Assembly (NCBI RefSeq): GCF_000819845.1
Contig: NZ_CDCG01000004.1
Coordinates: 1 to 64,000 of the forward strand
Direction of reading: 5' to 3'
From: Aeromonas enteropelogenes
GTDB lineage: Bacteria > Pseudomonadota > Gammaproteobacteria > Enterobacterales > Aeromonadaceae
DNA length: 64,000 bases
Under the pieces are notes generated by a model. It ran no database searches. It was given only the letters and a program-made list of their open reading frames with translations, and was not told the origin of the DNA. Below are positions 1 to 64,000 of this stretch, in pieces. Position 1 is the first letter of the stretch. The number at the start of each line of letters is the position of its first letter. A program made the position numbers and the translations under genes.

Positions 1-20
1 CTCACTGAGCGGGGTTTTTT
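1..20. terminator. Partial terminator at window edge
   Basis: The window opens with a GC stretch running into six T residues (15-20), which looks like the 3' half of an intrinsic terminator of a gene outside the window. The 5' arm is not visible, so this is only a guess. Confidence 0.3.
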
Positions 21-220
21 ATTGTCTGCTATTTAGCATATGTGCAGCAGTTCCAACTGCGCTCGCCATGGCAGCCTTGGCCGGTTTACTGGCCCATTCT
101 TGACTCACCGGATACCCCGTGCCGCTTCCGGCTGTGATTCCCCAGTTCCCTCCAGAACGTCAATAATCCATATAAAACATAATGTTATGTTTAGCTACGT
201 ATTGAGCTCACAAAACATTA

Positions 221-239
221 AATGATAATGATTATTGTT
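221..239 (+). promoter_or_regulatory. Fur box upstream of TonB receptor
   Basis: The 19 bases AATGATAATGATTATTGTT match the classical Fur operator closely: overlapping TGATAAT and ATTATTG heptamers around a centre. It lies 157 bp upstream of the receptor start, in an AT-rich promoter region (about 160-290). Iron-replete repression of the downstream receptor is inferred. The remaining bases 21-395 hold no convincing gene; a 61-codon ORF at 40-225 has no coding character. Confidence 0.75.
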
Positions 240-395
240 CGATCTTCGTGGCAATGATAGTTACAATTCGGCCTGATTGATAAGTTGTTCTTCATATGAA
301 CCTTATTTATCCCCTTCCTGGCAGGAGACCGGGATGGTGTAACGACTGAAGTAAGGGAATACGCCTCTTTCCTACTTAAACGTTCAGGCCAGAAG

Positions 396-2348
396 ATGAT
401 AACAGTGAAACCGAACAAGCTTGCCTTGCTGATCTGCTCCACGCTCTCCATGCAGGGCCTTGCCGCCGAGTCCGAAGTGATGGTGGTGACGGCTTCCGGA
501 TTCCAGCAGAAAATTGAAGACTCTGCTGCATCCATCTCCGTCATTACCCGTGATCAGCTGGAAAAACGCGCCTATCGCGATGTTACCGATGCGTTGAAGG
601 ATGTGCCCGGGGTAGTGATCACAGGTGGGGGCAGCAGCAGCGATATCAGCATCCGCGGCATGGGCTCGAAATACACCCTGATGCTGGTCGATGGCAAGAA
701 GGTAGACAGCCGCGGCACCCGCCCCAACAGCGACGGTCCCGGCATCGAGCAGGGCTGGTTGCCGCCGTTGCAGGCCATCGAGCGGATTGAAGTGGTGCGC
801 GGACCCATGTCTTCCCGTTATGGTTCGGATGCCATGGGCGGCGTTATCAACGTCATCACCCGCAAGACCACAGGCATGGCGTGGCAAGGCTCGGTTCACG
901 CCGATTCTACCTTCCAGGAGAACAAGGATGCGGGCAACATCTTCCAGACCGATGCCTACGCCGCCGGTGCCTTGATCGATAACGTGCTTGGCCTGCGCTT
1001 CAACGGTCAGCTGGCCCATCGCGGTGAAGACAAATTCGCCCAAGGCTTTGCCGAGCAGGAAACCCGCAGTGGCACCGCCGTGCTCAGTTTCAATCCCAAC
1101 GAGCAGAACCGTTTCGATCTGGAGGCCAGTCGCAGCCTACAGGATCGGGATCGCACCCCGGGCAACTCCGTCGCTGACAATGCCAAGCCCAGCCTCAACC
1201 GCTATGAGCGTACCAACTATGCACTGACGCATACCGGCCAGTATGATTTCGGCTCTTCCAGCAGTTACCTGCAGCAGGAGATCAACACCAACCCGGGCCG
1301 CCAGATGGAGTTGACCAACACCATATTGGATACCCATACCCAGTTCATTCTGGGGGATCACTATCTGAGCGTCGGTGGCCAGTATCGCTATGAAGACCTG
1401 CAGGATCAGGGCAATACCCTGAAGGTGGCGAACCCGGCCAGTGAGCTGACCCGCTGGAGCTGGGCACTGTTTGTCGAGGACGAGTGGTCGCTGACCGAGA
1501 CGTTTGCCCTGACCGGCGGTGTCCGGATGGATCGGGACCAAAACTACGGCACTCACTGGAGCCCGCGTCTCTATGGGGTATGGCACCTGGATGATGCCTG
1601 GACCCTGAAGGGGGGCGTCTCTACCGGCTATCGCTCGCCGGATCTGCGCATGTCTGCGGCCAACTGGGGTCAGGTCACGGGGGGCGGCACTCTGGACGGC
1701 ATGCTGGTCGGTAATCCGGACCTGAAGCCGGAGACCAGCGTGAGCGAAGAGATCGGCCTGCTGTGGGATGGCGGCCAGGGCCTCAACGCAGGTGTGACCC
1801 TGTTCAACACCGACTTCAAGAACAAGATCTCCGAGGTGCGTCGCTGTTCCAGCAAGAATGATCCCGCCTGCACCCTCAATGGTCACAGCTACGACTTCAT
1901 CAGCGATCGCATCAATGTCGACAAGGCGAACATGCGCGGCGTCGAGAGCATGATGGAGTGGGCGATCAACGAGGATTGGTCGGTCAGCTCCAGCTACACC
2001 TTCACCCAGTCCGAACAGAAGAGCGGCCCGCTGGCCGGTCATGCGCTGAACCAGATGCCCCGCCACATGTTCAACGGCAGCGTTGATTGGCAGACCACAG
2101 AGGATCTTGGCCTCTGGTCCAGGGTCAACTTCCGTGGCGAAACCTCTGAATACCTGAGCCGGGTCAAGATGGCGGAAGGCACGCCCTCCTACACCTTCTT
2201 CGACATGGGTCTGGTCTACAAGGCGAACAAGCACCTGAATGTGACCGCTGGCATCTACAACCTGTTCGACAAGACGGTGGATTACGGCAGCTATGGCACT
2301 GTGCTGGATGGCCGTCGTTACAACCTCGGCGTGACCTATAACTTCTGA
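396..2348 (+). CDS. TonB-dependent catecholate siderophore receptor (IrgA/CirA type)
   Basis: 650-aa outer-membrane receptor that would import a ferric siderophore using TonB energy. A signal peptide ends near residue 23 (LAAES). The TonB box region follows (EVMVVTASGF), then a plug domain at about residues 35-150 (SISVITRDQLE, VRGPMSSRYGSDAMGGVINVITR), then a beta-barrel ending in an aromatic residue (GVTYNF). The length and plug wording fit Vibrio IrgA and E. coli CirA, which take up enterobactin-like catecholates; the exact ligand cannot be read from sequence. It stands alone, with a Fur box upstream and a strong terminator downstream. The ATG at 396 has no good Shine-Dalgarno sequence, but the signal peptide starts correctly from it. 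Confidence 0.88.
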   Translation: MITVKPNKLALLICSTLSMQGLAAESEVMVVTASGFQQKIEDSAASISVITRDQLEKRAYRDVTDALKDVPGVVITGGGSSSDISIRGMGSKYTLMLVDGKKVDSRGTRPNSDGPGIEQGWLPPLQAIERIEVVRGPMSSRYGSDAMGGVINVITRKTTGMAWQGSVHADSTFQENKDAGNIFQTDAYAAGALIDNVLGLRFNGQLAHRGEDKFAQGFAEQETRSGTAVLSFNPNEQNRFDLEASRSLQDRDRTPGNSVADNAKPSLNRYERTNYALTHTGQYDFGSSSSYLQQEINTNPGRQMELTNTILDTHTQFILGDHYLSVGGQYRYEDLQDQGNTLKVANPASELTRWSWALFVEDEWSLTETFALTGGVRMDRDQNYGTHWSPRLYGVWHLDDAWTLKGGVSTGYRSPDLRMSAANWGQVTGGGTLDGMLVGNPDLKPETSVSEEIGLLWDGGQGLNAGVTLFNTDFKNKISEVRRCSSKNDPACTLNGHSYDFISDRINVDKANMRGVESMMEWAINEDWSVSSSYTFTQSEQKSGPLAGHALNQMPRHMFNGSVDWQTTEDLGLWSRVNFRGETSEYLSRVKMAEGTPSYTFFDMGLVYKANKHLNVTAGIYNLFDKTVDYGSYGTVLDGRRYNLGVTYNF

Positions 2349-2364
2349 TCCCGAGTGCAACGCA

Positions 2365-2400
2365 ACGGGGTCGCCCTGTGAGGGGCGACCCCGTTTTTTA
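2365..2400 (+). terminator. Rho-independent terminator after TonB receptor
   Basis: A perfect 12-bp stem (2365-2376 with 2383-2394) and a six-base loop are followed by a T tract. It separates the receptor gene from the convergent histidine kinase gene. Confidence 0.9.
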
Positions 2401-2428
2401 TCTCTGTTTTCTCAATGATGGGCAAATG

Positions 2429-3817
2429 TTAGAGCGGCAGGCTGATCCTGGCCTCCAGCCCTCCTTGCGAGCGATTGCGCAGCGTCAGCTCCCCACCGTG
2501 CTGATGTACCAGGGTGCGAGCGATGGAGAGGCCGAGCCCCACACTGCCCGATTCGGTGTTGCGCGCCTCGTCGAGGCGCACGAAGGGCTTGAACACGTCT
2601 TCCAGATGCTCCTCATCGATCCCGGGCCCGTTGTCGCAGACCCGGATCAGCAGCTCGTCCCGGGTGCGTTCCAGCGACACCTCGGCGCTGCCGGCATATT
2701 TGATGGCGTTGCCAATGAGGTTCTGCAGCACCCGGCGCAAGGTGTTGGCCCGGCAGGCGTAGACCTGCTTGCCTTCGGCCAGACAGGTGACCGGCTGACC
2801 GGTATCGGCATAGTCGTCGCACAGGCTCTCCAGCAGGCTGACCAGATCCAGCTCCCGGGTCGCCTCCTGCTGTCCCTCTTCCCGGGCAAAGCTCAGGGTT
2901 GCGGCCAGCATCTGCTCCATCTGTTGCAGGGTCTGCTGGATCCGCTCCTTGTCCTCTCCGTCGGCCAGAAATTCGGTACGCAGCCGCAGGCTGGTGATGG
3001 GGGTGCGCAGGTCGTGGGAGATAGCCGCCAGCATCCGGGTTCTGTCCTGTACGAAGCGAGCGAGTCGGGTGTGCATCCGGTTGAAGGCCTGGATCGATTC
3101 CCGTACCTCGATGGGCCCCTCTTCTTTGAGAGGATCGATGTCCTCACCGCGACCGAGGCGATCGGCATTGGCCGCCAGCTGTTTGAGGGGGCGGGTGGCA
3201 CGGCGAAACAGCAGCACCATCAGGCCAATTACCAGGCTGGCGACCAGCATCAGGTTGAGGGTGGTCTGCCAGGACCAGCTGCCCGCTTCCTTGTCCACCA
3301 GGGAGCTGAACTGCAGCCAGCCCCCCTGGGGCAGCTCGATGGAGCCGTAGAGCCGCATGTCCCGTGGTGGCGGCCCCTTGCGATCCCGCATCATGCGGGC
3401 GTGGTGCTCCCACGCCTTGCTGCGCTGGGAATCCTGCTTCAGCTCGGCGCTGATCTCGACATCGAGCCCGGCCGGATAGCTGAGGCGGGAGCGAACCAGC
3501 TGCTCGAAGCGGGGGCTGCGATTGTCCGGCCGCAAGGGTTCATTCGAGAGACGTAGCAGCAGGGTTTCGCTGCGGCTCGCCTTGAGGATCTCGTCATAGA
3601 GCGAAGGGGGGGAGAGGGAGAGCAGGCGCACCACAGAGATGATCCGCTGCATGGCGTTGCGGCTGTTGACGAAGCCGAGCGCCTCCTCCCGATCCGTGCG
3701 ATAGATCTGGATGCTGAGCAGCTGGATCAGGATCAGCCCGGTCAGCGCCACTAGGATGATCTGGCCGGTCAGTCCCTTGGGCCACAAACCCGAGCCGAGT
3801 CGCTTGAAGGCGGCCAT
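2429..3817 (-). CDS. Two-component sensor histidine kinase
   Basis: About 462 aa. An N-terminal membrane helix (residues about 20-38) is followed by a periplasmic sensor region of about 120 residues, a second helix near residue 185-205 and a HAMP segment. The kinase core follows: H box (SHDLRTP), N box (NLIGNAIKYAG), G1 (DNGPGID), F (VFKPFVR) and G2 (GLGLSIA). It autophosphorylates on the H-box histidine and should pass phosphate to the response regulator encoded just upstream. A TTG codon at 3820 lies in frame, but ATG at 3817 is the more normal start, four bases after the regulator stop, so the genes are co-transcribed. Architecture is EnvZ/CpxA-like. The signal is unknown; see the His/Met-rich neighbour. 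Confidence 0.88.
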   Translation of the reverse strand: MAAFKRLGSGLWPKGLTGQIILVALTGLILIQLLSIQIYRTDREEALGFVNSRNAMQRIISVVRLLSLSPPSLYDEILKASRSETLLLRLSNEPLRPDNRSPRFEQLVRSRLSYPAGLDVEISAELKQDSQRSKAWEHHARMMRDRKGPPPRDMRLYGSIELPQGGWLQFSSLVDKEAGSWSWQTTLNLMLVASLVIGLMVLLFRRATRPLKQLAANADRLGRGEDIDPLKEEGPIEVRESIQAFNRMHTRLARFVQDRTRMLAAISHDLRTPITSLRLRTEFLADGEDKERIQQTLQQMEQMLAATLSFAREEGQQEATRELDLVSLLESLCDDYADTGQPVTCLAEGKQVYACRANTLRRVLQNLIGNAIKYAGSAEVSLERTRDELLIRVCDNGPGIDEEHLEDVFKPFVRLDEARNTESGSVGLGLSIARTLVHQHGGELTLRNRSQGGLEARISLPL

Positions 3818-3821
3818 CAAC

Positions 3822-4544
3822 TTATACCTGCGTCACATCGGCGGAGAACATATAGCCTCCACCCCAGATGGTCTTGATGAGTTCGGGATTCTTGGGATCC
3901 CGCTCCAGCTTGCGGCGCAGCCGGCTCACCAGGGTGTCGATGGCGCGATCAAACGCCACCGCCTCGCGTCCGCGGGCAAGATCCAGCAGTTGATCCCGAC
4001 TCAGTACCCGTTGCGGTCGCTCCAGAAACACCTTGAGCAGATCGAACTCGGCGGTGGAGAGGCTCAGCCCCACGCCATCCTCGTCGACCAGCTCCCGGCG
4101 GTTGATATCGAGCAGCCAGCGATCAAAGCGCAGATCCCGGGTCAGGGTCTCGGGCGAGGGTTGGGTGTCGGCCTGGGTGCGGCGCATCACCGCCTTGATC
4201 CGGGCCAGCAGTTCGCGCGGGTTGAACGGCTTGGCCAGATAGTCATCGGCCCCCATCTCCAGCCCTATGATGCGGTCAGTCTCTTCGCCCATGGCGGTGA
4301 GCATGATGATGGGCATGTTGGATTTCACCCTCAGTTCGCGGCAGAGGGTCAGGCCATCTTCACCCGGCATCATCAGATCCAGCACCAGCAGATCGAACTC
4401 GCGCTCCTCCAGCAGCCGCTTCATCTCCTTGCCATCCCGGGCGCAGCTGACCCGCAGGCCATGCTGTTCCAGAAAACGCTTGAGAAGATCGCGGATCTCG
4501 CTGTGATCGTCGACGACCAGAATGTGGGTGCTGCCTTGATTCAT
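3822..4544 (-). CDS. OmpR-family response regulator
   Basis: 240 aa. The receiver domain (residues about 7-120) shows the acidic pair D12-D13, the phosphoacceptor D56 (LLVLDLMMP), the conserved T (MLTA) and K (AKPF). The C-terminal half is a winged-helix DNA-binding domain of OmpR/PhoB type (LSTAEFDLL, LSRDQLL, RAIDTLVSRLRRKL, IKTIWGGGYMF). The open frame runs upstream to 4664, but ATG 4544 is preceded by an AGAGAGG ribosome site and matches the family N-terminus. It is the first gene of a two-gene operon with the kinase. The divergent small periplasmic gene starting at 4744 shares the 199-bp promoter region and is a candidate target. Confidence 0.92.
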   Translation of the reverse strand: MNQGSTHILVVDDHSEIRDLLKRFLEQHGLRVSCARDGKEMKRLLEEREFDLLVLDLMMPGEDGLTLCRELRVKSNMPIIMLTAMGEETDRIIGLEMGADDYLAKPFNPRELLARIKAVMRRTQADTQPSPETLTRDLRFDRWLLDINRRELVDEDGVGLSLSTAEFDLLKVFLERPQRVLSRDQLLDLARGREAVAFDRAIDTLVSRLRRKLERDPKNPELIKTIWGGGYMFSADVTQV

Positions 4545-4743
4545 GACTGCCTCTCTTGCTTGGGGTTGGCTCGAGTATACGGAAATCCCTTGCAGGGTTT
4601 GTGTCAAAGTGTGCCAGATCAGCAAGATGCCACACTCTGCTACAAAAAAGGGTGATACTGGCAAAGTTCAGACACCAGAGGGGTGTTTACTTGAGGACAA
4701 GGCAAGAGTGCCGAACCCGATTCATCCCGAGAGGAGATAGACC

Positions 4744-5094
4744 ATGAAAAAGCTGACCAAAACCCTGCTGACCGCTACCCTGATCCTCGGCCTGCCGCTG
4801 GGTGCCTATGCTGCCAGTGAAGCAACTCCGACCGCTCAACCGGGTCCCATGGTGGACTGCCCGATGGATGGCAGCGGCATGATGGGTGGCAAGCACCACG
4901 GTGGTCGTCACGACCGCATGGCCCGCATGCAGAACATGACCCCGGAGCAGATCCAGGCCAACCTGCAGCAACGTTATGATCGCATCGAGGATCCGGCCAA
5001 GAAGGCCGAGTTTATCAAGAACCTCGGCGAGCGTGCCAACGGCATGGCCAAGCATGCCGAAGCGATGAAACAGTTCGCCGAGGCGAACCAGTAA
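4744..5094 (+). CDS. Small His/Met-rich periplasmic protein
   Basis: 116 aa, not assigned to a named family. A clear signal peptide (residues 1-23, ending GAYAAS) predicts export. The mature part begins with a Met/His/Gly-rich stretch (about residues 37-60: PMDGSGMMGG, KHHGG) and then a helical charged tail of about 55 residues. The composition resembles small envelope proteins that bind copper or other soft metals, or Spy/CpxP-like chaperones; neither is proven. A good AGGAG site precedes ATG 4744. It is divergent from a two-component operon, which suggests that system controls it. A terminator follows. Confidence 0.7.
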   Translation: MKKLTKTLLTATLILGLPLGAYAASEATPTAQPGPMVDCPMDGSGMMGGKHHGGRHDRMARMQNMTPEQIQANLQQRYDRIEDPAKKAEFIKNLGERANGMAKHAEAMKQFAEANQ

Positions 5095-5120
5095 GCGCCA
5101 TCACCGACAGCCAGTCGTAA

Positions 5121-5154
5121 AGAGGGGAGCCTGAGGCTCCCCTTTCTCGTTTTT
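5121..5154. terminator. Terminator between convergent genes
   Basis: A 9-bp stem (5123-5131 with 5135-5143) with a 3-base loop is followed by T-rich sequence on the plus strand. It ends the His/Met-rich gene and may also serve the convergent LysR gene. Confidence 0.75.
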
Positions 5155-5170
5155 GCCAGCGCTACTGCCC

Positions 5171-6079
5171 CTATTGCGTCTGGAACAGTTTGGGGATCTC
5201 CCGCACCAGCCAGCTCTTGGCCTTGCCCATGGTATCGCGGCGCCAGGCCAGCACCACCTGCAGCTGATGGCGATACTCGGGGCAGATCACCTTGAGTCGT
5301 CCCGCCTTGATGTCCTCCTCGATCCAGCTTTGCGGCATGGTGCCGACCCCAATCCCCGCCAGCAGGGCATCCCGCTTCTCGCTCATGGAGCTGACGGTGA
5401 GGCGCGGCTGCTTGTCGAGCAGACGGTAGGTAAGCACCGGTTTGCGCAGCGCCGTATCGGCCACCGCGATGGCGCGGTAACGGCGCAGGGTCTCGTCCGC
5501 CAGGGGCTCGGCTTCCAGGTGGAGCGGATGATCCGGGTGGGCGACATAGAGCATCACCTCCTCCCTGAGCAGCTGGTGCTTGATGCCGGTCATCATGATG
5601 TCGGGATTGAGGGAGGAGATGAGCAGATCGGCGCGACCATCCTCCAGACACTCCCAGCTGCCCGCCAGCACCTCGGCCCGCAGCCGCAGCCGGGTATCGG
5701 TCAGCTCGGCCAGCCGTTCCACCAGGGGATAGAGCGTCTGTACCGGCACCAGGGCATCGACGGCGATGGTGATGTCGGTCTCCCAGCCACGGGCCAGGGC
5801 CCGGGTCTCGCCCACCAGATGCTCGGCTGCTTCCAAGAGCACCCGGCCCCGTTCCAGCAGCATGCGACCGGCCGGGGTGAATTTGGTTCTGTGGCCGCTG
5901 CGGTCGAACAGCATGGCGTCCAGCTCGTCTTCCAGCTTCTGTACCGTGTAGCTGAGCGCCGAGGGCACCTTGCCCAGCTCGTCGGCCGCCGCCGCAAAGC
6001 TGCCGCGACGGTCGATGGCGTCCAGCACCCGGATCGCCTCCAGGGTCAGCGCCCGTTCCTTGTTCAGTTCCTTGGCCAT
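5171..6079 (-). CDS. yhaJ: LysR-family regulator, YhaJ-like
   Basis: 302 aa, a normal length for LysR regulators. The N-terminal winged helix (residues about 10-70) carries the wording AIDRRGSFAAAADELGKVPSALSY that I recall from E. coli YhaJ. The C-terminal part also matches (MAWRRD-like LAWRRDTMGKAKSW, REIPKLF). The remainder is the two-lobed effector-binding domain. In E. coli YhaJ activates yqjF, a DoxX gene. Here it is transcribed away from a small secreted protein, a pirin and a DoxX gene, the same set of families, which supports the assignment. Ligand unknown. Confidence 0.85.
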   Translation of the reverse strand: MAKELNKERALTLEAIRVLDAIDRRGSFAAAADELGKVPSALSYTVQKLEDELDAMLFDRSGHRTKFTPAGRMLLERGRVLLEAAEHLVGETRALARGWETDITIAVDALVPVQTLYPLVERLAELTDTRLRLRAEVLAGSWECLEDGRADLLISSLNPDIMMTGIKHQLLREEVMLYVAHPDHPLHLEAEPLADETLRRYRAIAVADTALRKPVLTYRLLDKQPRLTVSSMSEKRDALLAGIGVGTMPQSWIEEDIKAGRLKVICPEYRHQLQVVLAWRRDTMGKAKSWLVREIPKLFQTQ

Positions 6080-6338
6080 AGCCTGCCTTCAATTTTTTTG
6101 AATATGTTTGCCAGTTTATCTCGCTAACAAGTTAGGCCAGGCAACTTTAATATTCAATCAACGCTTAGGCAGGAACGCCAAGTGACCAAATAAAAGGTAG
6201 TTCAGTGCTGTGACAGCCCCAAAGGGCACGTCAGACGTCGGTGAAAGAACAACATACTATTTGAATGACCTCTTGCATGGATGCATTGATTCGGGCCAAA
6301 GCGGCCTTGGCAATGACATATAAAACAAGAGAGTGAAC

Positions 6339-6665
6339 ATGAAAAACGTAATCAAGATGCTGGCCGTTGCAGGCCTGATGACCGCAGGTTTTGCCCAGGC
6401 TTCCGTGCCGGCTGACTTCAACGCCACCCCGGGCGTGCTGTTTGTAAACTGGCATGCGAGTGCGGCGATGGATGGCAAGGCCAACCCCATGCTGGAGGTG
6501 CGCGATCAGTCCGGTGATCTGCTGGCTTCCGTCCACGCCAGTCTGGTCGGCACCCAGCAGGTGAAGATCCCGAGCCGCACCCAGGGCAACCTGACCGTCA
6601 GCCTGGCCGGTGACAGCAGCGAGTACCGTATTCCGTTCGGCATCGGCGGTGGCAACCCCCGCTAA
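6339..6665 (+). CDS. Small secreted protein of unknown function
   Basis: 108 aa. A signal peptide (residues 1-22, FAQASVPA) leads into a short beta-rich mature protein of about 85 residues ending in a glycine-rich tail (GIGGGNPR). A GTG codon at 6333 is in frame, but ATG 6339 is more likely. I do not recognise the family. It is the first gene after the divergent YhaJ-like regulator, followed at 29 bp by the pirin gene, so it is probably a target of that regulator. The 259-bp region between 6080 and 6338 holds the two divergent promoters and no other gene that I can see. Confidence 0.65.
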   Translation: MKNVIKMLAVAGLMTAGFAQASVPADFNATPGVLFVNWHASAAMDGKANPMLEVRDQSGDLLASVHASLVGTQQVKIPSRTQGNLTVSLAGDSSEYRIPFGIGGGNPR

Positions 6666-6694
6666 GGCGAACCTTCAGAGATGAGGAGCACATC

Positions 6695-7381
6695 ATGATG
6701 CAATTGAGAGCCGCAGAGGCGCGGGGCAAGGCCAACTTTGGCTGGCTGGATGCGCGCCACAGTTTTTCGTTCGGGCACTACTATGACCCGGAGTGGATGG
6801 GCCACTCGGTCCTGCGGGTCATCAATCAGGATCTGGTGTCGCCGGGTGGCGGTTTCGCCACCCATCCTCACGCCAACATGGAGATCCTGACTTGTGTGCT
6901 GACCGGCACCATAGAGCACAAGGACAGCCTCGGCCACGCCGAGCAGATCCCGGCCGGGGATTTCCAGTTGATGAGTGCAGGCAGCGGGATCCGCCACAGT
7001 GAGTACAACCCCTCGCAGAGCGAGCCGCTCTCCCTGCTGCAAATCTGGATCGAGCCGAACGAATACGATACGCCCCCCGGCTATCAACAGAAGAAGATAG
7101 AGGCCAGGCCCGGCATGACGCTGGTGGCGTCACCGGATGGCGAGGATGGATCTTTCAGGATCCGCCAGCAGGCCCGGGTCTGGCGCGTGCAGCTTGAGCC
7201 CGGTGAATCCCTCACCTGGGAGCTGGCTGGTCGGCACGGTTACCTGCAGATGATTTCAGGGGAGTTGACCGCCAACGGTCTGGCTGCCCGACCCGGCGAC
7301 GGGGTGCTCAGTCGTGATGAATCAAGTTGGGAGCTGGTGGCAACAAGTGCCACTCAGGCCCTGTTATTTGACCTACCCTGA
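6695..7381 (+). CDS. Pirin family protein (YhhW/YhaK type)
   Basis: 228 aa, a bicupin of the pirin family. The N-terminal cupin shows the motifs HSFSFGHYYDP, HPHANMEIL and IRHSEYNPS, which in E. coli YhhW supply three histidines and a glutamate for the metal and give quercetin 2,3-dioxygenase activity. Whether a quercetin-like compound is the real substrate is unknown. GAGGAG lies 6 bases before ATG 6695. It sits between the small secreted protein and the DoxX gene in an apparent three-gene operon next to the YhaJ-like regulator. Confidence 0.85.
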   Translation: MMQLRAAEARGKANFGWLDARHSFSFGHYYDPEWMGHSVLRVINQDLVSPGGGFATHPHANMEILTCVLTGTIEHKDSLGHAEQIPAGDFQLMSAGSGIRHSEYNPSQSEPLSLLQIWIEPNEYDTPPGYQQKKIEARPGMTLVASPDGEDGSFRIRQQARVWRVQLEPGESLTWELAGRHGYLQMISGELTANGLAARPGDGVLSRDESSWELVATSATQALLFDLP

Positions 7382-7420
7382 AGTTGCCAGCTCTGATGCG
7401 GCGTGAACGAGGAGATTGAG

Positions 7421-7813
7421 ATGGACAAGATGAAAGATGTGGCACTGCTGGTGGGTCGCGTACTGCTGGCGCTGATGTTTGTGATGGCGGGCTGGAGCAA
7501 GATCGGTGGTTACGCCGGTACCCAGGGCTATATGGAGGCCATGGGCGTGCCCGGTTTCCTGTTGCCGCTGGTGATCCTGCTGGAGCTGGGTGGTGGCCTC
7601 GCCATCATGCTGGGCCTGTTCACCCGCAGCCTCTCGGTGCTGATGGCCGGTTTCACCCTGATGGCCGCCTTCATCTTCCACTATCAACCGGCTGATCAGA
7701 TACAGATGCTGATGTTCATGAAGAACATCTCGGTCGCCGGTGGTTTCCTGGCCCTGGCGGCGGCAGGTGCAGGCGCTTTCAGCCTGGATGCCCGCCTTGG
7801 CAAGAGTTGGTAA
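7421..7813 (+). CDS. DoxX family membrane protein (YqjF-like)
   Basis: 130 aa with four hydrophobic segments (about residues 8-27, 45-65, 70-88, 100-120) and the DoxX-type motifs GRVLLALMFVMAGWSKI and LLELGGGLAIMLG. The family includes E. coli YqjF, a YhaJ-regulated inner-membrane protein whose transcription responds to nitroaromatic products. ATG 7421 follows a GAGGAG site; an upstream in-frame GTG at 7403 is less likely. It is the last gene of the operon, followed by a terminator. Confidence 0.85.
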   Translation: MDKMKDVALLVGRVLLALMFVMAGWSKIGGYAGTQGYMEAMGVPGFLLPLVILLELGGGLAIMLGLFTRSLSVLMAGFTLMAAFIFHYQPADQIQMLMFMKNISVAGGFLALAAAGAGAFSLDARLGKSW

Positions 7814-7847
7814 TGCCCTGACAGTTCGAGTTTTCCAATGCTTTTTG

Positions 7848-7873
7848 GCCGGTGCAACGGCACCGGCTTTTTT
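7848..7873 (+). terminator. Terminator after doxX
   Basis: An 8-bp GC stem (7848-7855 with 7860-7867), a 4-base loop and six T residues. Confidence 0.9.
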
Positions 7874-8045
7874 ATGCCCGCCACCTACGCCTTTTTGCCA
7901 TTCGTGATGACGACGTGATCGGCGGCAACAAGTGCCTTTTGCATCTTCCCCCCCGATCCCCGACAATCCCAATTCTTGTTGAAGTGGCGGGGATCCTTGA
8001 GGTTTTCCCGCGATCACACCTCTTTTGCATTGGCGGGAATTGCTC

Positions 8046-11000
8046 ATGTTTACCCTCTACCACTCCAATCAGCTGGATCTGCTCAAAGAGCTGCTGGTGA
8101 GTCGCATCCGGCAGGCGCCCCTCTCTCACCCCTTCGAGCGGGAACAGATCCTGGTGCAGAGCCCGGGTATGGCCCAGTGGCTCAAGCTGGAGCTGGCCAA
8201 GGCCTTCGGCATTGCCGCCAATATCGACTTTCCGCTGCCCGCCAGCTTTATCTGGGAGATGTTCACCCGGGTGCTGGCGGACGTACCTCGTCAGAGCCCC
8301 TACAACAAGGGATCCATGAGCTGGCAGCTGATGACCATCTTGCCCGCCCTGCTTGACCGCCCCGCCTTTGCGCCGCTGGCTGCCTATCTGGGGAGTGGGG
8401 ATGACGCGGATCCTGCCAAGGCGCCGGAGCAGGTGCGGCTGTGGCAGCTTTGCCAGAAGGTGGCGGATCTGTTCGACCAGTATCTGGTCTATCGACCAGA
8501 CTGGATCGCCCGCTGGGAGCAGGGGGAGGGATTGAGTCAGGAGCTGGCCGGGGTGAGCGGCCAGGATTGGCAGCCGGAGCTCTGGCGCGAGCTGGTGGCC
8601 CGTACCCTGGCGCTGGCCCCCAGCGGCTACCACCGCGCCAACCTCTACGAGGAGTTTATCCACGAGTTGGGGTGCACAGCTGAGCTGCCGGGCAGGCTGC
8701 CCCGGCGGGTGTTCGTGTTCGGTATCTCGGCGCTGCCGCCGCGCTACGTGGAGGCGCTGCTGGCTCTCGGCAGCCGGGATGAGGTGGAGGTGCACCTCTT
8801 CGTCACCAACCCTTGCCGCTACTACTGGGGGGATCTGCTCGATCGCAAGACCCTGGCGCGCCTTCAAAACAAGCTCAAGCCCGGCACCGATCTTGACACC
8901 CTGCAGGGCCCCGCCAACCCGCTGCTCGCCTCCATGGGCAAGCTGGGGCGCGACTACCTGCATCAGTTGATGGAGCTGGAGGTCCCGCAAATCGAGGCTT
9001 TCGTCGATATCGACGACACCAGCTTGCTGCGCGCCATCCAGAAGGATGTGCTGGAGCTGGCCGAACGGGGAGCTGGCGAGTTCGAACTGGATAGCAGCCA
9101 TCACAAGAGCCCGATCGATCCTGCCGATGGCTCCCTGCAGATCCACGCCTGTCACGGCCCGATGCGCGAGCTTGAGGTGCTGCACGACCGGCTGCTGGCG
9201 CTGTTCGAGCAAGACCCCACCCTCACCCCGAAAGACGTGGTGGTGATGATGCCGGATGTGAACAGCTACGGCCCCTACATCCAGGCGGTGTTCGGGGCGA
9301 GAGGCCAGATCCCCTTCGCGGTGTCGGATCGGGCGGCGAGTCAGGAGAGCCCGCTGCTGCAGAGCTTCCTCGCCCTGCTCAGACTCCCCAACGCCCGCTT
9401 GGGGGCCGGCGAGCTGCTCGCCATCCTCGAGGTGCCCGCCGTGCTGCGTCGCTTCGAGCTCGATGACGACGAATTCAACCAGCTGCGGCGCTGGGTGCAG
9501 GAGACCGGCATCCGCTGGGGGCTGGATGACGGCTACCCCGAGCGCTTCGATCTGCCGCGCCTCTGTGGCAACAGCTGGCTGTTCGGCCTGCGCCGCATGC
9601 TGCTCGGCTTTGCCATGGGGGATGGCGAACCGGTGGCGGGGATCCTGCCCTACGCCGATATCGAGGGCCAGCAGGGGTTGGCGCTCGGCAAGCTCGCCTG
9701 GTTTGTCGACTCCCTGGCGGAATTTCTGCCCCGCCTGCAACAGGCGCAGGGGCTACCCGAGTGGATCGCCTGCCTCAACGAGCTGCTGGAGCGCTTCTAT
9801 CAGGCCGACGAGGATGAAGAGCGCCAGCTGCAGCTTATTCGCAGCCAGCTGGCTGACTGGCTCGCCCAGCTCGGCGAGGCCCGCTTCGAGCAGCCCATCA
9901 GTGCCGACCTGCTGCAGGATTACCTCGGCAGCGTGCTGGGGGAGTCCCGCTCCAGCCAGCGCTTCCTCGCCGGTCAGGTCAACTTCTGCACCCTGATGCC
10001 GATGCGCTCCATCCCCTTCAGGCAGGTCTGCCTGCTCGGCATGAACGACGGCGTCTACCCGCGCACCCTGGCTCCCATGGGGTTTGACCTGATGGCGGTG
10101 GCGGGCCGGCGCGGGGATCGCTCCCGTCGCGATGACGACCGCTACCTCTTCCTCGAGGCGCTGCTCAGCGCCCAGCAGGGGCTCTATATCAGCTATCAGG
10201 GCTTCAGCGCCCAGGACAACAGCGAGAAGGTGCCCTCCGTGCTGCTGGCCGAACTCATCGACTATGTGCGTCAGGGCTTCGTGCTGGCGGGGGATGAGAG
10301 CCTCGATGACGAGACCTCAGGCCGGCGGCTGCTCGAACACCTGATCGTGGAGCACCCGCTCACCCCCTACAGCCGCAGCTACTTCTATCCAGAGGCGAAT
10401 TCCGGCCTCTTCACCTATGCCGCCGACTGGCTGCCGGCCCTGAACCCAGAGCGCGGGGCCGCCAACTTCCAGAGCAGCGAGTTGCCGCTGCCTCCCGAAT
10501 GGGGCAAGGAGCAGGGACTGGAGCTGGCGGAGCTGCTGCGCTTCTATCGCCAGCCCGCCAAGTATTTCCTCAACCGCCGCCTCAAGGTGTGGTTCGAGCT
10601 GGACGAGGCCGAGATCGAGGATAGCGAGCCGTTCGAGCTGGACGGCCTGCAACACTACCAGCTCAAGGCGTTGCTGCTCGATGCCCATCTGGCAGAGGGA
10701 AAGAGCCCGGAGCGAAGCGATAGCGTGAGCACGCGTCGCCAGCGCTTGCAGCTCTCCGGCCTGCTGCCCCAGGGCTGGTTCGGCAGCCTGCTGCTGGATG
10801 ATCTGGACGCCGAGATGGGCAAGCTGGCGGAGAGACTGCGCCCCTGGGTTGCGGCCAATGAGGCGGACAAACAGGCGGTGGAGATCGATATCTCCCTGAC
10901 CCAGGGCCAGCTGCAGGGGTGGATCGACACCCAGCAGGGGCGTTTGCTGGTGGTCAAACCGGGCAGCTTCAACGGCAAGGATCTGCTGCTGGGCTGGATC

Positions 11001-11399
11001 CAGCACCTCTGCCTCTCATTGAGCGATGCCCCCGGCGACACCCTGCTGTTTGACGCCAAGCAGAGCCTGCGACTGCCCAGGCTCCCGGCAGACGAAGCCC
11101 GCCCCAGACTGGCGGCCCTGGTCGCCCTCTGGACCCAGGGGATGAAGCGGCCGTTGCCGTTTTTCCCGAGCACCGCCTGGGAGTGGATCAAGGGGATCGA
11201 GAAGGATCCGGAGAAACCGGAGGCCGCCGACAAGGCGGCGCTCGCCCGCTTCAACGGCGGCTACATGGTGACGGGGGAGGGGCAGGACGTCTACGTCGCC
11301 CGCTGCTTCCCGGAACTCGATGACGAGGTGCTGGCCCAGTTGCAGGCGCTGGCCCGCGAACACCTGACCCCGCTACTGACCACCATGGAGATGATGTAA
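8046..11399 (+). CDS. recC: Exodeoxyribonuclease V gamma subunit RecC
   Basis: 1117 aa, close to E. coli RecC (1122). RecC holds the RecBCD helicase-nuclease together, splits the strands and recognises Chi in the single strand. Family wording is visible at the N-terminus (LYHSNQLDLLKELL, ILVQSPGMAQWLKLELAKAFGIAANIDFPLP) and in the middle (IHACHGPMRELEVLHDRLLALFE, CLLGMNDGVYPR). The open frame starts at a TTG at 8025, but ATG 8046 gives the correct family N-terminus. recB follows after 2 bp. Unlike E. coli there is no ptrA between recC and recB. The 172-bp stretch 7874-8045 upstream holds the promoter. Confidence 0.97.
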   Translation: MFTLYHSNQLDLLKELLVSRIRQAPLSHPFEREQILVQSPGMAQWLKLELAKAFGIAANIDFPLPASFIWEMFTRVLADVPRQSPYNKGSMSWQLMTILPALLDRPAFAPLAAYLGSGDDADPAKAPEQVRLWQLCQKVADLFDQYLVYRPDWIARWEQGEGLSQELAGVSGQDWQPELWRELVARTLALAPSGYHRANLYEEFIHELGCTAELPGRLPRRVFVFGISALPPRYVEALLALGSRDEVEVHLFVTNPCRYYWGDLLDRKTLARLQNKLKPGTDLDTLQGPANPLLASMGKLGRDYLHQLMELEVPQIEAFVDIDDTSLLRAIQKDVLELAERGAGEFELDSSHHKSPIDPADGSLQIHACHGPMRELEVLHDRLLALFEQDPTLTPKDVVVMMPDVNSYGPYIQAVFGARGQIPFAVSDRAASQESPLLQSFLALLRLPNARLGAGELLAILEVPAVLRRFELDDDEFNQLRRWVQETGIRWGLDDGYPERFDLPRLCGNSWLFGLRRMLLGFAMGDGEPVAGILPYADIEGQQGLALGKLAWFVDSLAEFLPRLQQAQGLPEWIACLNELLERFYQADEDEERQLQLIRSQLADWLAQLGEARFEQPISADLLQDYLGSVLGESRSSQRFLAGQVNFCTLMPMRSIPFRQVCLLGMNDGVYPRTLAPMGFDLMAVAGRRGDRSRRDDDRYLFLEALLSAQQGLYISYQGFSAQDNSEKVPSVLLAELIDYVRQGFVLAGDESLDDETSGRRLLEHLIVEHPLTPYSRSYFYPEANSGLFTYAADWLPALNPERGAANFQSSELPLPPEWGKEQGLELAELLRFYRQPAKYFLNRRLKVWFELDEAEIEDSEPFELDGLQHYQLKALLLDAHLAEGKSPERSDSVSTRRQRLQLSGLLPQGWFGSLLLDDLDAEMGKLAERLRPWVAANEADKQAVEIDISLTQGQLQGWIDTQQGRLLVVKPGSFNGKDLLLGWIQHLCLSLSDAPGDTLLFDAKQSLRLPRLPADEARPRLAALVALWTQGMKRPLPFFPSTAWEWIKGIEKDPEKPEAADKAALARFNGGYMVTGEGQDVYVARCFPELDDEVLAQLQALAREHLTPLLTTMEMM

Positions 11400-11401
11400 T
11401 C

Positions 11402-14400
11402 ATGGCTAACCCGCTCAATACGCTGCGTTTTCCCCTCCATGGCGAGCGGCTGATCGAGGCCTCCGCCGGTACCGGCAAGACCTACACCATCGCCGGCCTC
11501 TATCTGCGCCTGCTGCTGGGTCACGGCCCGCTCATCGAAGAGGGCGAAGATGCCGGTCAGCCCAGCGCCCACGAGCGGCCGCTCTCGGTGACCGAGATCC
11601 TGGTGGTGACCTTTACCGAGGCGGCCACCGCCGAGCTGCGCGGGCGGATCCGTGGCCGCATCCACGAGGCGCGCCTCGCCTTTATGCGTGGGCAAAGCAA
11701 TGATGCCCTGCTGGCCCAGCTGCTGGCGGAGGTGGAGGATCACGAACTGGCGGCCCGCCGCCTGCTGGCCGCCGAGCGGCAGATGGACGAGGCGGCCGTC
11801 TTCACCATCCACGGCTTCTGCCAGCGGATGCTGAAACAGAACGCCTTCGAGTCGGGCGCCCTCTTCGAAACCGAATTTCTCACCGACGACAGCCAGCTCA
11901 GGCTGCAGGCGGTGAGCGACTACTGGCGCGCCGAGTTCTATCCGGTGGATAAAACCCTGGCAAGCGCGGTGCGTGCGCTCTGGCCAAGCCCCGCCGCCCT
12001 GCTGCGGGAGATGAACGGCTGGCTCGACAACAGCGAGCTGGAGATGCGCCCGCCGGCGGGGGACGAGACCCTGGCCGCCCGCCATCAGGCGGCCATGGCC
12101 CGTATCGCAGCGGTGAAAGCGGCCTGGCTGGCGCAGGTGGACGAGATCCGCCGCCAGACCGATGGCCATATCAGCCGCTACACCGGCAAGAACTACGAGG
12201 GGTGGCTCGCCAAGATAGCCGACTGGGCACAGGACGAGGCGAGCGGCTACGCCATTCCCAAGGAGCTGGAGCGCTTCGGCCAGACGGTGCTGGAGGAGAA
12301 CCTCAAGAAGGGGGGCGCGGTGCCGACCCTGCCGCTGTTCAGCGAGATCGACGCGCTGCTGGCGAGCCGTCCCGGCATTCGCGACCTTATCCTGCAGCGG
12401 GCCGCCGTGGTGGTGCGCAGCCGGATGCAGGCGAGCAAGCGCCAGGCCCATCAGCTCTCGTTCGACGATCTGCTCAAAGACCTCGACGGGGCGCTCGACT
12501 CCCCCCTTGGCGAGCGGCTCTGTGAGCGCATTCGCGCCACCTACCGGGTCGCCATGATCGATGAATTCCAGGATACCGACCCCCAGCAGTACCGTATCTT
12601 CCACCGGCTTTACGGCGGCCACCAGGACACGGCGCTGTTGATGATCGGTGACCCCAAGCAGGCCATCTACGGCTTTCGCGGCGCCGACATCTTCACCTAC
12701 ATTCAGGCGCGGCGAAATGTAAGCGCCCACTACACTCTGGGGCGCAACTGGCGCTCCAGCGGCGCTCTGGTGGCGGCGGTCAACGGTCTGTTCGAGCGGG
12801 CCAAAGATCCCTTTATCTACGAGGCGGATATCCCCTTCCTGCCGGTGGAGGCGCAGGGCAAGAGCAAGGCACTGCTGCTGGATGGCGTCATTGCGCCTGT
12901 GCTGCACTGCTGGCAGCTCACCGGCCAGCCCACCTTCAACCGGGGGGATTACCAGAGCAAGATGGCCCGCGCCACGGCGGCGGAGATCCACCGACTGCTG
13001 ACCCTGGCCCGCGAGGGCAAGGCGCTGATCGGCAGTGAGCCGGTGAAAGCCGGGGATATCGCCGTGCTGGTGCGCACTGGCGCCGAGGGCAAGCTGGTGC
13101 AGCAGGAGCTGGCACGGCTCGCCATCGCCTCGGTTTATCTGTCGAACCGCGAGAGCGTGCTGGAGCAGGTGGAGGCGCGGGAGATCCTGCTGATTTTGCA
13201 CGCCTGCCAGAACCCGAGCGAGGAGAGAAGTTTGCGGGCGGCGCTCGCCACCGGATTGTTCGATCTCGACGCCAAGGCCCTCGACGAGCTTGCCTCGGAC
13301 GAGCGGGCCTGGGAGAGCGCGGTGCAGGAGTTTATGGAGTACCGCAAGGTCTGGCATAGACGCGGCGTGCTGGCCATGCTGCGGGCCCTGCTGCACCGGC
13401 GCAATCTTGCCTCCTCCCTGCTGGCGAGCCCCTACGGGGAGCGGCGGCTGACCAACTTCCTCCATCTGGGGGAGCTGCTCCAGCAAGTGAGCAGCGAGCT
13501 GGACGGCGAGTACGCCCTGCTGCGCTGGCTGGGGGAGGCGGTGAACCGCCAGAGCGGCCAGGATGCGGAGCAGATACTTCGCCTGGAGTCCGAGCGCAAG
13601 CTGGTGCAGATCGTCACCATCCACAAATCCAAGGGGCTGGAGTACCCGCTGGTGTTCCTGCCCTTTATCTGCAGCCACCGCAGCGCCGACACCCCGCTCT
13701 ATCACGAGGCCGATGAGGCTGGCAATCGCACCATTCTCGATCTCACCGGCGCCGAGGATTCTCTCGCAGAGGCCGACAAGGAGCGCCTCGCCGAAGATCT
13801 GCGGCTGCTCTACGTGGCGCTGACCCGGGGGGTCTACGCCACCTGGCTGGGGTTGGCGCCGGTGCGCTCCGGCAACGGCAAGTCGGAGAAGACCGACCTG
13901 CACCAGACCGCCATCGGCTATCTGCTGCAAAAGGGGGAGGAGGGGGACGCGGCGACCCTGGCCACCGCCCTCAGTGCGCTTGCCCAGGATCTGCCCGGGG
14001 TGGCCGTCGGTGAGCCCTCGCTCACCCGCCCGGTCCCGCTGCCGGCCGAAGAGGAGCAACTGGGCGAGCCCCAGGTGCGCCGCTTTGGCGGCACCCTTGA
14101 GCGGGACTGGTGGATCAGCTCCTACTCCGGGCTGGCGGCGCAGGGCCACGGTCACAGCAAGGGTGTCTTGGCCAACCCCGGCTTCGATGACGAGGTAGTG
14201 ACCGAGGCGGCCGTGCTGGCGGCCGAAGAGCCAGTGCAGGCGCCCCAGCCCTCCATCTTCACCTTCCCGAAGGGGGCGCGCCCCGGCACCCTGCTGCACA
14301 GCCTGTTCGAGACCATCGACTTTCAAAGTGTCGCAGGCGAGCCGCTGGCACAGCATATCGCTACCCTGCTGGCGCAGGACGGCTTCGACGAGAGCTGGGC

Positions 14401-15007
14401 CCAAGTGCTGCAGCAGCAGGTGGAGGCGGTGCTGGAGACCCCGCTTGAAACCGGCTTTGGCGAGCCGGTACGGCTGCGGGATCTGGCCCCCGAGCGCAAG
14501 CAGGTGGAGCTGGAGTTCTTCCTGCCCATGGGGCGGGTGACGGCACAGGCGCTGACCGCCCTCTGCCAGCAGTACGACCTGCTGTCGCGGGGCAACAAGC
14601 CCCTCAGCTTTGCCACCGTGCAGGGGATGCTCAAGGGCTTTATCGACCTGGTGTTCGAGTGGCAGGGGCGCTGGTATCTGCTCGACTACAAATCCAACCA
14701 CCTCGGCATGAGCCCGACCGACTACAGCCGGCCGGCGCTGGAGCTGGCCATGGTGGAGCATCGCTACGACCTGCAATACCAGCTCTACTCCCTGGCGCTG
14801 CACCGGCTGCTCGCCCTGCGCCTGCCGGGCTACGACTTCGAGCAGCACTTTGGCGGCGTCTTCTATCTGTTCCTGCGCGGCATGCCGCAGGGGGGGATTT
14901 TCCATACTCGCCCCAGCCGTGAATTGGTGCTGGGGCTGGATCGGCTGTTTAGCGAGGGGGTTACGCCCGCCCTCGCACAAGTTTCGGATAACGGGGTAGA
15001 AGCATGA
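11402..15007 (+). CDS. recB: Exodeoxyribonuclease V beta subunit RecB
   Basis: 1201 aa (E. coli 1180). It is a UvrD-type 3'-5' helicase with a C-terminal nuclease domain. The Walker A motif (ASAGTGKT) is near residue 20, motif II is DEFQDTDPQQ, and later helicase motifs include GDPKQAIYGFRGAD, IHKSKGLEYPLV and RLLYVALTRG. The nuclease motif LLDYKSNHLG near residue 1095 supplies the aspartate and lysine that are catalytic in E. coli, with YDLQYQLYSLALHR as the QxxxY-type motif. All key residues seem present. It overlaps recD by four bases (ATGA), so translation is coupled. Confidence 0.97.
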   Translation: MANPLNTLRFPLHGERLIEASAGTGKTYTIAGLYLRLLLGHGPLIEEGEDAGQPSAHERPLSVTEILVVTFTEAATAELRGRIRGRIHEARLAFMRGQSNDALLAQLLAEVEDHELAARRLLAAERQMDEAAVFTIHGFCQRMLKQNAFESGALFETEFLTDDSQLRLQAVSDYWRAEFYPVDKTLASAVRALWPSPAALLREMNGWLDNSELEMRPPAGDETLAARHQAAMARIAAVKAAWLAQVDEIRRQTDGHISRYTGKNYEGWLAKIADWAQDEASGYAIPKELERFGQTVLEENLKKGGAVPTLPLFSEIDALLASRPGIRDLILQRAAVVVRSRMQASKRQAHQLSFDDLLKDLDGALDSPLGERLCERIRATYRVAMIDEFQDTDPQQYRIFHRLYGGHQDTALLMIGDPKQAIYGFRGADIFTYIQARRNVSAHYTLGRNWRSSGALVAAVNGLFERAKDPFIYEADIPFLPVEAQGKSKALLLDGVIAPVLHCWQLTGQPTFNRGDYQSKMARATAAEIHRLLTLAREGKALIGSEPVKAGDIAVLVRTGAEGKLVQQELARLAIASVYLSNRESVLEQVEAREILLILHACQNPSEERSLRAALATGLFDLDAKALDELASDERAWESAVQEFMEYRKVWHRRGVLAMLRALLHRRNLASSLLASPYGERRLTNFLHLGELLQQVSSELDGEYALLRWLGEAVNRQSGQDAEQILRLESERKLVQIVTIHKSKGLEYPLVFLPFICSHRSADTPLYHEADEAGNRTILDLTGAEDSLAEADKERLAEDLRLLYVALTRGVYATWLGLAPVRSGNGKSEKTDLHQTAIGYLLQKGEEGDAATLATALSALAQDLPGVAVGEPSLTRPVPLPAEEEQLGEPQVRRFGGTLERDWWISSYSGLAAQGHGHSKGVLANPGFDDEVVTEAAVLAAEEPVQAPQPSIFTFPKGARPGTLLHSLFETIDFQSVAGEPLAQHIATLLAQDGFDESWAQVLQQQVEAVLETPLETGFGEPVRLRDLAPERKQVELEFFLPMGRVTAQALTALCQQYDLLSRGNKPLSFATVQGMLKGFIDLVFEWQGRWYLLDYKSNHLGMSPTDYSRPALELAMVEHRYDLQYQLYSLALHRLLALRLPGYDFEQHFGGVFYLFLRGMPQGGIFHTRPSRELVLGLDRLFSEGVTPALAQVSDNGVEA

Positions 15008-17058
15008 AGAGCGCAATGATGATCGAACGGCTCAAGGCCCTGGCGCTGGCGGGGCGCATCCGCCAGCTGGATCTGCAATTTGCCAAGCTGGTGGCCGACC
15101 TTGGTGGCAGTCCCGAGCTGGTGCTGGGGGCGGCGCTCGCCTGCTTCGAGTTGGGGCGTGGCCATGTCTGCCTGCCGCTGGAGATGCTCTCTGCCGGATC
15201 CTTGCGCCCGTTCGGGCTGGATCCGGATCAGGGCCGGGATCTGCTGGCCGACCTGGCGGATCCGGCGAGCTGGCCCACCCTGTTTGCGGCAAGCCCCCTG
15301 GTTGGCGGCGAGCAAGATGAAGGGGAAGCCCCGCGCTGGCCGCTGCGGCTCTGGCACGGCCGTCTCTACCTCACCCGCTACCACGATCACGAGCAGGGAG
15401 TGGCCCGTCATCTGCATGCGTTAAGCGAGAGGGCCGAATGGCCGGAGATTGCCCCGGCCCTGTCGCGCCTCTTTGCCCGCGACTACGGCCTGGTGTTCGG
15501 GGCCCTGCTCAAGGCCCGCCTCGCCCCCGACTTCTCGGCCCGCCACTTTATCGAGAAGTATCTGGACCTGGTGTTCCCGAACGAGGTGGAGTGGCCCGCC
15601 ATCGAGGCCCTGCTGGCCAGCGCGCAGGCCGCAAACGACCTGAGCAAACTGGATGCACTGGTGCCCGAAGCGCTCTGCTGCAACGGCCAGAAGCTGGCGG
15701 CGGCCACCGCTGCGGCGCGCCCCTTTGCGGTGATCTCCGGCGGCCCCGGCACCGGCAAGACCACCACGGTGGCCAAGCTGCTGGCCATTCTGGTGGAGAC
15801 CGGTCTGCAATCGGGCAAGGCCCCGGCGATCCGGCTGGTGGCCCCCACCGGCAAGGCGGCGGCGCGCCTGACCGAGAGTATCGGTTCTGCCCTGCAGGCC
15901 CTCGACCTGCCCCCCGAGTGGGTGGAAGCCATCCCCACCGAAGCGGGCACCTTGCACCGGCTGCTCGGGGTCATTCCGGGGCGCAGCCAGTTCCGCCACC
16001 ACAAAGGCAACCCGCTGCACCTCGACCTGCTGGTGGTGGATGAAGCCTCCATGGTCGATTTGCCCATGATGGCGCGCCTGCTCGATGCGTTGCCGAGCCA
16101 TGCTCGCCTCATTCTGCTCGGCGACAAGGATCAGCTCGCCTCGGTGGAGGCGGGGGCCGTGCTCGGCGATATCTGCAGCTTTATCGAGCAGGGCATCAGC
16201 CCCGCCCAGGCGGACTGGCTCTCCCGCCAGACCGGCTACCGCCTGCAGGGCACGCCTGCCGGGGCCCCGGTGCGCGACAGCCTCTGTTTGCTCTCCAAGA
16301 GCTGGCGCTTCGATCAGTACTCCGGCATCGGCCAGTTGGCGCGCGCCTGCAATGGCGGCGATGCGGCGGCGGTGGAGGCTGTCTGGGGCGCGGGCTTTGC
16401 CGATATCAGCCTGCACCCCTGGGCGGGGGAGGCCTACGACGAGTTGATTGCCCAGGGGGTGGCCGGTTACGGCAGCTATCTGAAGGCGGCCCGCGCGGGG
16501 GAAGATCCCGCAGCCGTGTTCAAGGCATTCAACGGCTTCCAGATCCTCTGCGCCCTGCGCGATGGCCCGTTCGGGGTCGAGGGGCTCAACGAGCGGCTGG
16601 AACTGGCCCTCTCACGGGCCGGGCTGATTGCCCGCGATGGCGACTGGTATGCCGGTCGCCCTGTGATGGTGGTGCGCAACGACCACGGTATTGGCCTCTA
16701 CAACGGCGATATGGGGCTCTGCCTGCCCGATGAAACTGGCCGCTTGAAGGTCTGGTTCGAGCAGCCGGACGGCACCCTGCGGGCGCTCCTGCCAAGCCGG
16801 CTGCCGCCCCATGAGACGGTCTACGCCATGACCATCCATAAATCCCAGGGCTCGGAGTTTGCCCATACCGTGTTGGTGCTGCCCGACAGCCCCAGCCCGC
16901 TGCTGACCCGCGAGCTGGTCTATACCGGCATCACCCGCGCCAAGGCACGGCTCGATCTCTACGGCGATCGCGCCCTGCTGGCCCAAGCGGTGCGGAAAAA
17001 GACCGAGCGTTATTCCGGATTGGCGGAGAGGTTGGGGAATACCTCACATACATTCTGA
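15004..17058 (+). CDS. recD: Exodeoxyribonuclease V alpha subunit RecD
   Basis: 684 aa, longer than E. coli RecD (608). It is the 5'-3' SF1B helicase of RecBCD. Walker A (GGPGTGKTTT) is near residue 245, Walker B is VVDEASMVDLPMM, then GDKDQLASVEAG, and the C-terminal motifs are TIHKSQGSEFAHTVLVLP and LVYTGITRAKARL. The ATG overlaps the recB stop. Directly after it the base composition drops sharply to AT-rich and accessory DNA begins. Confidence 0.96.
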   Translation: MKSAMMIERLKALALAGRIRQLDLQFAKLVADLGGSPELVLGAALACFELGRGHVCLPLEMLSAGSLRPFGLDPDQGRDLLADLADPASWPTLFAASPLVGGEQDEGEAPRWPLRLWHGRLYLTRYHDHEQGVARHLHALSERAEWPEIAPALSRLFARDYGLVFGALLKARLAPDFSARHFIEKYLDLVFPNEVEWPAIEALLASAQAANDLSKLDALVPEALCCNGQKLAAATAAARPFAVISGGPGTGKTTTVAKLLAILVETGLQSGKAPAIRLVAPTGKAAARLTESIGSALQALDLPPEWVEAIPTEAGTLHRLLGVIPGRSQFRHHKGNPLHLDLLVVDEASMVDLPMMARLLDALPSHARLILLGDKDQLASVEAGAVLGDICSFIEQGISPAQADWLSRQTGYRLQGTPAGAPVRDSLCLLSKSWRFDQYSGIGQLARACNGGDAAAVEAVWGAGFADISLHPWAGEAYDELIAQGVAGYGSYLKAARAGEDPAAVFKAFNGFQILCALRDGPFGVEGLNERLELALSRAGLIARDGDWYAGRPVMVVRNDHGIGLYNGDMGLCLPDETGRLKVWFEQPDGTLRALLPSRLPPHETVYAMTIHKSQGSEFAHTVLVLPDSPSPLLTRELVYTGITRAKARLDLYGDRALLAQAVRKKTERYSGLAERLGNTSHTF

Positions 17059-17101
17059 TTAACACATTGATATTTAAGTTTTAATTTTAGATAGGGGTGT
17101 A

Positions 17102-17863
17102 ATGATGGTAAAGGAAATCTTCGATGATGAATTTACGAGAAGTCGACGTGGATTATTAATTATATTTTCCATTGGTTTTATTCATCAACTATTAGAGATT
17201 AAGTTCATCGATGCAAAAATATCAATACCTGGATTGCCTGAAATTATTGCATCACACCCTGAACGTATAGTTTATGCATATATTCTATTGGTTTTTTATG
17301 CTACTTACCGGTATGTATTAAATTCAAAGATGGAATTTTCTGAGATTTGTAGAATGGCATTTTCATGGGGGATAGAAACAACACTCGGAAGGTTTTTTTC
17401 ATCTAACTATATCACTAGCGATATGTATAGAGTCAGTAATGATTCCAACTACATAAAAAATAATGTTGTAGTACTTAATGCTTATGAGGAAGATAGTGTT
17501 TCCTATATAATTGGATTTAATTTAGATTCATGTTTCTTCAAAGAATGCTGGGTAGAGTTACCACCCTCAATATCTAACCCTATGTTGCTGAATTCTCCAA
17601 CCAAGGAACAATGGGGTTTTTACAATACAACGCACGAATTAGATCCTGAGGAGCAGCGCCTTGGTATTACATCATATGAAGCGTACAGGATAAAATCCAA
17701 AACCATCAAAGGATATCTTTATGCGATTCTGTTATTTTCGATAATTATTTGTCTAATTAAAAATCCAAAAGCATTTGATTATTGGACTCCTGTAGTGCTT
17801 AATATTATTCTAATGATATGGATGATGAATAGCAGCGGAGTATTATCCAGCATTCTGAAATAA
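17102..17863 (+). CDS. AT-rich predicted membrane protein, unknown function
   Basis: 253 aa, not recognised. Hydrophobic segments lie at about residues 17-35, 56-74, 207-225 and 230-250, so two helices at each end enclose a soluble middle of about 130 residues (rich in N, Y and S). The gene is strikingly AT-rich and uses AT-ending codons (ATA, TTA, AAT) rare in its neighbours, pointing to horizontal acquisition. AGGGG precedes the ATG pair at 17102/17105. It stands alone between recD and a patch of repeats and broken insertion sequences. A toxin, immunity or phage-exclusion role is conceivable but nothing in the sequence shows it. Confidence 0.7.
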   Translation: MMVKEIFDDEFTRSRRGLLIIFSIGFIHQLLEIKFIDAKISIPGLPEIIASHPERIVYAYILLVFYATYRYVLNSKMEFSEICRMAFSWGIETTLGRFFSSNYITSDMYRVSNDSNYIKNNVVVLNAYEEDSVSYIIGFNLDSCFFKECWVELPPSISNPMLLNSPTKEQWGFYNTTHELDPEEQRLGITSYEAYRIKSKTIKGYLYAILLFSIIICLIKNPKAFDYWTPVVLNIILMIWMMNSSGVLSSILK

Positions 17864-17904
17864 ACTTAATAAATTACCTTGTTTATTGGGTTTCACAGGT
17901 TTAT

Positions 17905-18112
17905 CTCGTATGTTGGGCTTCGCAGGCTCAGCACACAACCTACCGATTGTGTAGGTTGTGGCTGAGCGTAGCGAAGCCCAACGTTTACCGCGAAATCTCT
18001 TTTTCCCTCCCCCTCATCCCCGACCCTTCTCCTGCTTTTTAATAAATGGGAGAAGGGAGCAATGCCGTTACCGCTATCCGATTACGCTTCGCTAATTGAA
18101 CCTACACGACTG
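17905..18112. repeat. Composite hairpin repeat, copy 1
   Basis: Module 1 (about 17905-17990) is a near-perfect inverted repeat: GTTGGGCTTCGC and GCTCAGC arms pair across a short loop with GTAGGTTGTGGCTGAGCG and GCGAAGCCCAAC. Module 2 (about 17991-18112) begins CGAAATCTCTTTTTCC, contains a smaller hairpin (CCCTTCTCC with GGGAGAAGGG) and ends near GATTACGCTTCGCTAAT. The same order recurs at 18176 and 19171. No protein is encoded; it resembles REP- or MITE-like extragenic repeats common in gammaproteobacteria. Confidence 0.75.
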
Positions 18113-18135
18113 GCGATCATACTTCTGATGCCGCT

Positions 18136-18175
18136 TTATCCCCTCTCCCCTTGGGAGAGGGTTAGGGTGAGGGGG
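18136..18175. repeat. CCCTCTCC/GGGAGAGG hairpin with GGTTAGGGTGAGGG tail
   Basis: CCCCTCTCCCC pairs with GGGAGAGGG across TT, followed by TTAGGGTGAGGGGG. A degraded form (GAGAGGGTCAGGGTGAGGGG) recurs at about 19373-19394 after copy 3 of the composite repeat. This wording is a widespread interspersed repeat in gammaproteobacterial genomes. Confidence 0.6.
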
Positions 18176-18292
18176 CTCGTATGTTTGGCTTCGCAGGCGC
18201 AGCCCAACGTTTACCGCGAAATCTCTTTTTCCCTGCCCCTCATCCCCGACCCTTCTCCTCCTTTTTTAATAAACGGGAGGAGGGAGCAGGGC
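18176..18292. repeat. Composite hairpin repeat, copy 2 (deleted)
   Basis: This copy starts with the same CTCGTATGTT as copies 1 and 3, but the central part of module 1 is missing, leaving about 41 bp (18176-18216). Module 2 follows with its hairpin (CCTTCTCCTCC with GGGAGGAGGG) and is cut off before the GATTACGCTTCGC end. Confidence 0.65.
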
Positions 18293-18381
18293 GAGATCAC
18301 GAACATTTCTTGAACAAGCGGAGTGTGATTGACCAGCAGATCGAGCTGTGATCTTATACTCCCTTTTACGGGAGTTTCGCC

Positions 18382-18648
18382 TTGAACCACCATGCTGCCT
18401 TTGTTCAAATTTTCTCCGACCTCAAAGACCCTCGCCAAGCGACAAAGATTGAGTATCCCTTTTTCGATGTGCTGTTTCTGACCGTTTGTGCTGTCATCGG
18501 TGGGGCAGAAGGCTGGGAAGATATCGAGATGTTTGGCGAGGCTCATCTTGAATGGCTTCAACGTAATGGTCTGTTTACTAAAGGATTGCCGGTTCACGAC
18601 ACCATCGCCAGGATCATCTCCCGTATCAAGCCAGAGCAGTTTCAGAAC
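18382..18648 (+). pseudogene. ISAs1-family transposase, N-terminal fragment
   Basis: Reading from a TTG at 18382, the first 88 or so residues match the N-terminal domain of ISAs1-family (H-repeat type) transposases: DLKDPRQATKIEYPFFDVLFLTVCAVIGG, GWEDIEMFGEAHLEWL, GLPVHDTIARIISRI. The similarity stops after IKPEQFQ at about 18648, where an IS66-type end begins. The complete family protein is about 370 aa, so the DDE catalytic domain is missing and the gene is dead. Confidence 0.8.
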
Positions 18649-19170
18649 GTAACCGTTCACCGAAAGCGGGTTGACATGAAAAATGGGATGATCGTCTCTT
18701 GATCCCCATCTGCCTCTTGCATGATCCCGCTCGTGCTGCATCATCGCTGGCATGACCAAACAGCGTCCGACACCGGCGGTTAACTCTCTGACTCTCGAGC
18801 AGGCCCACAAGCTGATACATAAGCTGCTGGACCGTATTACCGAGTTGGAGGACCGCCTCAACCAGCACAGCGGCAACTCTTCCAAGCCCCCCTCCAGTGA
18901 CGGGCCGGGAAGTGCTCCGCCTGCCCGGCTGCGTCCGGCTTCCGGGAAAAACGTGGCGCTCAGCCTGGCCATAAAGGCCAACGGCGGGAACACCATCCAC
19001 ATGATGCCCGCCTGTCCGTGGTCTCTTACTATCCGCCTGCGGATTGTCCCTGCTGTGGTGGCCAGGTGTTGACCCATGACAAGCCTTATCGGGTGCATCA
19101 GGTGTTTGACCTGCCCGAGGTGAGCTACTTTGTCACCGAGCACCAACTGTTTCGTGCCACCTGCGCCCAT
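18649..19170 (+). mobile_element. IS66-family element remnant (tnpC, frameshifted and truncated)
   Basis: The left end begins GTAACCG at 18649, consistent with the GTAA start of IS66-family terminal repeats, and interrupts the ISAs1 transposase. The tnpC gene starts at ATG 18752: a coiled-coil N-terminus with SGNSSKPPSSDGPGS. Around 18950 the frame shifts; in the next frame the protein continues RGAQPGHKGQRREH, YYPPADCPCCGGQV (zinc-binding cysteines) and HQVFDLPEVSYFVTEHQ. At 19170 it is cut off by repeat copy 3, so the catalytic part and the right end are gone. No tnpA or tnpB is seen. Confidence 0.8.
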
Positions 19171-19374
19171 CTCGTATGTTGGGCTTCGCAGGCTCAGCAC
19201 CAACCTACAAGTTGCGTAGGTTGTGGCTGAGCGTAGCGAAGCCCAACGTTTACCGAGAAATCTCTTTTTTCCTCCCCTTTATCCCCAGCGCTTCTCCCCA
19301 TTCTTTATAAATAAACGGGAGAAGGGAGCAATGCCGTTACCATCGTCCGATTACGCTTCGCTAATCGAACTTAC
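19171..19374. repeat. Composite hairpin repeat, copy 3
   Basis: A full copy: module 1 hairpin at 19171-19255, module 2 from about 19256 with its hairpin (CTTCTCC with GGGAGAAGG) and the closing GATTACGCTTCGCTAAT. It joins directly to the broken IS66 tnpC gene at 19170/19171, so the repeat either inserted there or was the crossover site of a deletion. Confidence 0.75.
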
Positions 19375-19406
19375 GAGAGGGTCAGGGTGAGGGGATCATT
19401 CAGGTA

Positions 19407-19805
19407 TTAGATGGTCAACTCCAGCCGGTTGCTTTCCGGGTCGAGAAAGGTGCTCTCGTAATAGCCGTCGCCGGTCCAGCGGGGGCCGTCCAGGTGTTTG
19501 ACCTCGGCCCCCTTGAGCAGCTTGAGGCGGGCGGTCATCTTGTCCACCGCCTCCACACTGCCGAGGGAGAAGGCGAGGTGAGCCAGCCCCTGCAGCGGGT
19601 GCGGCAGGCGCAGATCCGCCGGAAACAGGATGGGGGTGTGCATCAGCTCCAGGCTGGCGCCGTCTTCGAAACGGACAAAGTAGGAGGAAAACTGCTTGCT
19701 CGGGTTGTGGTAGCGCTCATTCGCCTGACCGCCAAATAGCTTGCAATAGAAGGTTTTGAGGGCCTCCAGATCCTGTGCCCAGATGGCGACGTGATGAATG
19801 TGCAT
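19407..19805 (-). CDS. VOC (glyoxalase/bleomycin-resistance fold) family protein
   Basis: 132 aa. The two beta-alpha-beta-beta-beta repeats of the VOC fold can be followed: HIHHVAIWAQDLEALKTFYCKLFG at the start, SLELMHT in the middle, and GLAHLAFSLGS with YYESTFLDPESNRLELTI at the end. Candidate metal ligands are His in HHVAI, Glu in SLELMH, His in GLAHLAF and Glu in NRLELTI. Members include small lyases, isomerases and dioxygenases; the substrate here is unknown. AAGGAG lies before ATG 19805. Divergent from the AraC-type regulator, which may control it. Confidence 0.85.
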   Translation of the reverse strand: MHIHHVAIWAQDLEALKTFYCKLFGGQANERYHNPSKQFSSYFVRFEDGASLELMHTPILFPADLRLPHPLQGLAHLAFSLGSVEAVDKMTARLKLLKGAEVKHLDGPRWTGDGYYESTFLDPESNRLELTI

Positions 19806-19880
19806 GATGTGTCACTCCTTGGGTTGATGGCTCCATGCTATGCTCGCGCCATCCTTGCCGACATGGCTGATGCCGTCCTG

Positions 19881-20747
19881 ATGATGTCTGAAACTGCCAA
19901 CACCGAGCTTATCGATGTCTCCCCCGACTGCCGCGAGCAGATCTGCTGTGACAGCCTGCTGCCGGCCCTCGCGCAGGAGCAGGTGTGGCTGGCAGGCTAT
20001 TCCCGCCTCAAGACCCGCTACCGCATCGCGCGCCGCTTTGCCGATATGCACTGCTTTTTGCTGACCTTGGGGGGCGAGGGGGAGGTACTGGTGGGCGATC
20101 GCCTCGAGCGACTTCCGGTCGGCGAGTGGGTCCTGATCCCGGCGGGCCAACCACTTTGCTATCACTTGGGTGAGGCGGTCGAGTGGGATCTGGTGTGGCT
20201 GTTGCTGCACAAGGACTCCCCCTGGGATGCCTTTGCCAGCCGCCCCCGGCTCGGCTGTACTTCCCAGCAGGCGACTTTGCTGCGCACCGTCGAGAACCTC
20301 TATGCGGAGCAGGAACGCCATCAGGATCCGCTGCTCTGTGCCCTCTTGGTGGAGCAACTCGGCTTTTACCTACGCCGCCTGCTGCAAAAGGGGGAGGGGC
20401 AGAGCCGCGGCGAGCGGCTGGCGCTGCGCCTCGAGCTGATGCTCAAGGATGCACTGGCCGAGTGCTGGGATGTAGCGCGCATGGCCGGCACTCTGCATCT
20501 CTCCGAACGCCAGCTCTACCGCCTATGCCAGCAGCACTTCGCGCTGGCCCCCATGGGGCTGTTGCAACGGTTACGGTTGCAGCGGGCGGCTCTCTTGCTG
20601 GCCAGCAGCGCCGATCCCATGAAGCGGCTGGCCCAGCAGTGCGGCTTCAAAAACGAGTACCACTTCTCCACCGCCTTCAAGCGCCAGTTTGGCCTGGCCC
20701 CCAGCCACTATCGCAACCGGCATCATCCCACCTTCAAAAAAGGATAA
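19881..20747 (+). CDS. AraC-family transcriptional regulator
   Basis: About 288 aa. The N-terminal half is a cupin-like sensing domain (MHCFLLTLGGEGEVLVGD, GEWVLIPAGQPLCYHL). The C-terminal 100 residues hold two helix-turn-helix motifs of AraC type (VARMAGTLHLSERQLYRLCQQHF; MKRLAQQCGFKNEYHFSTAFKRQFGLAPSHYR). The frame stays open back to 19791, overlapping the divergent VOC gene. ATG 19863, 19881 and 19884 are all possible and none has a strong ribosome site; I chose 19881. Likely target: the adjacent VOC gene. Confidence 0.85.
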   Translation: MMSETANTELIDVSPDCREQICCDSLLPALAQEQVWLAGYSRLKTRYRIARRFADMHCFLLTLGGEGEVLVGDRLERLPVGEWVLIPAGQPLCYHLGEAVEWDLVWLLLHKDSPWDAFASRPRLGCTSQQATLLRTVENLYAEQERHQDPLLCALLVEQLGFYLRRLLQKGEGQSRGERLALRLELMLKDALAECWDVARMAGTLHLSERQLYRLCQQHFALAPMGLLQRLRLQRAALLLASSADPMKRLAQQCGFKNEYHFSTAFKRQFGLAPSHYRNRHHPTFKKG

Positions 20748-20916
20748 GAGTGAAACCCTGCGCCACACTCATGGTGACGTTTGATCAGAGGGATCTGCTT
20801 GCGGTGGCCGATCTGCCGGGTGAGCCAGAAAGCGGAGAGATCCCGGATCCTGTGCCAAGATAATTCGATGGGTTGAATAGACTTGTTCCCCGTAGGGTCA
20901 TGGGGCAGAAATCAGG

Positions 20917-21924
20917 ATGATAACTATGGTGCAGGAGAGCACGACAATCCGGATATCGGATGTCAGCGAGGCGGTAGTTCACGGCATCCTTGAGGTGATC
21001 AGCGACGGGATCTGGGACTGGAACGCCAATAGCGGGTTCGTCTATCGCAACCCCGGCTGGTACCGGATGCTGGGTTACGAGCCCCATTCGCTGGGCAACA
21101 ACGTCTTCACTTGGGAGACGGTGATCCACCCCGATGACATGGAGCGGGTGATGGCCCACTTCGATGCCTGTTTGAACGGTACCTCTCCCGAATACAGGGT
21201 CGAGTACCGCTGCCGTTGCCAGGATGGATCCTTCGTCTGGATCGAGGACTACGGCCGGATCATCGCTCGCAACGAGGATGGTTCCGTGGCTCGGATGATA
21301 GGCGCTCATCGCGATATCAATGCCCAGAAGCTGCTGCTGGATCAGCTGGAACGGCGCAACCAGTCTCTGGAGCAGCTGGTGGCCGAGCGCACCGCCGAGC
21401 TGGAGCAGCTCAACGCGGCCTTGCTGCAGAAGGTGGATGAGAATCGCCAGCTGGCCGAGACCGACTCCCTGACCGGCGCCGCCAGCCGCTACCGGCTGGA
21501 GCGGGTGTTGCAACTGGAGTGCGAGCGGGCCCGCCGTTTCCATCAGGTGTTTACCGTGATCGCCATGGATGTGGATGACTTCAAGCGGATCAACGACAGC
21601 CATGGCCATGCCGCCGGGGATCAGACCCTGATCAACATAGTGGCGCTGGTGCGCAACCATATCCGCGAGATCGATTTGCTGGCGCGCTGGGGTGGCGATG
21701 AGTTTATGGTGGTGTTGCCCAACACGGGCCTGGAGGATGCCAGGAAGGTGGCGAACAAGCTGCAGGCCTTGATGGCGGTAGCCTCCATCTGTCCTCATAT
21801 GTCCATCTCCATCAGTTTCGGACTGGCGGAGTACCAGCAGGGCGAGCCGCCGGAAAGCCTGATGGTGCGGGCCGATCGCTCCCTCTATCAAGCCAAGCAG
21901 CGGGGCAAGAACCGGGTCTGTTGA
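20917..21924 (+). CDS. PAS-GGDEF diguanylate cyclase
   Basis: 335 aa, no membrane segment. A PAS domain of PAS_3 type (residues about 25-140: GIWDWNANSGFVYRNPGWYRMLGY, DGSFVWIEDYGRIIARN) is linked by a coiled coil (about 150-190) to a GGDEF domain (about 195-335). The active site reads RWGGDEF. An inhibitory I-site, RxxD five residues before it (REID), is present, so c-di-GMP product inhibition is expected. It synthesises c-di-GMP from two GTP; the PAS ligand is unknown. ATG 20917 and ATG 20926 are both possible; the latter has AGG at better spacing. Confidence 0.92.
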   Translation: MITMVQESTTIRISDVSEAVVHGILEVISDGIWDWNANSGFVYRNPGWYRMLGYEPHSLGNNVFTWETVIHPDDMERVMAHFDACLNGTSPEYRVEYRCRCQDGSFVWIEDYGRIIARNEDGSVARMIGAHRDINAQKLLLDQLERRNQSLEQLVAERTAELEQLNAALLQKVDENRQLAETDSLTGAASRYRLERVLQLECERARRFHQVFTVIAMDVDDFKRINDSHGHAAGDQTLINIVALVRNHIREIDLLARWGGDEFMVVLPNTGLEDARKVANKLQALMAVASICPHMSISISFGLAEYQQGEPPESLMVRADRSLYQAKQRGKNRVC

Positions 21925-21940
21925 AGGGGGTAATGGCATA

Positions 21941-21980
21941 TGACAAAGGGCCGGATGGCGATGCCTCCGGCCCTTTGTCA
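21941..21980. terminator. Long hairpin after diguanylate cyclase gene
   Basis: A perfect 14-bp stem (21941-21954 with 21967-21980) around a 12-base loop, 16 bp after the stop codon. There is no T tract, so it may act as a transcript 3' end stabiliser or weak terminator. Confidence 0.6.
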
Positions 21981-22754
21981 TAGCGTGTGGCTCGACCTGG
22001 CGTAGGTTGCGCAGCTCTCCTGGATAACCGTCATGGATATCTTGTTGACTCTCTATGAGGGGAGGGCTTGTCGTATGGATGGTTGATAATAATGAGTCGC
22101 TGTTACTCATATATTTTAAGCGATAGCGAGTATTGTCATGATGATAAATTAATAAGTATTGGTGTTAAGGCTCAATAATAGATTTATTCACTGCGGATTA
22201 TATATTAAACGGACTCTTTGCTTGAACTGACTTGCTATTTTGCGGCCTGTTTACGCGGCGACAGGTTACTCATCGTTTGTTGGCCGCTTGTTTATCAATC
22301 GTGGAGTAAGTAGATTCTTTTTACCCTGATTAACCATGGAGTACCAAGTGGATCACTTGTGGTTCTATGAAGTTTACTCCTGCATTTCAACCTTATAACC
22401 AGCATAAAGTGCTGCTTGTTTTTGTTATAACGGACTACCTGGCTGTGTGATGTTTATCTTGCTCATGAAGGGAACAGAAAGCTCGATGATCGAGACAGTG
22501 CGCCTTAATTCAGGTTGTACCCATTGAATAGGGTTATATCATAATAAGTTCGCTTATCCCCTTGCTACAGGGGATATTATTGTGATGACGATATATCTTT
22601 GACGTCTGACAGTTGACTCAATATTGGTTATTGGGAGAGTAATCACAATCCCTCATTATATTTTCAGGCTATCGTTTCCCCCGCCAAAATGGCTATTTTC
22701 AGCAACAGCAATCAGATGTGGCCAGGCCTGATCTGTGCCGCAACAGGGGGAGAA
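21981..22754 (+). other. AT-rich leader/intergenic region upstream of dcuC-like gene
   Basis: About 770 bp with no convincing gene. It is clearly more AT-rich than the rest of the chromosome. A perfect 8-bp hairpin (TATCCCCT with AGGGGATA, 22555-22562 and 22569-22576) lies about 180 bp before the start codon. Partial CRP-like half sites (TGTGAT at about 22455 and 22582) are present but no complete palindrome. I see no known riboswitch. Confidence 0.5.
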
Positions 22755-24125
22755 ATGTCGACAATATTGATTCTGGTGGTGGTGGGGCTGGTGGCTTGCG
22801 CCATGCTCAAGCGGTTCAATCCACAGGCGACCTTGCTGACGGCGGGTCTGGTGCTGCTGGCTTATGCCCAATGGATGGGGATCACTCCCATTCTGCCTGC
22901 CGAAGAGAGCCAGGGCTTCTGGTTCTTCGATCTGTGGGAGAAGTTCGCCATGGTGACCAATTCCCGTCTTGCCTCTACCGGTTTGACTCTGGTGGCGATT
23001 GCGGGGGTGGCGACCTACCTCAACCAGATCGGCGCCTCGGCGGCCCTGGTCAAGGCCACTTCCCGTCCTATCATGGCGCTGGAGAACCCCTATGTCCTGC
23101 TGGGGATCATCCTGCTGCTGGTCTCCATCCTCTATGTCTTTATCACAGGGGCGACCTCGCTCTCCCTGCTGTTGATGGGCACCCTCTATCCCTTGTTGCG
23201 TAATGCCGGGATCAGTGCCAAGACGGCGGTGGCCACTATCGTGATCCCCACCGCCTGGGAGTTTGGCCCCGGCCAGATCAATGCGGTGATCGGAGCCAAG
23301 GCGATCAATATCGAGGTGATGCCGTTTGTGGTGAATCATCAGTTGCTGTTCCAGATCGCCCTGCTGGTGTGTATTCCCTTCGTCAACATCGCATGGCAGC
23401 GATATTGCGACCGCAAAGAGGGTTACGACACCGCCGCCGAGCGGGGCAAGTATTTGCACGAGTTGGAGGAGAAACACCATGACACTCCGGGTTATTACGC
23501 CCTGCTGCCGGTGATCCCCTTTGTCTTTCTGTTCGGCTTCTCCGAGCTGTTTGTCAGCGCCATCAAGATGACCATTCCGGTGGCCATGATGTCGACCATG
23601 ACCCTCTGCATCATTATCGAGGCGCTGCGCTACCGTTCCATCAACAAGGCGTTTGCCAACTTCGAAGCCTGGCTGACCGGTACCGGCATGATCTTCGGCA
23701 GCGTGCTGACCCTGATGCTGGCGGCCGAGTTTTTCTCCGCCGGTCTCACCAATATTGGCGCCATCACCCAGCTGATTGATTTGGCCAAGTCGTTCGATCT
23801 CAACCCTATCGGGTTGTCGCTGGTTTTCTCGCTCTTCATCCTGCTGACCGCCTTTATCACAGGTTCCGGCAATGCGCCCGTGATGGCCTTCATTCCCATA
23901 GTGCCGCTGGTGTCGGGCCAGTTCGACATCAACCCTTTGCTGCTGCTGGTTCCCATCCTGTTTGCCGCCGGGATTGGCCGCACCATCTCTCCGGTGGCCG
24001 GGGTGATCATCACGGTAGCCGGCATTGCCAATCTGAGCCCGGTGGATGTGGTGAAACGTACCTTCGTGCCCATGATGGCGAGCATGGCGGTGGTGATGGT
24101 GCTGACCGCGATCCGTTATATCTGA
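22755..24125 (+). CDS. DcuC-family C4-dicarboxylate carrier
   Basis: 456 aa, almost entirely hydrophobic with 11-13 predicted membrane helices. The family wording ILVVVGLVACAMLKRFNPQATLL, TSLSLLLMGTLYPLLRNAGIS and FITGSGNAPVMAFIPIVP matches DcuC anaerobic C4-dicarboxylate carriers, which exchange fumarate for succinate or export succinate during fermentation. A GGGGG site precedes ATG 22755; the frame is open upstream to 22689. A single-gene unit with its own terminator. The long AT-rich leader suggests complex control, plausibly by oxygen or carbon supply (inference from the family). Confidence 0.87.
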   Translation: MSTILILVVVGLVACAMLKRFNPQATLLTAGLVLLAYAQWMGITPILPAEESQGFWFFDLWEKFAMVTNSRLASTGLTLVAIAGVATYLNQIGASAALVKATSRPIMALENPYVLLGIILLLVSILYVFITGATSLSLLLMGTLYPLLRNAGISAKTAVATIVIPTAWEFGPGQINAVIGAKAINIEVMPFVVNHQLLFQIALLVCIPFVNIAWQRYCDRKEGYDTAAERGKYLHELEEKHHDTPGYYALLPVIPFVFLFGFSELFVSAIKMTIPVAMMSTMTLCIIIEALRYRSINKAFANFEAWLTGTGMIFGSVLTLMLAAEFFSAGLTNIGAITQLIDLAKSFDLNPIGLSLVFSLFILLTAFITGSGNAPVMAFIPIVPLVSGQFDINPLLLLVPILFAAGIGRTISPVAGVIITVAGIANLSPVDVVKRTFVPMMASMAVVMVLTAIRYI

Positions 24126-24143
24126 CCGCTACAACAAGGAGGC

Positions 24144-24172
24144 AAGCGCTTGTCATTGGCAGGCGCTTTTTT
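24144..24172 (+). terminator. Terminator after dcuC-like gene
   Basis: Stem AAGCGC (24144-24149) pairs with GCGCTT (24163-24168) and is followed by T residues. The 433-bp stretch from here to 24606 is AT-rich, contains no convincing gene and presumably carries the next gene's promoter. Confidence 0.7.
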
Positions 24173-24606
24173 ATGCACCAAACCTGCTTGGTTGGTGGGG
24201 GAGGGATTGCCTTTTTCGCCGGATGCGGGCAAAAGAAAAGAGCGGGGCTCTTGCAAGCGCCGCTCAATGCCAGGAAAGAGAAAAAACCTTGCGGTTTAAA
24301 ATCAAAAAAATTTGGAAGCAAACAATCGATTTCTCAACCAGGAAGGCCTTGAATTCGATACGTTTTGATTATGCGCCTTGTTATATGCAGCACTAGTAAA
24401 ATGTTTACGAGTTGAAAGATATGCGCTGCCAAGTATCAATTTTTGATACTTGCTTCCGTAACTGGTCTGGCCTTCGCCCTTCGCAGGGGCATTTTTTCTC
24501 GATGACAATTTTTCAGTGTCAATATTTGAGCCTTATGCCTTAATGTGGCTCATAAGCTGACTCGGCATAACCATGCAATCAAGCTGCAACAACAAGGAAG
24601 AGTGGC

Positions 24607-25371
24607 ATGACCTACAGCCAGACCCTGGCCAACCAGATCCTCGATACCCTGAAAAAGAGCCTGACCGACAAGGGGATCCGCTATCAGACCCTGGCGGAGG
24701 CCATGGGGGTTTCCATCGCCACCGTCAAACGGATGATGAACAAGCCCTCCCTGCCATTCGACACCCTGCTGGAGATCTGCCATCTGGTGGGATTGTCATT
24801 CGAAGAGCTGCTGGATCGCACTCAGGATGCCCAGAGTCGGCGCGCCGTCTTCACCCAGGAGCAGGACGAGGCGTTTCACAATGAGCCCGGCCTCTACGCT
24901 TTTCTCGCCAATATCTTCTGGCGCGACAAGACCCTGATCGATCTCAAGCGGGAGTATGGCCTGACCGACGCCTCTTGCTACCTCTACCTGCGCAAGCTGG
25001 AGAAGCTCGGCATACTGCAGCTTGGCCTCGACAACAGCTACCACTTCCTCATCAGCGAGCGGATCAGCTTCGAGCAGCACAGCCGCTTCGCTCGCCAGCA
25101 GGCCCGCCAGGCGATGTCGGTGCTGGGGGACTATCTGGTGGAGAACATGCACAAGCCCAACAACTACATGGCCCTGTGTCAGCTCCATCTCAACGAGAGC
25201 GAGGCGATGGCGCTGATCGAGCGGATGAAGGAGTACTGGCATCAGGAACTCAAGCTCAATCGCCCCGCCATCGGCCATCAGGAACACAGCAAGACCTACA
25301 CCATGTCGCTGCAACTGGCGGACTGCGGCTATCAGAGCTTCGACGATCTGATTCCCAATATCGACAACTGA
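24607..25371 (+). CDS. Helix-turn-helix (XRE-like) transcriptional regulator
   Basis: 254 aa. The N-terminus is a Cro/CI-type domain (residues about 20-70: YQTLAEAMGVSIATVKRMMNKPSLPFDTLLEICHLVGLSFEELL). The rest contains a second winged-helix-like region (residues about 110-160: LKREYGLTDASCYLYLRKLEKLGILQLG) and a helical C-terminus with no recognised ligand domain. AAGGAAG precedes ATG 24607. It stands alone; neither neighbour is an obvious target. Confidence 0.75.
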   Translation: MTYSQTLANQILDTLKKSLTDKGIRYQTLAEAMGVSIATVKRMMNKPSLPFDTLLEICHLVGLSFEELLDRTQDAQSRRAVFTQEQDEAFHNEPGLYAFLANIFWRDKTLIDLKREYGLTDASCYLYLRKLEKLGILQLGLDNSYHFLISERISFEQHSRFARQQARQAMSVLGDYLVENMHKPNNYMALCQLHLNESEAMALIERMKEYWHQELKLNRPAIGHQEHSKTYTMSLQLADCGYQSFDDLIPNIDN

Positions 25372-25510
25372 TCCTGGCGGAGCCCGCGGGAGCCGCGTCT
25401 CTTTATCTCCCTGAGTTATCCGCCTGTTCAGGCGATACCCATGACCTCATGCACGCCCGCGCTGCCTGTCTGTGTTCGCTGGCTCATCCTCGATCCGCGA
25501 CCAGGATCTG

Positions 25511-25595
25511 TCATGGCCCCTCGAATGCAGGTGGCAGGGTGCGGGTATCGAGATGGATGCGGATCGCCACTGTACCCGCCAATGCTCTGGATATT
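25511..25595 (-). pseudogene. Remnant of the 3' end of a second GntR/UTRA regulator gene
   Basis: Read on the minus strand, the bases just after the GntR gene spell EHWR and then, in another frame, IRIHLDTRTL followed by a stop at 25511. The intact GntR protein ends with EHWRPDAIRIHLDTRALQPL. The match covers about 85 bp at the level of both DNA and protein and includes the stop codon, so this is a degenerate duplicate of the C-terminal coding end rather than chance. Confidence 0.6.
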
Positions 25596-25597
25596 CC

Positions 25598-26395
25598 CTA
25601 ATCGGCGAGCCGGGTTTGCGACAGCTTGCCTGCGAGCGGCTGTAATGCTCGTGTATCGAGGTGAATGCGGATGGCATCCGGCCGCCAGTGTTCAATATCG
25701 CAATCCACCAGCGCTCCCCGCTCGTCGTAGTTGACCCGCACCAGCCGCAGCACGGCGCTCCCCTCCGCCAGATTGAGGGCGCGGGCAATGGCGCCGTGCG
25801 CCGCCGAAGGGGTGATCTCCAGACTCGCCCCCCCCTGGCCTATGCCATAGCGCTCCCGATAGAGCTCGGTGAGAGAGCTGGCCAGCGGCGCGCTGGCGAT
25901 GTCGGGAAAGCGGCTGGCCAGCAGGTGGTGGCTGACGTGCAGCACGGGGCGACCGTCGATAAGGCGCAGGCGGCGGATTTCATAGAGCGGAGTGAAGGGC
26001 TCCAGCCCCATCCAGCGGCAGAGCTCGCTGCTGGCCAGCTCGCCGCCGTGGGCCAGCACCCGGGTCTCGGCGGTACGCTGCTGCTCGCCGATCCACTGGT
26101 GAAAGTGGGTGTGGATGGCAGGGTCGTAGGTGAGGCGGGGCGGTGCCACGAACCAGCCGCGCCGCTCGGCCCGGTAGATGAGGCCGTCAGCCTCGAGGCT
26201 GGAGAGCGCCTCCTTGATGGTGATGCGGGTGGTGGCGAAGCGCTCGCTCAGGGCCCGCTCGGCCGGCAGCTGCTGCCCCGCACCCAGTTGGCCGCTCCCG
26301 ATATAGCGGCGCAGGGTCTGGCAAATCTGTTCACACTTGGAGGCGCGGCCATCGGCTACTGCCCGCTCGCTCAATCTCGGTTCGATCACGCTCAT
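25598..26395 (-). CDS. GntR-family regulator with UTRA domain
   Basis: About 265 aa. An N-terminal winged helix (CEQICQTLRRYIGSGQLGAGQQLPAERALSERFATTRITIKEALSSLEADGLIYR) is followed by a UTRA effector domain (GRPVLHVSHHLLASRFPDI; ALNLAEGSAVLRLVRVNYDERGALVDCDIEHWRPDAI). HutC/PhnF-type members sense pathway metabolites. It is divergent from a transporter-phosphatase operon and is almost certainly its regulator. The start is uncertain: the frame runs to 26500, with candidates ATG 26410, ATG 26395 and a GTG at 26389 that has AGGA at proper spacing. Confidence 0.87.
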   Translation of the reverse strand: MSVIEPRLSERAVADGRASKCEQICQTLRRYIGSGQLGAGQQLPAERALSERFATTRITIKEALSSLEADGLIYRAERRGWFVAPPRLTYDPAIHTHFHQWIGEQQRTAETRVLAHGGELASSELCRWMGLEPFTPLYEIRRLRLIDGRPVLHVSHHLLASRFPDIASAPLASSLTELYRERYGIGQGGASLEITPSAAHGAIARALNLAEGSAVLRLVRVNYDERGALVDCDIEHWRPDAIRIHLDTRALQPLAGKLSQTRLAD

Positions 26396-26510
26396 CTTCC
26401 TGTCGATCATCCTGGCTGCTGTGGCTGGTTCAACCTCTCGCTGGAGTAGTCCAGCCTCACTCGGATTGAGAGTTGTAACCGTGCAGGATGACAGCGCCAT
26501 GACAGGGCGA

Positions 26511-26550
26511 TTGTCATCAAACTGCCATCAAAGCGCCCCGCCACCGTCAT
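26511..26550 (+). promoter_or_regulatory. Tandem Pho-box-like sites and -10 element
   Basis: TTGTCATCAAACTGCCAT (26511-26528) matches the PhoB box pattern CTGTCATAAAACTGTCAC at most positions. Another half-site CCGTCAT (26544-26550) lies exactly two 11-bp steps further on. A -10-like TAGCAT (26561-26566) is 10 bp downstream, the usual PhoB promoter geometry. This suggests induction of the downstream operon at low phosphate. Confidence 0.6.
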
Positions 26551-26605
26551 ATTTCCCCTCTAGCATCCCTCTCGAACCTTAACTGACCTAGTCCAGAGGG
26601 ATGGA

Positions 26606-27655
26606 ATGATGAAAAGCGTGATCGCAAGTGCACTGGCCCTGGTGGCCATCAGCCAACCACTGTTTGCCGCCGAGAACATCGCGGATCTCGAAAAGGCCGC
26701 CCGCGGTGAAGGCCAGCTCAGCAGCGTCGGCATGCCGGACAGCTGGGCCAACTGGAAGGATACCTGGCAGCAGCTCGGCAGCATCTACGGCATCAAGCAT
26801 CAGGACACCGACATGAGCTCGGCCCAGGAGATCGCCAAGTTCGCCGCCGAGAAGGGCAACGCCACCGCCGACATCGGTGACGTGGGCGGCGCCTTCGGCC
26901 CGGTCGCGGTCAAGCAGGGGGTCACCCAGCCCTACAAACCCTCCACCTGGGCCGACATTCCGAACTGGGCCAAGGATGCGGACGGTCACTGGATGCTGGC
27001 CTATACCGGCACCATCGCCTTCCTGATCAACAAGGATCTGGTCAAGGCTGCCCCCACCAGCTGGCAATCCCTGCTGGGCGGCGACTACAAGGTGACCCTG
27101 GGTGACGTGGGTGTCGCCTCCCAGGCCAACAACGGCGTGCTGGCGGCGGCCTATGCCACCGGCGGCAGCGAGAAGAACCTCAAACCTGCGCTGGAGCTGT
27201 TCGGCAAGCTGGCCCAGCAGGGCCGTCTGTCGCTGAACGACCCCACCATCGCCAACATCGAGAAGGGCGAAGTGGAAGTGGGTGTGCTGTGGGACTTCAA
27301 CGCGCTCAACTACCGCGACCAGATCGACCCCAAGAAGTTTGATGTGGTGATCCCGAGCGACGGTTCCGTCATCGCCGGCTACACCACCATCATCAACAAG
27401 TGGGCCAAGAACCCCAACGCCGCCAAGCTGGCGCGGGAATACATCCTCTCCGACGCCGGCCAGATCAACCTGGCGCGCGGCTACGCCCGCCCCATCCGCA
27501 GCAACGTGACTCTGCCGGATGACGTCAAGGCCAAGCTGCTGCCAGCCGAGCAGTACGCCAATGCCAAGCCGGTGCAGGATCACGCCGCTTGGGAGCAGAG
27601 CTCCAAGGCCCTGCCGCGCCAGTGGCAGGAAACCGTCATGATCAACATGCAGTAA
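26606..27655 (+). CDS. ABC transporter periplasmic binding protein
   Basis: 349 aa. A signal peptide (residues 1-21, QPLFAAEN) leads into a type II binding-protein fold of the iron/polyamine/2-aminoethylphosphonate class (PDSWANWKDTWQQL, IAFLINKDLVKAAPTSWQSLL, VEVGVLWDFNALNYRDQI). It captures the substrate for the permease pair encoded downstream. The operon's two phosphatase-type enzymes and Pho boxes point to an organophosphorus substrate; phosphonate uptake is one option, but phnW and phnX are absent here. AGAGGG precedes the ATG at 26606. Confidence 0.85.
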   Translation: MMKSVIASALALVAISQPLFAAENIADLEKAARGEGQLSSVGMPDSWANWKDTWQQLGSIYGIKHQDTDMSSAQEIAKFAAEKGNATADIGDVGGAFGPVAVKQGVTQPYKPSTWADIPNWAKDADGHWMLAYTGTIAFLINKDLVKAAPTSWQSLLGGDYKVTLGDVGVASQANNGVLAAAYATGGSEKNLKPALELFGKLAQQGRLSLNDPTIANIEKGEVEVGVLWDFNALNYRDQIDPKKFDVVIPSDGSVIAGYTTIINKWAKNPNAAKLAREYILSDAGQINLARGYARPIRSNVTLPDDVKAKLLPAEQYANAKPVQDHAAWEQSSKALPRQWQETVMINMQ

Positions 27656-27665
27656 GGAGCGGCCA

Positions 27666-28499
27666 GTGCAACACAAGGTGATAGTGGTACTTGTGGATGG
27701 CCTCTCTGCCGAGGTAGCCCATTGCATGGGCTACCTCGCGGGCATGGTGGAGGCGGGACAAGGGTTGCAGGCCACTCTGAGCTGCGCCCTGCCCTCCCTC
27801 TCCCGGCCCCTCTACGAGTGCATCCTGACCGGGACGACGCCGGTGGAGAGCGGCATCACCCACAACGGGGTGAGCCGTCTCAGCCGGCAGGAGTCCATCT
27901 TCCATCTGGCCCGGGCGGGCGGCAAACGCACCGCGGCGGCGGCCTACCACTGGATAAGCGAGCTCTACAACCAGAGCCCCTGGCAAGCAGCCCGTGATCG
28001 CTTCACCCATGACGAGCGACTGCCCATCCAGCACGGCTGTTTCTACTGGGAGGACGGCTACCCCGACAGCCATCTGCTGATGGATGGCGAGTGGCTGCGC
28101 AGCCAGTACGACCCCGATTTTCTGCTTATTCATCCCATGGGAGTGGACGATGCGGGCCACCAGTTCGGCCTCGACTCCCGTCAGTACCGCAATCAGGCGC
28201 GCCGGATGGACAGCCTCTTGGCCGACCTGCTGCCCCAGTGGCTGGCGGAGGGATACCAGGTGGTGATCACCTCGGATCACGGCATGAACAACGACTTGAG
28301 CCACGGCGGCACCCTGACCGAAGAGCGCCGGGTGCCGCTCTGGCTGTTTGGCGATGCGTTCGTGGCCCAGTGGCCGGCCGGCCCCGCCATGCAGCAGACC
28401 CAGCTCTGCGCCCTGATGGCCGACCTGCTGGGAGTTTCCCACGACAAGCCAGGCTGCCCGCCGCTGCTCAAAGCCGGCAACCTGCCGGAGGTACACTGA
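27666..28499 (+). CDS. Alkaline-phosphatase-superfamily phosphodiesterase/phosphatase
   Basis: 277 aa, with a GTG start at 27666 preceded by AAGGAG. Metal-binding motifs of the type I phosphodiesterase/nucleotide pyrophosphatase family are in order: VVLVDGL (Asp), PSLSRPLYE (Ser/Thr nucleophile position), HPMGVDDAGHQFG (Asp and His) and ITSDHGMN (Asp and His). No signal peptide is seen, so it should act on the imported compound in the cytoplasm, cutting a phosphodiester, phosphate ester or phosphonate (phosphonoacetate hydrolase is a family relative). Its TGA overlaps the ATG of the next permease gene. Confidence 0.82.
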   Translation: MQHKVIVVLVDGLSAEVAHCMGYLAGMVEAGQGLQATLSCALPSLSRPLYECILTGTTPVESGITHNGVSRLSRQESIFHLARAGGKRTAAAAYHWISELYNQSPWQAARDRFTHDERLPIQHGCFYWEDGYPDSHLLMDGEWLRSQYDPDFLLIHPMGVDDAGHQFGLDSRQYRNQARRMDSLLADLLPQWLAEGYQVVITSDHGMNNDLSHGGTLTEERRVPLWLFGDAFVAQWPAGPAMQQTQLCALMADLLGVSHDKPGCPPLLKAGNLPEVH

Positions 28500-29398
28500 T
28501 GATGCCCGCCACCACCGAGATCCTCGCGGATCAACCGACCGTCACCCGGCACCGGCTGCGCCGCCACTGGCTGCCCGCCCTGGTGCTGCTGCCGTTCGTT
28601 CTCCTGATGATCCTGTTCCAGCTCGCCCCCATGGTGTGGGTGCTGGTGGGCAGCTTTCAGACCCCGGACGGCTGGGGCCTCGACTACTACCGGGAGATTT
28701 TGAGCTCCCCCTTCTACCTGCAATCGTTCGGCAACTCCTTGCGCATCGCCGGCATCGCCAGTCTGGCGGGGCTCGCCATCGGCACCCTGGGGGCGGCGGC
28801 GCTGCGCCACAGCGGCGAGCGGGTAAAACGGCTGCTGCTGGCCTTTGTCACCATGACCGGCAACTTCAGCGGCGTACCGCTGGCGTTCGCCTTCATCATC
28901 ATTCTCGGCATCAATGGCGCCGTGACCCTGCTGCTGAAATCCTGGGGCCTCATCGACGGCTTCAACCTCTACTCCGGCACCGGCCTCATCCTCATCTACA
29001 CCTACTTCCAGATCCCGCTCGCCCTGCTGCTGCTCTACCCGGCCTTCGATGCGTTGCAGGATGAGTGGCCGCAGGCCGCCGCGTTGCTGGGGGCGAGCAA
29101 GAGCCAATATGTCTGGCACGTGGCGCTGCCGGTACTCACCCCCGCGCTGCTCGGCACCCTGATCATCCTGTTTGCCAACGCGGTGGGGGCTTATGCCTCT
29201 GCCTACGCCCTCACCACCGGCAACTTCAACCTGGTGACCATCCGGGTGGCCAGCCTGGTCTCCGGCGACATCTTCCTCGAGCCCAATCTGGCGGCGGCGC
29301 TGGCGGTGATCCTGATGGTGCTGCTGGGGGTGGTGACGGCCGCCAACCAGTGGCTGCTGAAAAAGAGCTACGTGAACAGGGGGCAATCCCATGCATGA
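28499..29398 (+). CDS. ABC transporter permease (first)
   Basis: 299 aa with about six membrane helices and the inner-membrane permease signature with the EAA-like loop (EWPQAAALLGASKSQYVWHVALPVLTP). ATG 28499 overlaps the preceding TGA, giving translational coupling; the frame runs open far upstream to 28091, but that part is a shadow of the phosphatase gene. It pairs with the next gene to form the channel. Closest in type to PotB/CysT-like permeases of spermidine, iron or aminoethylphosphonate importers. Confidence 0.87.
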   Translation: MMPATTEILADQPTVTRHRLRRHWLPALVLLPFVLLMILFQLAPMVWVLVGSFQTPDGWGLDYYREILSSPFYLQSFGNSLRIAGIASLAGLAIGTLGAAALRHSGERVKRLLLAFVTMTGNFSGVPLAFAFIIILGINGAVTLLLKSWGLIDGFNLYSGTGLILIYTYFQIPLALLLLYPAFDALQDEWPQAAALLGASKSQYVWHVALPVLTPALLGTLIILFANAVGAYASAYALTTGNFNLVTIRVASLVSGDIFLEPNLAAALAVILMVLLGVVTAANQWLLKKSYVNRGQSHA

Positions 29399-30167
29399 TT
29401 TGAAACCGGGTTGGCCGCGCTGGGTGCTGGGGGCTCTGGTGGCCACCCTGCTGCTGCCGCTGCTGGCCACCTTTCTCTACTCCATCTCTACCCGCTGGGG
29501 GGCCACCCTGCTGCCGGACGGCTTCACCCTCGACTGGTATCTCAAGCTCTGGGGCGACCCGCGCTTTCTGGCGGCGTTTGGCCGAAGCCTGCTGGTCTGC
29601 TTCGCCACCCTGCTGCTGGGGACCCTGGTGCTGGTGCCCACCGTGCTGGTGGTGGCCTACTACTTCCCAAAGCTGGATCCCTGGATGAACCTGTTGATCC
29701 TGCTCCCCTTCGCGGTGCCGCCGGTGGTGTCGTCGGTGGGGTTGCTGCAGATCTACGCCGACGGCGCCTTGCCCATTATCGGCACGCCGTGGATCCTGAT
29801 CGGCACCTGGTTCACCGTGGTGCTCCCCTTCATGTACCGGGCGCTGGCCAACAGCCTGCAGGGGGTACCGCTCAGGGATCTGATGGATGCCGCCCACCTG
29901 CTGGGGGCGAGCAGCGGCCGCGCCTTCCTGCTGGTGGTGATCCCCTGCCTGCGCAAGGGGCTGCTGGCGGCGCTGTTTTTGTCGCTCTCCTTCCTGCTCG
30001 GCGAGTTCGTGTTTGCCAACATGCTGGTGGGCACCCGCTACGAGACCCTGCAGGTCTACCTCTACAACATGCGTTCGACCTCGGGCCACTTCACCAGCGC
30101 ACTGGTGATGAGCTACTTCCTGCTGACCCTGCTGCTCACCTGGGCGGCGAACAGATTTCATAGGTGA
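29391..30167 (+). CDS. ABC transporter permease (second)
   Basis: 258 aa, six predicted membrane helices, EAA-like loop (LRDLMDAAHLLGASSGRAFLLVVIPCLRKG). PotC-like partner of the previous permease, whose stop it overlaps by eight bases; GGGGG lies before ATG 29391. Followed by the ATPase gene after 6 bp. Confidence 0.87.
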   Translation: MHDLKPGWPRWVLGALVATLLLPLLATFLYSISTRWGATLLPDGFTLDWYLKLWGDPRFLAAFGRSLLVCFATLLLGTLVLVPTVLVVAYYFPKLDPWMNLLILLPFAVPPVVSSVGLLQIYADGALPIIGTPWILIGTWFTVVLPFMYRALANSLQGVPLRDLMDAAHLLGASSGRAFLLVVIPCLRKGLLAALFLSLSFLLGEFVFANMLVGTRYETLQVYLYNMRSTSGHFTSALVMSYFLLTLLLTWAANRFHR

Positions 30168-30173
30168 ATCAAG

Positions 30174-31181
30174 ATGTTCCATCTAGAAGTGAATCAACTG
30201 CACAAATCCTACGGTGACACCCGGGTGTTTGAGGGGATTGAATTCGGCATCCGCAAGGGGGAGCTGGTGACCCTGCTCGGCCCCTCCGGCTGCGGCAAGT
30301 CCACCCTGCTGCGGGCGCTGGCCGGGCTCACCCCGGTGGATGGCGGTCAGGTGCGGGTGGCCGGTGAGGAGATCACCTGGCAGGAACCCCAGAAGCGGGG
30401 CATCGGCATGGTGTTCCAGAGCTATGCCCTGTTCCCCAACATGACGGTGCGGGACAACGTCGCCTTCGGCCTCAAGATGAAGCCCCAGCCGGGGCGGGAT
30501 CTGGCCGCCAGCGTGCAGGAGGCGCTGGCGCTGGTGGAGCTGACCGGCTTCGAGCGCCGCTATCCGGCCGAGCTTTCCGGTGGCCAGCGCCAGCGGGTGG
30601 CCTTGGCCCGGGCCCTGGTGGTGCAACCGCGGATCCTGCTGCTGGACGAGCCGCTCTCGGCGCTGGATGCCCGCATCCGCCGCAGCCTGCGCCAGCAGAT
30701 CCGCGAGATCCAGCAGCGCCTCGAGCTCACCACCATCTTCGTCACCCACGATCAGGAGGAGGCGCTCACCATGTCGGACCGGATCTTCCTGATGAACAAG
30801 GGATCCATCGTCCAGAGCGGCACGCCGGAGGAGATCTACACCCGCCCCGCCGACGCCTTCGTGGCGGGCTTTATCGGCAACTACAACCTGCTCGATGGCG
30901 AGCAGGCCAAGGCCCTGTTCGGCCAGCACTGCCGTGGCAAGCTGGCGCTGCGACCTGAATCCCTCTCCCTGCTGCCGGCCGGCGCCCGCAGCGACGAGCC
31001 GCACCTGCCGGGGGTTATCAGTGGGCAGCAGCTGCTAGGCAACGTGATCCGCTATCAGGTGAGCTGCGCGGCGGGCCTGCTGACGGTGGACTGCCTCAAC
31101 CGCTCGGCCCGGGATCTGCTGCCGGTGGGCAGCGCCGTGACCCTGGCGGTGGCCCGGGATCAACTCTGTGAGGTAGCATGA
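30174..31181 (+). CDS. ABC transporter ATP-binding protein
   Basis: 335 aa. Walker A GPSGCGKST (near residue 40), Q loop (GMVFQSYALFPNMTVRDNVAFGL), signature LSGGQRQRVALARAL, Walker B ILLLDEPLSALDA and the switch His (FVTHDQEEAL) are all intact. After about residue 240 there is a shorter TOBE-like regulatory tail (LALRPESLSLL, GNVIRYQVSC). PotA/FbpC class. It energises the permease pair upstream. Confidence 0.9.
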   Translation: MFHLEVNQLHKSYGDTRVFEGIEFGIRKGELVTLLGPSGCGKSTLLRALAGLTPVDGGQVRVAGEEITWQEPQKRGIGMVFQSYALFPNMTVRDNVAFGLKMKPQPGRDLAASVQEALALVELTGFERRYPAELSGGQRQRVALARALVVQPRILLLDEPLSALDARIRRSLRQQIREIQQRLELTTIFVTHDQEEALTMSDRIFLMNKGSIVQSGTPEEIYTRPADAFVAGFIGNYNLLDGEQAKALFGQHCRGKLALRPESLSLLPAGARSDEPHLPGVISGQQLLGNVIRYQVSCAAGLLTVDCLNRSARDLLPVGSAVTLAVARDQLCEVA

Positions 31182-31220
31182 CGCTGCATTACATTTCCAT
31201 TTTCACTGCGAGGAGCGCCC

Positions 31221-31874
31221 ATGGCACTGGCACTGTTTGATCTGGACGAGACCCTGATTGCGGGGGATTCCGCCAGCCTCTGGCTGGAGTACATGGTGAC
31301 CGAGGAGCTGGCCCCGGCCGGCATGATTGCCGAGGAGCAGGCGATGATGTCCCTCTACCATCAGGGCAAGATGGACATGCACCAGTACATGGCCTTCACC
31401 CTGCAGCCGCTGGCAGGCAAGTCGCGCCAATGGCTCGACCCGCTCTGTGCCCGCTTTGCCGAGCAGGTGCTGCGCGAGCGCATCTACCCTGAGGGGGTGG
31501 AGCGCATCGAATGGCACCGCAAGCGGGGCGACGAGCTGGTGCTCATCTCGGCCTCCGGCGAGCATCTGGTGGCCCCCATGGCGCAGATGCTGGGGATGGA
31601 TCACTGCGTGGCCATCCTGCTGGATGAAGAGGCCGGCATGCTGACCGGCCAGACCCGCGGCACCCTCAGTTTTCGCGAGGGCAAGGTGGCCCGCATCAAC
31701 CAGCTGTTTGCCGCAAGCGCCGACCCTTGGCGGGAGAGCCACGGCTACAGCGACTCCCACAACGATCTGCCCCTGCTGCGGGCGGTAGACCATCCCCATG
31801 CGGTCAACCCGGCGCCGGCCCTGCGCCAGCTGGCAGATGAGCTGGGCTGGCCGACCCTGGCGTGGCAGCGGTGA
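31221..31874 (+). CDS. HAD-superfamily (subclass IB, SerB-like) phosphatase
   Basis: 217 aa. The four HAD motifs are visible: DLDETL (nucleophile and acid aspartates, residues 7-12), LISASGEHLV (Ser), a Lys in REGKVARI, and GYSDSHNDLPLL (metal aspartates). HAD-IB enzymes remove phosphate from phosphoserine and similar small alcohols. It follows the ATPase gene by 39 bp with its own AGGAG site and has the operon terminator behind it, so it probably hydrolyses a phosphate ester produced from the imported compound. The substrate cannot be read. Confidence 0.82.
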   Translation: MALALFDLDETLIAGDSASLWLEYMVTEELAPAGMIAEEQAMMSLYHQGKMDMHQYMAFTLQPLAGKSRQWLDPLCARFAEQVLRERIYPEGVERIEWHRKRGDELVLISASGEHLVAPMAQMLGMDHCVAILLDEEAGMLTGQTRGTLSFREGKVARINQLFAASADPWRESHGYSDSHNDLPLLRAVDHPHAVNPAPALRQLADELGWPTLAWQR

Positions 31875-31896
31875 CGCTGGTCCCCCGAATGCAACA

Positions 31897-31926
31897 CGAG
31901 AGGCCTGCGGGCCTCTCGTTTTTTTG
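31897..31926 (+). terminator. Terminator of the transporter-phosphatase operon
   Basis: A 9-bp stem (31897-31905 with 31910-31918), 4-base loop and seven T residues. Confidence 0.9.
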
Positions 31927-31994
31927 CGGACGTTTTGGCTGCCACTGTGAGTTGGTGTGCTTGGCAGCCAGGCGCTGAAAAACCAGTGCGGGGA

Positions 31995-33596
31995 TCAGCT
32001 GTCGCCGGTCGGTGAGGGGGCGGAATGGTCGGCTGACGCCAGAGGAAAGCAGACCCGGTTTTTCCCCTCCCGCTTGGCGCGGTAGACCTCGTTGTCGGCC
32101 TGCTCGACCAGGGTCCTGGCCGATACGCCGGTGTGGCTGATGGCCACCCCACCGCTGAGGGTGATGCGCAGCTCGGGCTCGCGCCACTCCAGCAGCTCCA
32201 CCCCGTGGCGAAAGGCTTCCAGCAGGGAGGCAAACACGTCAGTGTGTTCATCGAGGCGGAAGATAAGCACCAGCTCTTCGCCGCCATAGCGGCAGAACCA
32301 GCCCCACTCATGGAACAGGCTCAAGCCCAGCTTGCTGACCCGCCGGAGCACCACGTCACCGGTCTGGTGGCCATAGGTGTCGTTGACCCGCTTGAAGTCG
32401 TCCAGATCGAACATCACCAGTCCGATTTGCTTGCCGGCATCGAGCTGCTGCTGCAGGCATTCGTCGAAGAAGCGCCGGTTATAGAGGGTGGTCAGCTTGT
32501 CCTGATTGGCCTGGCGGCGGATCTGGGCAAAGTCCTGGCTGGCGGCAGCCATCTCCTCGTAGACGTTGGCGAGCTCCAGCATCCTGCTGTTGCTCTGGGG
32601 GCTGATATTGCCGATGCGGCTGGCCCTGATCAGCAGGGTGATCTCCCCCAGCATGCGGCGAAAGTAACGTGACCAGAGCAGGGCCAGCAGCAGATAGAGC
32701 ACGAAGGCGAATCCGATCATCAGTTGTACGTTGATGGAGACGCTGTTGGTGACCTGTTGCATATGGGCGGTCGGCGCCACGCTGAGCAGGATCCAGTTCA
32801 GTCTGGGGATATGGTGGTAGGCCACCATGAGGTCGCTCGTTTCATCGAGGAAGAAGCCCTGCGGGGCCGACATGCGAACCTGCCAGCCGATCTGGGGCAG
32901 GGGTTTGAACACCAGGTTGCGGTCCGGGTGCGCCAGCACAACGCCGTCCTGGTTGAGCAGGATCTGGTAGCCCTCTTCCTGATGATCCAACCGATCCCGT
33001 TTGTTTAGCCAGTTGGCGAGGGGGGTGAGTTGGGTATCGAGAGAGAGGACGCCGACCCGCTTGCCCGCCGGATCCTGGATGGTTCTGGCCAGCGCCATGG
33101 TCAGGGTGCCCATGGTGTAGTCGTAGTAGGGATCAGTCCAGACCAGCTGATCGGGATGGCGGGAGGCCAGCTGGTACCAGGGACGGGTTCTGGGATCGAA
33201 CTGGTCATCCGCCTGCCAGGACGGATAGATCAGCATCTGGCGCTGCTCCGTGCCCACATAGATGTAATCCAGCTCCATCACTGCCTGATAGGCACGCCAT
33301 GACTGCAGGTAGTGTGCGCGGTTGTGGATCTGCGGCTCGCTGAAATCCTGATAATTTACCTGCTGATAAATCAGCGTAAACTGGCGTTCAAGTTCTTCGA
33401 GATAGGGTTCGATCAGGGTATGCAGGTACTGGGTGTTGCGGGCCATCAGGTTGTTCTCCTGCTCCTGGCGCAGGGTGCGCTCCATGTGCAGGTAGTAGAT
33501 GCTGCCGAGCAACAGGACGGGAATGAAAAGCAGCAGCAGGCCAAGCCGCATTCGGGCAATCAAAGACCAGGTGCTCCTGGGCTTGGCTGGGGACAT
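31995..33596 (-). CDS. Membrane sensor diguanylate cyclase (Cache-GGDEF)
   Basis: 533 aa. A membrane helix at residues about 15-35 is followed by a large periplasmic Cache-type sensing domain (FDPRTRPWYQLASRHPDQLVWTDPYYDYTMGTLTMALARTI), a second helix near 290-310 and a GGDEF domain. The active-site loop reads RYGGEEL: the last residue is Leu instead of the usual Phe. No RxxD I-site lies before it, so no product inhibition by that route. ATG 33596 has AAAGGA upstream; the frame extends to 33689 but without support. Dipeptide- or organic-acid-like ligands are usual for this sensor class. Confidence 0.87.
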   Translation of the reverse strand: MSPAKPRSTWSLIARMRLGLLLLFIPVLLLGSIYYLHMERTLRQEQENNLMARNTQYLHTLIEPYLEELERQFTLIYQQVNYQDFSEPQIHNRAHYLQSWRAYQAVMELDYIYVGTEQRQMLIYPSWQADDQFDPRTRPWYQLASRHPDQLVWTDPYYDYTMGTLTMALARTIQDPAGKRVGVLSLDTQLTPLANWLNKRDRLDHQEEGYQILLNQDGVVLAHPDRNLVFKPLPQIGWQVRMSAPQGFFLDETSDLMVAYHHIPRLNWILLSVAPTAHMQQVTNSVSINVQLMIGFAFVLYLLLALLWSRYFRRMLGEITLLIRASRIGNISPQSNSRMLELANVYEEMAAASQDFAQIRRQANQDKLTTLYNRRFFDECLQQQLDAGKQIGLVMFDLDDFKRVNDTYGHQTGDVVLRRVSKLGLSLFHEWGWFCRYGGEELVLIFRLDEHTDVFASLLEAFRHGVELLEWREPELRITLSGGVAISHTGVSARTLVEQADNEVYRAKREGKNRVCFPLASADHSAPSPTGDS

Positions 33597-33679
33597 GACG
33601 CTATCCTTTTCGTCTCGGGTGACTCCAGCATATATGATGGCGCAGCGCACGTCTAAAGGCGGAAAATGAGAAACTTGCA

Positions 33680-34099
33680 ATGCTGACACACCCCCTGATC
33701 CCGGTCATCCATGATGGTGCCATCGGAACCCTGATCCTGGCCCTGGCCATCGAATACCTGATCTTTCGCCGGGGTCTGACCATGGTGCGTGTGCGCCGGT
33801 TGCTGCTGGTGGACGGGATCGCCGCCCTGGCGCTGTTCAGCCTCTTCGTTACCGGTTGTCTGCTGGTGTTGGCGCAGGCCCGTACCATGGAACAGCTTCT
33901 TGCCCACCCCGAATATCTCGCCAAGGCAGCGCTGTTTCTGCTGATCGTCGCCACCCTCGACTACCCCAGCCGCCTCTTCTATCGCTGGCGGCGCTCCCTG
34001 CGCAGTGGCAAGGCGCCGATGATCTCCACCCAGCAGCACTTCCGGGTGGTCTGGATCCTCAGAAGCAACCTGTTGCTGGTGGCCCTGCTGGTCCTGTGA
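33680..34099 (+). CDS. DUF2214 family membrane protein
   Basis: 139 aa with four predicted membrane helices (about residues 10-30, 43-65, 78-95, 122-138). The pattern HDGAIGTLILALAIEYLIFRRGL and DGIAALALFSLFVTGCLLV is that of the DUF2214 family, function unknown. It is divergent from the Cache-GGDEF gene (83-bp gap). Confidence 0.75.
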   Translation: MLTHPLIPVIHDGAIGTLILALAIEYLIFRRGLTMVRVRRLLLVDGIAALALFSLFVTGCLLVLAQARTMEQLLAHPEYLAKAALFLLIVATLDYPSRLFYRWRRSLRSGKAPMISTQQHFRVVWILRSNLLLVALLVL

Positions 34100-34191
34100 A
34101 TAAAACCCGCGTTCCTTGCAGACAAGGGACGGGGGAGGCGAGTATCTTGGACAGGATATTCCGTAAAACGCCGATTTAAGGATGAATCGTC

Positions 34192-35094
34192 ATGCGTTCC
34201 AATCTGATGTTGCTGATGGCTGCCACCATCTGGGGCATGGGCTTCGTTGCCCAGCGTCTGGGGATGGACCATATGGGGCCATATACCTTCAATGGCCTGC
34301 GTTTCCTGCTCGGCGCTTTCTCTCTGTTACCCCTGCTGTGGTGGCTCAAGGCCAGGCAGCCGACCGTCACTCAGGGCTCGCACCGCCAGTTGTTCGTGGG
34401 CGGCATGCTGGCCGGGCTGGTACTGTTCTGTGCCGCTTCCCTGCAGCAGGTGGGACTGCTCTATACCACGGCCGCCAAGGCGGGCTTCATCACAGGGCTC
34501 TACATCATACTGGTGCCCGTGCTGGGTCTGCTGCTCCATCACAAGACGGGGGCCAACACCTGGGTAGGGGCCCTGATCGCTGTGGCCGGCCTCTATGTGC
34601 TGAGCGTGACCGATGACTTCACCATCGGCTTTGGTGATCTGCTGCAGGTGATCGGCGCCCTGTTCTGGGCCATTCATCTGCTGGTGCTGGATCACTACGC
34701 CAGACGCGTCGCCCCCATCCGGCTGGCCGGGGTGCAGTTCGTGGTCTGCGGCCTGCTCAGTCTTGCGACCGCCTTCGTCATCGAGACGCCGACTCTGGGC
34801 GGTGCCCTGGCCGGGTGGCAGGCGCTGCTCTATGCAGGCGTGGTGTCGGTCGGTGTGGGGTACACCTTGCAGGTGCTGGGGCAGCGTGGCGCCCACCCGG
34901 CCCACGCCGCCATCATCCTCAGTCTGGAGACCGTGTTCGCCGCCGTGGGGGGCGTGCTGCTGCTTGGCGAGACCCTGGACGAGCGCGCCGTCGCCGGTTG
35001 TTCCCTGATGCTGGCGGGCATGCTGGTCTCCCAAATCCGGCTGCGCTGGTGGTGGAAATCCCGTCGCGACAAGGTGCCGGCCGATAGTCGCTGA
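34192..35094 (+). CDS. DMT-superfamily (EamA) transporter
   Basis: 300 aa, ten predicted membrane helices in two EamA repeats (MLLMAATIWGMGFVAQRLGMDHMGPYTFNGLRFLLG; GDLLQVIGALFWAIHLLVLDHYARR; ILSLETVFAAVGGVLLLGETL). A drug/metabolite exporter family; substrate unknown. AAGGA precedes ATG 34192. A terminator follows. Confidence 0.9.
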   Translation: MRSNLMLLMAATIWGMGFVAQRLGMDHMGPYTFNGLRFLLGAFSLLPLLWWLKARQPTVTQGSHRQLFVGGMLAGLVLFCAASLQQVGLLYTTAAKAGFITGLYIILVPVLGLLLHHKTGANTWVGALIAVAGLYVLSVTDDFTIGFGDLLQVIGALFWAIHLLVLDHYARRVAPIRLAGVQFVVCGLLSLATAFVIETPTLGGALAGWQALLYAGVVSVGVGYTLQVLGQRGAHPAHAAIILSLETVFAAVGGVLLLGETLDERAVAGCSLMLAGMLVSQIRLRWWWKSRRDKVPADSR

Positions 35095-35114
35095 TACGGC
35101 TCGGCCAGAGAGAC

Positions 35115-35146
35115 GAAGGCCCCGCTTGGCGGGGCCTTCTCTTTGC
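35115..35146. terminator. Terminator between DMT transporter and metY-like gene
   Basis: An 11-bp stem (35115-35125 with 35129-35139) and a CT-rich tail. It lies between convergent genes and may work for both. Confidence 0.8.
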
Positions 35147-35174
35147 TGCCGGTTGAGGGAGCTACGGGGGGCGA

Positions 35175-36443
35175 TCAGGCCTCCAGCGCCTGATCCAGAT
35201 CTGCCAGTATGTCCTCGATCGCCTCGATCCCCACCGACAGCCGGATCATCTCAGGTTTGACCCCGGCCTTGGCCTGCTCCTCTTCGCTCAGCTGGCGATG
35301 GGTGGTGGAGGCGGGGTGACAGGCCAGCGACTTGGCGTCGCCGATGTTGACCAGACGCTTGAAGATCTTCAGTGCATCGTAGAAGCGCACGCCTGCCTCG
35401 TAGCCCTCTTTCAGGCCAAACGAGAGGATGGCCGAGGGGCGGCCGGCCATGTACTTCTCCGCCAGCAGGTAGTGGGGGTGACCCGGCAGACCGGCGTAGC
35501 TGACCCAGGCCACCTTGGGGTGATGCTTGAGGTGGTGGGCGACCTGCAGGGCGTTGTCCACATGGCGCTCCATGCGCAGGCTCAGGGTCTCCAGCCCCTG
35601 CAGCAGCAGGAAGGCGTTCATGGGGGCGAGTGCCGCACCTGTGTTGCGCAAGGGCACGGTGCGCACCCGACCGATGAAGGCCGCCGGGCCAAAGGCCTCG
35701 GTGTAGACCACCCCGTGGTAGGAGGGCTCGGGTTGGGTGAGCTGGGGAAAGCGGTCGGCGTGATCCGCCCAGGGGAACTTGCCCGAGTCGACCACTACAC
35801 CGCCCAGCGAGTTGCCGTGACCGCCGACGTATTTGGTGAGGCTGTGGACGACGATGTCGGCACCGTGCTCGATGGGTTTGCACAAGACCGGGGTGGCGAC
35901 CGTGTTGTCGACGATGAGCGGCACGCCGCGGGCGTGGGCCACCCTGGCCAGGGCGGCGATGTCGACTATGTTGCCTGCCGGATTGCCGATGCTCTCGCAA
36001 TAGACCGCCTTGGTCTTGTCGTCGATGAGGGCGGCGATGGCCTCGGCGCTGTCATCCCTGGCAAAGCGCACCTCGACCCCGAAGCTCGGCAGCATGTGGG
36101 CAAACAGGGTGTAGGTACCGCCATAGAGCTGGGGCGTGGAGACGATGTTGTCGCCGGCGGCGGTCAGCGCCTGGATGGCGTAGGTGATGGCGGCGGAACC
36201 GGCCGAAACCACCAGCGCGGCTATGCCCCCTTCCAGCGCAGCCATCCGCTGCTCCAGCACATCGTTGGTGGGATTCATGATGCGGGTGTAGATGTTGCCC
36301 GGCACCGCCAGGTTGAACAGATCCGCCCCGTGCTGGGCGCTCTCGAATTCGTAGGCCACCGTCTGGTAGATGGGCACGGCCACCGCCTTGGTGGTGGGGT
36401 CGTTGGCAAAGCCGTGGTGCAGGGCCAGGGTCGCATCTTTCAT
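35175..36443 (-). CDS. metY: O-acetylhomoserine aminocarboxypropyltransferase (sulfhydrylase)
   Basis: 422 aa, typical MetY length. It is a PLP enzyme of the Cys/Met metabolism family: GNIYTRIMNPTNDVLEQRMAALEGG, AVYCESIGNPAGNIVDI, and the PLP lysine in VVHSLTKYVGGHGNSLGG. It joins O-acetylhomoserine with sulfide to give homocysteine, or acts in related sulfur transfer. AAGGAG precedes ATG 36443. The open frame continues another 505 codons upstream, but that is only GC-rich antisense of the sgrR region. A short inverted repeat at 36479-36497 lies in its leader. Confidence 0.92.
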   Translation of the reverse strand: MKDATLALHHGFANDPTTKAVAVPIYQTVAYEFESAQHGADLFNLAVPGNIYTRIMNPTNDVLEQRMAALEGGIAALVVSAGSAAITYAIQALTAAGDNIVSTPQLYGGTYTLFAHMLPSFGVEVRFARDDSAEAIAALIDDKTKAVYCESIGNPAGNIVDIAALARVAHARGVPLIVDNTVATPVLCKPIEHGADIVVHSLTKYVGGHGNSLGGVVVDSGKFPWADHADRFPQLTQPEPSYHGVVYTEAFGPAAFIGRVRTVPLRNTGAALAPMNAFLLLQGLETLSLRMERHVDNALQVAHHLKHHPKVAWVSYAGLPGHPHYLLAEKYMAGRPSAILSFGLKEGYEAGVRFYDALKIFKRLVNIGDAKSLACHPASTTHRQLSEEEQAKAGVKPEMIRLSVGIEAIEDILADLDQALEA

Positions 36444-36478
36444 CACACACTCCTTGTTGGATGTCACCATTATGGATG

Positions 36479-36497
36479 GATAGACGTCCAATCTATC
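36479..36497. promoter_or_regulatory. Inverted repeat, possible MetJ-like box, upstream of metY
   Basis: GATAGA and TCTATC arms flank CGTCCAA. Within it AGACGTCC (36482-36489) matches seven of eight bases of the MetJ operator unit AGACGTCT; adjoining 8-mers match poorly. It could be a weak MetJ site for metY or part of an RNA structure in the sgrT transcript. Confidence 0.3.
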
Positions 36498-36550
36498 AGT
36501 CCCGTGGCCGATGTAAACAGGCAGATCTCCCGTATCTATTCCCTGCCATG

Positions 36551-36727
36551 TCAGAGGCGGCGGCGATATTCCCTGTCGTCGATCTGGTTCATGTCCCACT
36601 GCATCAGGCGATTGAGCTGGCTCATGGGATCCTCGATAAACGGCAGCGGACGGGGCAGGATCCGCTTGAAGTAACGGCGTAGGTACTGCTGGATCCGGTT
36701 CGGTTTGGGGGGGATGACCTGGTTCAT
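36551..36727 (-). CDS. sgrT: SgrT-like small protein (58 aa)
   Basis: A 58-codon ORF with a good AGGAG site 8 bases before ATG 36727, divergent from sgrR with 70 bp between. The protein has a basic N-terminal part with IQQYLRRYFKRI and a C-terminal NRLMQWDMNQIDDRE. E. coli SgrT (43 aa, encoded inside the SgrS small RNA directly divergent from sgrR) has a similar QFYQHYF start and LMQWDD end as I recall it. SgrT inhibits the glucose PTS transporter PtsG under glucose-phosphate stress. Position plus the shared LMQWD motif make this a convincing but longer homologue. It probably depends on SgrR for expression. Confidence 0.7.
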   Translation of the reverse strand: MNQVIPPKPNRIQQYLRRYFKRILPRPLPFIEDPMSQLNRLMQWDMNQIDDREYRRRL

Positions 36728-36797
36728 GATGGGGCTCCTGTGGGTTCTCTCTCATGTTCACCGGCAGTATTGAGCTAAAATGAGGAAGTAAAAACTG

Positions 36798-38540
36798 ATG
36801 ACTTATTGCAACGGGATTTCCTCTTTTATGCCGACCGGTCGCCTCTACCAGCAATTTCAACGACTCGCCCAGCAGCTTGGCTGCGATGAGCGGGAGATCA
36901 GCCTCGCCGAGGTGGCGGATCTGCTCTGCTGCACCCCGCGCAATGCCCGCCTGCTGCTGCGCCGGATGCAGGAACAGGGCTGGCTCAGCTGGTCGGCGGA
37001 GGCGGGCAGGGGACGGCGCTCCCGGCTCACCCTGCTCGACAGTCAGGAGAGTCTGACTCGCCGTCGGCTGCGGGATCTGCTCAGTCAGGGCCAACTCGCC
37101 CAGGCGGTGCGGCTGGCCGAGGATCGGCTGGATCTGCTCACCCCGCTGCTCATCGAACAGCTCGGTCAGGCCACCCGGGAGGGGCGCCAGATCCTGCGGG
37201 TGCCCTACTACCGGCCGCTGCCCCAGCTGCTGCCCACCGGCCCCATGCGCCGCTCCGAGGTGCACCTCAGTCGCCAGATCTTCAACGGCCTCACCCGGCG
37301 AAATGAGGAAAATGGGGAAATCGAGGGGGATCTGGCCCACCACTGGGAGTGCCTCGGCCCCTGCCATTGGCGCTTCTACTTGAGGCCGGCGGTGCGTTTT
37401 CACCACGGCCGCGAGCTGGCGGTGGAGGACGCGATGGAGAGCCTGCTCGCCTTGCGGGATCGCCCGCTGTTCACCCATCTGGCGCGACTGGAGAGCCCCT
37501 GGCCGCGCACCCTGGATCTGCACCTCGACAGCCCGGATCCCCTGCTGCCCCACCTGCTGGCCGAGCCGGTGGCCGTCATATTGCCGCGCGAGCTCAAGGG
37601 GGAGGCGGGGTTTGCCCTGCAGCCGGTGGGCACGGGCCCTTACAAGGTGGCTGCCAACGATCCCCTGCACCTGTGTCTGGAGGCGTTCGACGACTACTTC
37701 GGGTTGCGTGCCCTGCTCGACGAGATCGACATCTGGATGCTGCCCGAGCTGGCGGAGCGGCTGGAGAGCCACCTGCAGCTGGGGCGCGACAGCCCGGAGC
37801 TTGGCACCATGCACGGCGAGTCCGAGCTCGAGTCCGGCTGCTACTTCCTGTTGCAGGACGACAGATCCGGATCCCTGCAGGATCCTGCCCTGCGCCAGTG
37901 GCTGGCACAGCTGCTCAACCCCATCGCCCTGATGGCCCGGGTCGCCCCCGAACTGCAACGGGGCTGGACCAGCGCGCTGGGGCTTCTACCTCACTGGCGC
38001 GAGGCGCAGCCCTCGCCTCTGCCCGCGCCGTCGCGGCGACCGACGCGGCTGGTGCTGGCCTACTTTAACCAGCACCTGGAGTTCAACGAGTGTGCCAACG
38101 CCATGAGCAGCCTGCTGGCCGAGCAGGGTATCGAGCTCGAGGTGCGTACCCTGGATTACGGCCGCTGGGTGAGCGGGGCAGATGAAGACGTGGATCTCTG
38201 GCTCGGTACCCTCAACCTGGAGCATGAACATGCCTTCGCCCCCTACGCCTGGCTGCAGGGCACGCCGCTGCTGCGCAGGGTATGGGCCGGCCAGCAGGAC
38301 TTGTGGCAGGGGTTGACCCAGTGGCGTACCCGCGGCGAGGAGCCAGGCCCGCGCGCTCTGCTGGCCGAGGTGCAACGCCAGGGTTGGTTCGTGCCGCTGT
38401 TTCACCACTGGCTGGAGCTGGAGAGCCGGGTCGGGGTGCACGGAGTTCGGATGACGGCGCTCGGCTGGTTCGATTTTCGCAGCGCCTGGCTGCGGCCCGA
38501 GCTGGCAGGGCCGCCGGAGGAGGAAAATCCTCGTCAGTAG
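36798..38540 (+). CDS. sgrR: SgrR-family transcriptional activator
   Basis: 580 aa (E. coli SgrR 551). The N-terminal winged helix (LAEVADLLCCTPRNARLLLRRMQEQGWLSWSAEAGRGRRSRLTLL) is followed by a family-5 solute-binding-like domain (VPYYRPLPQLLP, RRSEVHLSRQIFNGLTRRNEENGEIEGDLAHHWE, WRFYLRPAVRFHHGREL, TALGWFDFRSAW). These phrases run parallel to E. coli SgrR, which senses sugar-phosphate stress and activates sgrS. ATG 36798 has AGGAAG at 8 bp; ATG 36828 (MPTGRLYQQF) matches the E. coli N-terminus but lacks a ribosome site. Target: the divergent sgrT-like gene. Confidence 0.9.
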   Translation: MTYCNGISSFMPTGRLYQQFQRLAQQLGCDEREISLAEVADLLCCTPRNARLLLRRMQEQGWLSWSAEAGRGRRSRLTLLDSQESLTRRRLRDLLSQGQLAQAVRLAEDRLDLLTPLLIEQLGQATREGRQILRVPYYRPLPQLLPTGPMRRSEVHLSRQIFNGLTRRNEENGEIEGDLAHHWECLGPCHWRFYLRPAVRFHHGRELAVEDAMESLLALRDRPLFTHLARLESPWPRTLDLHLDSPDPLLPHLLAEPVAVILPRELKGEAGFALQPVGTGPYKVAANDPLHLCLEAFDDYFGLRALLDEIDIWMLPELAERLESHLQLGRDSPELGTMHGESELESGCYFLLQDDRSGSLQDPALRQWLAQLLNPIALMARVAPELQRGWTSALGLLPHWREAQPSPLPAPSRRPTRLVLAYFNQHLEFNECANAMSSLLAEQGIELEVRTLDYGRWVSGADEDVDLWLGTLNLEHEHAFAPYAWLQGTPLLRRVWAGQQDLWQGLTQWRTRGEEPGPRALLAEVQRQGWFVPLFHHWLELESRVGVHGVRMTALGWFDFRSAWLRPELAGPPEEENPRQ

Positions 38541-38629
38541 CCAGCCCGTTGGCTGCTGACAGACGGAGTCGCACTATCGCTCTGCCTGCCCCGAAATGGA
38601 GAAAATCGGCTGTAGGCGCACAGAATATG

Positions 38630-38663
38630 CAATAACCCTGTGCCATGCTGTTTCAGGTTATTG
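38630..38663. promoter_or_regulatory. Inverted repeat in katG promoter
   Basis: CAATAACC (38630-38637) and GGTTATTG (38656-38663) form a perfect 8-bp inverted repeat with an 18-base spacer, ending 24 bp before the katG start. It does not match the OxyR tetranucleotide pattern well, so the binding factor is unknown. Confidence 0.4.
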
Positions 38664-38675
38664 ACCATAAAGTAA

Positions 38676-40865
<2,190 letters not shown>

Positions 40866-40880
40866 GTTCCCTGAAACCAA

Positions 40881-40911
40881 GCCCCGCATGGCCTGCCGTG
40901 CGGGGCTTTTT
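40881..40911 (+). terminator. Terminator after katG
   Basis: An 8-bp GC stem (40881-40888 with 40899-40906), ten-base loop, five T residues. Confidence 0.9.
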
Positions 40912-41055
40912 GGTGCCCGGCCGGCCAGGTTGCGACACGCCATGGCGGTGACGAGCACCGCGGCATGTACCTGTCCTTTTGGGTCTCTCATCGGGTAACA
41001 TCTTGATCCATCAATGATGGCGAGTCGCCAATCCCTGCTGACAAGGAGTCACCCC

Positions 41056-41451
41056 ATGCTGGAAATGCAAATCCACCCCCGTTTTCAGGAGACAGATGCC
41101 CTCGGACACATCAACAATACGGTGCCGGCGGTCTGGTTCGAATCGGCGCGGGATCCCCTGTTCCGGATCTTCTCCCCCGAGCTGGACGTGCACAACTGGT
41201 ACTTGATCATCGCGGGCTACACGGTGCAGTTCAAACGGGAGCTGTTCTACGGTCAGCCGGTCCTGATCAAAACCGGGGTGCGCCGCATCGGTTCAAGCTC
41301 CTTCACGCTCTGGCAGGAAGCCTGGCAGGGAGGCGAGCTGGCCGTCACCGCCGAGACGACCCTGATCCATTTCGATTACCAAACCCGCCAGTCCCTGCCC
41401 CTGAGCGAGACCCATCGCGAGGGGCTGCGAGCCTGGCTGATAGAGAGTTAA
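41056..41451 (+). CDS. Acyl-CoA thioesterase (4HBT/hotdog family)
   Basis: 131 aa with the hotdog-fold signature FQETDALGHINNTVPAVWFESAR (the Asp of TDALGHINN is the usual catalytic acid) and YTVQFKRELFYGQPV. YbgC/FadM-like enzymes release fatty acids or hydroxybenzoate from CoA. AAGGAG precedes ATG 41056; the frame opens at 41014. The next gene follows after 32 bp. Confidence 0.87.
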   Translation: MLEMQIHPRFQETDALGHINNTVPAVWFESARDPLFRIFSPELDVHNWYLIIAGYTVQFKRELFYGQPVLIKTGVRRIGSSSFTLWQEAWQGGELAVTAETTLIHFDYQTRQSLPLSETHREGLRAWLIES

Positions 41452-41483
41452 CCCTGGCCTTGATGGCCAATGACAGGACACTT

Positions 41484-42197
41484 ATGCGCAATACCGTGAT
41501 CGCCCTGAGCCTCGGCTTGGGGCTGGGACTCTGTTCCCTTTCTGCCGTGGCAAGTCCCCTTGAAGAGCAGTTCACCCTGATGGAGAAGGGGGCCGATAGT
41601 GCCCTAGATACCCGGCTACTGAGTTACGACGGCGTCGACATCCAGGCCTGGATCGACGGCACCCCCGTCATCATCGCCGTGCCCATCATGAACGAGCAGG
41701 GCAAGCAGGAGGGGGAGAGCCGTTACTACTTCAAGGGGGGCAAGCTGTTCGGTGTGAAGGAGCCTGCCGCCCGGTTCGGTTTCGATGACGGGGGCAAGCT
41801 GGTCCAGTGGCTGGACGAGAAGGGTCAGCCCGCCGAGTTCGTCAGCAAGATGAGCATGCAGCAGCGCGAGAGCTGGCTCACCAAACGGGCTGCCGAGCTG
41901 GCTGGGCTGTTCGCACCCAGCCCGGCGGAGCGCAAGGCGGCCAGCGGCGGTGTCAAGCTCAAGGGGGCCGATCTTGCCCACTGGCTCTGCAGTGGCAAGC
42001 TGATGGTACTGGCCGGGGGCGACAAGGTGATCTTCGAGCAGGATAAGCTCAAGGTCGGCGAGCAGGGGATCGCGGGGGAGGTCTCCCTGCGCCAGGAGAA
42101 GGGGTGGCAGGATCTTGGCCTCCAGTGTGAGGTACAGGGCACCCAGGTGACTCGCCTCACCTGGCGGCCGCTACCTGGGGCCAACAAGCCGCAATGA
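41484..42197 (+). CDS. Secreted protein of unknown function
   Basis: 237 aa. A signal peptide (residues 1-24, SLSAVASPLEE) predicts export. The mature protein has repeated beta-strand-like segments (YDGVDIQAWIDGTPVIIAVPIMNEQGK, SRYYFKGGKLFGVKEPAARFGFDDGGKLVQW) and a C-terminal half with CSGKLMVLAGGDKVIFEQDKLKVG and one further Cys (LGLQCEV), which may form a disulphide. No family recognised. AGGA precedes ATG 41484. It may be co-transcribed with the thioesterase gene; a terminator follows. Confidence 0.7.
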   Translation: MRNTVIALSLGLGLGLCSLSAVASPLEEQFTLMEKGADSALDTRLLSYDGVDIQAWIDGTPVIIAVPIMNEQGKQEGESRYYFKGGKLFGVKEPAARFGFDDGGKLVQWLDEKGQPAEFVSKMSMQQRESWLTKRAAELAGLFAPSPAERKAASGGVKLKGADLAHWLCSGKLMVLAGGDKVIFEQDKLKVGEQGIAGEVSLRQEKGWQDLGLQCEVQGTQVTRLTWRPLPGANKPQ

Positions 42198-42205
42198 GAA
42201 AACAG

Positions 42206-42232
42206 CAAGGGGGCCATGTCGGCCCCCTTGTC
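42206..42232. terminator. Terminator between convergent genes (secreted protein and tyrS)
   Basis: A 10-bp stem (42206-42215 with 42221-42230) and a 5-base loop. T content on either side is modest; it probably serves both strands. Confidence 0.7.
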
Positions 42233-42248
42233 GTATCAGTCAGTTGGC

Positions 42249-43517
42249 TCAATCCAGCCACTCCACCAGATGGTACTGCTTCTTGCCCCGGCGCAGCAGC
42301 AGGTAGCGGCCAAACAGGTGATCGCCCCGGCCCAGCTGTTCATCCTGCCGGATTTCGCCGTTGAGGCTGATGGCTCCCGCCGCCAGCAGCTCGCGGGCGA
42401 TGCGCTTCGAGCTGACCAGGCCGCAGGCCACCAGCAGGCTTGCCAGGTCTGTCTCCCCCTCGATACGGCTGCTCGGCATGCCATCCTGCGCCAGCTGGGC
42501 CAGGTCGCTCTCCCCGAGGCGGGCCACATCGCCACAAAACAGCAGCTCGCTGATGCGCCGCGCCGCCGCCAGCGCCTCCTTGCCGTGGACCAGTTCGGTC
42601 AGCTCGTCCGCCAGCACCTGCTGCGCCTGCTTGCGTCCCTGCCGTGTGGCATCCTCCGCCTCCAGCTCGTCGATGGCAGCTAGGGGCAGGAAGCTGTAGT
42701 AGCGCAGGAAGCGGTAGACATCCTCGTCCGCGGTGCCGAGCCAGAACTGGTAGAAGGCATAGGGAGAGGTGAGCGCCGGATCGAGCCAGACGGCCCCGCT
42801 CTCGGTCTTGCCGAACTTGGTGCCATCGGCCTTGGTGATGAGGGGCAGGGTCATGCCGTAGACCTGGGCCTGATGGAGGCGGCGGGTGAGATCCATGCCG
42901 CTGGTGATGTTGCCCCACTGATCGTTGCCGCCGATCTGCAGGGTGCAGCCGAGGCGCTGGTGCAGCACGGCAAAGTCCTGGGACTGCAGCAGGGCGTAGG
43001 AGAACTCGGTGAAGGAGATGCCCTGATCCGGGCGGGCCAGCCGCTGGCGTACCGATTCCCGCGCCAGCATGGCGTTGACCGAGAAGTGCTTGCCGATGTC
43101 GCGCAGGAAGTCGAGGGCCGACATCTGCCCCATCCAGTCGGCGTTGTTGACCAGCATGGGGGCAGCCAGTCCGTCGCTGGCCGGTAGCAAAGCCTTGATC
43201 TGGGCCGACAGGCTGGCCACCCAGCCCTGCACGGTTTCGGCACTGTTGAGGGTTCGTTCGGTTGCCTTGAAACTGGGATCGCCGATAAGGCCGGTGGCGC
43301 CGCCCACCAGGGCCACCGGGGTGTGGCCAGCCAGCTGGAAGCGGCGCAGCATCAGCAGCGGCACCAGGTGGCCGATATGCAGGCTGCCGGCGGTGGGATC
43401 GAACCCGCAATAGACGGTGCGCGGCTCGGCCAGGTGGGAGGCCAGCGCCTCCGGGTCGGAATTCTGGGCGATAAGCCCGCGCCGGGTCAGCTCGTCAAGC
43501 AGATGGGGGTTGATCAT
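42249..43517 (-). CDS. tyrS: Tyrosyl-tRNA synthetase
   Basis: 422 aa (E. coli 424). It charges tRNA-Tyr with tyrosine. The class I signatures are present: HIGH-type [10 protein letters not shown] (residues about 43-52) and KMSKS-type KFGKTESG. Tyrosine-pocket wording [15 protein letters not shown] and [12 protein letters not shown] matches the bacterial enzyme, and the C-terminal S4 RNA-binding domain ends with [17 protein letters not shown] 43517 gives the family N-terminus. Confidence 0.97.
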
Positions 43518-43668
43518 GGGTGCTCCAACAACAGGGGAAAAGCCCTTATCCTCACTGTTAGGGGGGCCTCGCCGCCATGTCCCCCAGGGGACAGTTTTGC
43601 CACTGGCGTGCTAGCATCACAGGGGTATGACGGGGTGCCCTCTTCCCCGCAGCGGGAGCGACAACACC

Positions 43669-44502
43669 ATGACCGGCAGCCACTCATCCAGCACCAACCC
43701 ATCGCTTATTCCCCACCTGACCGAGGTGGTCGAGGCCCTGCACGGCAGTGCCTTTCCGGCGGCCCTGGTGCGTCTCATCCGCCAGCAGGTGGCCTTCGAT
43801 TGCGCGCTCTTGTTGGGAGTCGGCCAGCGCCCGGTTTACCTCTATGACAACCTGAGCCATCAGCGGGCCCTGCTGTTTGATCGCTACCTCACCAGCCACT
43901 TCAGTCAGGATCCCTTTATGCAGGCGTTGAAGGCGGGCCTGGGGGCCGGGGTCTGGACCCTGGCCCAGGTGTCACAGGGCAGGCTGGATCCCGACTATCG
44001 CCAGCATTTCTACCAGGCTACCGGCTGGCAGGAGGAGGTGGGGCTGATCCTGCCGGTGCGCGAGGAGCTGACCCTGGTGCTGTTTCTGGGGCGCCTCGGC
44101 AAGCGCCAGAGCCTTGAGGCGGCAGAGCTGGCCAGGCTGGAGGAGCTGTTCCCCCTGGTGCACTCACTTTGCCGCCAGCACTGGCAGCAGGCACAACCGC
44201 GGCTGGCGGAGGGGACCGCCCTGCCGGACAGCGCCCTTATCAAGAGGGCGGTGGAGCAGGGGATGGCGAGCGTGGGAGGGGATCTGCTCACCCGCCGGGA
44301 GCGGCAGGTGGCCGGGTTATTGCTGCAGGGGCTGGATACCGACGCGATTGCTGCCGAGCTCGGGATTGGCAGCGGCACGGTGAAGAATCACCGCAAGCAC
44401 CTTTATGGCAAGTTGCGCCTCGGTTCGCGCGCCGAGCTGTTCCATTTCTTCCTGAATCACCTGATCACGGCGCCACAGACTCCCGCCGGAGCGAGAGAGT
44501 AA
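43669..44502 (+). CDS. LuxR-family (helix-turn-helix) regulator
   Basis: About 277 aa. The C-terminal domain is a LuxR/FixJ-type helix-turn-helix (LLTRRERQVAGLLLQGLDTDAIAAELGIGSGTVKNHRKHLYGKLRLGSRAELFHFFL). The N-terminal 180 residues form a GAF-like or unclassified sensing region; I cannot match the conserved autoinducer-binding residues of quorum-sensing LuxR proteins. The frame opens at ATG 43627; ATG 43669 is equally possible and has only a weak GGGAG site. Divergent from tyrS. It ends 9 bp from the convergent binding-protein gene. Confidence 0.8.
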   Translation: MTGSHSSSTNPSLIPHLTEVVEALHGSAFPAALVRLIRQQVAFDCALLLGVGQRPVYLYDNLSHQRALLFDRYLTSHFSQDPFMQALKAGLGAGVWTLAQVSQGRLDPDYRQHFYQATGWQEEVGLILPVREELTLVLFLGRLGKRQSLEAAELARLEELFPLVHSLCRQHWQQAQPRLAEGTALPDSALIKRAVEQGMASVGGDLLTRRERQVAGLLLQGLDTDAIAAELGIGSGTVKNHRKHLYGKLRLGSRAELFHFFLNHLITAPQTPAGARE

Positions 44503-44511
44503 TGGCTGCGT

Positions 44512-45288
44512 TTATTTTATGCGCAGCAGAGGGGACTGGGATTTGGGCAGAGTACTGGCCTGCTGGTAACGGGCCAGCAACTGCTGGAACTCGCGGCTCT
44601 GGCGCACCTTGTCCAGTGCCTGCTGCAGGCGGGCGACCTGTCGTTTGTCGGCCAGCGGATTGAAGGCAAAGCAGTTGTCCTGCTCTTCCAGTATGGCGAC
44701 AGTGACGAAGTCTTCGTTGGGAAAGCCCAGCTCTCTGACCTGATGGCGCAACATCACCTCGTTGCCCGCCACCAGATCGGTGCGTGCCATGATGAGCTGG
44801 CGCACCACCTGATCCATCCGCTCGACTGCCATCATGTTGCCCGGGGCCAGTCCCCGGTTCAGCAACAGCTGTTCCCCCACGTCGGCTTGCATGACGCCGA
44901 TCCGCAGCGGGGCGAGATCCTCCCGGCTGGCGACTTTGGGGGCATTCTGTTTGCGGCCCATCAGGGAGACTCGTGAATTGCTGATGGGGCAGACCCAGAG
45001 AAAGTGGGGATCCCGCTCCCGGGTGCGCGCCGTACTGAACAACACGGCATCCGGTTGCTGGGTCAGCAGGTACCAGCCACGAGCCCAGGGCAGAAAGTGG
45101 ATGGGCTGCTCCGGCTCACCCATCTCGCGCCACATCAGGCGCAGCAGCTCGACGGCCATGCCGATGGATTTGCCGTCCTTGTCCTGGCCATTGAGCGGCA
45201 TGTTCTGCTCGGAATAGTAGATAAGCGCCGGCGCCGGGAGGGCAATCAGCAGAGAGAGCAAGGCGAGAGCCGCGAGCAGGTGGCGCAT
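44512..45288 (-). CDS. Periplasmic solute-binding protein, family 3 type
   Basis: 258 aa. A signal peptide (residues 1-21, LPAPALIYY) and a family-3 (amino-acid-type) binding fold: SEQNMPLNGQDKDGKSIGMAVELLRLMWREMG, LRIGVMQADVGEQLLLNRG, RTDLVAGNEVMLRHQVRELG. No permease or ATPase gene is adjacent. Many such lone Aeromonas/Vibrio proteins have unknown ligands. AAGGAG precedes ATG 45288; the frame opens at 45441. Confidence 0.82.
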   Translation of the reverse strand: MRHLLAALALLSLLIALPAPALIYYSEQNMPLNGQDKDGKSIGMAVELLRLMWREMGEPEQPIHFLPWARGWYLLTQQPDAVLFSTARTRERDPHFLWVCPISNSRVSLMGRKQNAPKVASREDLAPLRIGVMQADVGEQLLLNRGLAPGNMMAVERMDQVVRQLIMARTDLVAGNEVMLRHQVRELGFPNEDFVTVAILEEQDNCFAFNPLADKRQVARLQQALDKVRQSREFQQLLARYQQASTLPKSQSPLLRIK

Positions 45289-45407
45289 GGTGCACTCCTT
45301 CCATCGAGTGTGCCTGAGACTATCTAACAGTCTATGTGCCCTTTGCCATAACGTCACAAGCCGGTGATGGATATCCTGCGTCACCGGGCCAATCCAATAG
45401 AGCGGAA

Positions 45408-45436
45408 AAAAACAGGCCACCTTGCGGTGGCCTGTT
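45408..45436 (-). terminator. Terminator of the repeat lipoprotein gene
   Basis: An 11-bp stem (45411-45421 with 45426-45436) with a 4-base loop; on the minus strand it runs into a run of T. Confidence 0.9.
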
Positions 45437-45437
45437 G

Positions 45438-46511
45438 TCATTTGAACAGAGCTTCCAGTTCGGCTTCGGCCTGGGTCCGGGCTTCGGTTTGCGCCTCGTC
45501 GCTCAGGGGGGCGGTCGCGCTGCTGACCGCTTTGGCCGCCTCCTGGCTGACGGTGGCTGCCGCACTGCTGGTGGCTTGCTTGGCCTGAGTCGTCACCGCC
45601 TTGGTGGCCTCCTGGCTGACGGTGGCTGCCGCACTGCTGGTGGCTTGCTTGGCCTGAGTCGTCACCGCTTTGGCGGCCTCTTGGTTGACGGTGACTGCCG
45701 AGCTGCTGGTGGTTTGCTTGGCTTGAGTCGTGATCGCCTTGGTGGCCTCCTGGCTGACGGTGGCTGCCGCGCTGCCGGTGGCTTGCTTGGCCTGGGTCGT
45801 CACCGCCTTGGTGGCTTCCTGGCTGACGGTGGCTGCCGCGCTGCCGGTGACTTGTTTGGCTTGGGTCGTGACCGCCTTGGTGGCCGCCTGGCTGGTGGAG
45901 GTCGCCACGCTGTTGACGCCCTGTTTGGCGGTATCGGCGATGGTCTTGCCAGCCTGCTGGCTCAGGGCATCGGTGACGCTGCCTTGGGTCCCATTCACGA
46001 CGGTGCCGAGGATGGCATTGCTGCCCGCACCACTCAGGGTGGCGGCTGCCTGGGTGATGGGATTGCTCTGCCAGCTTTGCATTGCGCTTGGCCAGACGGG
46101 AGCCGTGGCCGCCAGATTCTCACCGAAGGTCTGGGTAGAGCCATCCCCTTTTTGCAGCAGCACGGACATCTGGTTGGTTTGCGAGTTCCACACCATGCCG
46201 GCCTGCTTGGCGATGTCCGGCACCGGGGCGTAGCGGGAGATCACGTAGAACAGGGGGCCCTCCTGCTGCAGCTCGTTGGCGGTCTTGAGCAGCTGCATGG
46301 TGGTGTCGTAGTTGGGGCCGAGGATGGCGGTCATCCGATCCTTGATCAGCGGTTGTTCGAACAGATTGACTTCATTGGGGTCGAAGCCGACCAGTGGCTT
46401 GAGCAGGGCCCACATCAGCTGGCTGGTGGGGCTCATCATCAACAGGGGGGCAACGCAGGCAGACAACATCAGGCTCAGGCAGGCCGCCTTGAGCAACGGC
46501 ATGATACGCAT
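45438..46511 (-). CDS. Lipoprotein with C-terminal 23-residue tandem repeats
   Basis: 357 aa. A lipobox (LMLSAC, Cys near residue 19) predicts a lipid-anchored envelope protein. The N-terminal 150 residues (PTSQLMWALLKPLVGFDPNEVNLFEQPLIKDRMTAILG; FYVISRYAPVPDIAKQAGMVW) form a domain I do not recognise. From about residue 215 the protein is built of five 23-residue Ala/Thr/Gln-rich repeats (KAVTTQAKQATSSAAATVSQ type), likely a long helix or coiled coil, ending EAELEALFK. Start ATG 46511 is chosen for the signal peptide; ATG 46502 is possible. Confidence 0.72.
   Translation of the reverse strand: MRIMPLLKAACLSLMLSACVAPLLMMSPTSQLMWALLKPLVGFDPNEVNLFEQPLIKDRMTAILGPNYDTTMQLLKTANELQQEGPLFYVISRYAPVPDIAKQAGMVWNSQTNQMSVLLQKGDGSTQTFGENLAATAPVWPSAMQSWQSNPITQAAATLSGAGSNAILGTVVNGTQGSVTDALSQQAGKTIADTAKQGVNSVATSTSQAATKAVTTQAKQVTGSAAATVSQEATKAVTTQAKQATGSAAATVSQEATKAITTQAKQTTSSSAVTVNQEAAKAVTTQAKQATSSAAATVSQEATKAVTTQAKQATSSAAATVSQEAAKAVSSATAPLSDEAQTEARTQAEAELEALFK
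45540..45884 (-). repeat. 69-bp tandem repeat, five copies, inside lipoprotein gene
   Basis: Five consecutive 69-bp units (23 codons each) encode KA(V/I)TTQAKQ(A/V/T)T(G/S)S(A/S)A(A/V)TV(S/N)QEA(T/A). Because 69 is a multiple of three, gain or loss of a unit keeps the frame. Copies 4 and 5 are nearly identical at DNA level; the third is the most divergent. Confidence 0.85.
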
Positions 46512-46733
46512 CGGGATAATATCCAATAACGATTTGATAAATAAGGTTATATTTTGTCTTGAAACGACAAATTCACCGGGAGTGTGCAGCTGGCCGCGAG
46601 ATGCTGCCGGCGGGCGCTGGCAGGCTACCATATTGGTTCCGGAATACCAGCAGGTCGTCTATTTATCAGTCAAGTAAACCCGGGGAGTGGTCGCTTTCTG
46701 AAAAGAGCTTCAACAGAAAACAGGATGACCCCT

Positions 46734-47051
46734 ATGAGATACCTCTTGCCCTGCCTGCTGGCGCTTCTCTGGCAGGCCCCTGCGCAGGCCTCGTTGAAGA
46801 CGACGGTCGTGGGTGATTCGGCTGGCACCGAGCTGGTGTTGCCGCTGAACGCCTTGTCGGAGCGTATCTGCTGGTACCAGGATCAGAAATATTCTCAGGG
46901 GGCGCGCATCCGGCAGGGAGATACCTGGCTGGAGTGCGGGCCGCAAAACGAGCTGGAGAGCAATGGCCCCCTGATCTGGCGCTCCCCGGTGGAGGCTAGT
47001 GCCGAGCCGGCGAGGGACAAAAACCGTCAGACAATTACCGTCGGCCAGTGA
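46734..47051 (+). CDS. DUF1496 family secreted protein
   Basis: 105 aa. A signal peptide (residues 1-19, WQAPAQAS) and the DUF1496 core: ERICWYQDQKYSQGARIRQGDTWLECG, with two cysteines that may pair. Function unknown. AGGA lies 8 bases before ATG 46734. Upstream 46512-46733 is shared with the divergent lipoprotein gene. Confidence 0.75.
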   Translation: MRYLLPCLLALLWQAPAQASLKTTVVGDSAGTELVLPLNALSERICWYQDQKYSQGARIRQGDTWLECGPQNELESNGPLIWRSPVEASAEPARDKNRQTITVGQ

Positions 47052-47135
47052 GCTTTTCTTGATCCAGCTAAAGACACAGACGTGATCCATATCGCATAAT
47101 GCACCTCCTTTCATCTCATGGCTGGAACCTAAGAA

Positions 47136-47243
47136 ATGGCTCGTCGCTCTTCCAATGCACAACGTCGTCGCAGTAGCTGGTGGTACAAACGCCTGTTGGC
47201 CAGAGAGCGGGAAGAACGGGAAGCACGTTCCGTCCGGGATTGA
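47136..47243 (+). CDS. Possible 35-aa basic small protein
   Basis: A short ORF from ATG 47136 to TGA 47243 encodes a very basic peptide: an Arg/Ser-rich start (MARRSSNAQRRRSS), WWYKRLLA, then REREEREARSVRD. Ten bases after its stop comes a strong terminator, so a separate short transcript is plausible. The ribosome site is weak. It could instead be the decoy ORF of a small RNA. Confidence 0.4.
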   Translation: MARRSSNAQRRRSSWWYKRLLAREREEREARSVRD

Positions 47244-47253
47244 TGCAGCATTG

Positions 47254-47280
47254 AAAAACGGAGCCTCGGCTCCGTTTTTT
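47254..47280 (+). terminator. Terminator after small ORF
   Basis: Stem AAAAACGGAGCC with GGCTCCGTTTTT and a two-base loop, ending in six T residues: a canonical intrinsic terminator. Confidence 0.9.
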
Positions 47281-47306
47281 GTGCATGACAACTGTCGATG
47301 GTACAA

Positions 47307-47328
47307 ACGGGGGCCCTCGGGCCCCCGT
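47307..47328 (-). terminator. Terminator of catalase gene
   Basis: A perfect 10-bp GC-rich stem (47307-47316 with 47319-47328) 17 bp after the catalase stop; on the minus strand a short T run follows. Confidence 0.7.
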
Positions 47329-47345
47329 ATTTATTGGTTAATTGC

Positions 47346-48791
47346 TTAGCGCTGCAGGGCGGCCAGGGCCAGCTCGACCCGCTTGGCGTACTCGGGGTCG
47401 GCCTGCTCGAAGTGGCTGAGCTGGGCCGCGACGATGGCGTCGTCCTCCACATTGACCAGGGAGCGGGCCAGGTTGGCGGCCAGGCGCGCGCGCTGCCCTT
47501 CATCCATCAGGCGGAACAGTGCCCCCGGCTGGCTGTAGTAATCGCTGTCGTAGTCGCGAAAATCGTAGTGCAGCGCCGCCCCTTCCAGGCTCAGGGCCGG
47601 CTCGTGCTGGCCGCTCGGGGTCTGGGTGCCGAAGCGGTTCGGCTGGTAGTTGGGGTTGGCGCCACCGTTGCCATCGCTGCGCATGGCGCCATCACGGTGT
47701 GCGGTGTGGAACGGGCAGCGCGGGGCGTTGACCGGCAGCAGGCCGTGGTTGACCCCGAGGCGGTAGCGCTGGGTATCGCCGTAGGAGAACAGCCGCCCCT
47801 GCAGCATGCGATCCGGCGAGAAGCCGATGCCGGGCACCACATTGGCCGGGGTGAAGGCGGCCTGCTCCACATGGGCGAAGTAGTTGTCCGGGTTCTGGTT
47901 GAGTTCCAGCACGCCGACCGGGATCAGCGGGTAGTCGCCGTGGGGCCACACCTTGGTGAGATCGAACGGGTGCACCTTGCTGGTGTGGGCCTCGGCCTCC
48001 GGCATCACCTGCACATAGACCTTCCAGCGCGGGAAGTCGCCACGCTCGATGGCGTTGTAAAGGTCGGCCTGGCTGGTTTCCCGATCCTGACCGACGGCGG
48101 TGGCGGCCTCTTCATCGGTGTAGAAGCTGTGGCCCTGCTCGGTCTTGAAGTGGAACTTGACCCAGAAGCGCTCGTTCGCGTCGTTGATGAAGCTGAAGGT
48201 GTGGCTGCCGTAGCCGTTCATCTCGCGCAGGCTCTTGGGGATGCCGCGGTCGCTGAACAGGATGGTGACCTGGTGCAGGGATTCCGGGTGACGGGACCAG
48301 AAGTCCCAGGCGGCGGTGGCGCTGCGCAGGTTGGTGCGTGGGTCGCGCTTCTGGGTGTGGATGAAGTCGGGGAATTTCAGCGGATCGCGGATAAAGAAGA
48401 CCGGGGTGTTGTTACCCACCAGATCCCAGTTGCCCTGCTCGGTGTAGAACTTGAGGGCGAAGCCGCGCACGTCGCGTTCGGCGTCGGCGGCCCCCTTCTC
48501 GCCCGCCACGGTGGAGAAGCGCAGGAACACCGGGGTCTGCTTGCCGATGGCGTTGAACAGGTCGGCCTTGCTGAACTGGCTGATGTCGTGGGTCACGGTG
48601 AAGGTGCCGTAGGCGCCCGAGCCCTTGGCATGCACCACCCGCTCCGGGATGCGCTCGCGATCGAAATGGGCCAGTTTCTCCAGCAACCAGACATCCTGCA
48701 GCAGGACGGGGCCGCGCGGGCCGGCGGTGAGGCTGTTGTTGTTGTCGACGACGGGGGCGCCGTTGGCGCTGTGCAGGGTCTTGTCGGTCAT
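47346..48791 (-). CDS. katA: Monofunctional haem catalase (small-subunit type)
   Basis: 481 aa, length of clade 3 small-subunit catalases. Catalytic His is in [18 protein letters not shown], the distal Asn in [14 protein letters not shown], and the proximal haem Tyr in [15 protein letters not shown]. It dismutates hydrogen peroxide in the cytoplasm. AGGAGAAG precedes ATG 48791; the frame is open to 48833. Divergent from the acetyltransferase gene at 48953. The symbol katA is by type; the local name may be katB or similar. Confidence 0.95.
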
Positions 48792-48952
48792 GATGCTTCT
48801 CCTCGTTGATATGGGGTCCAGCCTACGGATCACGAGACAAAGGCGCCAATGGGCCTTTCCTCACCTTTTGATAGGCATTGCAAATGGGTGTGGCAGGGGG
48901 TGACCGGACCCTTGTGATGCTGCATGATGAAGCTTTCGAGAAGGAGCCTCAG

Positions 48953-49444
48953 ATGCATATCACCATCCGCCATGCCGAACCGGCCGACGCCCCCGCCCTG
49001 CGGGATCTCTACGCCATGCCCAATGCCCAGGCGGGCACCCTGCAACTGCCCTATCCGACCCTGGGGGTCTGGCAGAAGCGGTTGGAGAGCGGCAGCGTGG
49101 TGGCGCTGGTAGCGGAGGTCGATGGCCTGCTGGTAGGGAATATTTCACTCCATATCGAGCCCAACCCCAGGCGCAAGCATGTTGCCTCTATCGGCATGGG
49201 GGTAAGGGATGATTGGGCCGGCAAGGGGGTAGGCTCGGCTCTGCTGGCGGCGGCGCTGGAGATGGCCGACAACTGGCTCAACCTGCACCGCATCGAGCTC
49301 ACCGTCTATACCGACAATCAGGCGGCGCAAACGCTCTATCGCAAGTTCGGTTTTGTGGAAGAGGGGCTGGCCCGTGGTTACGCCTTTCGCCAGGGCGAGT
49401 ATGTGGATGCCCTCTACATGGCGCGGATCAGGGAGGCGGGCTGA
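48953..49444 (+). CDS. GNAT acetyltransferase, YhhY-like
   Basis: 163 aa. GNAT fold with the acetyl-CoA loop in GMGVRDDWAGKGVGSALLAAAL and the wording IRHAEPADAPALRDLYA, DNWLNLHRIELTVYTDNQAAQTLYRKFGFVEEGLARGYAFRQGEYVDALYMAR, very close to E. coli YhhY, which N-acetylates some amino acids and derivatives. AAGGAG precedes ATG 48953. The stop is followed at once by the GTG of the next gene. Confidence 0.87.
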   Translation: MHITIRHAEPADAPALRDLYAMPNAQAGTLQLPYPTLGVWQKRLESGSVVALVAEVDGLLVGNISLHIEPNPRRKHVASIGMGVRDDWAGKGVGSALLAAALEMADNWLNLHRIELTVYTDNQAAQTLYRKFGFVEEGLARGYAFRQGEYVDALYMARIREAG

Positions 49445-50308
49445 GTGGTTGTCGACTATCGGGCCAGATTGCGGCCGGTGATCCGGGCGCTGGAGCAGGA
49501 TCCCGACCTTTCCATCGAGGCGTTGGCGAGCCGCGCCTGCCTCTCCTTCTACCACTTCCACCGGGTGTTTACCGCCGTGGCTGGCGAGACGCCAGGGGAG
49601 ATGTGCCGGCGCCTGCGCATGCAGCGGGCGGCCTGGCAGCTCTGTTACACCGACGCCAGCGTCACCGCCATTGCCCTCGGGGCGGGGCTTGCCAGCTCCC
49701 AGGCGTTTGCCAAGGCGTTTCGTCGCCACTACGGCTGCACTCCGGGGGAGTTTCGCCGCGACAAGCGCAAGAATGGACACCTGGAGAGCAAGGAGGGACA
49801 CGCATGGGATGACCTGCTCCCTTATGCTGAAGGCCAGACATCAGCAAGGAGCAACACCATGAAAACTGTCGAGATGGATGCCCGTACCCTGGCCTATATC
49901 CGGGTAACCGGTCCCTATGGCGAAGGATATGACGCCGTCTGCGGCCGGCTGCACCAGTGGGCGGCCGTGCGTGGCCTGGAGGGCGGGGAGTGGATCTTCA
50001 TCTACCACGACAACCCGGAGGTGACGCCGCCGGCCCAGTGCCGCACCGACATCGGCATCACGGTACCGGCCGAGGTGTGCGGCGAAGGGGAGGTGGAGAC
50101 CCAGCTCATCCCCGCCGGACGCTATGCCCAGTCCCGCTACCTCATCACGGATCGCAGCCAGTACGGGCCGCGCTGGCAGGAGCACATCGGCGACATAGTC
50201 GCGGCCGGGCTGGAGTTTGGCGACGGCCCCTGCTTCGAGCTCTACCACAGCGTGAGCAACGATCCGCTGCAGGATGACGTGAGCTTCTGCTCCAGCCTCA
50301 AGGGGTAA
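49445..50308 (+). CDS. AraC-family regulator with GyrI-like effector domain
   Basis: 287 aa. N-terminal AraC-type DNA-binding domain (LSIEALASRACLSFYHFHRVFTAVAGETPGEMCRRLRMQRA; VTAIALGAGLASSQAFAKAFRRHYGCTPGEFRRDK), then a GyrI/effector-binding domain from about residue 138 (VEMDARTLAYIRVTGPYGEGYDAVCGRLHQWAAVRG, QYGPRWQEHIGDIV). Rob/SoxS-like architecture that binds small molecules. GTG 49445 abuts the preceding stop, implying coupled translation with the acetyltransferase. Confidence 0.87.
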   Translation: MVVDYRARLRPVIRALEQDPDLSIEALASRACLSFYHFHRVFTAVAGETPGEMCRRLRMQRAAWQLCYTDASVTAIALGAGLASSQAFAKAFRRHYGCTPGEFRRDKRKNGHLESKEGHAWDDLLPYAEGQTSARSNTMKTVEMDARTLAYIRVTGPYGEGYDAVCGRLHQWAAVRGLEGGEWIFIYHDNPEVTPPAQCRTDIGITVPAEVCGEGEVETQLIPAGRYAQSRYLITDRSQYGPRWQEHIGDIVAAGLEFGDGPCFELYHSVSNDPLQDDVSFCSSLKG

Positions 50309-50338
50309 GCCACAGGGCTGATAAAAGACGGATAAAAC

Positions 50339-50371
50339 AGAGCCGGACAGTGTCCGGCTCTCTTCTTTTCG
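50339..50371. terminator. Bidirectional terminator
   Basis: A 10-bp stem (50339-50348 with 50352-50361), 3-base loop and T-rich tails on both strands, between two convergent genes. Confidence 0.85.
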
Positions 50372-50382
50372 GGAAGCGGCGT

Positions 50383-50970
50383 TTAGCGCTGGAAGCTCTT
50401 CTGGGCGAACTTGGGACGGGCATTCATGATCTGCTCCACCTGCTCCTCGCTCATCTTGCCGCGGGAGAGGCCCAGCACCTTGTAGGTGAGCAGCGGCCGG
50501 GCTGGCAGGGCGATCATCAGGGCACGGATCTGGTTCTCGTCATCCTTCTCCCGCAGCGGTCTGCCATAGGCGTAGGTGAGCACGCCGGCATCCATCAGAT
50601 TTTTGACGGCAGGTTCGGTGATCGGCAGGTTTATGACGCTTTTACGCTGCAGCACGAACTCCCGCAGCACCGCCTTCTCGTTGAAGTCGAGAAAGCCGAT
50701 CATCTGGGCCAGCTGATCCTGCTGGCGGCGTGATTGCCACTCCTCGCAGCCCCACTCCCAGGCGATGAGGAATCCCTGGCTACAGAAGTAGGAGATGGCG
50801 ATCAGCATGCCGACCCCCAGCCAGGCCGCGTGATCCGTGGCCCACTGGCTGACGGCGCCGTTCATCAGAGCGGCCGGAAACAGCAATATGATGCTGCAGC
50901 AGAGCAGTAACCAGACCATCAGCCAGTTAAGGCGGTTCAGTTGATAGAAATGTTGGATCCACCGTTTCAT
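50383..50970 (-). CDS. SieB-like (superinfection exclusion B) membrane protein
   Basis: 195 aa. Two membrane helices at the N-terminus (residues about 14-36 and 48-68) precede a soluble part with IGFLDFNEKAVLREFVLQRKSVINLPITEPAVKNLMDAGVL, the pattern of the SieB family, whose phage members abort infection by other phages. It also ends with a Lys/Arg-rich tail. The family also occurs as chromosomal genes of unknown role. Its position between valS and the AraC regulator gene is not within prophage DNA. No cognate esc-type overlapping ORF could be recognised. Confidence 0.65.
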   Translation of the reverse strand: MKRWIQHFYQLNRLNWLMVWLLLCCSIILLFPAALMNGAVSQWATDHAAWLGVGMLIAISYFCSQGFLIAWEWGCEEWQSRRQQDQLAQMIGFLDFNEKAVLREFVLQRKSVINLPITEPAVKNLMDAGVLTYAYGRPLREKDDENQIRALMIALPARPLLTYKVLGLSRGKMSEEQVEQIMNARPKFAQKSFQR

Positions 50971-51043
50971 CGCTCATCCTTCCCAAACTGTTGTGGATAG
51001 TGAGCAACACTCAGCAAAGGGTGTGCCAATGCAGCACAAATAA

Positions 51044-51069
51044 AAAAGCCCCCTTGGCAGGGGGCTTTT
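51044..51069 (-). terminator. Terminator of valS
   Basis: AAAAGCCCCC (51044-51053) pairs with GGGGGCTTTT (51060-51069); on the minus strand it runs into TTTTTTA. Confidence 0.9.
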
Positions 51070-51088
51070 CGGGACCGGACGGGTCGAC

Positions 51089-53953
<2,865 letters not shown>

Positions 53954-54022
53954 GGTCTCGCCGTATTCTGGATGGATGGATGGATTCTGGTGTTGATTCG
54001 TCGTGGATCACAGGCGGCGCAG

Positions 54023-54478
54023 TCAGGGCTGCGCCGGATCCGGTGCGGCAAGGACGGGCTGATCCCTCATCTCGAGGGTATGGCCCGCTTGGCGATAGTG
54101 CTTGTAGCGCTCGCGGGCTTGCTGCTTTTGCGTTTCGTCAGTGGGGACAAAATCTACCACTTGAGCGAAGTGTCCTGCAAACAAAGGTGTTTCTCTGGCC
54201 AGATTGACGAGGCGGGCGTAGCGCCGCTTCGGCGGCTGGTGGCCTATCTCCACCGGTGCCTGGCCGCTCTCGCCCTGCAGCTGGTGCGGCACGAAGCGAT
54301 CCGGCGGCAGCTGCCACAGCAGTTCGTCCAGGCGCAGGGCCTGGGCCTCGTCATCGCAGAACAGGTAGAGGTGGCCCGTGCTCCAGGAGTCGGCCGCCAG
54401 TTGGCAGACGAATCGCTCGACGGCACTGCCCCGCTCGTCATCCTGTTCGCTCATCAGGTAAAAAGTCACTTGGCTCAT
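54023..54478 (-). CDS. holC: DNA polymerase III chi subunit HolC
   Basis: 151 aa (E. coli 147). Chi connects the clamp loader to single-strand-binding protein. Family wording: QVTFYLM at the start, RFVCQLAADSWSTGHLYLFCDDEAQALRLDELLWQLPPDRFVPHQL, and VVDFVPTDETQKQQARERYKHYRQAGH near the end. ATG 54478 gives the normal N-terminus; the frame opens at 54631. Located between pepA and valS as in E. coli. Confidence 0.93.
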   Translation of the reverse strand: MSQVTFYLMSEQDDERGSAVERFVCQLAADSWSTGHLYLFCDDEAQALRLDELLWQLPPDRFVPHQLQGESGQAPVEIGHQPPKRRYARLVNLARETPLFAGHFAQVVDFVPTDETQKQQARERYKHYRQAGHTLEMRDQPVLAAPDPAQP

Positions 54479-54571
54479 CAGGTGGATCCCGTTTTGCGGT
54501 GACGGAAAATTGACCGTCGCCGAGGCTGACAGGGTATTGTCCTGTCGGCGGCTCACTGACACAAGAATGAA

Positions 54572-54599
54572 ACAAGGAAGAGGCGAGCCTCTTCCTTGT
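54572..54599. terminator. Hairpin between pepA and holC
   Basis: A perfect 12-bp stem (54572-54583 with 54588-54599) with a 4-base loop. On the minus strand a short T-rich tail follows, so it may terminate or attenuate transcription leaving pepA. Confidence 0.7.
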
Positions 54600-54652
54600 G
54601 GTTCGGGGTAACGCCAACCCCATTGATGCACGCATCAGATGGGGCAGGAGAG

Positions 54653-56161
54653 TTACTCTTTCTCTTCGATATCCACGCCGGCCCGGTTCAGCAGGAACTG
54701 GGTCAGCAGGGGTACCGGACGACCGGTGGAACCCTTCTCCTTGCCACTCTTCCAGGCGGTCCCGGCGATATCCAGGTGGGCCCAGTTGTACTTCTTGGTG
54801 AAGCGCGACAGGAAGGCGGCGGCGGTGATGGTGCCAGCCGGACGACCGCCGATGTTGGCCATGTCGGCAAACGGGCTGTCGATCTGCTCCTGATACTCGT
54901 CGAACAGGGGCAGGCGCCAGGCACGGTCACCGGCTTGTTCGGAGGCGTTGAGCAGCTCGTGGGCCAGCGGGTTGTGGTTGGCCAGCAGACCCGAGGTGTG
55001 GTGACCCAGGGCGATGACGCAGGCACCGGTCAGGGTCGCCACGTCGATCACGGTATCCGGCTCGAAGCGATCGACATAGGTGAGGGCATCGCACAGTACC
55101 AGACGGCCTTCCGCATCTGTGTTGAGCACTTCGATGGTCTGACCGGACATGGAGGTGAGGATGTCACCCGGACGATAGGCGTTGCCACCCGGCATATTCT
55201 CGCAGCCTGCCAGCACGCCGATGACGTTGATGGGCAGCTGCAGCTGGGCCAGGGCGTGCATGGTACCGAGCACGGAGGCGGCGCCGCCCATGTCGTACTT
55301 CATCTCGTCCATGCCGTCCGCCGGCTTGATGGAGATGCCGCCGGAGTCAAACGTCAGTCCCTTGCCCACCAGCACGATGGGCTTGGCATCCGGATGGCCC
55401 TTGTATTCGATGATGGCCATCATGGCTTCGTTTTCGGAGCCGCGGGCCACCGCCAGGTAGGAGTTCATGCCGAGCTCGGCCATCTCCTGCTCGCCCACCA
55501 CCTTGGTGGTGATGTTGTCGAAGGCATCGGCCAGACGACGGGCCTGGGAGGCCAGATAGGCCGGGTTGCAGACGTTGGGCGGCATGTTGGCCACGTCGCG
55601 GCAGACCCGCACCCCTTTCGCCACGGCCAGACCGTGGGCGATGGCTTTTTCGCCTATGGTCAGCTCGCGACGGGTCGGCACGTTGAACACCAGCTTGCGT
55701 AGCGGGCGACGGGGTTCGGCCTTGTTGGTCTTGAACTGATCGAAGCTGTAGAGGCCCGCCTTGGTGGTTTCCACCGCCTGGCGCACCTTCCAATAGGTAT
55801 CCCGACCCTTGACGTGCAGCTCGGTCAGGAAGCAGACCGCTTCCATGGAGCCGGTTTCGTTCAGGGTGGTGATGGTCTTGTTGATGATCTGCTTGTACTG
55901 GCGCTCGTCGAGCTCGCGTTCTTTACCACAGCCCACCAGCAGCACACGTTCGCTGAGCACGCCCGGAACTTGATGCAGCAGCAGCATTTGACCCGGTTTC
56001 CCTTCCAGGTCACCACGGCGCAGCAGCGAGCTGATGTAGCCATCGCTGATCTTGTCCAGTTGTTCGGCAACCGGAGAGAGACGACGGGGTTCGAAGACGC
56101 CGACGACGACGCAGGCACTGCGTTGCTTCTCAGGACTGCCACTCTTTACACTGAACTCCAT
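54653..56161 (-). CDS. pepA: Leucyl aminopeptidase PepA
   Basis: 502 aa (E. coli 503), M17 family, a hexameric metallopeptidase that cleaves N-terminal residues; in E. coli it is also an accessory DNA-binding protein in Xer recombination and carAB control. Zinc/manganese ligands and catalytic residues lie in [26 protein letters not shown] and the signature [10 protein letters not shown]. First gene of the pepA-holC-valS cluster; divergent from lptF. Confidence 0.96.
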
Positions 56162-56333
56162 GGAATCTCCTACATCCTAAAGACAAAAGGCACCTTTTAT
56201 TGAATAATGCGGTGCTTGTTGGGGTATCAGAGGCGGAGCGAACAGCCACTGGCTCCGCAGTTCAAACTGGTAAAAATCCAGTATACGGCCCTATTTTTCA
56301 GGCATTCGACTAAAAACACAAGTTTACTTGGGA

Positions 56334-57446
56334 ATGACTGTGATCGTTTTCCGATATTTGTTCAGGGAAACCCTGAAAACCCAGCTGGCAGTGTTATTCG
56401 TATTGCTGCTTATCTTTGTCAGCCAACAATTCATCAAGATCATTGGCGATGCCGCCGATGGTGAGGTGCCGACGCGCCTGGTCTCCACCCTGCTGCTGCT
56501 CAACCTGCCGAACATGGCCTTGTTGATGCTGCCAATCAGCCTGTTTTTAGCCATCTTGTTTGCCCACGGTCGTCTGTACGCAGAAAGCGAGATGACAGTG
56601 ATGCATGCGGTGGGTTTCAGCCACCGTTTCGTGATGCGCAGCGCCATGTTGCTGGCCCTGCTGACCGCCGCCGTGGCCGCCTTCAATACCGGTTGGGTAG
56701 CCCCGCTGGCCAAGGAGCGGGAATACCAGGTGATCGACGAATTCAAGGCTGATCCCGGGGTCTCCTTCCTGCAGGCCGGTCGTTTCATGGAGCTCGACAA
56801 GGGGCGGCTGGTTGCCTACATCCAGGATTTGAACGAAAACGGCTCCAAGTTGCAGAAAGTCTTCGTGTTGCAGCGGGCTGAGGGGAACAAGCCTCCTTCA
56901 GTTGTCGTTGCGGACGAAGGTGTAGTGAGCGTTGATGATGACGGGCTGCAATGGCTGACTCTGAAGGATGGTTCCCGTTACGAGGGGCACTTCTCCGGCA
57001 AGCAGTTCCAGATCTCCGATTTTCGCGAGTATGGGCTGGTCGTCCGTCAGCAGGAGATGGAACACTCCAATCGCAAGGCGGCCGCCAAGGCGACCGTGGA
57101 GCTGTTGGGGACCCAGGACAACAGCCTGATGGCGGAGCTGCAGTGGCGCATCTCGCTGCCCCTCTCCATTCCGGTGCTGACCCTGCTGGTAGTGCCGCTG
57201 GCCAGGGTCAACCCGCGTCAGGGGCGCTATGCCAAGTTGTTGCCGGCCATCCTGCTCTATCTCTCCTATTTCCTGCTGCTCAGTGCCGCCCGTTCGGCCA
57301 TCGACAGCGGCCGTCTGCCCCACTGGCCCGGGATGTTCCTGGTGCCGCTCGCCTACCTGCTGTTCATCGGCCTGCCTCTCAACCTGCAGGGCACCAGCTG
57401 GTGGAACCGGGTAAAGGGTCAGTATTTCAAAAGAAAATCAGCATGA
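56334..57446 (+). CDS. lptF: LPS export permease LptF
   Basis: 370 aa. It forms with LptG and LptB the inner-membrane ABC machine that extracts LPS for transport to the outer membrane. N-terminal helices (IVFRYLFRETLKTQLAVLFVLLLIFVSQQFIKI) and the middle helix pair (LNLPNMALLMLPISLFLAILFAHGRLYAESE) flank a periplasmic jellyroll domain, then three C-terminal helices (LSIPVLTLLVVPLARVNPRQGR). GTG 56340 (MIVFRYL) matches the E. coli start better than ATG 56334; both are shown in this call. Its stop lies in the first unit of a 116-bp tandem repeat that separates it from lptG. Confidence 0.95.
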   Translation: MTVIVFRYLFRETLKTQLAVLFVLLLIFVSQQFIKIIGDAADGEVPTRLVSTLLLLNLPNMALLMLPISLFLAILFAHGRLYAESEMTVMHAVGFSHRFVMRSAMLLALLTAAVAAFNTGWVAPLAKEREYQVIDEFKADPGVSFLQAGRFMELDKGRLVAYIQDLNENGSKLQKVFVLQRAEGNKPPSVVVADEGVVSVDDDGLQWLTLKDGSRYEGHFSGKQFQISDFREYGLVVRQQEMEHSNRKAAAKATVELLGTQDNSLMAELQWRISLPLSIPVLTLLVVPLARVNPRQGRYAKLLPAILLYLSYFLLLSAARSAIDSGRLPHWPGMFLVPLAYLLFIGLPLNLQGTSWWNRVKGQYFKRKSA

Positions 57447-57703
57447 TGCTGCAACATAGGAACTTCTGCTGATGTTTGGCATTCTCGACAGACATGGCGA
57501 CCGGATCACTTTGATGTCGCACCCGCTCTATGCGCCTGTATTTGAGGGAAAAATCAGCATGATGCTGCAACAGGGGAGTCTCTGCTGATGTTTGGTATTC
57601 TCGACAGACATGGCGACCGGATCACTTTGATGTCGCACCCGCTCTATGCGCCTGTATTTGAGGGAAAAATCAGCATGATGCTACAACAGGGGAGTCTCTG
57701 CTG
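57434..57703 (+). repeat. 116-bp tandem duplication at the lptF-lptG junction
   Basis: Unit 1 (57434-57549), unit 2 (57550-57665) and a third partial unit (from 57666 into lptG) share AAAATCAGCATGATGCT, the ribosome site AGGGGAG and ATGTTTGG(C/T)ATTCTCGACAGA. Each unit is therefore a copy of the end of lptF plus the start of lptG. After the first seven codons units 1 and 2 diverge from real lptG, being about 80% alike over the next codons and then unrelated. Confidence 0.9.
57472..57588 (+). CDS. 38-aa lptG-start-like ORF, copy 1
   Basis: Starts at ATG 57472, 25 bases after the lptF stop, with an AGGAA ribosome site. It encodes MFGILDRHGDRITLM, then SHPLYAPVFEGKISM, then a short tail ending LC. 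LptG begins MFGILDRYIGRIIFM, so the first residues copy LptG. Its TGA overlaps the ATG of copy 2 (TGATG). Likely translated because of the good initiation site, but a functional peptide is not shown. Confidence 0.45.
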   Translation: MFGILDRHGDRITLMSHPLYAPVFEGKISMMLQQGSLC

Positions 57704-57704
57704 A
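57588..57704 (+). CDS. 38-aa lptG-start-like ORF, copy 2
   Basis: Identical peptide to copy 1; the two coding differences (GGC/GGT and CTG/CTA) are silent. GGGGAG lies before ATG 57588. Its TGA (57702-57704) overlaps the ATG of lptG, so ribosomes finishing this ORF can restart on lptG. Confidence 0.45.
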   Translation: MFGILDRHGDRITLMSHPLYAPVFEGKISMMLQQGSLC

Positions 57705-58774
57705 TGTTTGGCATTCTCGACAGATATATCGGCCGGATCATTTTCATGTCGATCCTGCTGTGCGAAGTGACACTGGTCGGCCTGGCTGCGCTCATCAAGT
57801 ATGTGGAGCAGCTCAAGTCGGTTGGGGACGGCAACTACGACATGGTCAATGCGCTCTATTTTGTGCTGCTCTCCATGCCGAAAGAGGCCGTGCTCTTCTT
57901 CCCGCTGGCGGCCCTGCTGGGCGGTCTGATTGGTCTGGGCCAGCTCGCTACCAGCTCAGAGCTGGTGGTGATGCAGGCGGCGGGTCGCTCCAAGATCAGC
58001 ATCGTTATGGCGGCGCTCAAGACGGCCATTCCCCTGATGATAGTGGTGGGCCTGATGGGCGAATACGTGGCGCCCATCGCCAAGCGGATGGCGGATGACA
58101 TCAAGGCGGGAGCCCTGTCGGAAGGGCGCCTGACGGTTTCGGCCTATGGCGTCTGGGCTCGCGATGGCAACAACTTCGTCAATATCAATGGGGTGCGCAA
58201 CGATGGCGCCCTGACCGGCATCACCCTCTATCGCTTCACTCCGGATCGCAAGCTCATCGACGTCATCCAGGCGCAGGAGGGCGTGTTCGAGCAACACCAC
58301 TGGCTGCTCAAGCAGACGCAGGTGACCCGTTTCGATGACCCGACCCGGATCCAGAGCGAGCAGCATGAGAAGATGGAGTGGCGCTCCGAACTCACGCCCA
58401 AGCAGCTGGGGGTGGTGAGTGTCGATCCGGAGAACCTCTCGGTCTCCGGTTTGCAGGACTATATCGGCTATCTGGATGCCAACAAGCAGGATGCCGGTCG
58501 CTACAAGCTGGAGCTGTGGCGCAAGCTGCTGTCACCTCTCTCCGTGGTGGCGATGATCCTGCTGGCCTCCTCTTTCATTTTCGGCCCGCTGCGCTCGGTG
58601 AGCATGGGGGCACGGATGCTGATGGGGATCATGACCGGCTTCGCCGTCTACGTGAGCGATCGGGTGTTTGGCCCCGTCAGCCTGGTCTATTCGGTGCCCC
58701 CTATTCTGGCGGCCGTGGCCCCCAGTTTGCTGTTTGGTGGCATCTCCTTCTACATCCTCAGTCGCAAGCAGTAA
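57704..58774 (+). CDS. lptG: LPS export permease LptG
   Basis: 356 aa (E. coli 360). Partner of LptF. First helix LDRYIGRIIFMSILLCEVTLVGLAALIKYVEQL, second segment FVLLSMPKEAVLFFPLAALLGGLIGLGQLATSSELVVMQAAG, a periplasmic jellyroll domain (about residues 130-260) and C-terminal helices (LLSPLSVVAMILLASSFIFGPLRSVSMGARM). GGGGAG precedes ATG 57704, which overlaps the stop of the second small ORF. Terminator 17 bp after the stop. Confidence 0.95.
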   Translation: MFGILDRYIGRIIFMSILLCEVTLVGLAALIKYVEQLKSVGDGNYDMVNALYFVLLSMPKEAVLFFPLAALLGGLIGLGQLATSSELVVMQAAGRSKISIVMAALKTAIPLMIVVGLMGEYVAPIAKRMADDIKAGALSEGRLTVSAYGVWARDGNNFVNINGVRNDGALTGITLYRFTPDRKLIDVIQAQEGVFEQHHWLLKQTQVTRFDDPTRIQSEQHEKMEWRSELTPKQLGVVSVDPENLSVSGLQDYIGYLDANKQDAGRYKLELWRKLLSPLSVVAMILLASSFIFGPLRSVSMGARMLMGIMTGFAVYVSDRVFGPVSLVYSVPPILAAVAPSLLFGGISFYILSRKQ

Positions 58775-58791
58775 CGCGCTGTTTGAAATGC

Positions 58792-58820
58792 AAAGAGGGC
58801 ACCCATCGGGTGCCCTCTTT
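58792..58820. terminator. Bidirectional terminator between lptG and RDD gene
   Basis: A perfect 13-bp stem (58792-58804 with 58808-58820) with AAA and TTT flanks, a bidirectional intrinsic terminator for convergent genes. Confidence 0.9.
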
Positions 58821-58838
58821 CGTTGCTGCCGGTGTGAA

Positions 58839-59372
58839 TTACTTGTTCAGCAGCTCCAGGTTGGCCTGTTTGTCCAGCACCACGACCCTGCATTCGGCCC
58901 AGATATCCTGGAAGGCACGCGGCTCCTTGCGGTTGAACAGGCACATCAGGTTGCCAAGACCGAAGGCGGCTGTGGCGAGGCGGATCAGCGCCTGGGTGAT
59001 GCGAATGTTGCTGCCATCTTCATTCTGGATGCGCAGACGCCAGGCGCGCATGCCGATGGTCTGGCCGGCGCGGGTCCAGAACCAGGTGTAGAAGCCGCAG
59101 ATGACGAAGGCGAGCCAGAGGGTGTAGATCAGGCTGTAGCGGTGGCGGGTCAGCAACCAGAGGGAATCTTCCCCTGCCGGCACGCTGGCCATGCCGGTCA
59201 CCAGCAACAATTTGGCCACTGCCATGCCGATGAAGCCGGCAATGATGAGCAGGGAGGTCACCACCAGGGAGTCATAGATCAGGGCGCCGAGACGGCGCAG
59301 CAGCCCGGCAGACGGGTAGCTTGGTGTAGTGGAAGAGGGGGGCGTTTGTTGGACTTGTTTGCGCTTGGCCAT
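58839..59372 (-). CDS. RDD family membrane protein
   Basis: 177 aa. The RDD signature is AGLLRRLGALIYDSLVV (Arg and Asp-Asp equivalents at the first helix), with further helices at about residues 50-70 and 90-112 and the conserved TRAGQTIGMRAWRLRIQNEDG motif. Some members are sodium/proton antiporters; function here unknown. ATG 59372 is the natural start; the frame runs upstream through the tRNA gene to 59684 without meaning. Confidence 0.85.
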   Translation of the reverse strand: MAKRKQVQQTPPSSTTPSYPSAGLLRRLGALIYDSLVVTSLLIIAGFIGMAVAKLLLVTGMASVPAGEDSLWLLTRHRYSLIYTLWLAFVICGFYTWFWTRAGQTIGMRAWRLRIQNEDGSNIRITQALIRLATAAFGLGNLMCLFNRKEPRAFQDIWAECRVVVLDKQANLELLNK

Positions 59373-59515
59373 CGTTTTTATTCCATTAAGATGATGGCGG
59401 CATTCTATGTAACTGATCCTGCATCGGCAAGGCGTTGAATAAATGAACAAATAGGCGTGGGCAATAGAAAAACACCTTGCATGGTATCGCGCCATTCGTA
59501 TAATTCCCCGCAGTT

Positions 59516-59601
59516 GCCCGGGTGGCGAAATCGGTAGACGCAGCGGATTCAAAATCCGCCGGTGAATAACCGTGTCGGTTCGAGTCCGACCCCGGGCACC
59601 A
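59516..59601 (+). tRNA. tRNA-Leu (anticodon CAA)
   Basis: 86 nt including encoded CCA. Acceptor stem GCCCGGG (59516-59522) pairs with CCCGGGC (59591-59597), followed by A and CCA. The anticodon stem GCGGA/TCCGC encloses TTCAAAA, giving anticodon CAA for UUG codons. The T arm reads GTCGGTTCGAGTCCGAC, and the long variable arm fits a class II leucine tRNA. Confidence 0.95.
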
Positions 59602-59613
59602 TCAAATTCATGA

Positions 59614-59650
59614 CAAAAGGCCATCAGCAATGATGGCCTTTTGTTTTTTT
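59614..59650 (+). terminator. Terminator after tRNA-Leu
   Basis: A 13-bp stem (59614-59626 with 59631-59643), 4-base loop and seven T residues. Confidence 0.92.
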
Positions 59651-59690
59651 GTGCTCCGCGTTTGTTCCGTACCGCCAGCACCATGGTGAG

Positions 59691-59746
59691 TTATCCCGTT
59701 ATCCCGTTATCCCGTTATCCCGTTATCCCGTTATCCCGTTATCCCC
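59691..59746. repeat. 8-bp tandem repeat, seven copies (TTATCCCG)
   Basis: Seven perfect head-to-tail copies of TTATCCCG, the last ending in C. It lies between the tRNA-Leu terminator and the PepSY gene, where no coding sequence is seen (59651-59838). Confidence 0.95.
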
Positions 59747-59838
59747 ACCTTTCGTGTCTCCTGCATCGCTCCTCGAATAGCCGATAAATAGCGACATTTA
59801 CCCGCAATATCCCGTCACTTTATCTTTTTTCACAACTA

Positions 59839-60477
59839 TCACCCCAGCAGAGCAAACAGCAGGGTACCGAGTGTGCCGGCCAGCGTCATCAGGACGAGGA
59901 TCCCGGGCTTGCCATGGAGCTTGGTCCACATAAACAGGCTGGTGAGGGCGAGCAGCAGCAGGGCCAGTGCGGCCAGATCGCCAAACAGCTGCCAACCGAG
60001 GCCGGTGCCCATGCCCCGATGCAGTCGGTTGAGGCTGGCGGCAAAGTTGGCCTGCTGCAATTCGGTGCGCACCAACAGGGTACCTTCCACATAGCTGGCG
60101 GCGACGCTTTGGGTGAGGGTGACCGCGCGCATCTCCCAGCGAGCGGGCAGGGTGAGCGAGCCGGTTGGGGTGGGCAGGGTCTGGGCCGGCGTGATCATGG
60201 CGTGCCCTTCGTCAAAGCCGTCCGGATAACGCTGGCGCAGCAGGGATTGCAACGCCTCCGGGCTGGTCAGCGGCGCGTCCAGTGCTATCTCTTCGCTCGA
60301 CTTCTCGGTATGGGGGCCCGGAATGGGCAGGACGGCCCTGTGTTGCAACCAGAGGCCGGTGAGACCGTAGATCAGCATCAGGGTGAGGGTGAAAAAGCCG
60401 GCCCAGGCATGCAGGCGGCGCACCCATTTGTTGTTGTGAAGGGGAAGTCGGTGTCGTTTCATGGTGTGGCGCGTCAT
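59839..60477 (-). CDS. PepSY-associated membrane protein
   Basis: 212 aa. An N-terminal helix after a basic start (KWVRRLHAWAGFFTLTLMLIYGLTGLWLQHR), a periplasmic region of about 115 residues, and two C-terminal helices (FGDLAALALLLLALTSLFMW; GILVLMTLAGTLGTLLFAL) with LHRGMG before them. This PepSY_TM-like layout is common in genes beside siderophore receptors, where some are ferric reductases. It lies 46 bp downstream of the receptor gene on the same strand, so co-transcription and Fur control are likely. Start ATG 60477 or 60462; neither has a good ribosome site. Confidence 0.75.
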   Translation of the reverse strand: MTRHTMKRHRLPLHNNKWVRRLHAWAGFFTLTLMLIYGLTGLWLQHRAVLPIPGPHTEKSSEEIALDAPLTSPEALQSLLRQRYPDGFDEGHAMITPAQTLPTPTGSLTLPARWEMRAVTLTQSVAASYVEGTLLVRTELQQANFAASLNRLHRGMGTGLGWQLFGDLAALALLLLALTSLFMWTKLHGKPGILVLMTLAGTLGTLLFALLG

Positions 60478-60523
60478 AAAAAACTGGCCAGCATACGCCG
60501 GCCAGTGGGTCTGGGTGATGGGA

Positions 60524-62566
60524 TCAGAAGCGATAGCTGCCGGTCAGGTGCAGCTGGCGCGGCGTGCCCGGCATGATCTGGCTGGCACTGGTGGAGCTGA
60601 CGAAGTAGTCGTGGTCGGTCAGGTTTTCGGCACTCAGCTGGGCCTCCCACTGCTGCCAGCGATAGCCAACGCGGGCATCGAAGCGGGCATAGCCGGGCAG
60701 GGTGGTGGTATTGGCGTTGTCGGCGAAGCGATCACCCACGGCCGTCACCCCGGTTTCGCCGAACCAGCCCAGCTTGCCGCTTTGATAGCCGACAAACAGT
60801 TGGCCATTCTGGCGTGAGACGTTGCTCGGGCGCTTGCCTTGCAGATCCGCGTCCGCCTTGACCTGCTCGGCATCCTGGATGGCGACGCCGCCGCGCAGAT
60901 AGAGCTCGTCCGTCAGGCGGGCATGGGCGCTCAGTTCGACACCTTCGGTGCGCTGCAGACCGGTGAGGATCACCCTGGTGGGATCCAGCGGATCCTTGCT
61001 GCGCTTGTTGTACATCTCCAGCCGGTAGAGGGAGAGGGTGGTTGCCAGGCGGCCATTCAGCCAGTCGCTCTTCACGCCACCCTCATAGAGGCGGGTGTTC
61101 TGGGGATCCAGGTTGTTGTTCTGGTCTCCCGGCGTCAGCCCAATCAGTTCGCCACCCACAGGGGTGAACGTTTTGCTGTAGGAGGCGTAGAAGGCGTGCT
61201 CCTCGAGAGGATTCCATACCAGTCCCAAGCGCGGGCTCAGGCTGGTGACCGAGCGGGTCTCTTCCTTGTTGAGGTCGTTGCGGCGGCTGGTGACGGTAAA
61301 GTCGTCACGGCGCAGGCCACCGACCAGATGCCAGTCGCCCAGGGTGAGTTGATCCTGCAGATAGAGGCCGACTCCGCGCACCTTGTGGCTGGCATCGCTG
61401 GCGAGCTTCATGGCGCCGTCATGGCGGGGCAGGGCCGATGGATGATAGAGGCTGCCCGCCGGGATGGGGGTCGCATTCTGGTAGAGCTTGGGGGTGCGCT
61501 CCTGCCAGCTCTGCTCCAGGCCGACCAGCAGACGATGGCCGACGGGACCAGTCTGCAGCTGGCCTTCCGCTTCTGTGTTGCTGATGAGGCTCCTGGCCTG
61601 CAGATCCTGCTGCCAGCGGGCGCGGGTCACCTTGTCCCCTTTCACACTGGTGACATAGGTGTTGTCAAACTGGCTGTCGAGGGTGCTGTAGCCGAGTTGC
61701 TGGCGCAGCTGCCACTGCTCGTTGATATCCCAGGTGAGGCGGGAGCGGGTGGATTGCGCCACGTCGTCGATGAAGTCGCGGCTGGTGTCGCTGTAGACGA
61801 ACTCCCGCGGCACATCGGCCGGATGGCCGTTGACGCCGGGGATGCCGCGATCCGGGGTGCGATCATGCTCGTTGCGCTCGTATTGCACCAACCAGTTCAG
61901 GTTGTCGCTGATCTCCCAGTTGACGGAGGGGGCCAGCAGGGTGCGTTTGCCCTCCACACCATCGCGGAAGCTGTCGGTATCTTCCTGGGCCAGGTTGAGG
62001 CGCAGCTGCACCCGCTCGCTCGCTTCTCCGTTGAGGTCAGCGGCCAGACGCTGGCTGTCAAAGCTGCCCAGCCTGGCGGTGACGCTGGATGCCTGTCCCT
62101 TCTGCGGCGTCTTGCTGACCCGGTTGATGATGCCCCCCGTGCTGCCACGGCCGTAGAGCACGGCCGCCGGCCCCTTGAGGACCTCTACCCGCTCTATATT
62201 GCCGAGATCCCGGGTGTACTGCATGTCATCGCGAAAACCGTCGAGATAGAAGTCGTTGCTGGCACTGAAGCCACGGATATTGACGCTGTCGAAGCGGGTG
62301 TCGCCGCTGGCGTTGACCCCGGGAATGCCGCTCAGGGCCTCGCTCAGGGTGGGCTGGCCAAAGGCAGTCAGCTCGCTGGCCGAGACGCTGTCGATGGTCT
62401 GGGGGACCAGCTTGGCCGGGGTATTGGTGCGGGTGGCGGTGGCTACCTCTTGATGCTGGGTGCGTTTGCCTACCACTGTCAGGGTTTCATCGGCGGCCTG
62501 AGCCTGAAACGCCGAGCCAAACAGAGCCAGCGAAACCAGGGTTCTGCGAAAATGAGGGTGCTGCAT
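60524..62566 (-). CDS. TonB-dependent siderophore receptor (Fiu/FhuE-like)
   Basis: 680 aa. A signal peptide (ending QAQAADE) and a TonB box (TLTVVG) precede the plug domain (TIDSVSASELTAFGQPTLSEALSGIPGVN, SVNIRGFSASNDFYLDGFRDDMQYTRDLGNIERVEVLKGPAAVLYGRGSTGGIINRVSK). The rest is a beta-barrel ending LTGSYRF with terminal Phe. The siderophore-receptor subfamily includes Fiu and FhuE; the ligand cannot be told. ATG 62566 is preferred to a TTG at 62572. Fur box 90 bp upstream. Confidence 0.9.
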   Translation of the reverse strand: MQHPHFRRTLVSLALFGSAFQAQAADETLTVVGKRTQHQEVATATRTNTPAKLVPQTIDSVSASELTAFGQPTLSEALSGIPGVNASGDTRFDSVNIRGFSASNDFYLDGFRDDMQYTRDLGNIERVEVLKGPAAVLYGRGSTGGIINRVSKTPQKGQASSVTARLGSFDSQRLAADLNGEASERVQLRLNLAQEDTDSFRDGVEGKRTLLAPSVNWEISDNLNWLVQYERNEHDRTPDRGIPGVNGHPADVPREFVYSDTSRDFIDDVAQSTRSRLTWDINEQWQLRQQLGYSTLDSQFDNTYVTSVKGDKVTRARWQQDLQARSLISNTEAEGQLQTGPVGHRLLVGLEQSWQERTPKLYQNATPIPAGSLYHPSALPRHDGAMKLASDASHKVRGVGLYLQDQLTLGDWHLVGGLRRDDFTVTSRRNDLNKEETRSVTSLSPRLGLVWNPLEEHAFYASYSKTFTPVGGELIGLTPGDQNNNLDPQNTRLYEGGVKSDWLNGRLATTLSLYRLEMYNKRSKDPLDPTRVILTGLQRTEGVELSAHARLTDELYLRGGVAIQDAEQVKADADLQGKRPSNVSRQNGQLFVGYQSGKLGWFGETGVTAVGDRFADNANTTTLPGYARFDARVGYRWQQWEAQLSAENLTDHDYFVSSTSASQIMPGTPRQLHLTGSYRF

Positions 62567-62655
62567 GTTCAATGTTGATTCTCTAAATGTCGACCGAACG
62601 GCCTGAACTTGTTGATTTAGTTGTAATTAATTTTGACCCACACAAATTGGATCGC

Positions 62656-62674
62656 AATGATATTGATTTTCATT
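62656..62674 (-). promoter_or_regulatory. Fur box upstream of second siderophore receptor
   Basis: TGATATTGATTTTCA (62658-62672) matches the 7-1-7 Fur pattern TGATAATxATTATCA at 12 of 14 arm positions. It lies in the AT-rich promoter of the receptor-PepSY unit. Confidence 0.7.
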
Positions 62675-62787
62675 TATGTGGCAAGTGAATTTGGGGAGAT
62701 AACGGGGGCGTTCGACGAAGGGTGAGATGAGTGGATAAAAAGGAAAGGTGCATCCAGCCCCCTGCGCAGGAGGCCGGATGCCGAGGG

Positions 62788-63825
62788 TCAACGGATATGC
62801 AGCAAGCGGACGGTGAATACGTTGCTGGATAACAGTCCATAGGCCAGCAGAGAAGCACCGAGCAGCAGCGGCACCTTGGTGATCTCCCACAGGAGGGACG
62901 CCTCCTGCGGGCCGAATACGAACAGCCACACCACCAGGATCATGTGCAGGCAATAGAGTCCGAGCACCTTGGGGGCCTGGCGTTCCAGCCAACTGCCACG
63001 TCCCCAATCCGGGTTGGCCAGCAGCAGGCCAAACAGACCGAGAGCCCAGGGCACGGAACCGTGCAGAAAATCGTGGCGAGTGAGCGGTACCTGCGCCAGC
63101 TGATTGAGGGCGATAGCCTCCAGCGCATAGAGCCCCAGCCCCATGACCACCAGTCGGCGGCTCATCCGTGTCGTGGGTTGCCAGGCTCGCGCGCGCAGCC
63201 TGGCCCCCAGAGCGACGAACAGCAGGGAGAAGAAGGGGCCGTTGCGGGTCAGGATGGGCCACTCGGCCCCCAGCAAGGGCTTGGCATAGGAACCGCCCAG
63301 CAGCGCCAGCAGATAGAGCAGGGCGCCTAAATAGAGTGCCAGCGCCGGTTTGCCCAGCCACTGGCACAGCGCCAGAATGCCCACGGCCAGCACCAAGGCG
63401 GGCAGGAACCAGAGGTGGATCATGCCGCCGACCAGCCAGTCGTTGAGGGGATCGCCGAGCTGGAATTGCCACTGCCCGCGCAGGGAGGCCAGATAGCCCT
63501 GATTGACGGCCTCCAAGGGGTTGAACGGCAACAGCAGATAGAGAAGGCTCCAGGCCAGCCAGAGCAGCAGCAGGGGGCGGCAGTAGCGCCAGGCCACGCT
63601 CAGCGGTGCGGCGCCAGTCAGCTTGGGTTGCAGGAAATAACCGGCGCAGAGGAAGAACAGGGGCACGGCGAAGCGGCACAGCTGATTGATGAGCGCGCTG
63701 AGCCAAGGATAGGGAGCGCTCCCCCACAAGTCGGGGTTAAACGGATGGGCGAAGGGAGAGACATGGATGGTCATCACGGCCAGGATGGCCAGCACCCGCC
63801 CGCACTCGATACTGGATATTCGCAT
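62788..63825 (-). CDS. Acyltransferase family 3 membrane protein
   Basis: 345 aa with about ten membrane helices. N-terminal signature SSIECGRVLAILAVMTIHVSPF with the conserved His, then NQLCRFAVPLFFLCAGYFLQPKL, is that of the acyltransferase 3/OafA-type family, which O-acetylates polysaccharides or lipids. Substrate unknown. It stands alone; ATG 63825 has a weak GAG site. The sequence from 63826 to the window end holds no gene that I can see. Confidence 0.82.
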   Translation of the reverse strand: MRISSIECGRVLAILAVMTIHVSPFAHPFNPDLWGSAPYPWLSALINQLCRFAVPLFFLCAGYFLQPKLTGAAPLSVAWRYCRPLLLLWLAWSLLYLLLPFNPLEAVNQGYLASLRGQWQFQLGDPLNDWLVGGMIHLWFLPALVLAVGILALCQWLGKPALALYLGALLYLLALLGGSYAKPLLGAEWPILTRNGPFFSLLFVALGARLRARAWQPTTRMSRRLVVMGLGLYALEAIALNQLAQVPLTRHDFLHGSVPWALGLFGLLLANPDWGRGSWLERQAPKVLGLYCLHMILVVWLFVFGPQEASLLWEITKVPLLLGASLLAYGLLSSNVFTVRLLHIR

Positions 63826-63954
63826 GTTTGCTCGGCGTCACAGGGTTGTGCCGGTACGCTAAAAGAGCCGCTCCATATTTTCAACCAGTTGATTTTACTA
63901 GTGTGAGTCTCGTTGTTGAGTCGTTACGTTTTGTAACCTGAAGGGGGCTGGTGT

Positions 63955-63992
63955 CCCCCGTGACGAGACCCGGATCCCGTCAGGGGGGCGAG
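63955..63992. terminator. Possible hairpin near window end
   Basis: CCCCCGTGACG pairs with CGTCAGGGGG with one bulge. No T tract is visible on the plus strand. It could be the 3' hairpin of a convergent or flanking transcript, but the window ends here. Confidence 0.3.
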
Positions 63993-64000
63993 CGTCAGGC

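Follow-up and report, generated by a model that had tools for sequence, protein, structure and literature searches.

A probable SgrT mRNA that lacks a recognisable SgrS half between sgrR and metY in Aeromonas

Results

The sgrR-sgrT-metY locus of Aeromonas

SgrS/SgrT is the textbook dual-function RNA. The window, by which we mean the whole 64,000-nt stretch of Aeromonas enteropelogenes DNA that was analysed, carries between sgrR and metY a small open reading frame (ORF) that the initial annotation had read as sgrT followed by an SgrS-like seed (Table 1). This ORF (36551-36727(-)) encodes 58 aa with LMQWD inside and runs divergently from sgrR, which is an SgrR equivalog (NCBIfam NF010149, 600.5 bits, cut-off 476); metY lies 107 nt past its stop codon. 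The AGGAG site, the LMQWD motif and the divergent orientation that had been pointed out were all confirmed in the sequence, and at 58 aa against 43 aa the peptide indeed exceeds E. coli SgrT by 15 residues.

Table 1. Features of the region from metY to sgrR, with positions counted from the first letter of the window.
Feature	Position	Strand	Basis
metY, O-acetylhomoserine sulfhydrylase	35175-36443	-	TIGR01326, 653 bits (cut-off 495.1)
Tandem metboxes GGACGTCT-ATCCATCC forming the MetJ operator	36474-36489	-	PMC3228920 matrix
Seed-like stretch: metY extended -10 (TGATAGATT) and first MetJ operator bases	36488-36503	-	Promoter and metbox scans
metY -10 hexamer TAGATT	36490-36495	-	Promoter scan and conservation
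metY -35 hexamer TTTACA	36512-36517	-	Promoter scan
sgrT, 58-aa SgrT orthologue	36551-36727 (including stop codon)	-	ORF, profile and Rfam evidence
AGGAG ribosome-binding site of sgrT	36735-36739	-	Direct from sequence
Core of divergent sgrR/sgrT promoter region	36765-36797		Alignment A3, Aeromonas and enterics alike
sgrR, transcription activator, 570 aa from ATG at 36828	36828-38540	+	NCBIfam NF010149

A profile of the Aeromonas peptide, built from alignment A1 with 21 of the 30 loci then collected, found a match in 36 of the 37 Aeromonas genomes, a set that includes the genome of the window. The 58-aa form adjoins sgrR in 33 of the 37, that is, in all 30 loci of the first set and in three further genomes, and a 52-aa form does so in three more, divergent genomes. 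Across codons 9-58 of 33 sequences, the numbers of minor alleles at codon positions 1, 2 and 3 were 112, 74 and 220; these counts, like the shared-helix tests described below, used the last 59 codons, an in-frame upstream ATG having started some of the picked ORFs. Because the ORF is kept at full length in 33 of the 37 genomes and its variation is heaviest at third positions, it lies far beyond what chance would give, and it is a real gene. Conservation in other Aeromonas, whose absence would according to the initial annotation have spoken against SgrT, was thus borne out. The sole Aeromonas genome without sgrT (G006) also gave no match to metY (E 1e-100) or sgrR (E 1e-20). One of the divergent Aeromonas genomes (G009) carries two further SgrR-like matches (L195 and L196), at 31-32% identity.

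The gap between sgrR and sgrT aligns with its counterparts in E. coli and three further enterics (alignment A3, four Aeromonas and four enteric sequences), and CAATACTG, in the core of this promoter region, is found in 35 of 36 Aeromonas genomes. By analogy, the region is predicted to depend on SgrR.

The peptide is related to enteric SgrT

The SgrT family (PF15894) was the sole Pfam match of the window peptide, at 20 bits (E 0.0006, profile positions 23-46), which is short of the curated cut-off of 27 bits, and NCBIfam returned no match for it. When nine sampled Aeromonas genomes were searched with the Pfam SgrT profile, none passed the cut-off and two matched at E 0.001, the window's own genome being unmatched at that level. 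A comparison by hhalign of 21 Aeromonas sequences with seven enteric SgrT sequences gave a probability of 81.8 and an E value of 1.1e-5; the seven are those of E. coli and six genomes of one family in the order, with PtsG sequences that share 87-97% identity with the E. coli protein. Taken beyond the genus, to 197 genomes of the order, the Aeromonas profile gave 11 matches, two weak ones of which were non-Aeromonas (L146 and L147), and a search of solved structures returned two matches only, at chance level (E 0.061).

The KTPGRED linker, described in PMC3901232 as the target of SgrT on PtsG in E. coli, is present in PtsG of the window's genome and in 30 of 30 ptsG loci examined, from 37 genomes with ptsG. 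Together, sgrR synteny, genus-wide conservation, the hhalign result, the shared promoter region and the KTPGRED linker in PtsG support the assignment of the ORF as an SgrT homologue, as it had initially been annotated, and the 58-aa peptide is related to enteric SgrT.

Like E. coli SgrT (43 aa, PF15894), the Aeromonas peptide is encoded next to and divergently from sgrR, has the LMQWD core and occurs with a resident PtsG that carries KTPGRED, but it differs in its 58-aa length, with an N-terminal extension and a longer C-terminal tail past QWD. A long tail is also found in an enteric SgrT of 54 aa (L179, in genome G159), which ends in DDEYRHWL where the Aeromonas peptide has DDREYRRRL; unlike the Aeromonas gene, this one has downstream of it a seed (+23) and a poly-T tract (+68), the layout of a full SgrS. 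The tailed L179 form points to loss of the tail as the origin of the short E. coli SgrT. After this SgrT (L179:1492-1653(-)), the seed offers a 15-nt pairing (TTCTGAGTAATGGTG) that matches the altered ptsG leader of its own genome.

The seed-like stretch belongs to the metY promoter and MetJ operator

The sequence GGGACTGATAGATTGG, noted initially for its likeness to the ptsG-pairing segment of E. coli SgrS, is present at 36488-36503(-) as described, but its proposed role as a seed did not hold, the stretch being the extended -10 of metY where it abuts the MetJ operator. TTTACA-16-TAGATT, with TG before the -10 (36517-36490(-)), is the only sigma-70-like site in 36400-36860, where shuffles averaged 0.3, and the promoter pattern recurs before metY, its spacer being 15-16 nt, in all of 36 genomes. 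Scored by the PMC3228920 matrix and its thresholds, the operator is the only tandem metbox site in all 64 kb of the window (score 13.6 against 12.58), and a tandem metbox before metY passes the thresholds in 35 of 36 Aeromonas genomes. Of 36 genomes, 32 carry TGnTAGATTGGACGTCTATCC, n being A in 19, C in 11 and T in 2, a conservation around a free n that fits an extended -10 and not a pairing seed. Only the window's own genome, one of 36, has the exact letters ACTGATAGATTGG. In the three most divergent genomes, CATAAA or CATAGA takes the place of the -10 letters and the operator stays.

The resemblance of the stretch to the E. coli seed is weak. It lies at an edit distance of 4 from the quoted E. 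coli segment, a distance that is reached at 83 places on both strands of the 64-kb window (75 with the query reversed), and about 0.07 such matches are expected on one strand of the 107-nt gap.

Metboxes before metY are described for two of three Aeromonadales in PMC3228920, and the Aeromonas arrangement is like the MetJ-regulated metY promoters described there in having tandem metboxes at the metY promoter, with nothing essential that differs. Judged from its operator, metY at this locus would be repressed by MetJ. Among other genera of the order, metY was found in 8 of 13 genomes searched, and one of these eight has a tandem site upstream of it, as determined by a simple 12-of-16 count and located 116 nt before the match. 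The arrangement at this locus therefore seems peculiar to Aeromonas among the genomes examined.

Between the sgrT stop and metY, 25 of 36 genomes (L008 and L010, for example) carry a motif, GCTTTGCC, often followed by GGAT. As a rule it sits just upstream of the metY -35, and its form in the window (36518-36550) looks degenerate by eye. Its role may be that of a metY upstream element or of an RNA element.

Search for an SgrS half

In the Rfam search proposed by the initial annotation, the window scored 58.6 bits with the SgrS model (RF00534; gathering cut-off 37), and the cut-off was exceeded in 32 of 37 Aeromonas genomes. Searched alone, however, 36548-36770 gave 54.9 of the 58.6 bits, at 36562-36728, which corresponds to the ORF and one upstream base, and the part past the sgrT stop (36440-36556) had no match to the model even at E 10. 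E. coli SgrS, used as a control, scored 228.8 bits. Since nearly all of the score is due to the ORF stretch, we did not take the match as a sign of the RNA half. A match to the Rfam SgrS model can rest on the coding part, and automatic annotation of SgrS sRNAs in Aeromonas may mislead.

The initial annotation had seen no terminator before metY, and our search agreed: no terminator-like site was found in 36400-36860 (0.6 expected from shuffles), and in none of 36 genomes was there a T5 run from 30 nt before the sgrT end to metY. In all seven enteric controls, counted from the first base of the sgrT stop codon, the seed is at 22-23 nt and the poly-T tract at 58-131 nt. A review (PMC4021124) describes a Rho-independent terminator for all identified SgrS homologues, and a ptsG-complementary stretch of about 13 nt as nearly invariant. 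The gene after sgrS in E. coli is setA. The sgrT RNA of Aeromonas could conceivably have a Rho-dependent or processed 3' end.

Pairing with ptsG was examined by a complementarity score with few gaps against the ptsG leader from -35 to +15, in a set that includes the three 52-aa genomes. The power of this test is low, 25 of 500 shuffles reaching the score of the E. coli control. None of the 36 Aeromonas RNAs came out at or below 5% (lowest 14 of 200 shuffles), the window's own RNA was equalled by 86 of 200 shuffles, and the complementarity of the seed-like stretch to the resident ptsG leader was matched by 280 of 1000. RNAduplex energies were dropped, as the E. coli pair itself was reached by 150 of 300 shuffles.

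Shared-helix tests were run on alignments of 33 of the 36 genomes, the three 52-aa genomes being left out. In the enteric control, helices of at least 7 were shared by five of seven genomes, which was reached by 90 of 200 shuffles and is not significant, and with helices of at least 6 the best pair was poly-T with an A-tract (166 of 200 shuffles). By this same measure, the best shared helix of at least 7 after the sgrT stop occurred in 5 of 33 Aeromonas genomes, with 88 of 100 shuffles equal. With the ORF included, the helix UCUGAGUG/CAUUCAGG over the sgrT stop, which covers part of the ptsG ribosome-binding region, was common to 20 of 33 (15 of 100 column shuffles). In a longer RNA that took in the metY leader, the metY ribosome-binding region gave a GU-rich 7-bp helix with the ptsG leader in 30 of 33 (2 of 100 shuffles); the two preceding results come from a run in which the RNA was ended two bases past the -10, so that this metY-leader helix was left out. 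The letters involved are the GU-rich GAGTGTGTG (36444-36452, in the metY leader) and, as their possible partner, GCGCAC-like letters in the ptsG leader; the pairing probably arises by chance from low-complexity letters.

A search for a ptsG-pairing RNA elsewhere in the genome gave 98 sites with at most three mismatches, against 16 for a control pattern. The nine sites with at most two mismatches were inspected; one of them is ptsG itself, and no other has a T5 run within 100 nt, as this one does. All nine are overlapped, on one or the other strand, by stop-to-stop frames 280 to 635 codons long, such frames not being proof of genes.

As far as these low-power computations go, complementarity to the resident ptsG leader is not above chance, and the pairing check that the initial annotation had suggested came out against an SgrS role. 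The pairing negatives are weak, the enteric control itself not being significant, and the lack of a terminator and of the conserved stretch weighs more heavily against SgrS.

Discussion

We consider it probable that the Aeromonas locus gives rise to an SgrR-controlled mRNA for SgrT that has no recognisable SgrS half and extends up to or into MetJ-controlled metY. Of the combined SgrS/SgrT reading with which the analysis began, the SgrT half holds and the SgrS half does not. When sugar phosphates accumulate, SgrR would activate the divergent promoter, and a short mRNA starting at about 36755-36760 would be translated into the 58-aa SgrT, which would bind the KTPGRED linker of PtsG and stop further glucose uptake; SgrR control, translation and PtsG inhibition are all proposed here by analogy. 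The lack of a recognisable ptsG-pairing seed and of a terminator of the SgrS kind suggests that the sgrT RNA would serve as a messenger rather than as an antisense RNA of the SgrS type, and we infer that it has no base-pairing function. The transcript would reach the adjacent metY promoter and may run through it.

An SgrS with its seed at 36488-36503, as first annotated, is scarcely credible and was rejected. The stretch looks like the E. coli seed and is placed after the sgrT stop, but it is occupied by the metY extended -10 and the MetJ operator, its exact letters are confined to one genome of 36, its ptsG pairing is at chance, and the seven enteric controls have their seed at a set distance of 22-23 nt from the stop codon, with poly-T following. 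A true dual-function SgrS could instead have a pairing segment that has moved and shrunk, with Rho or processing ending the RNA; in this case CGCCUCUGAGUG and its variants over the sgrT stop would pair with the ptsG ribosome-binding region. The stop-spanning helix, found at one place in 20 of 33 genomes, would fit such an RNA, as would its score of 27 in one genome (G018) against 30 for E. coli and the Rfam score over the gathering cut-off. Two other genomes (G030 and G034) reach a complementarity score of 27.5, at another ptsG site than that of G018. We regard a moved seed as distinctly unlikely all the same: the pairing is at chance level by column shuffles, across the 36 genomes and in the window's own, the post-stop letters differ among close species, with 4 of 33 using TAA or TAG, by eye the pairing is missing from the three divergent genomes, and there is no terminator.

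Two further explanations concern the neighbours of the small ORF. By read-through, sgrT and metY could form one SgrR-driven operon, in which sugar-phosphate stress would also raise homocysteine synthesis. In line with this, metY comes 85-209 nt after sgrT in every one of 36 genomes, without an intervening T5 run, and the genome G006 is without sgrR, sgrT and metY together. We hold such an operon to be rather unlikely, since metY has promoter and operator sequences of its own, a transcript from sgrT could be stopped by a MetJ roadblock or by Rho, G006 is a single genome in about 310 contigs, and metY occurs with no sgrR match in four genomes from a different genus of the family. It is very improbable that the ORF encodes an unrelated peptide that stands beside sgrR by coincidence. 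The Pfam score under the cut-off and the lack of an NCBIfam match would agree with coincidence, but against it stand the hhalign E value, the Rfam bits that come out of the ORF stretch, the QWD core as in E. coli SgrT and the C-terminal tail resembling that of the L179 SgrT.

The SgrT mRNA that we favour shares with E. coli SgrS (RF00534) its position, a similar promoter region and the encoding of SgrT; unlike E. coli SgrS, no ptsG-pairing seed and no Rho-independent terminator were found in Aeromonas. Yersinia SgrS, described in PMC4021124 as an RNA without the SgrT peptide, is likewise one half only of the dual-function locus, but the opposite one, Aeromonas keeping the peptide with an RNA part that is not recognisable. 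A peptide without the RNA in a genus would complement the RNA without the peptide in Yersinia. A fuller claim would be that Aeromonas has an SgrT-only locus, with a peptide-only, SgrR-driven mRNA, perhaps the state that preceded the conversion of its 3' end into SgrS in enterics, and that the transcript runs on into metY, tying sugar-phosphate stress to methionine synthesis; taken as a whole, this is unlikely. With an SgrT-only genus, one could test which of the two halves is the older and whether the peptide suffices by itself to cope with glucose-phosphate stress. Horler and Vanderpool are said to have surveyed SgrS homologues in many genera in 2009, and an SgrT-only locus may already be partly in print in that survey; in the literature searched on SgrS, SgrT and sgrR in Aeromonas, which lay apart from the survey, we found no paper on such a locus.

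Three other EIIC transporters of the window's genome (L031, L032 and L033) carry KTPGRED, KTPGREI and KTPGREE motifs. Given these KTPGRE-type motifs, SgrT might act beyond PtsG.
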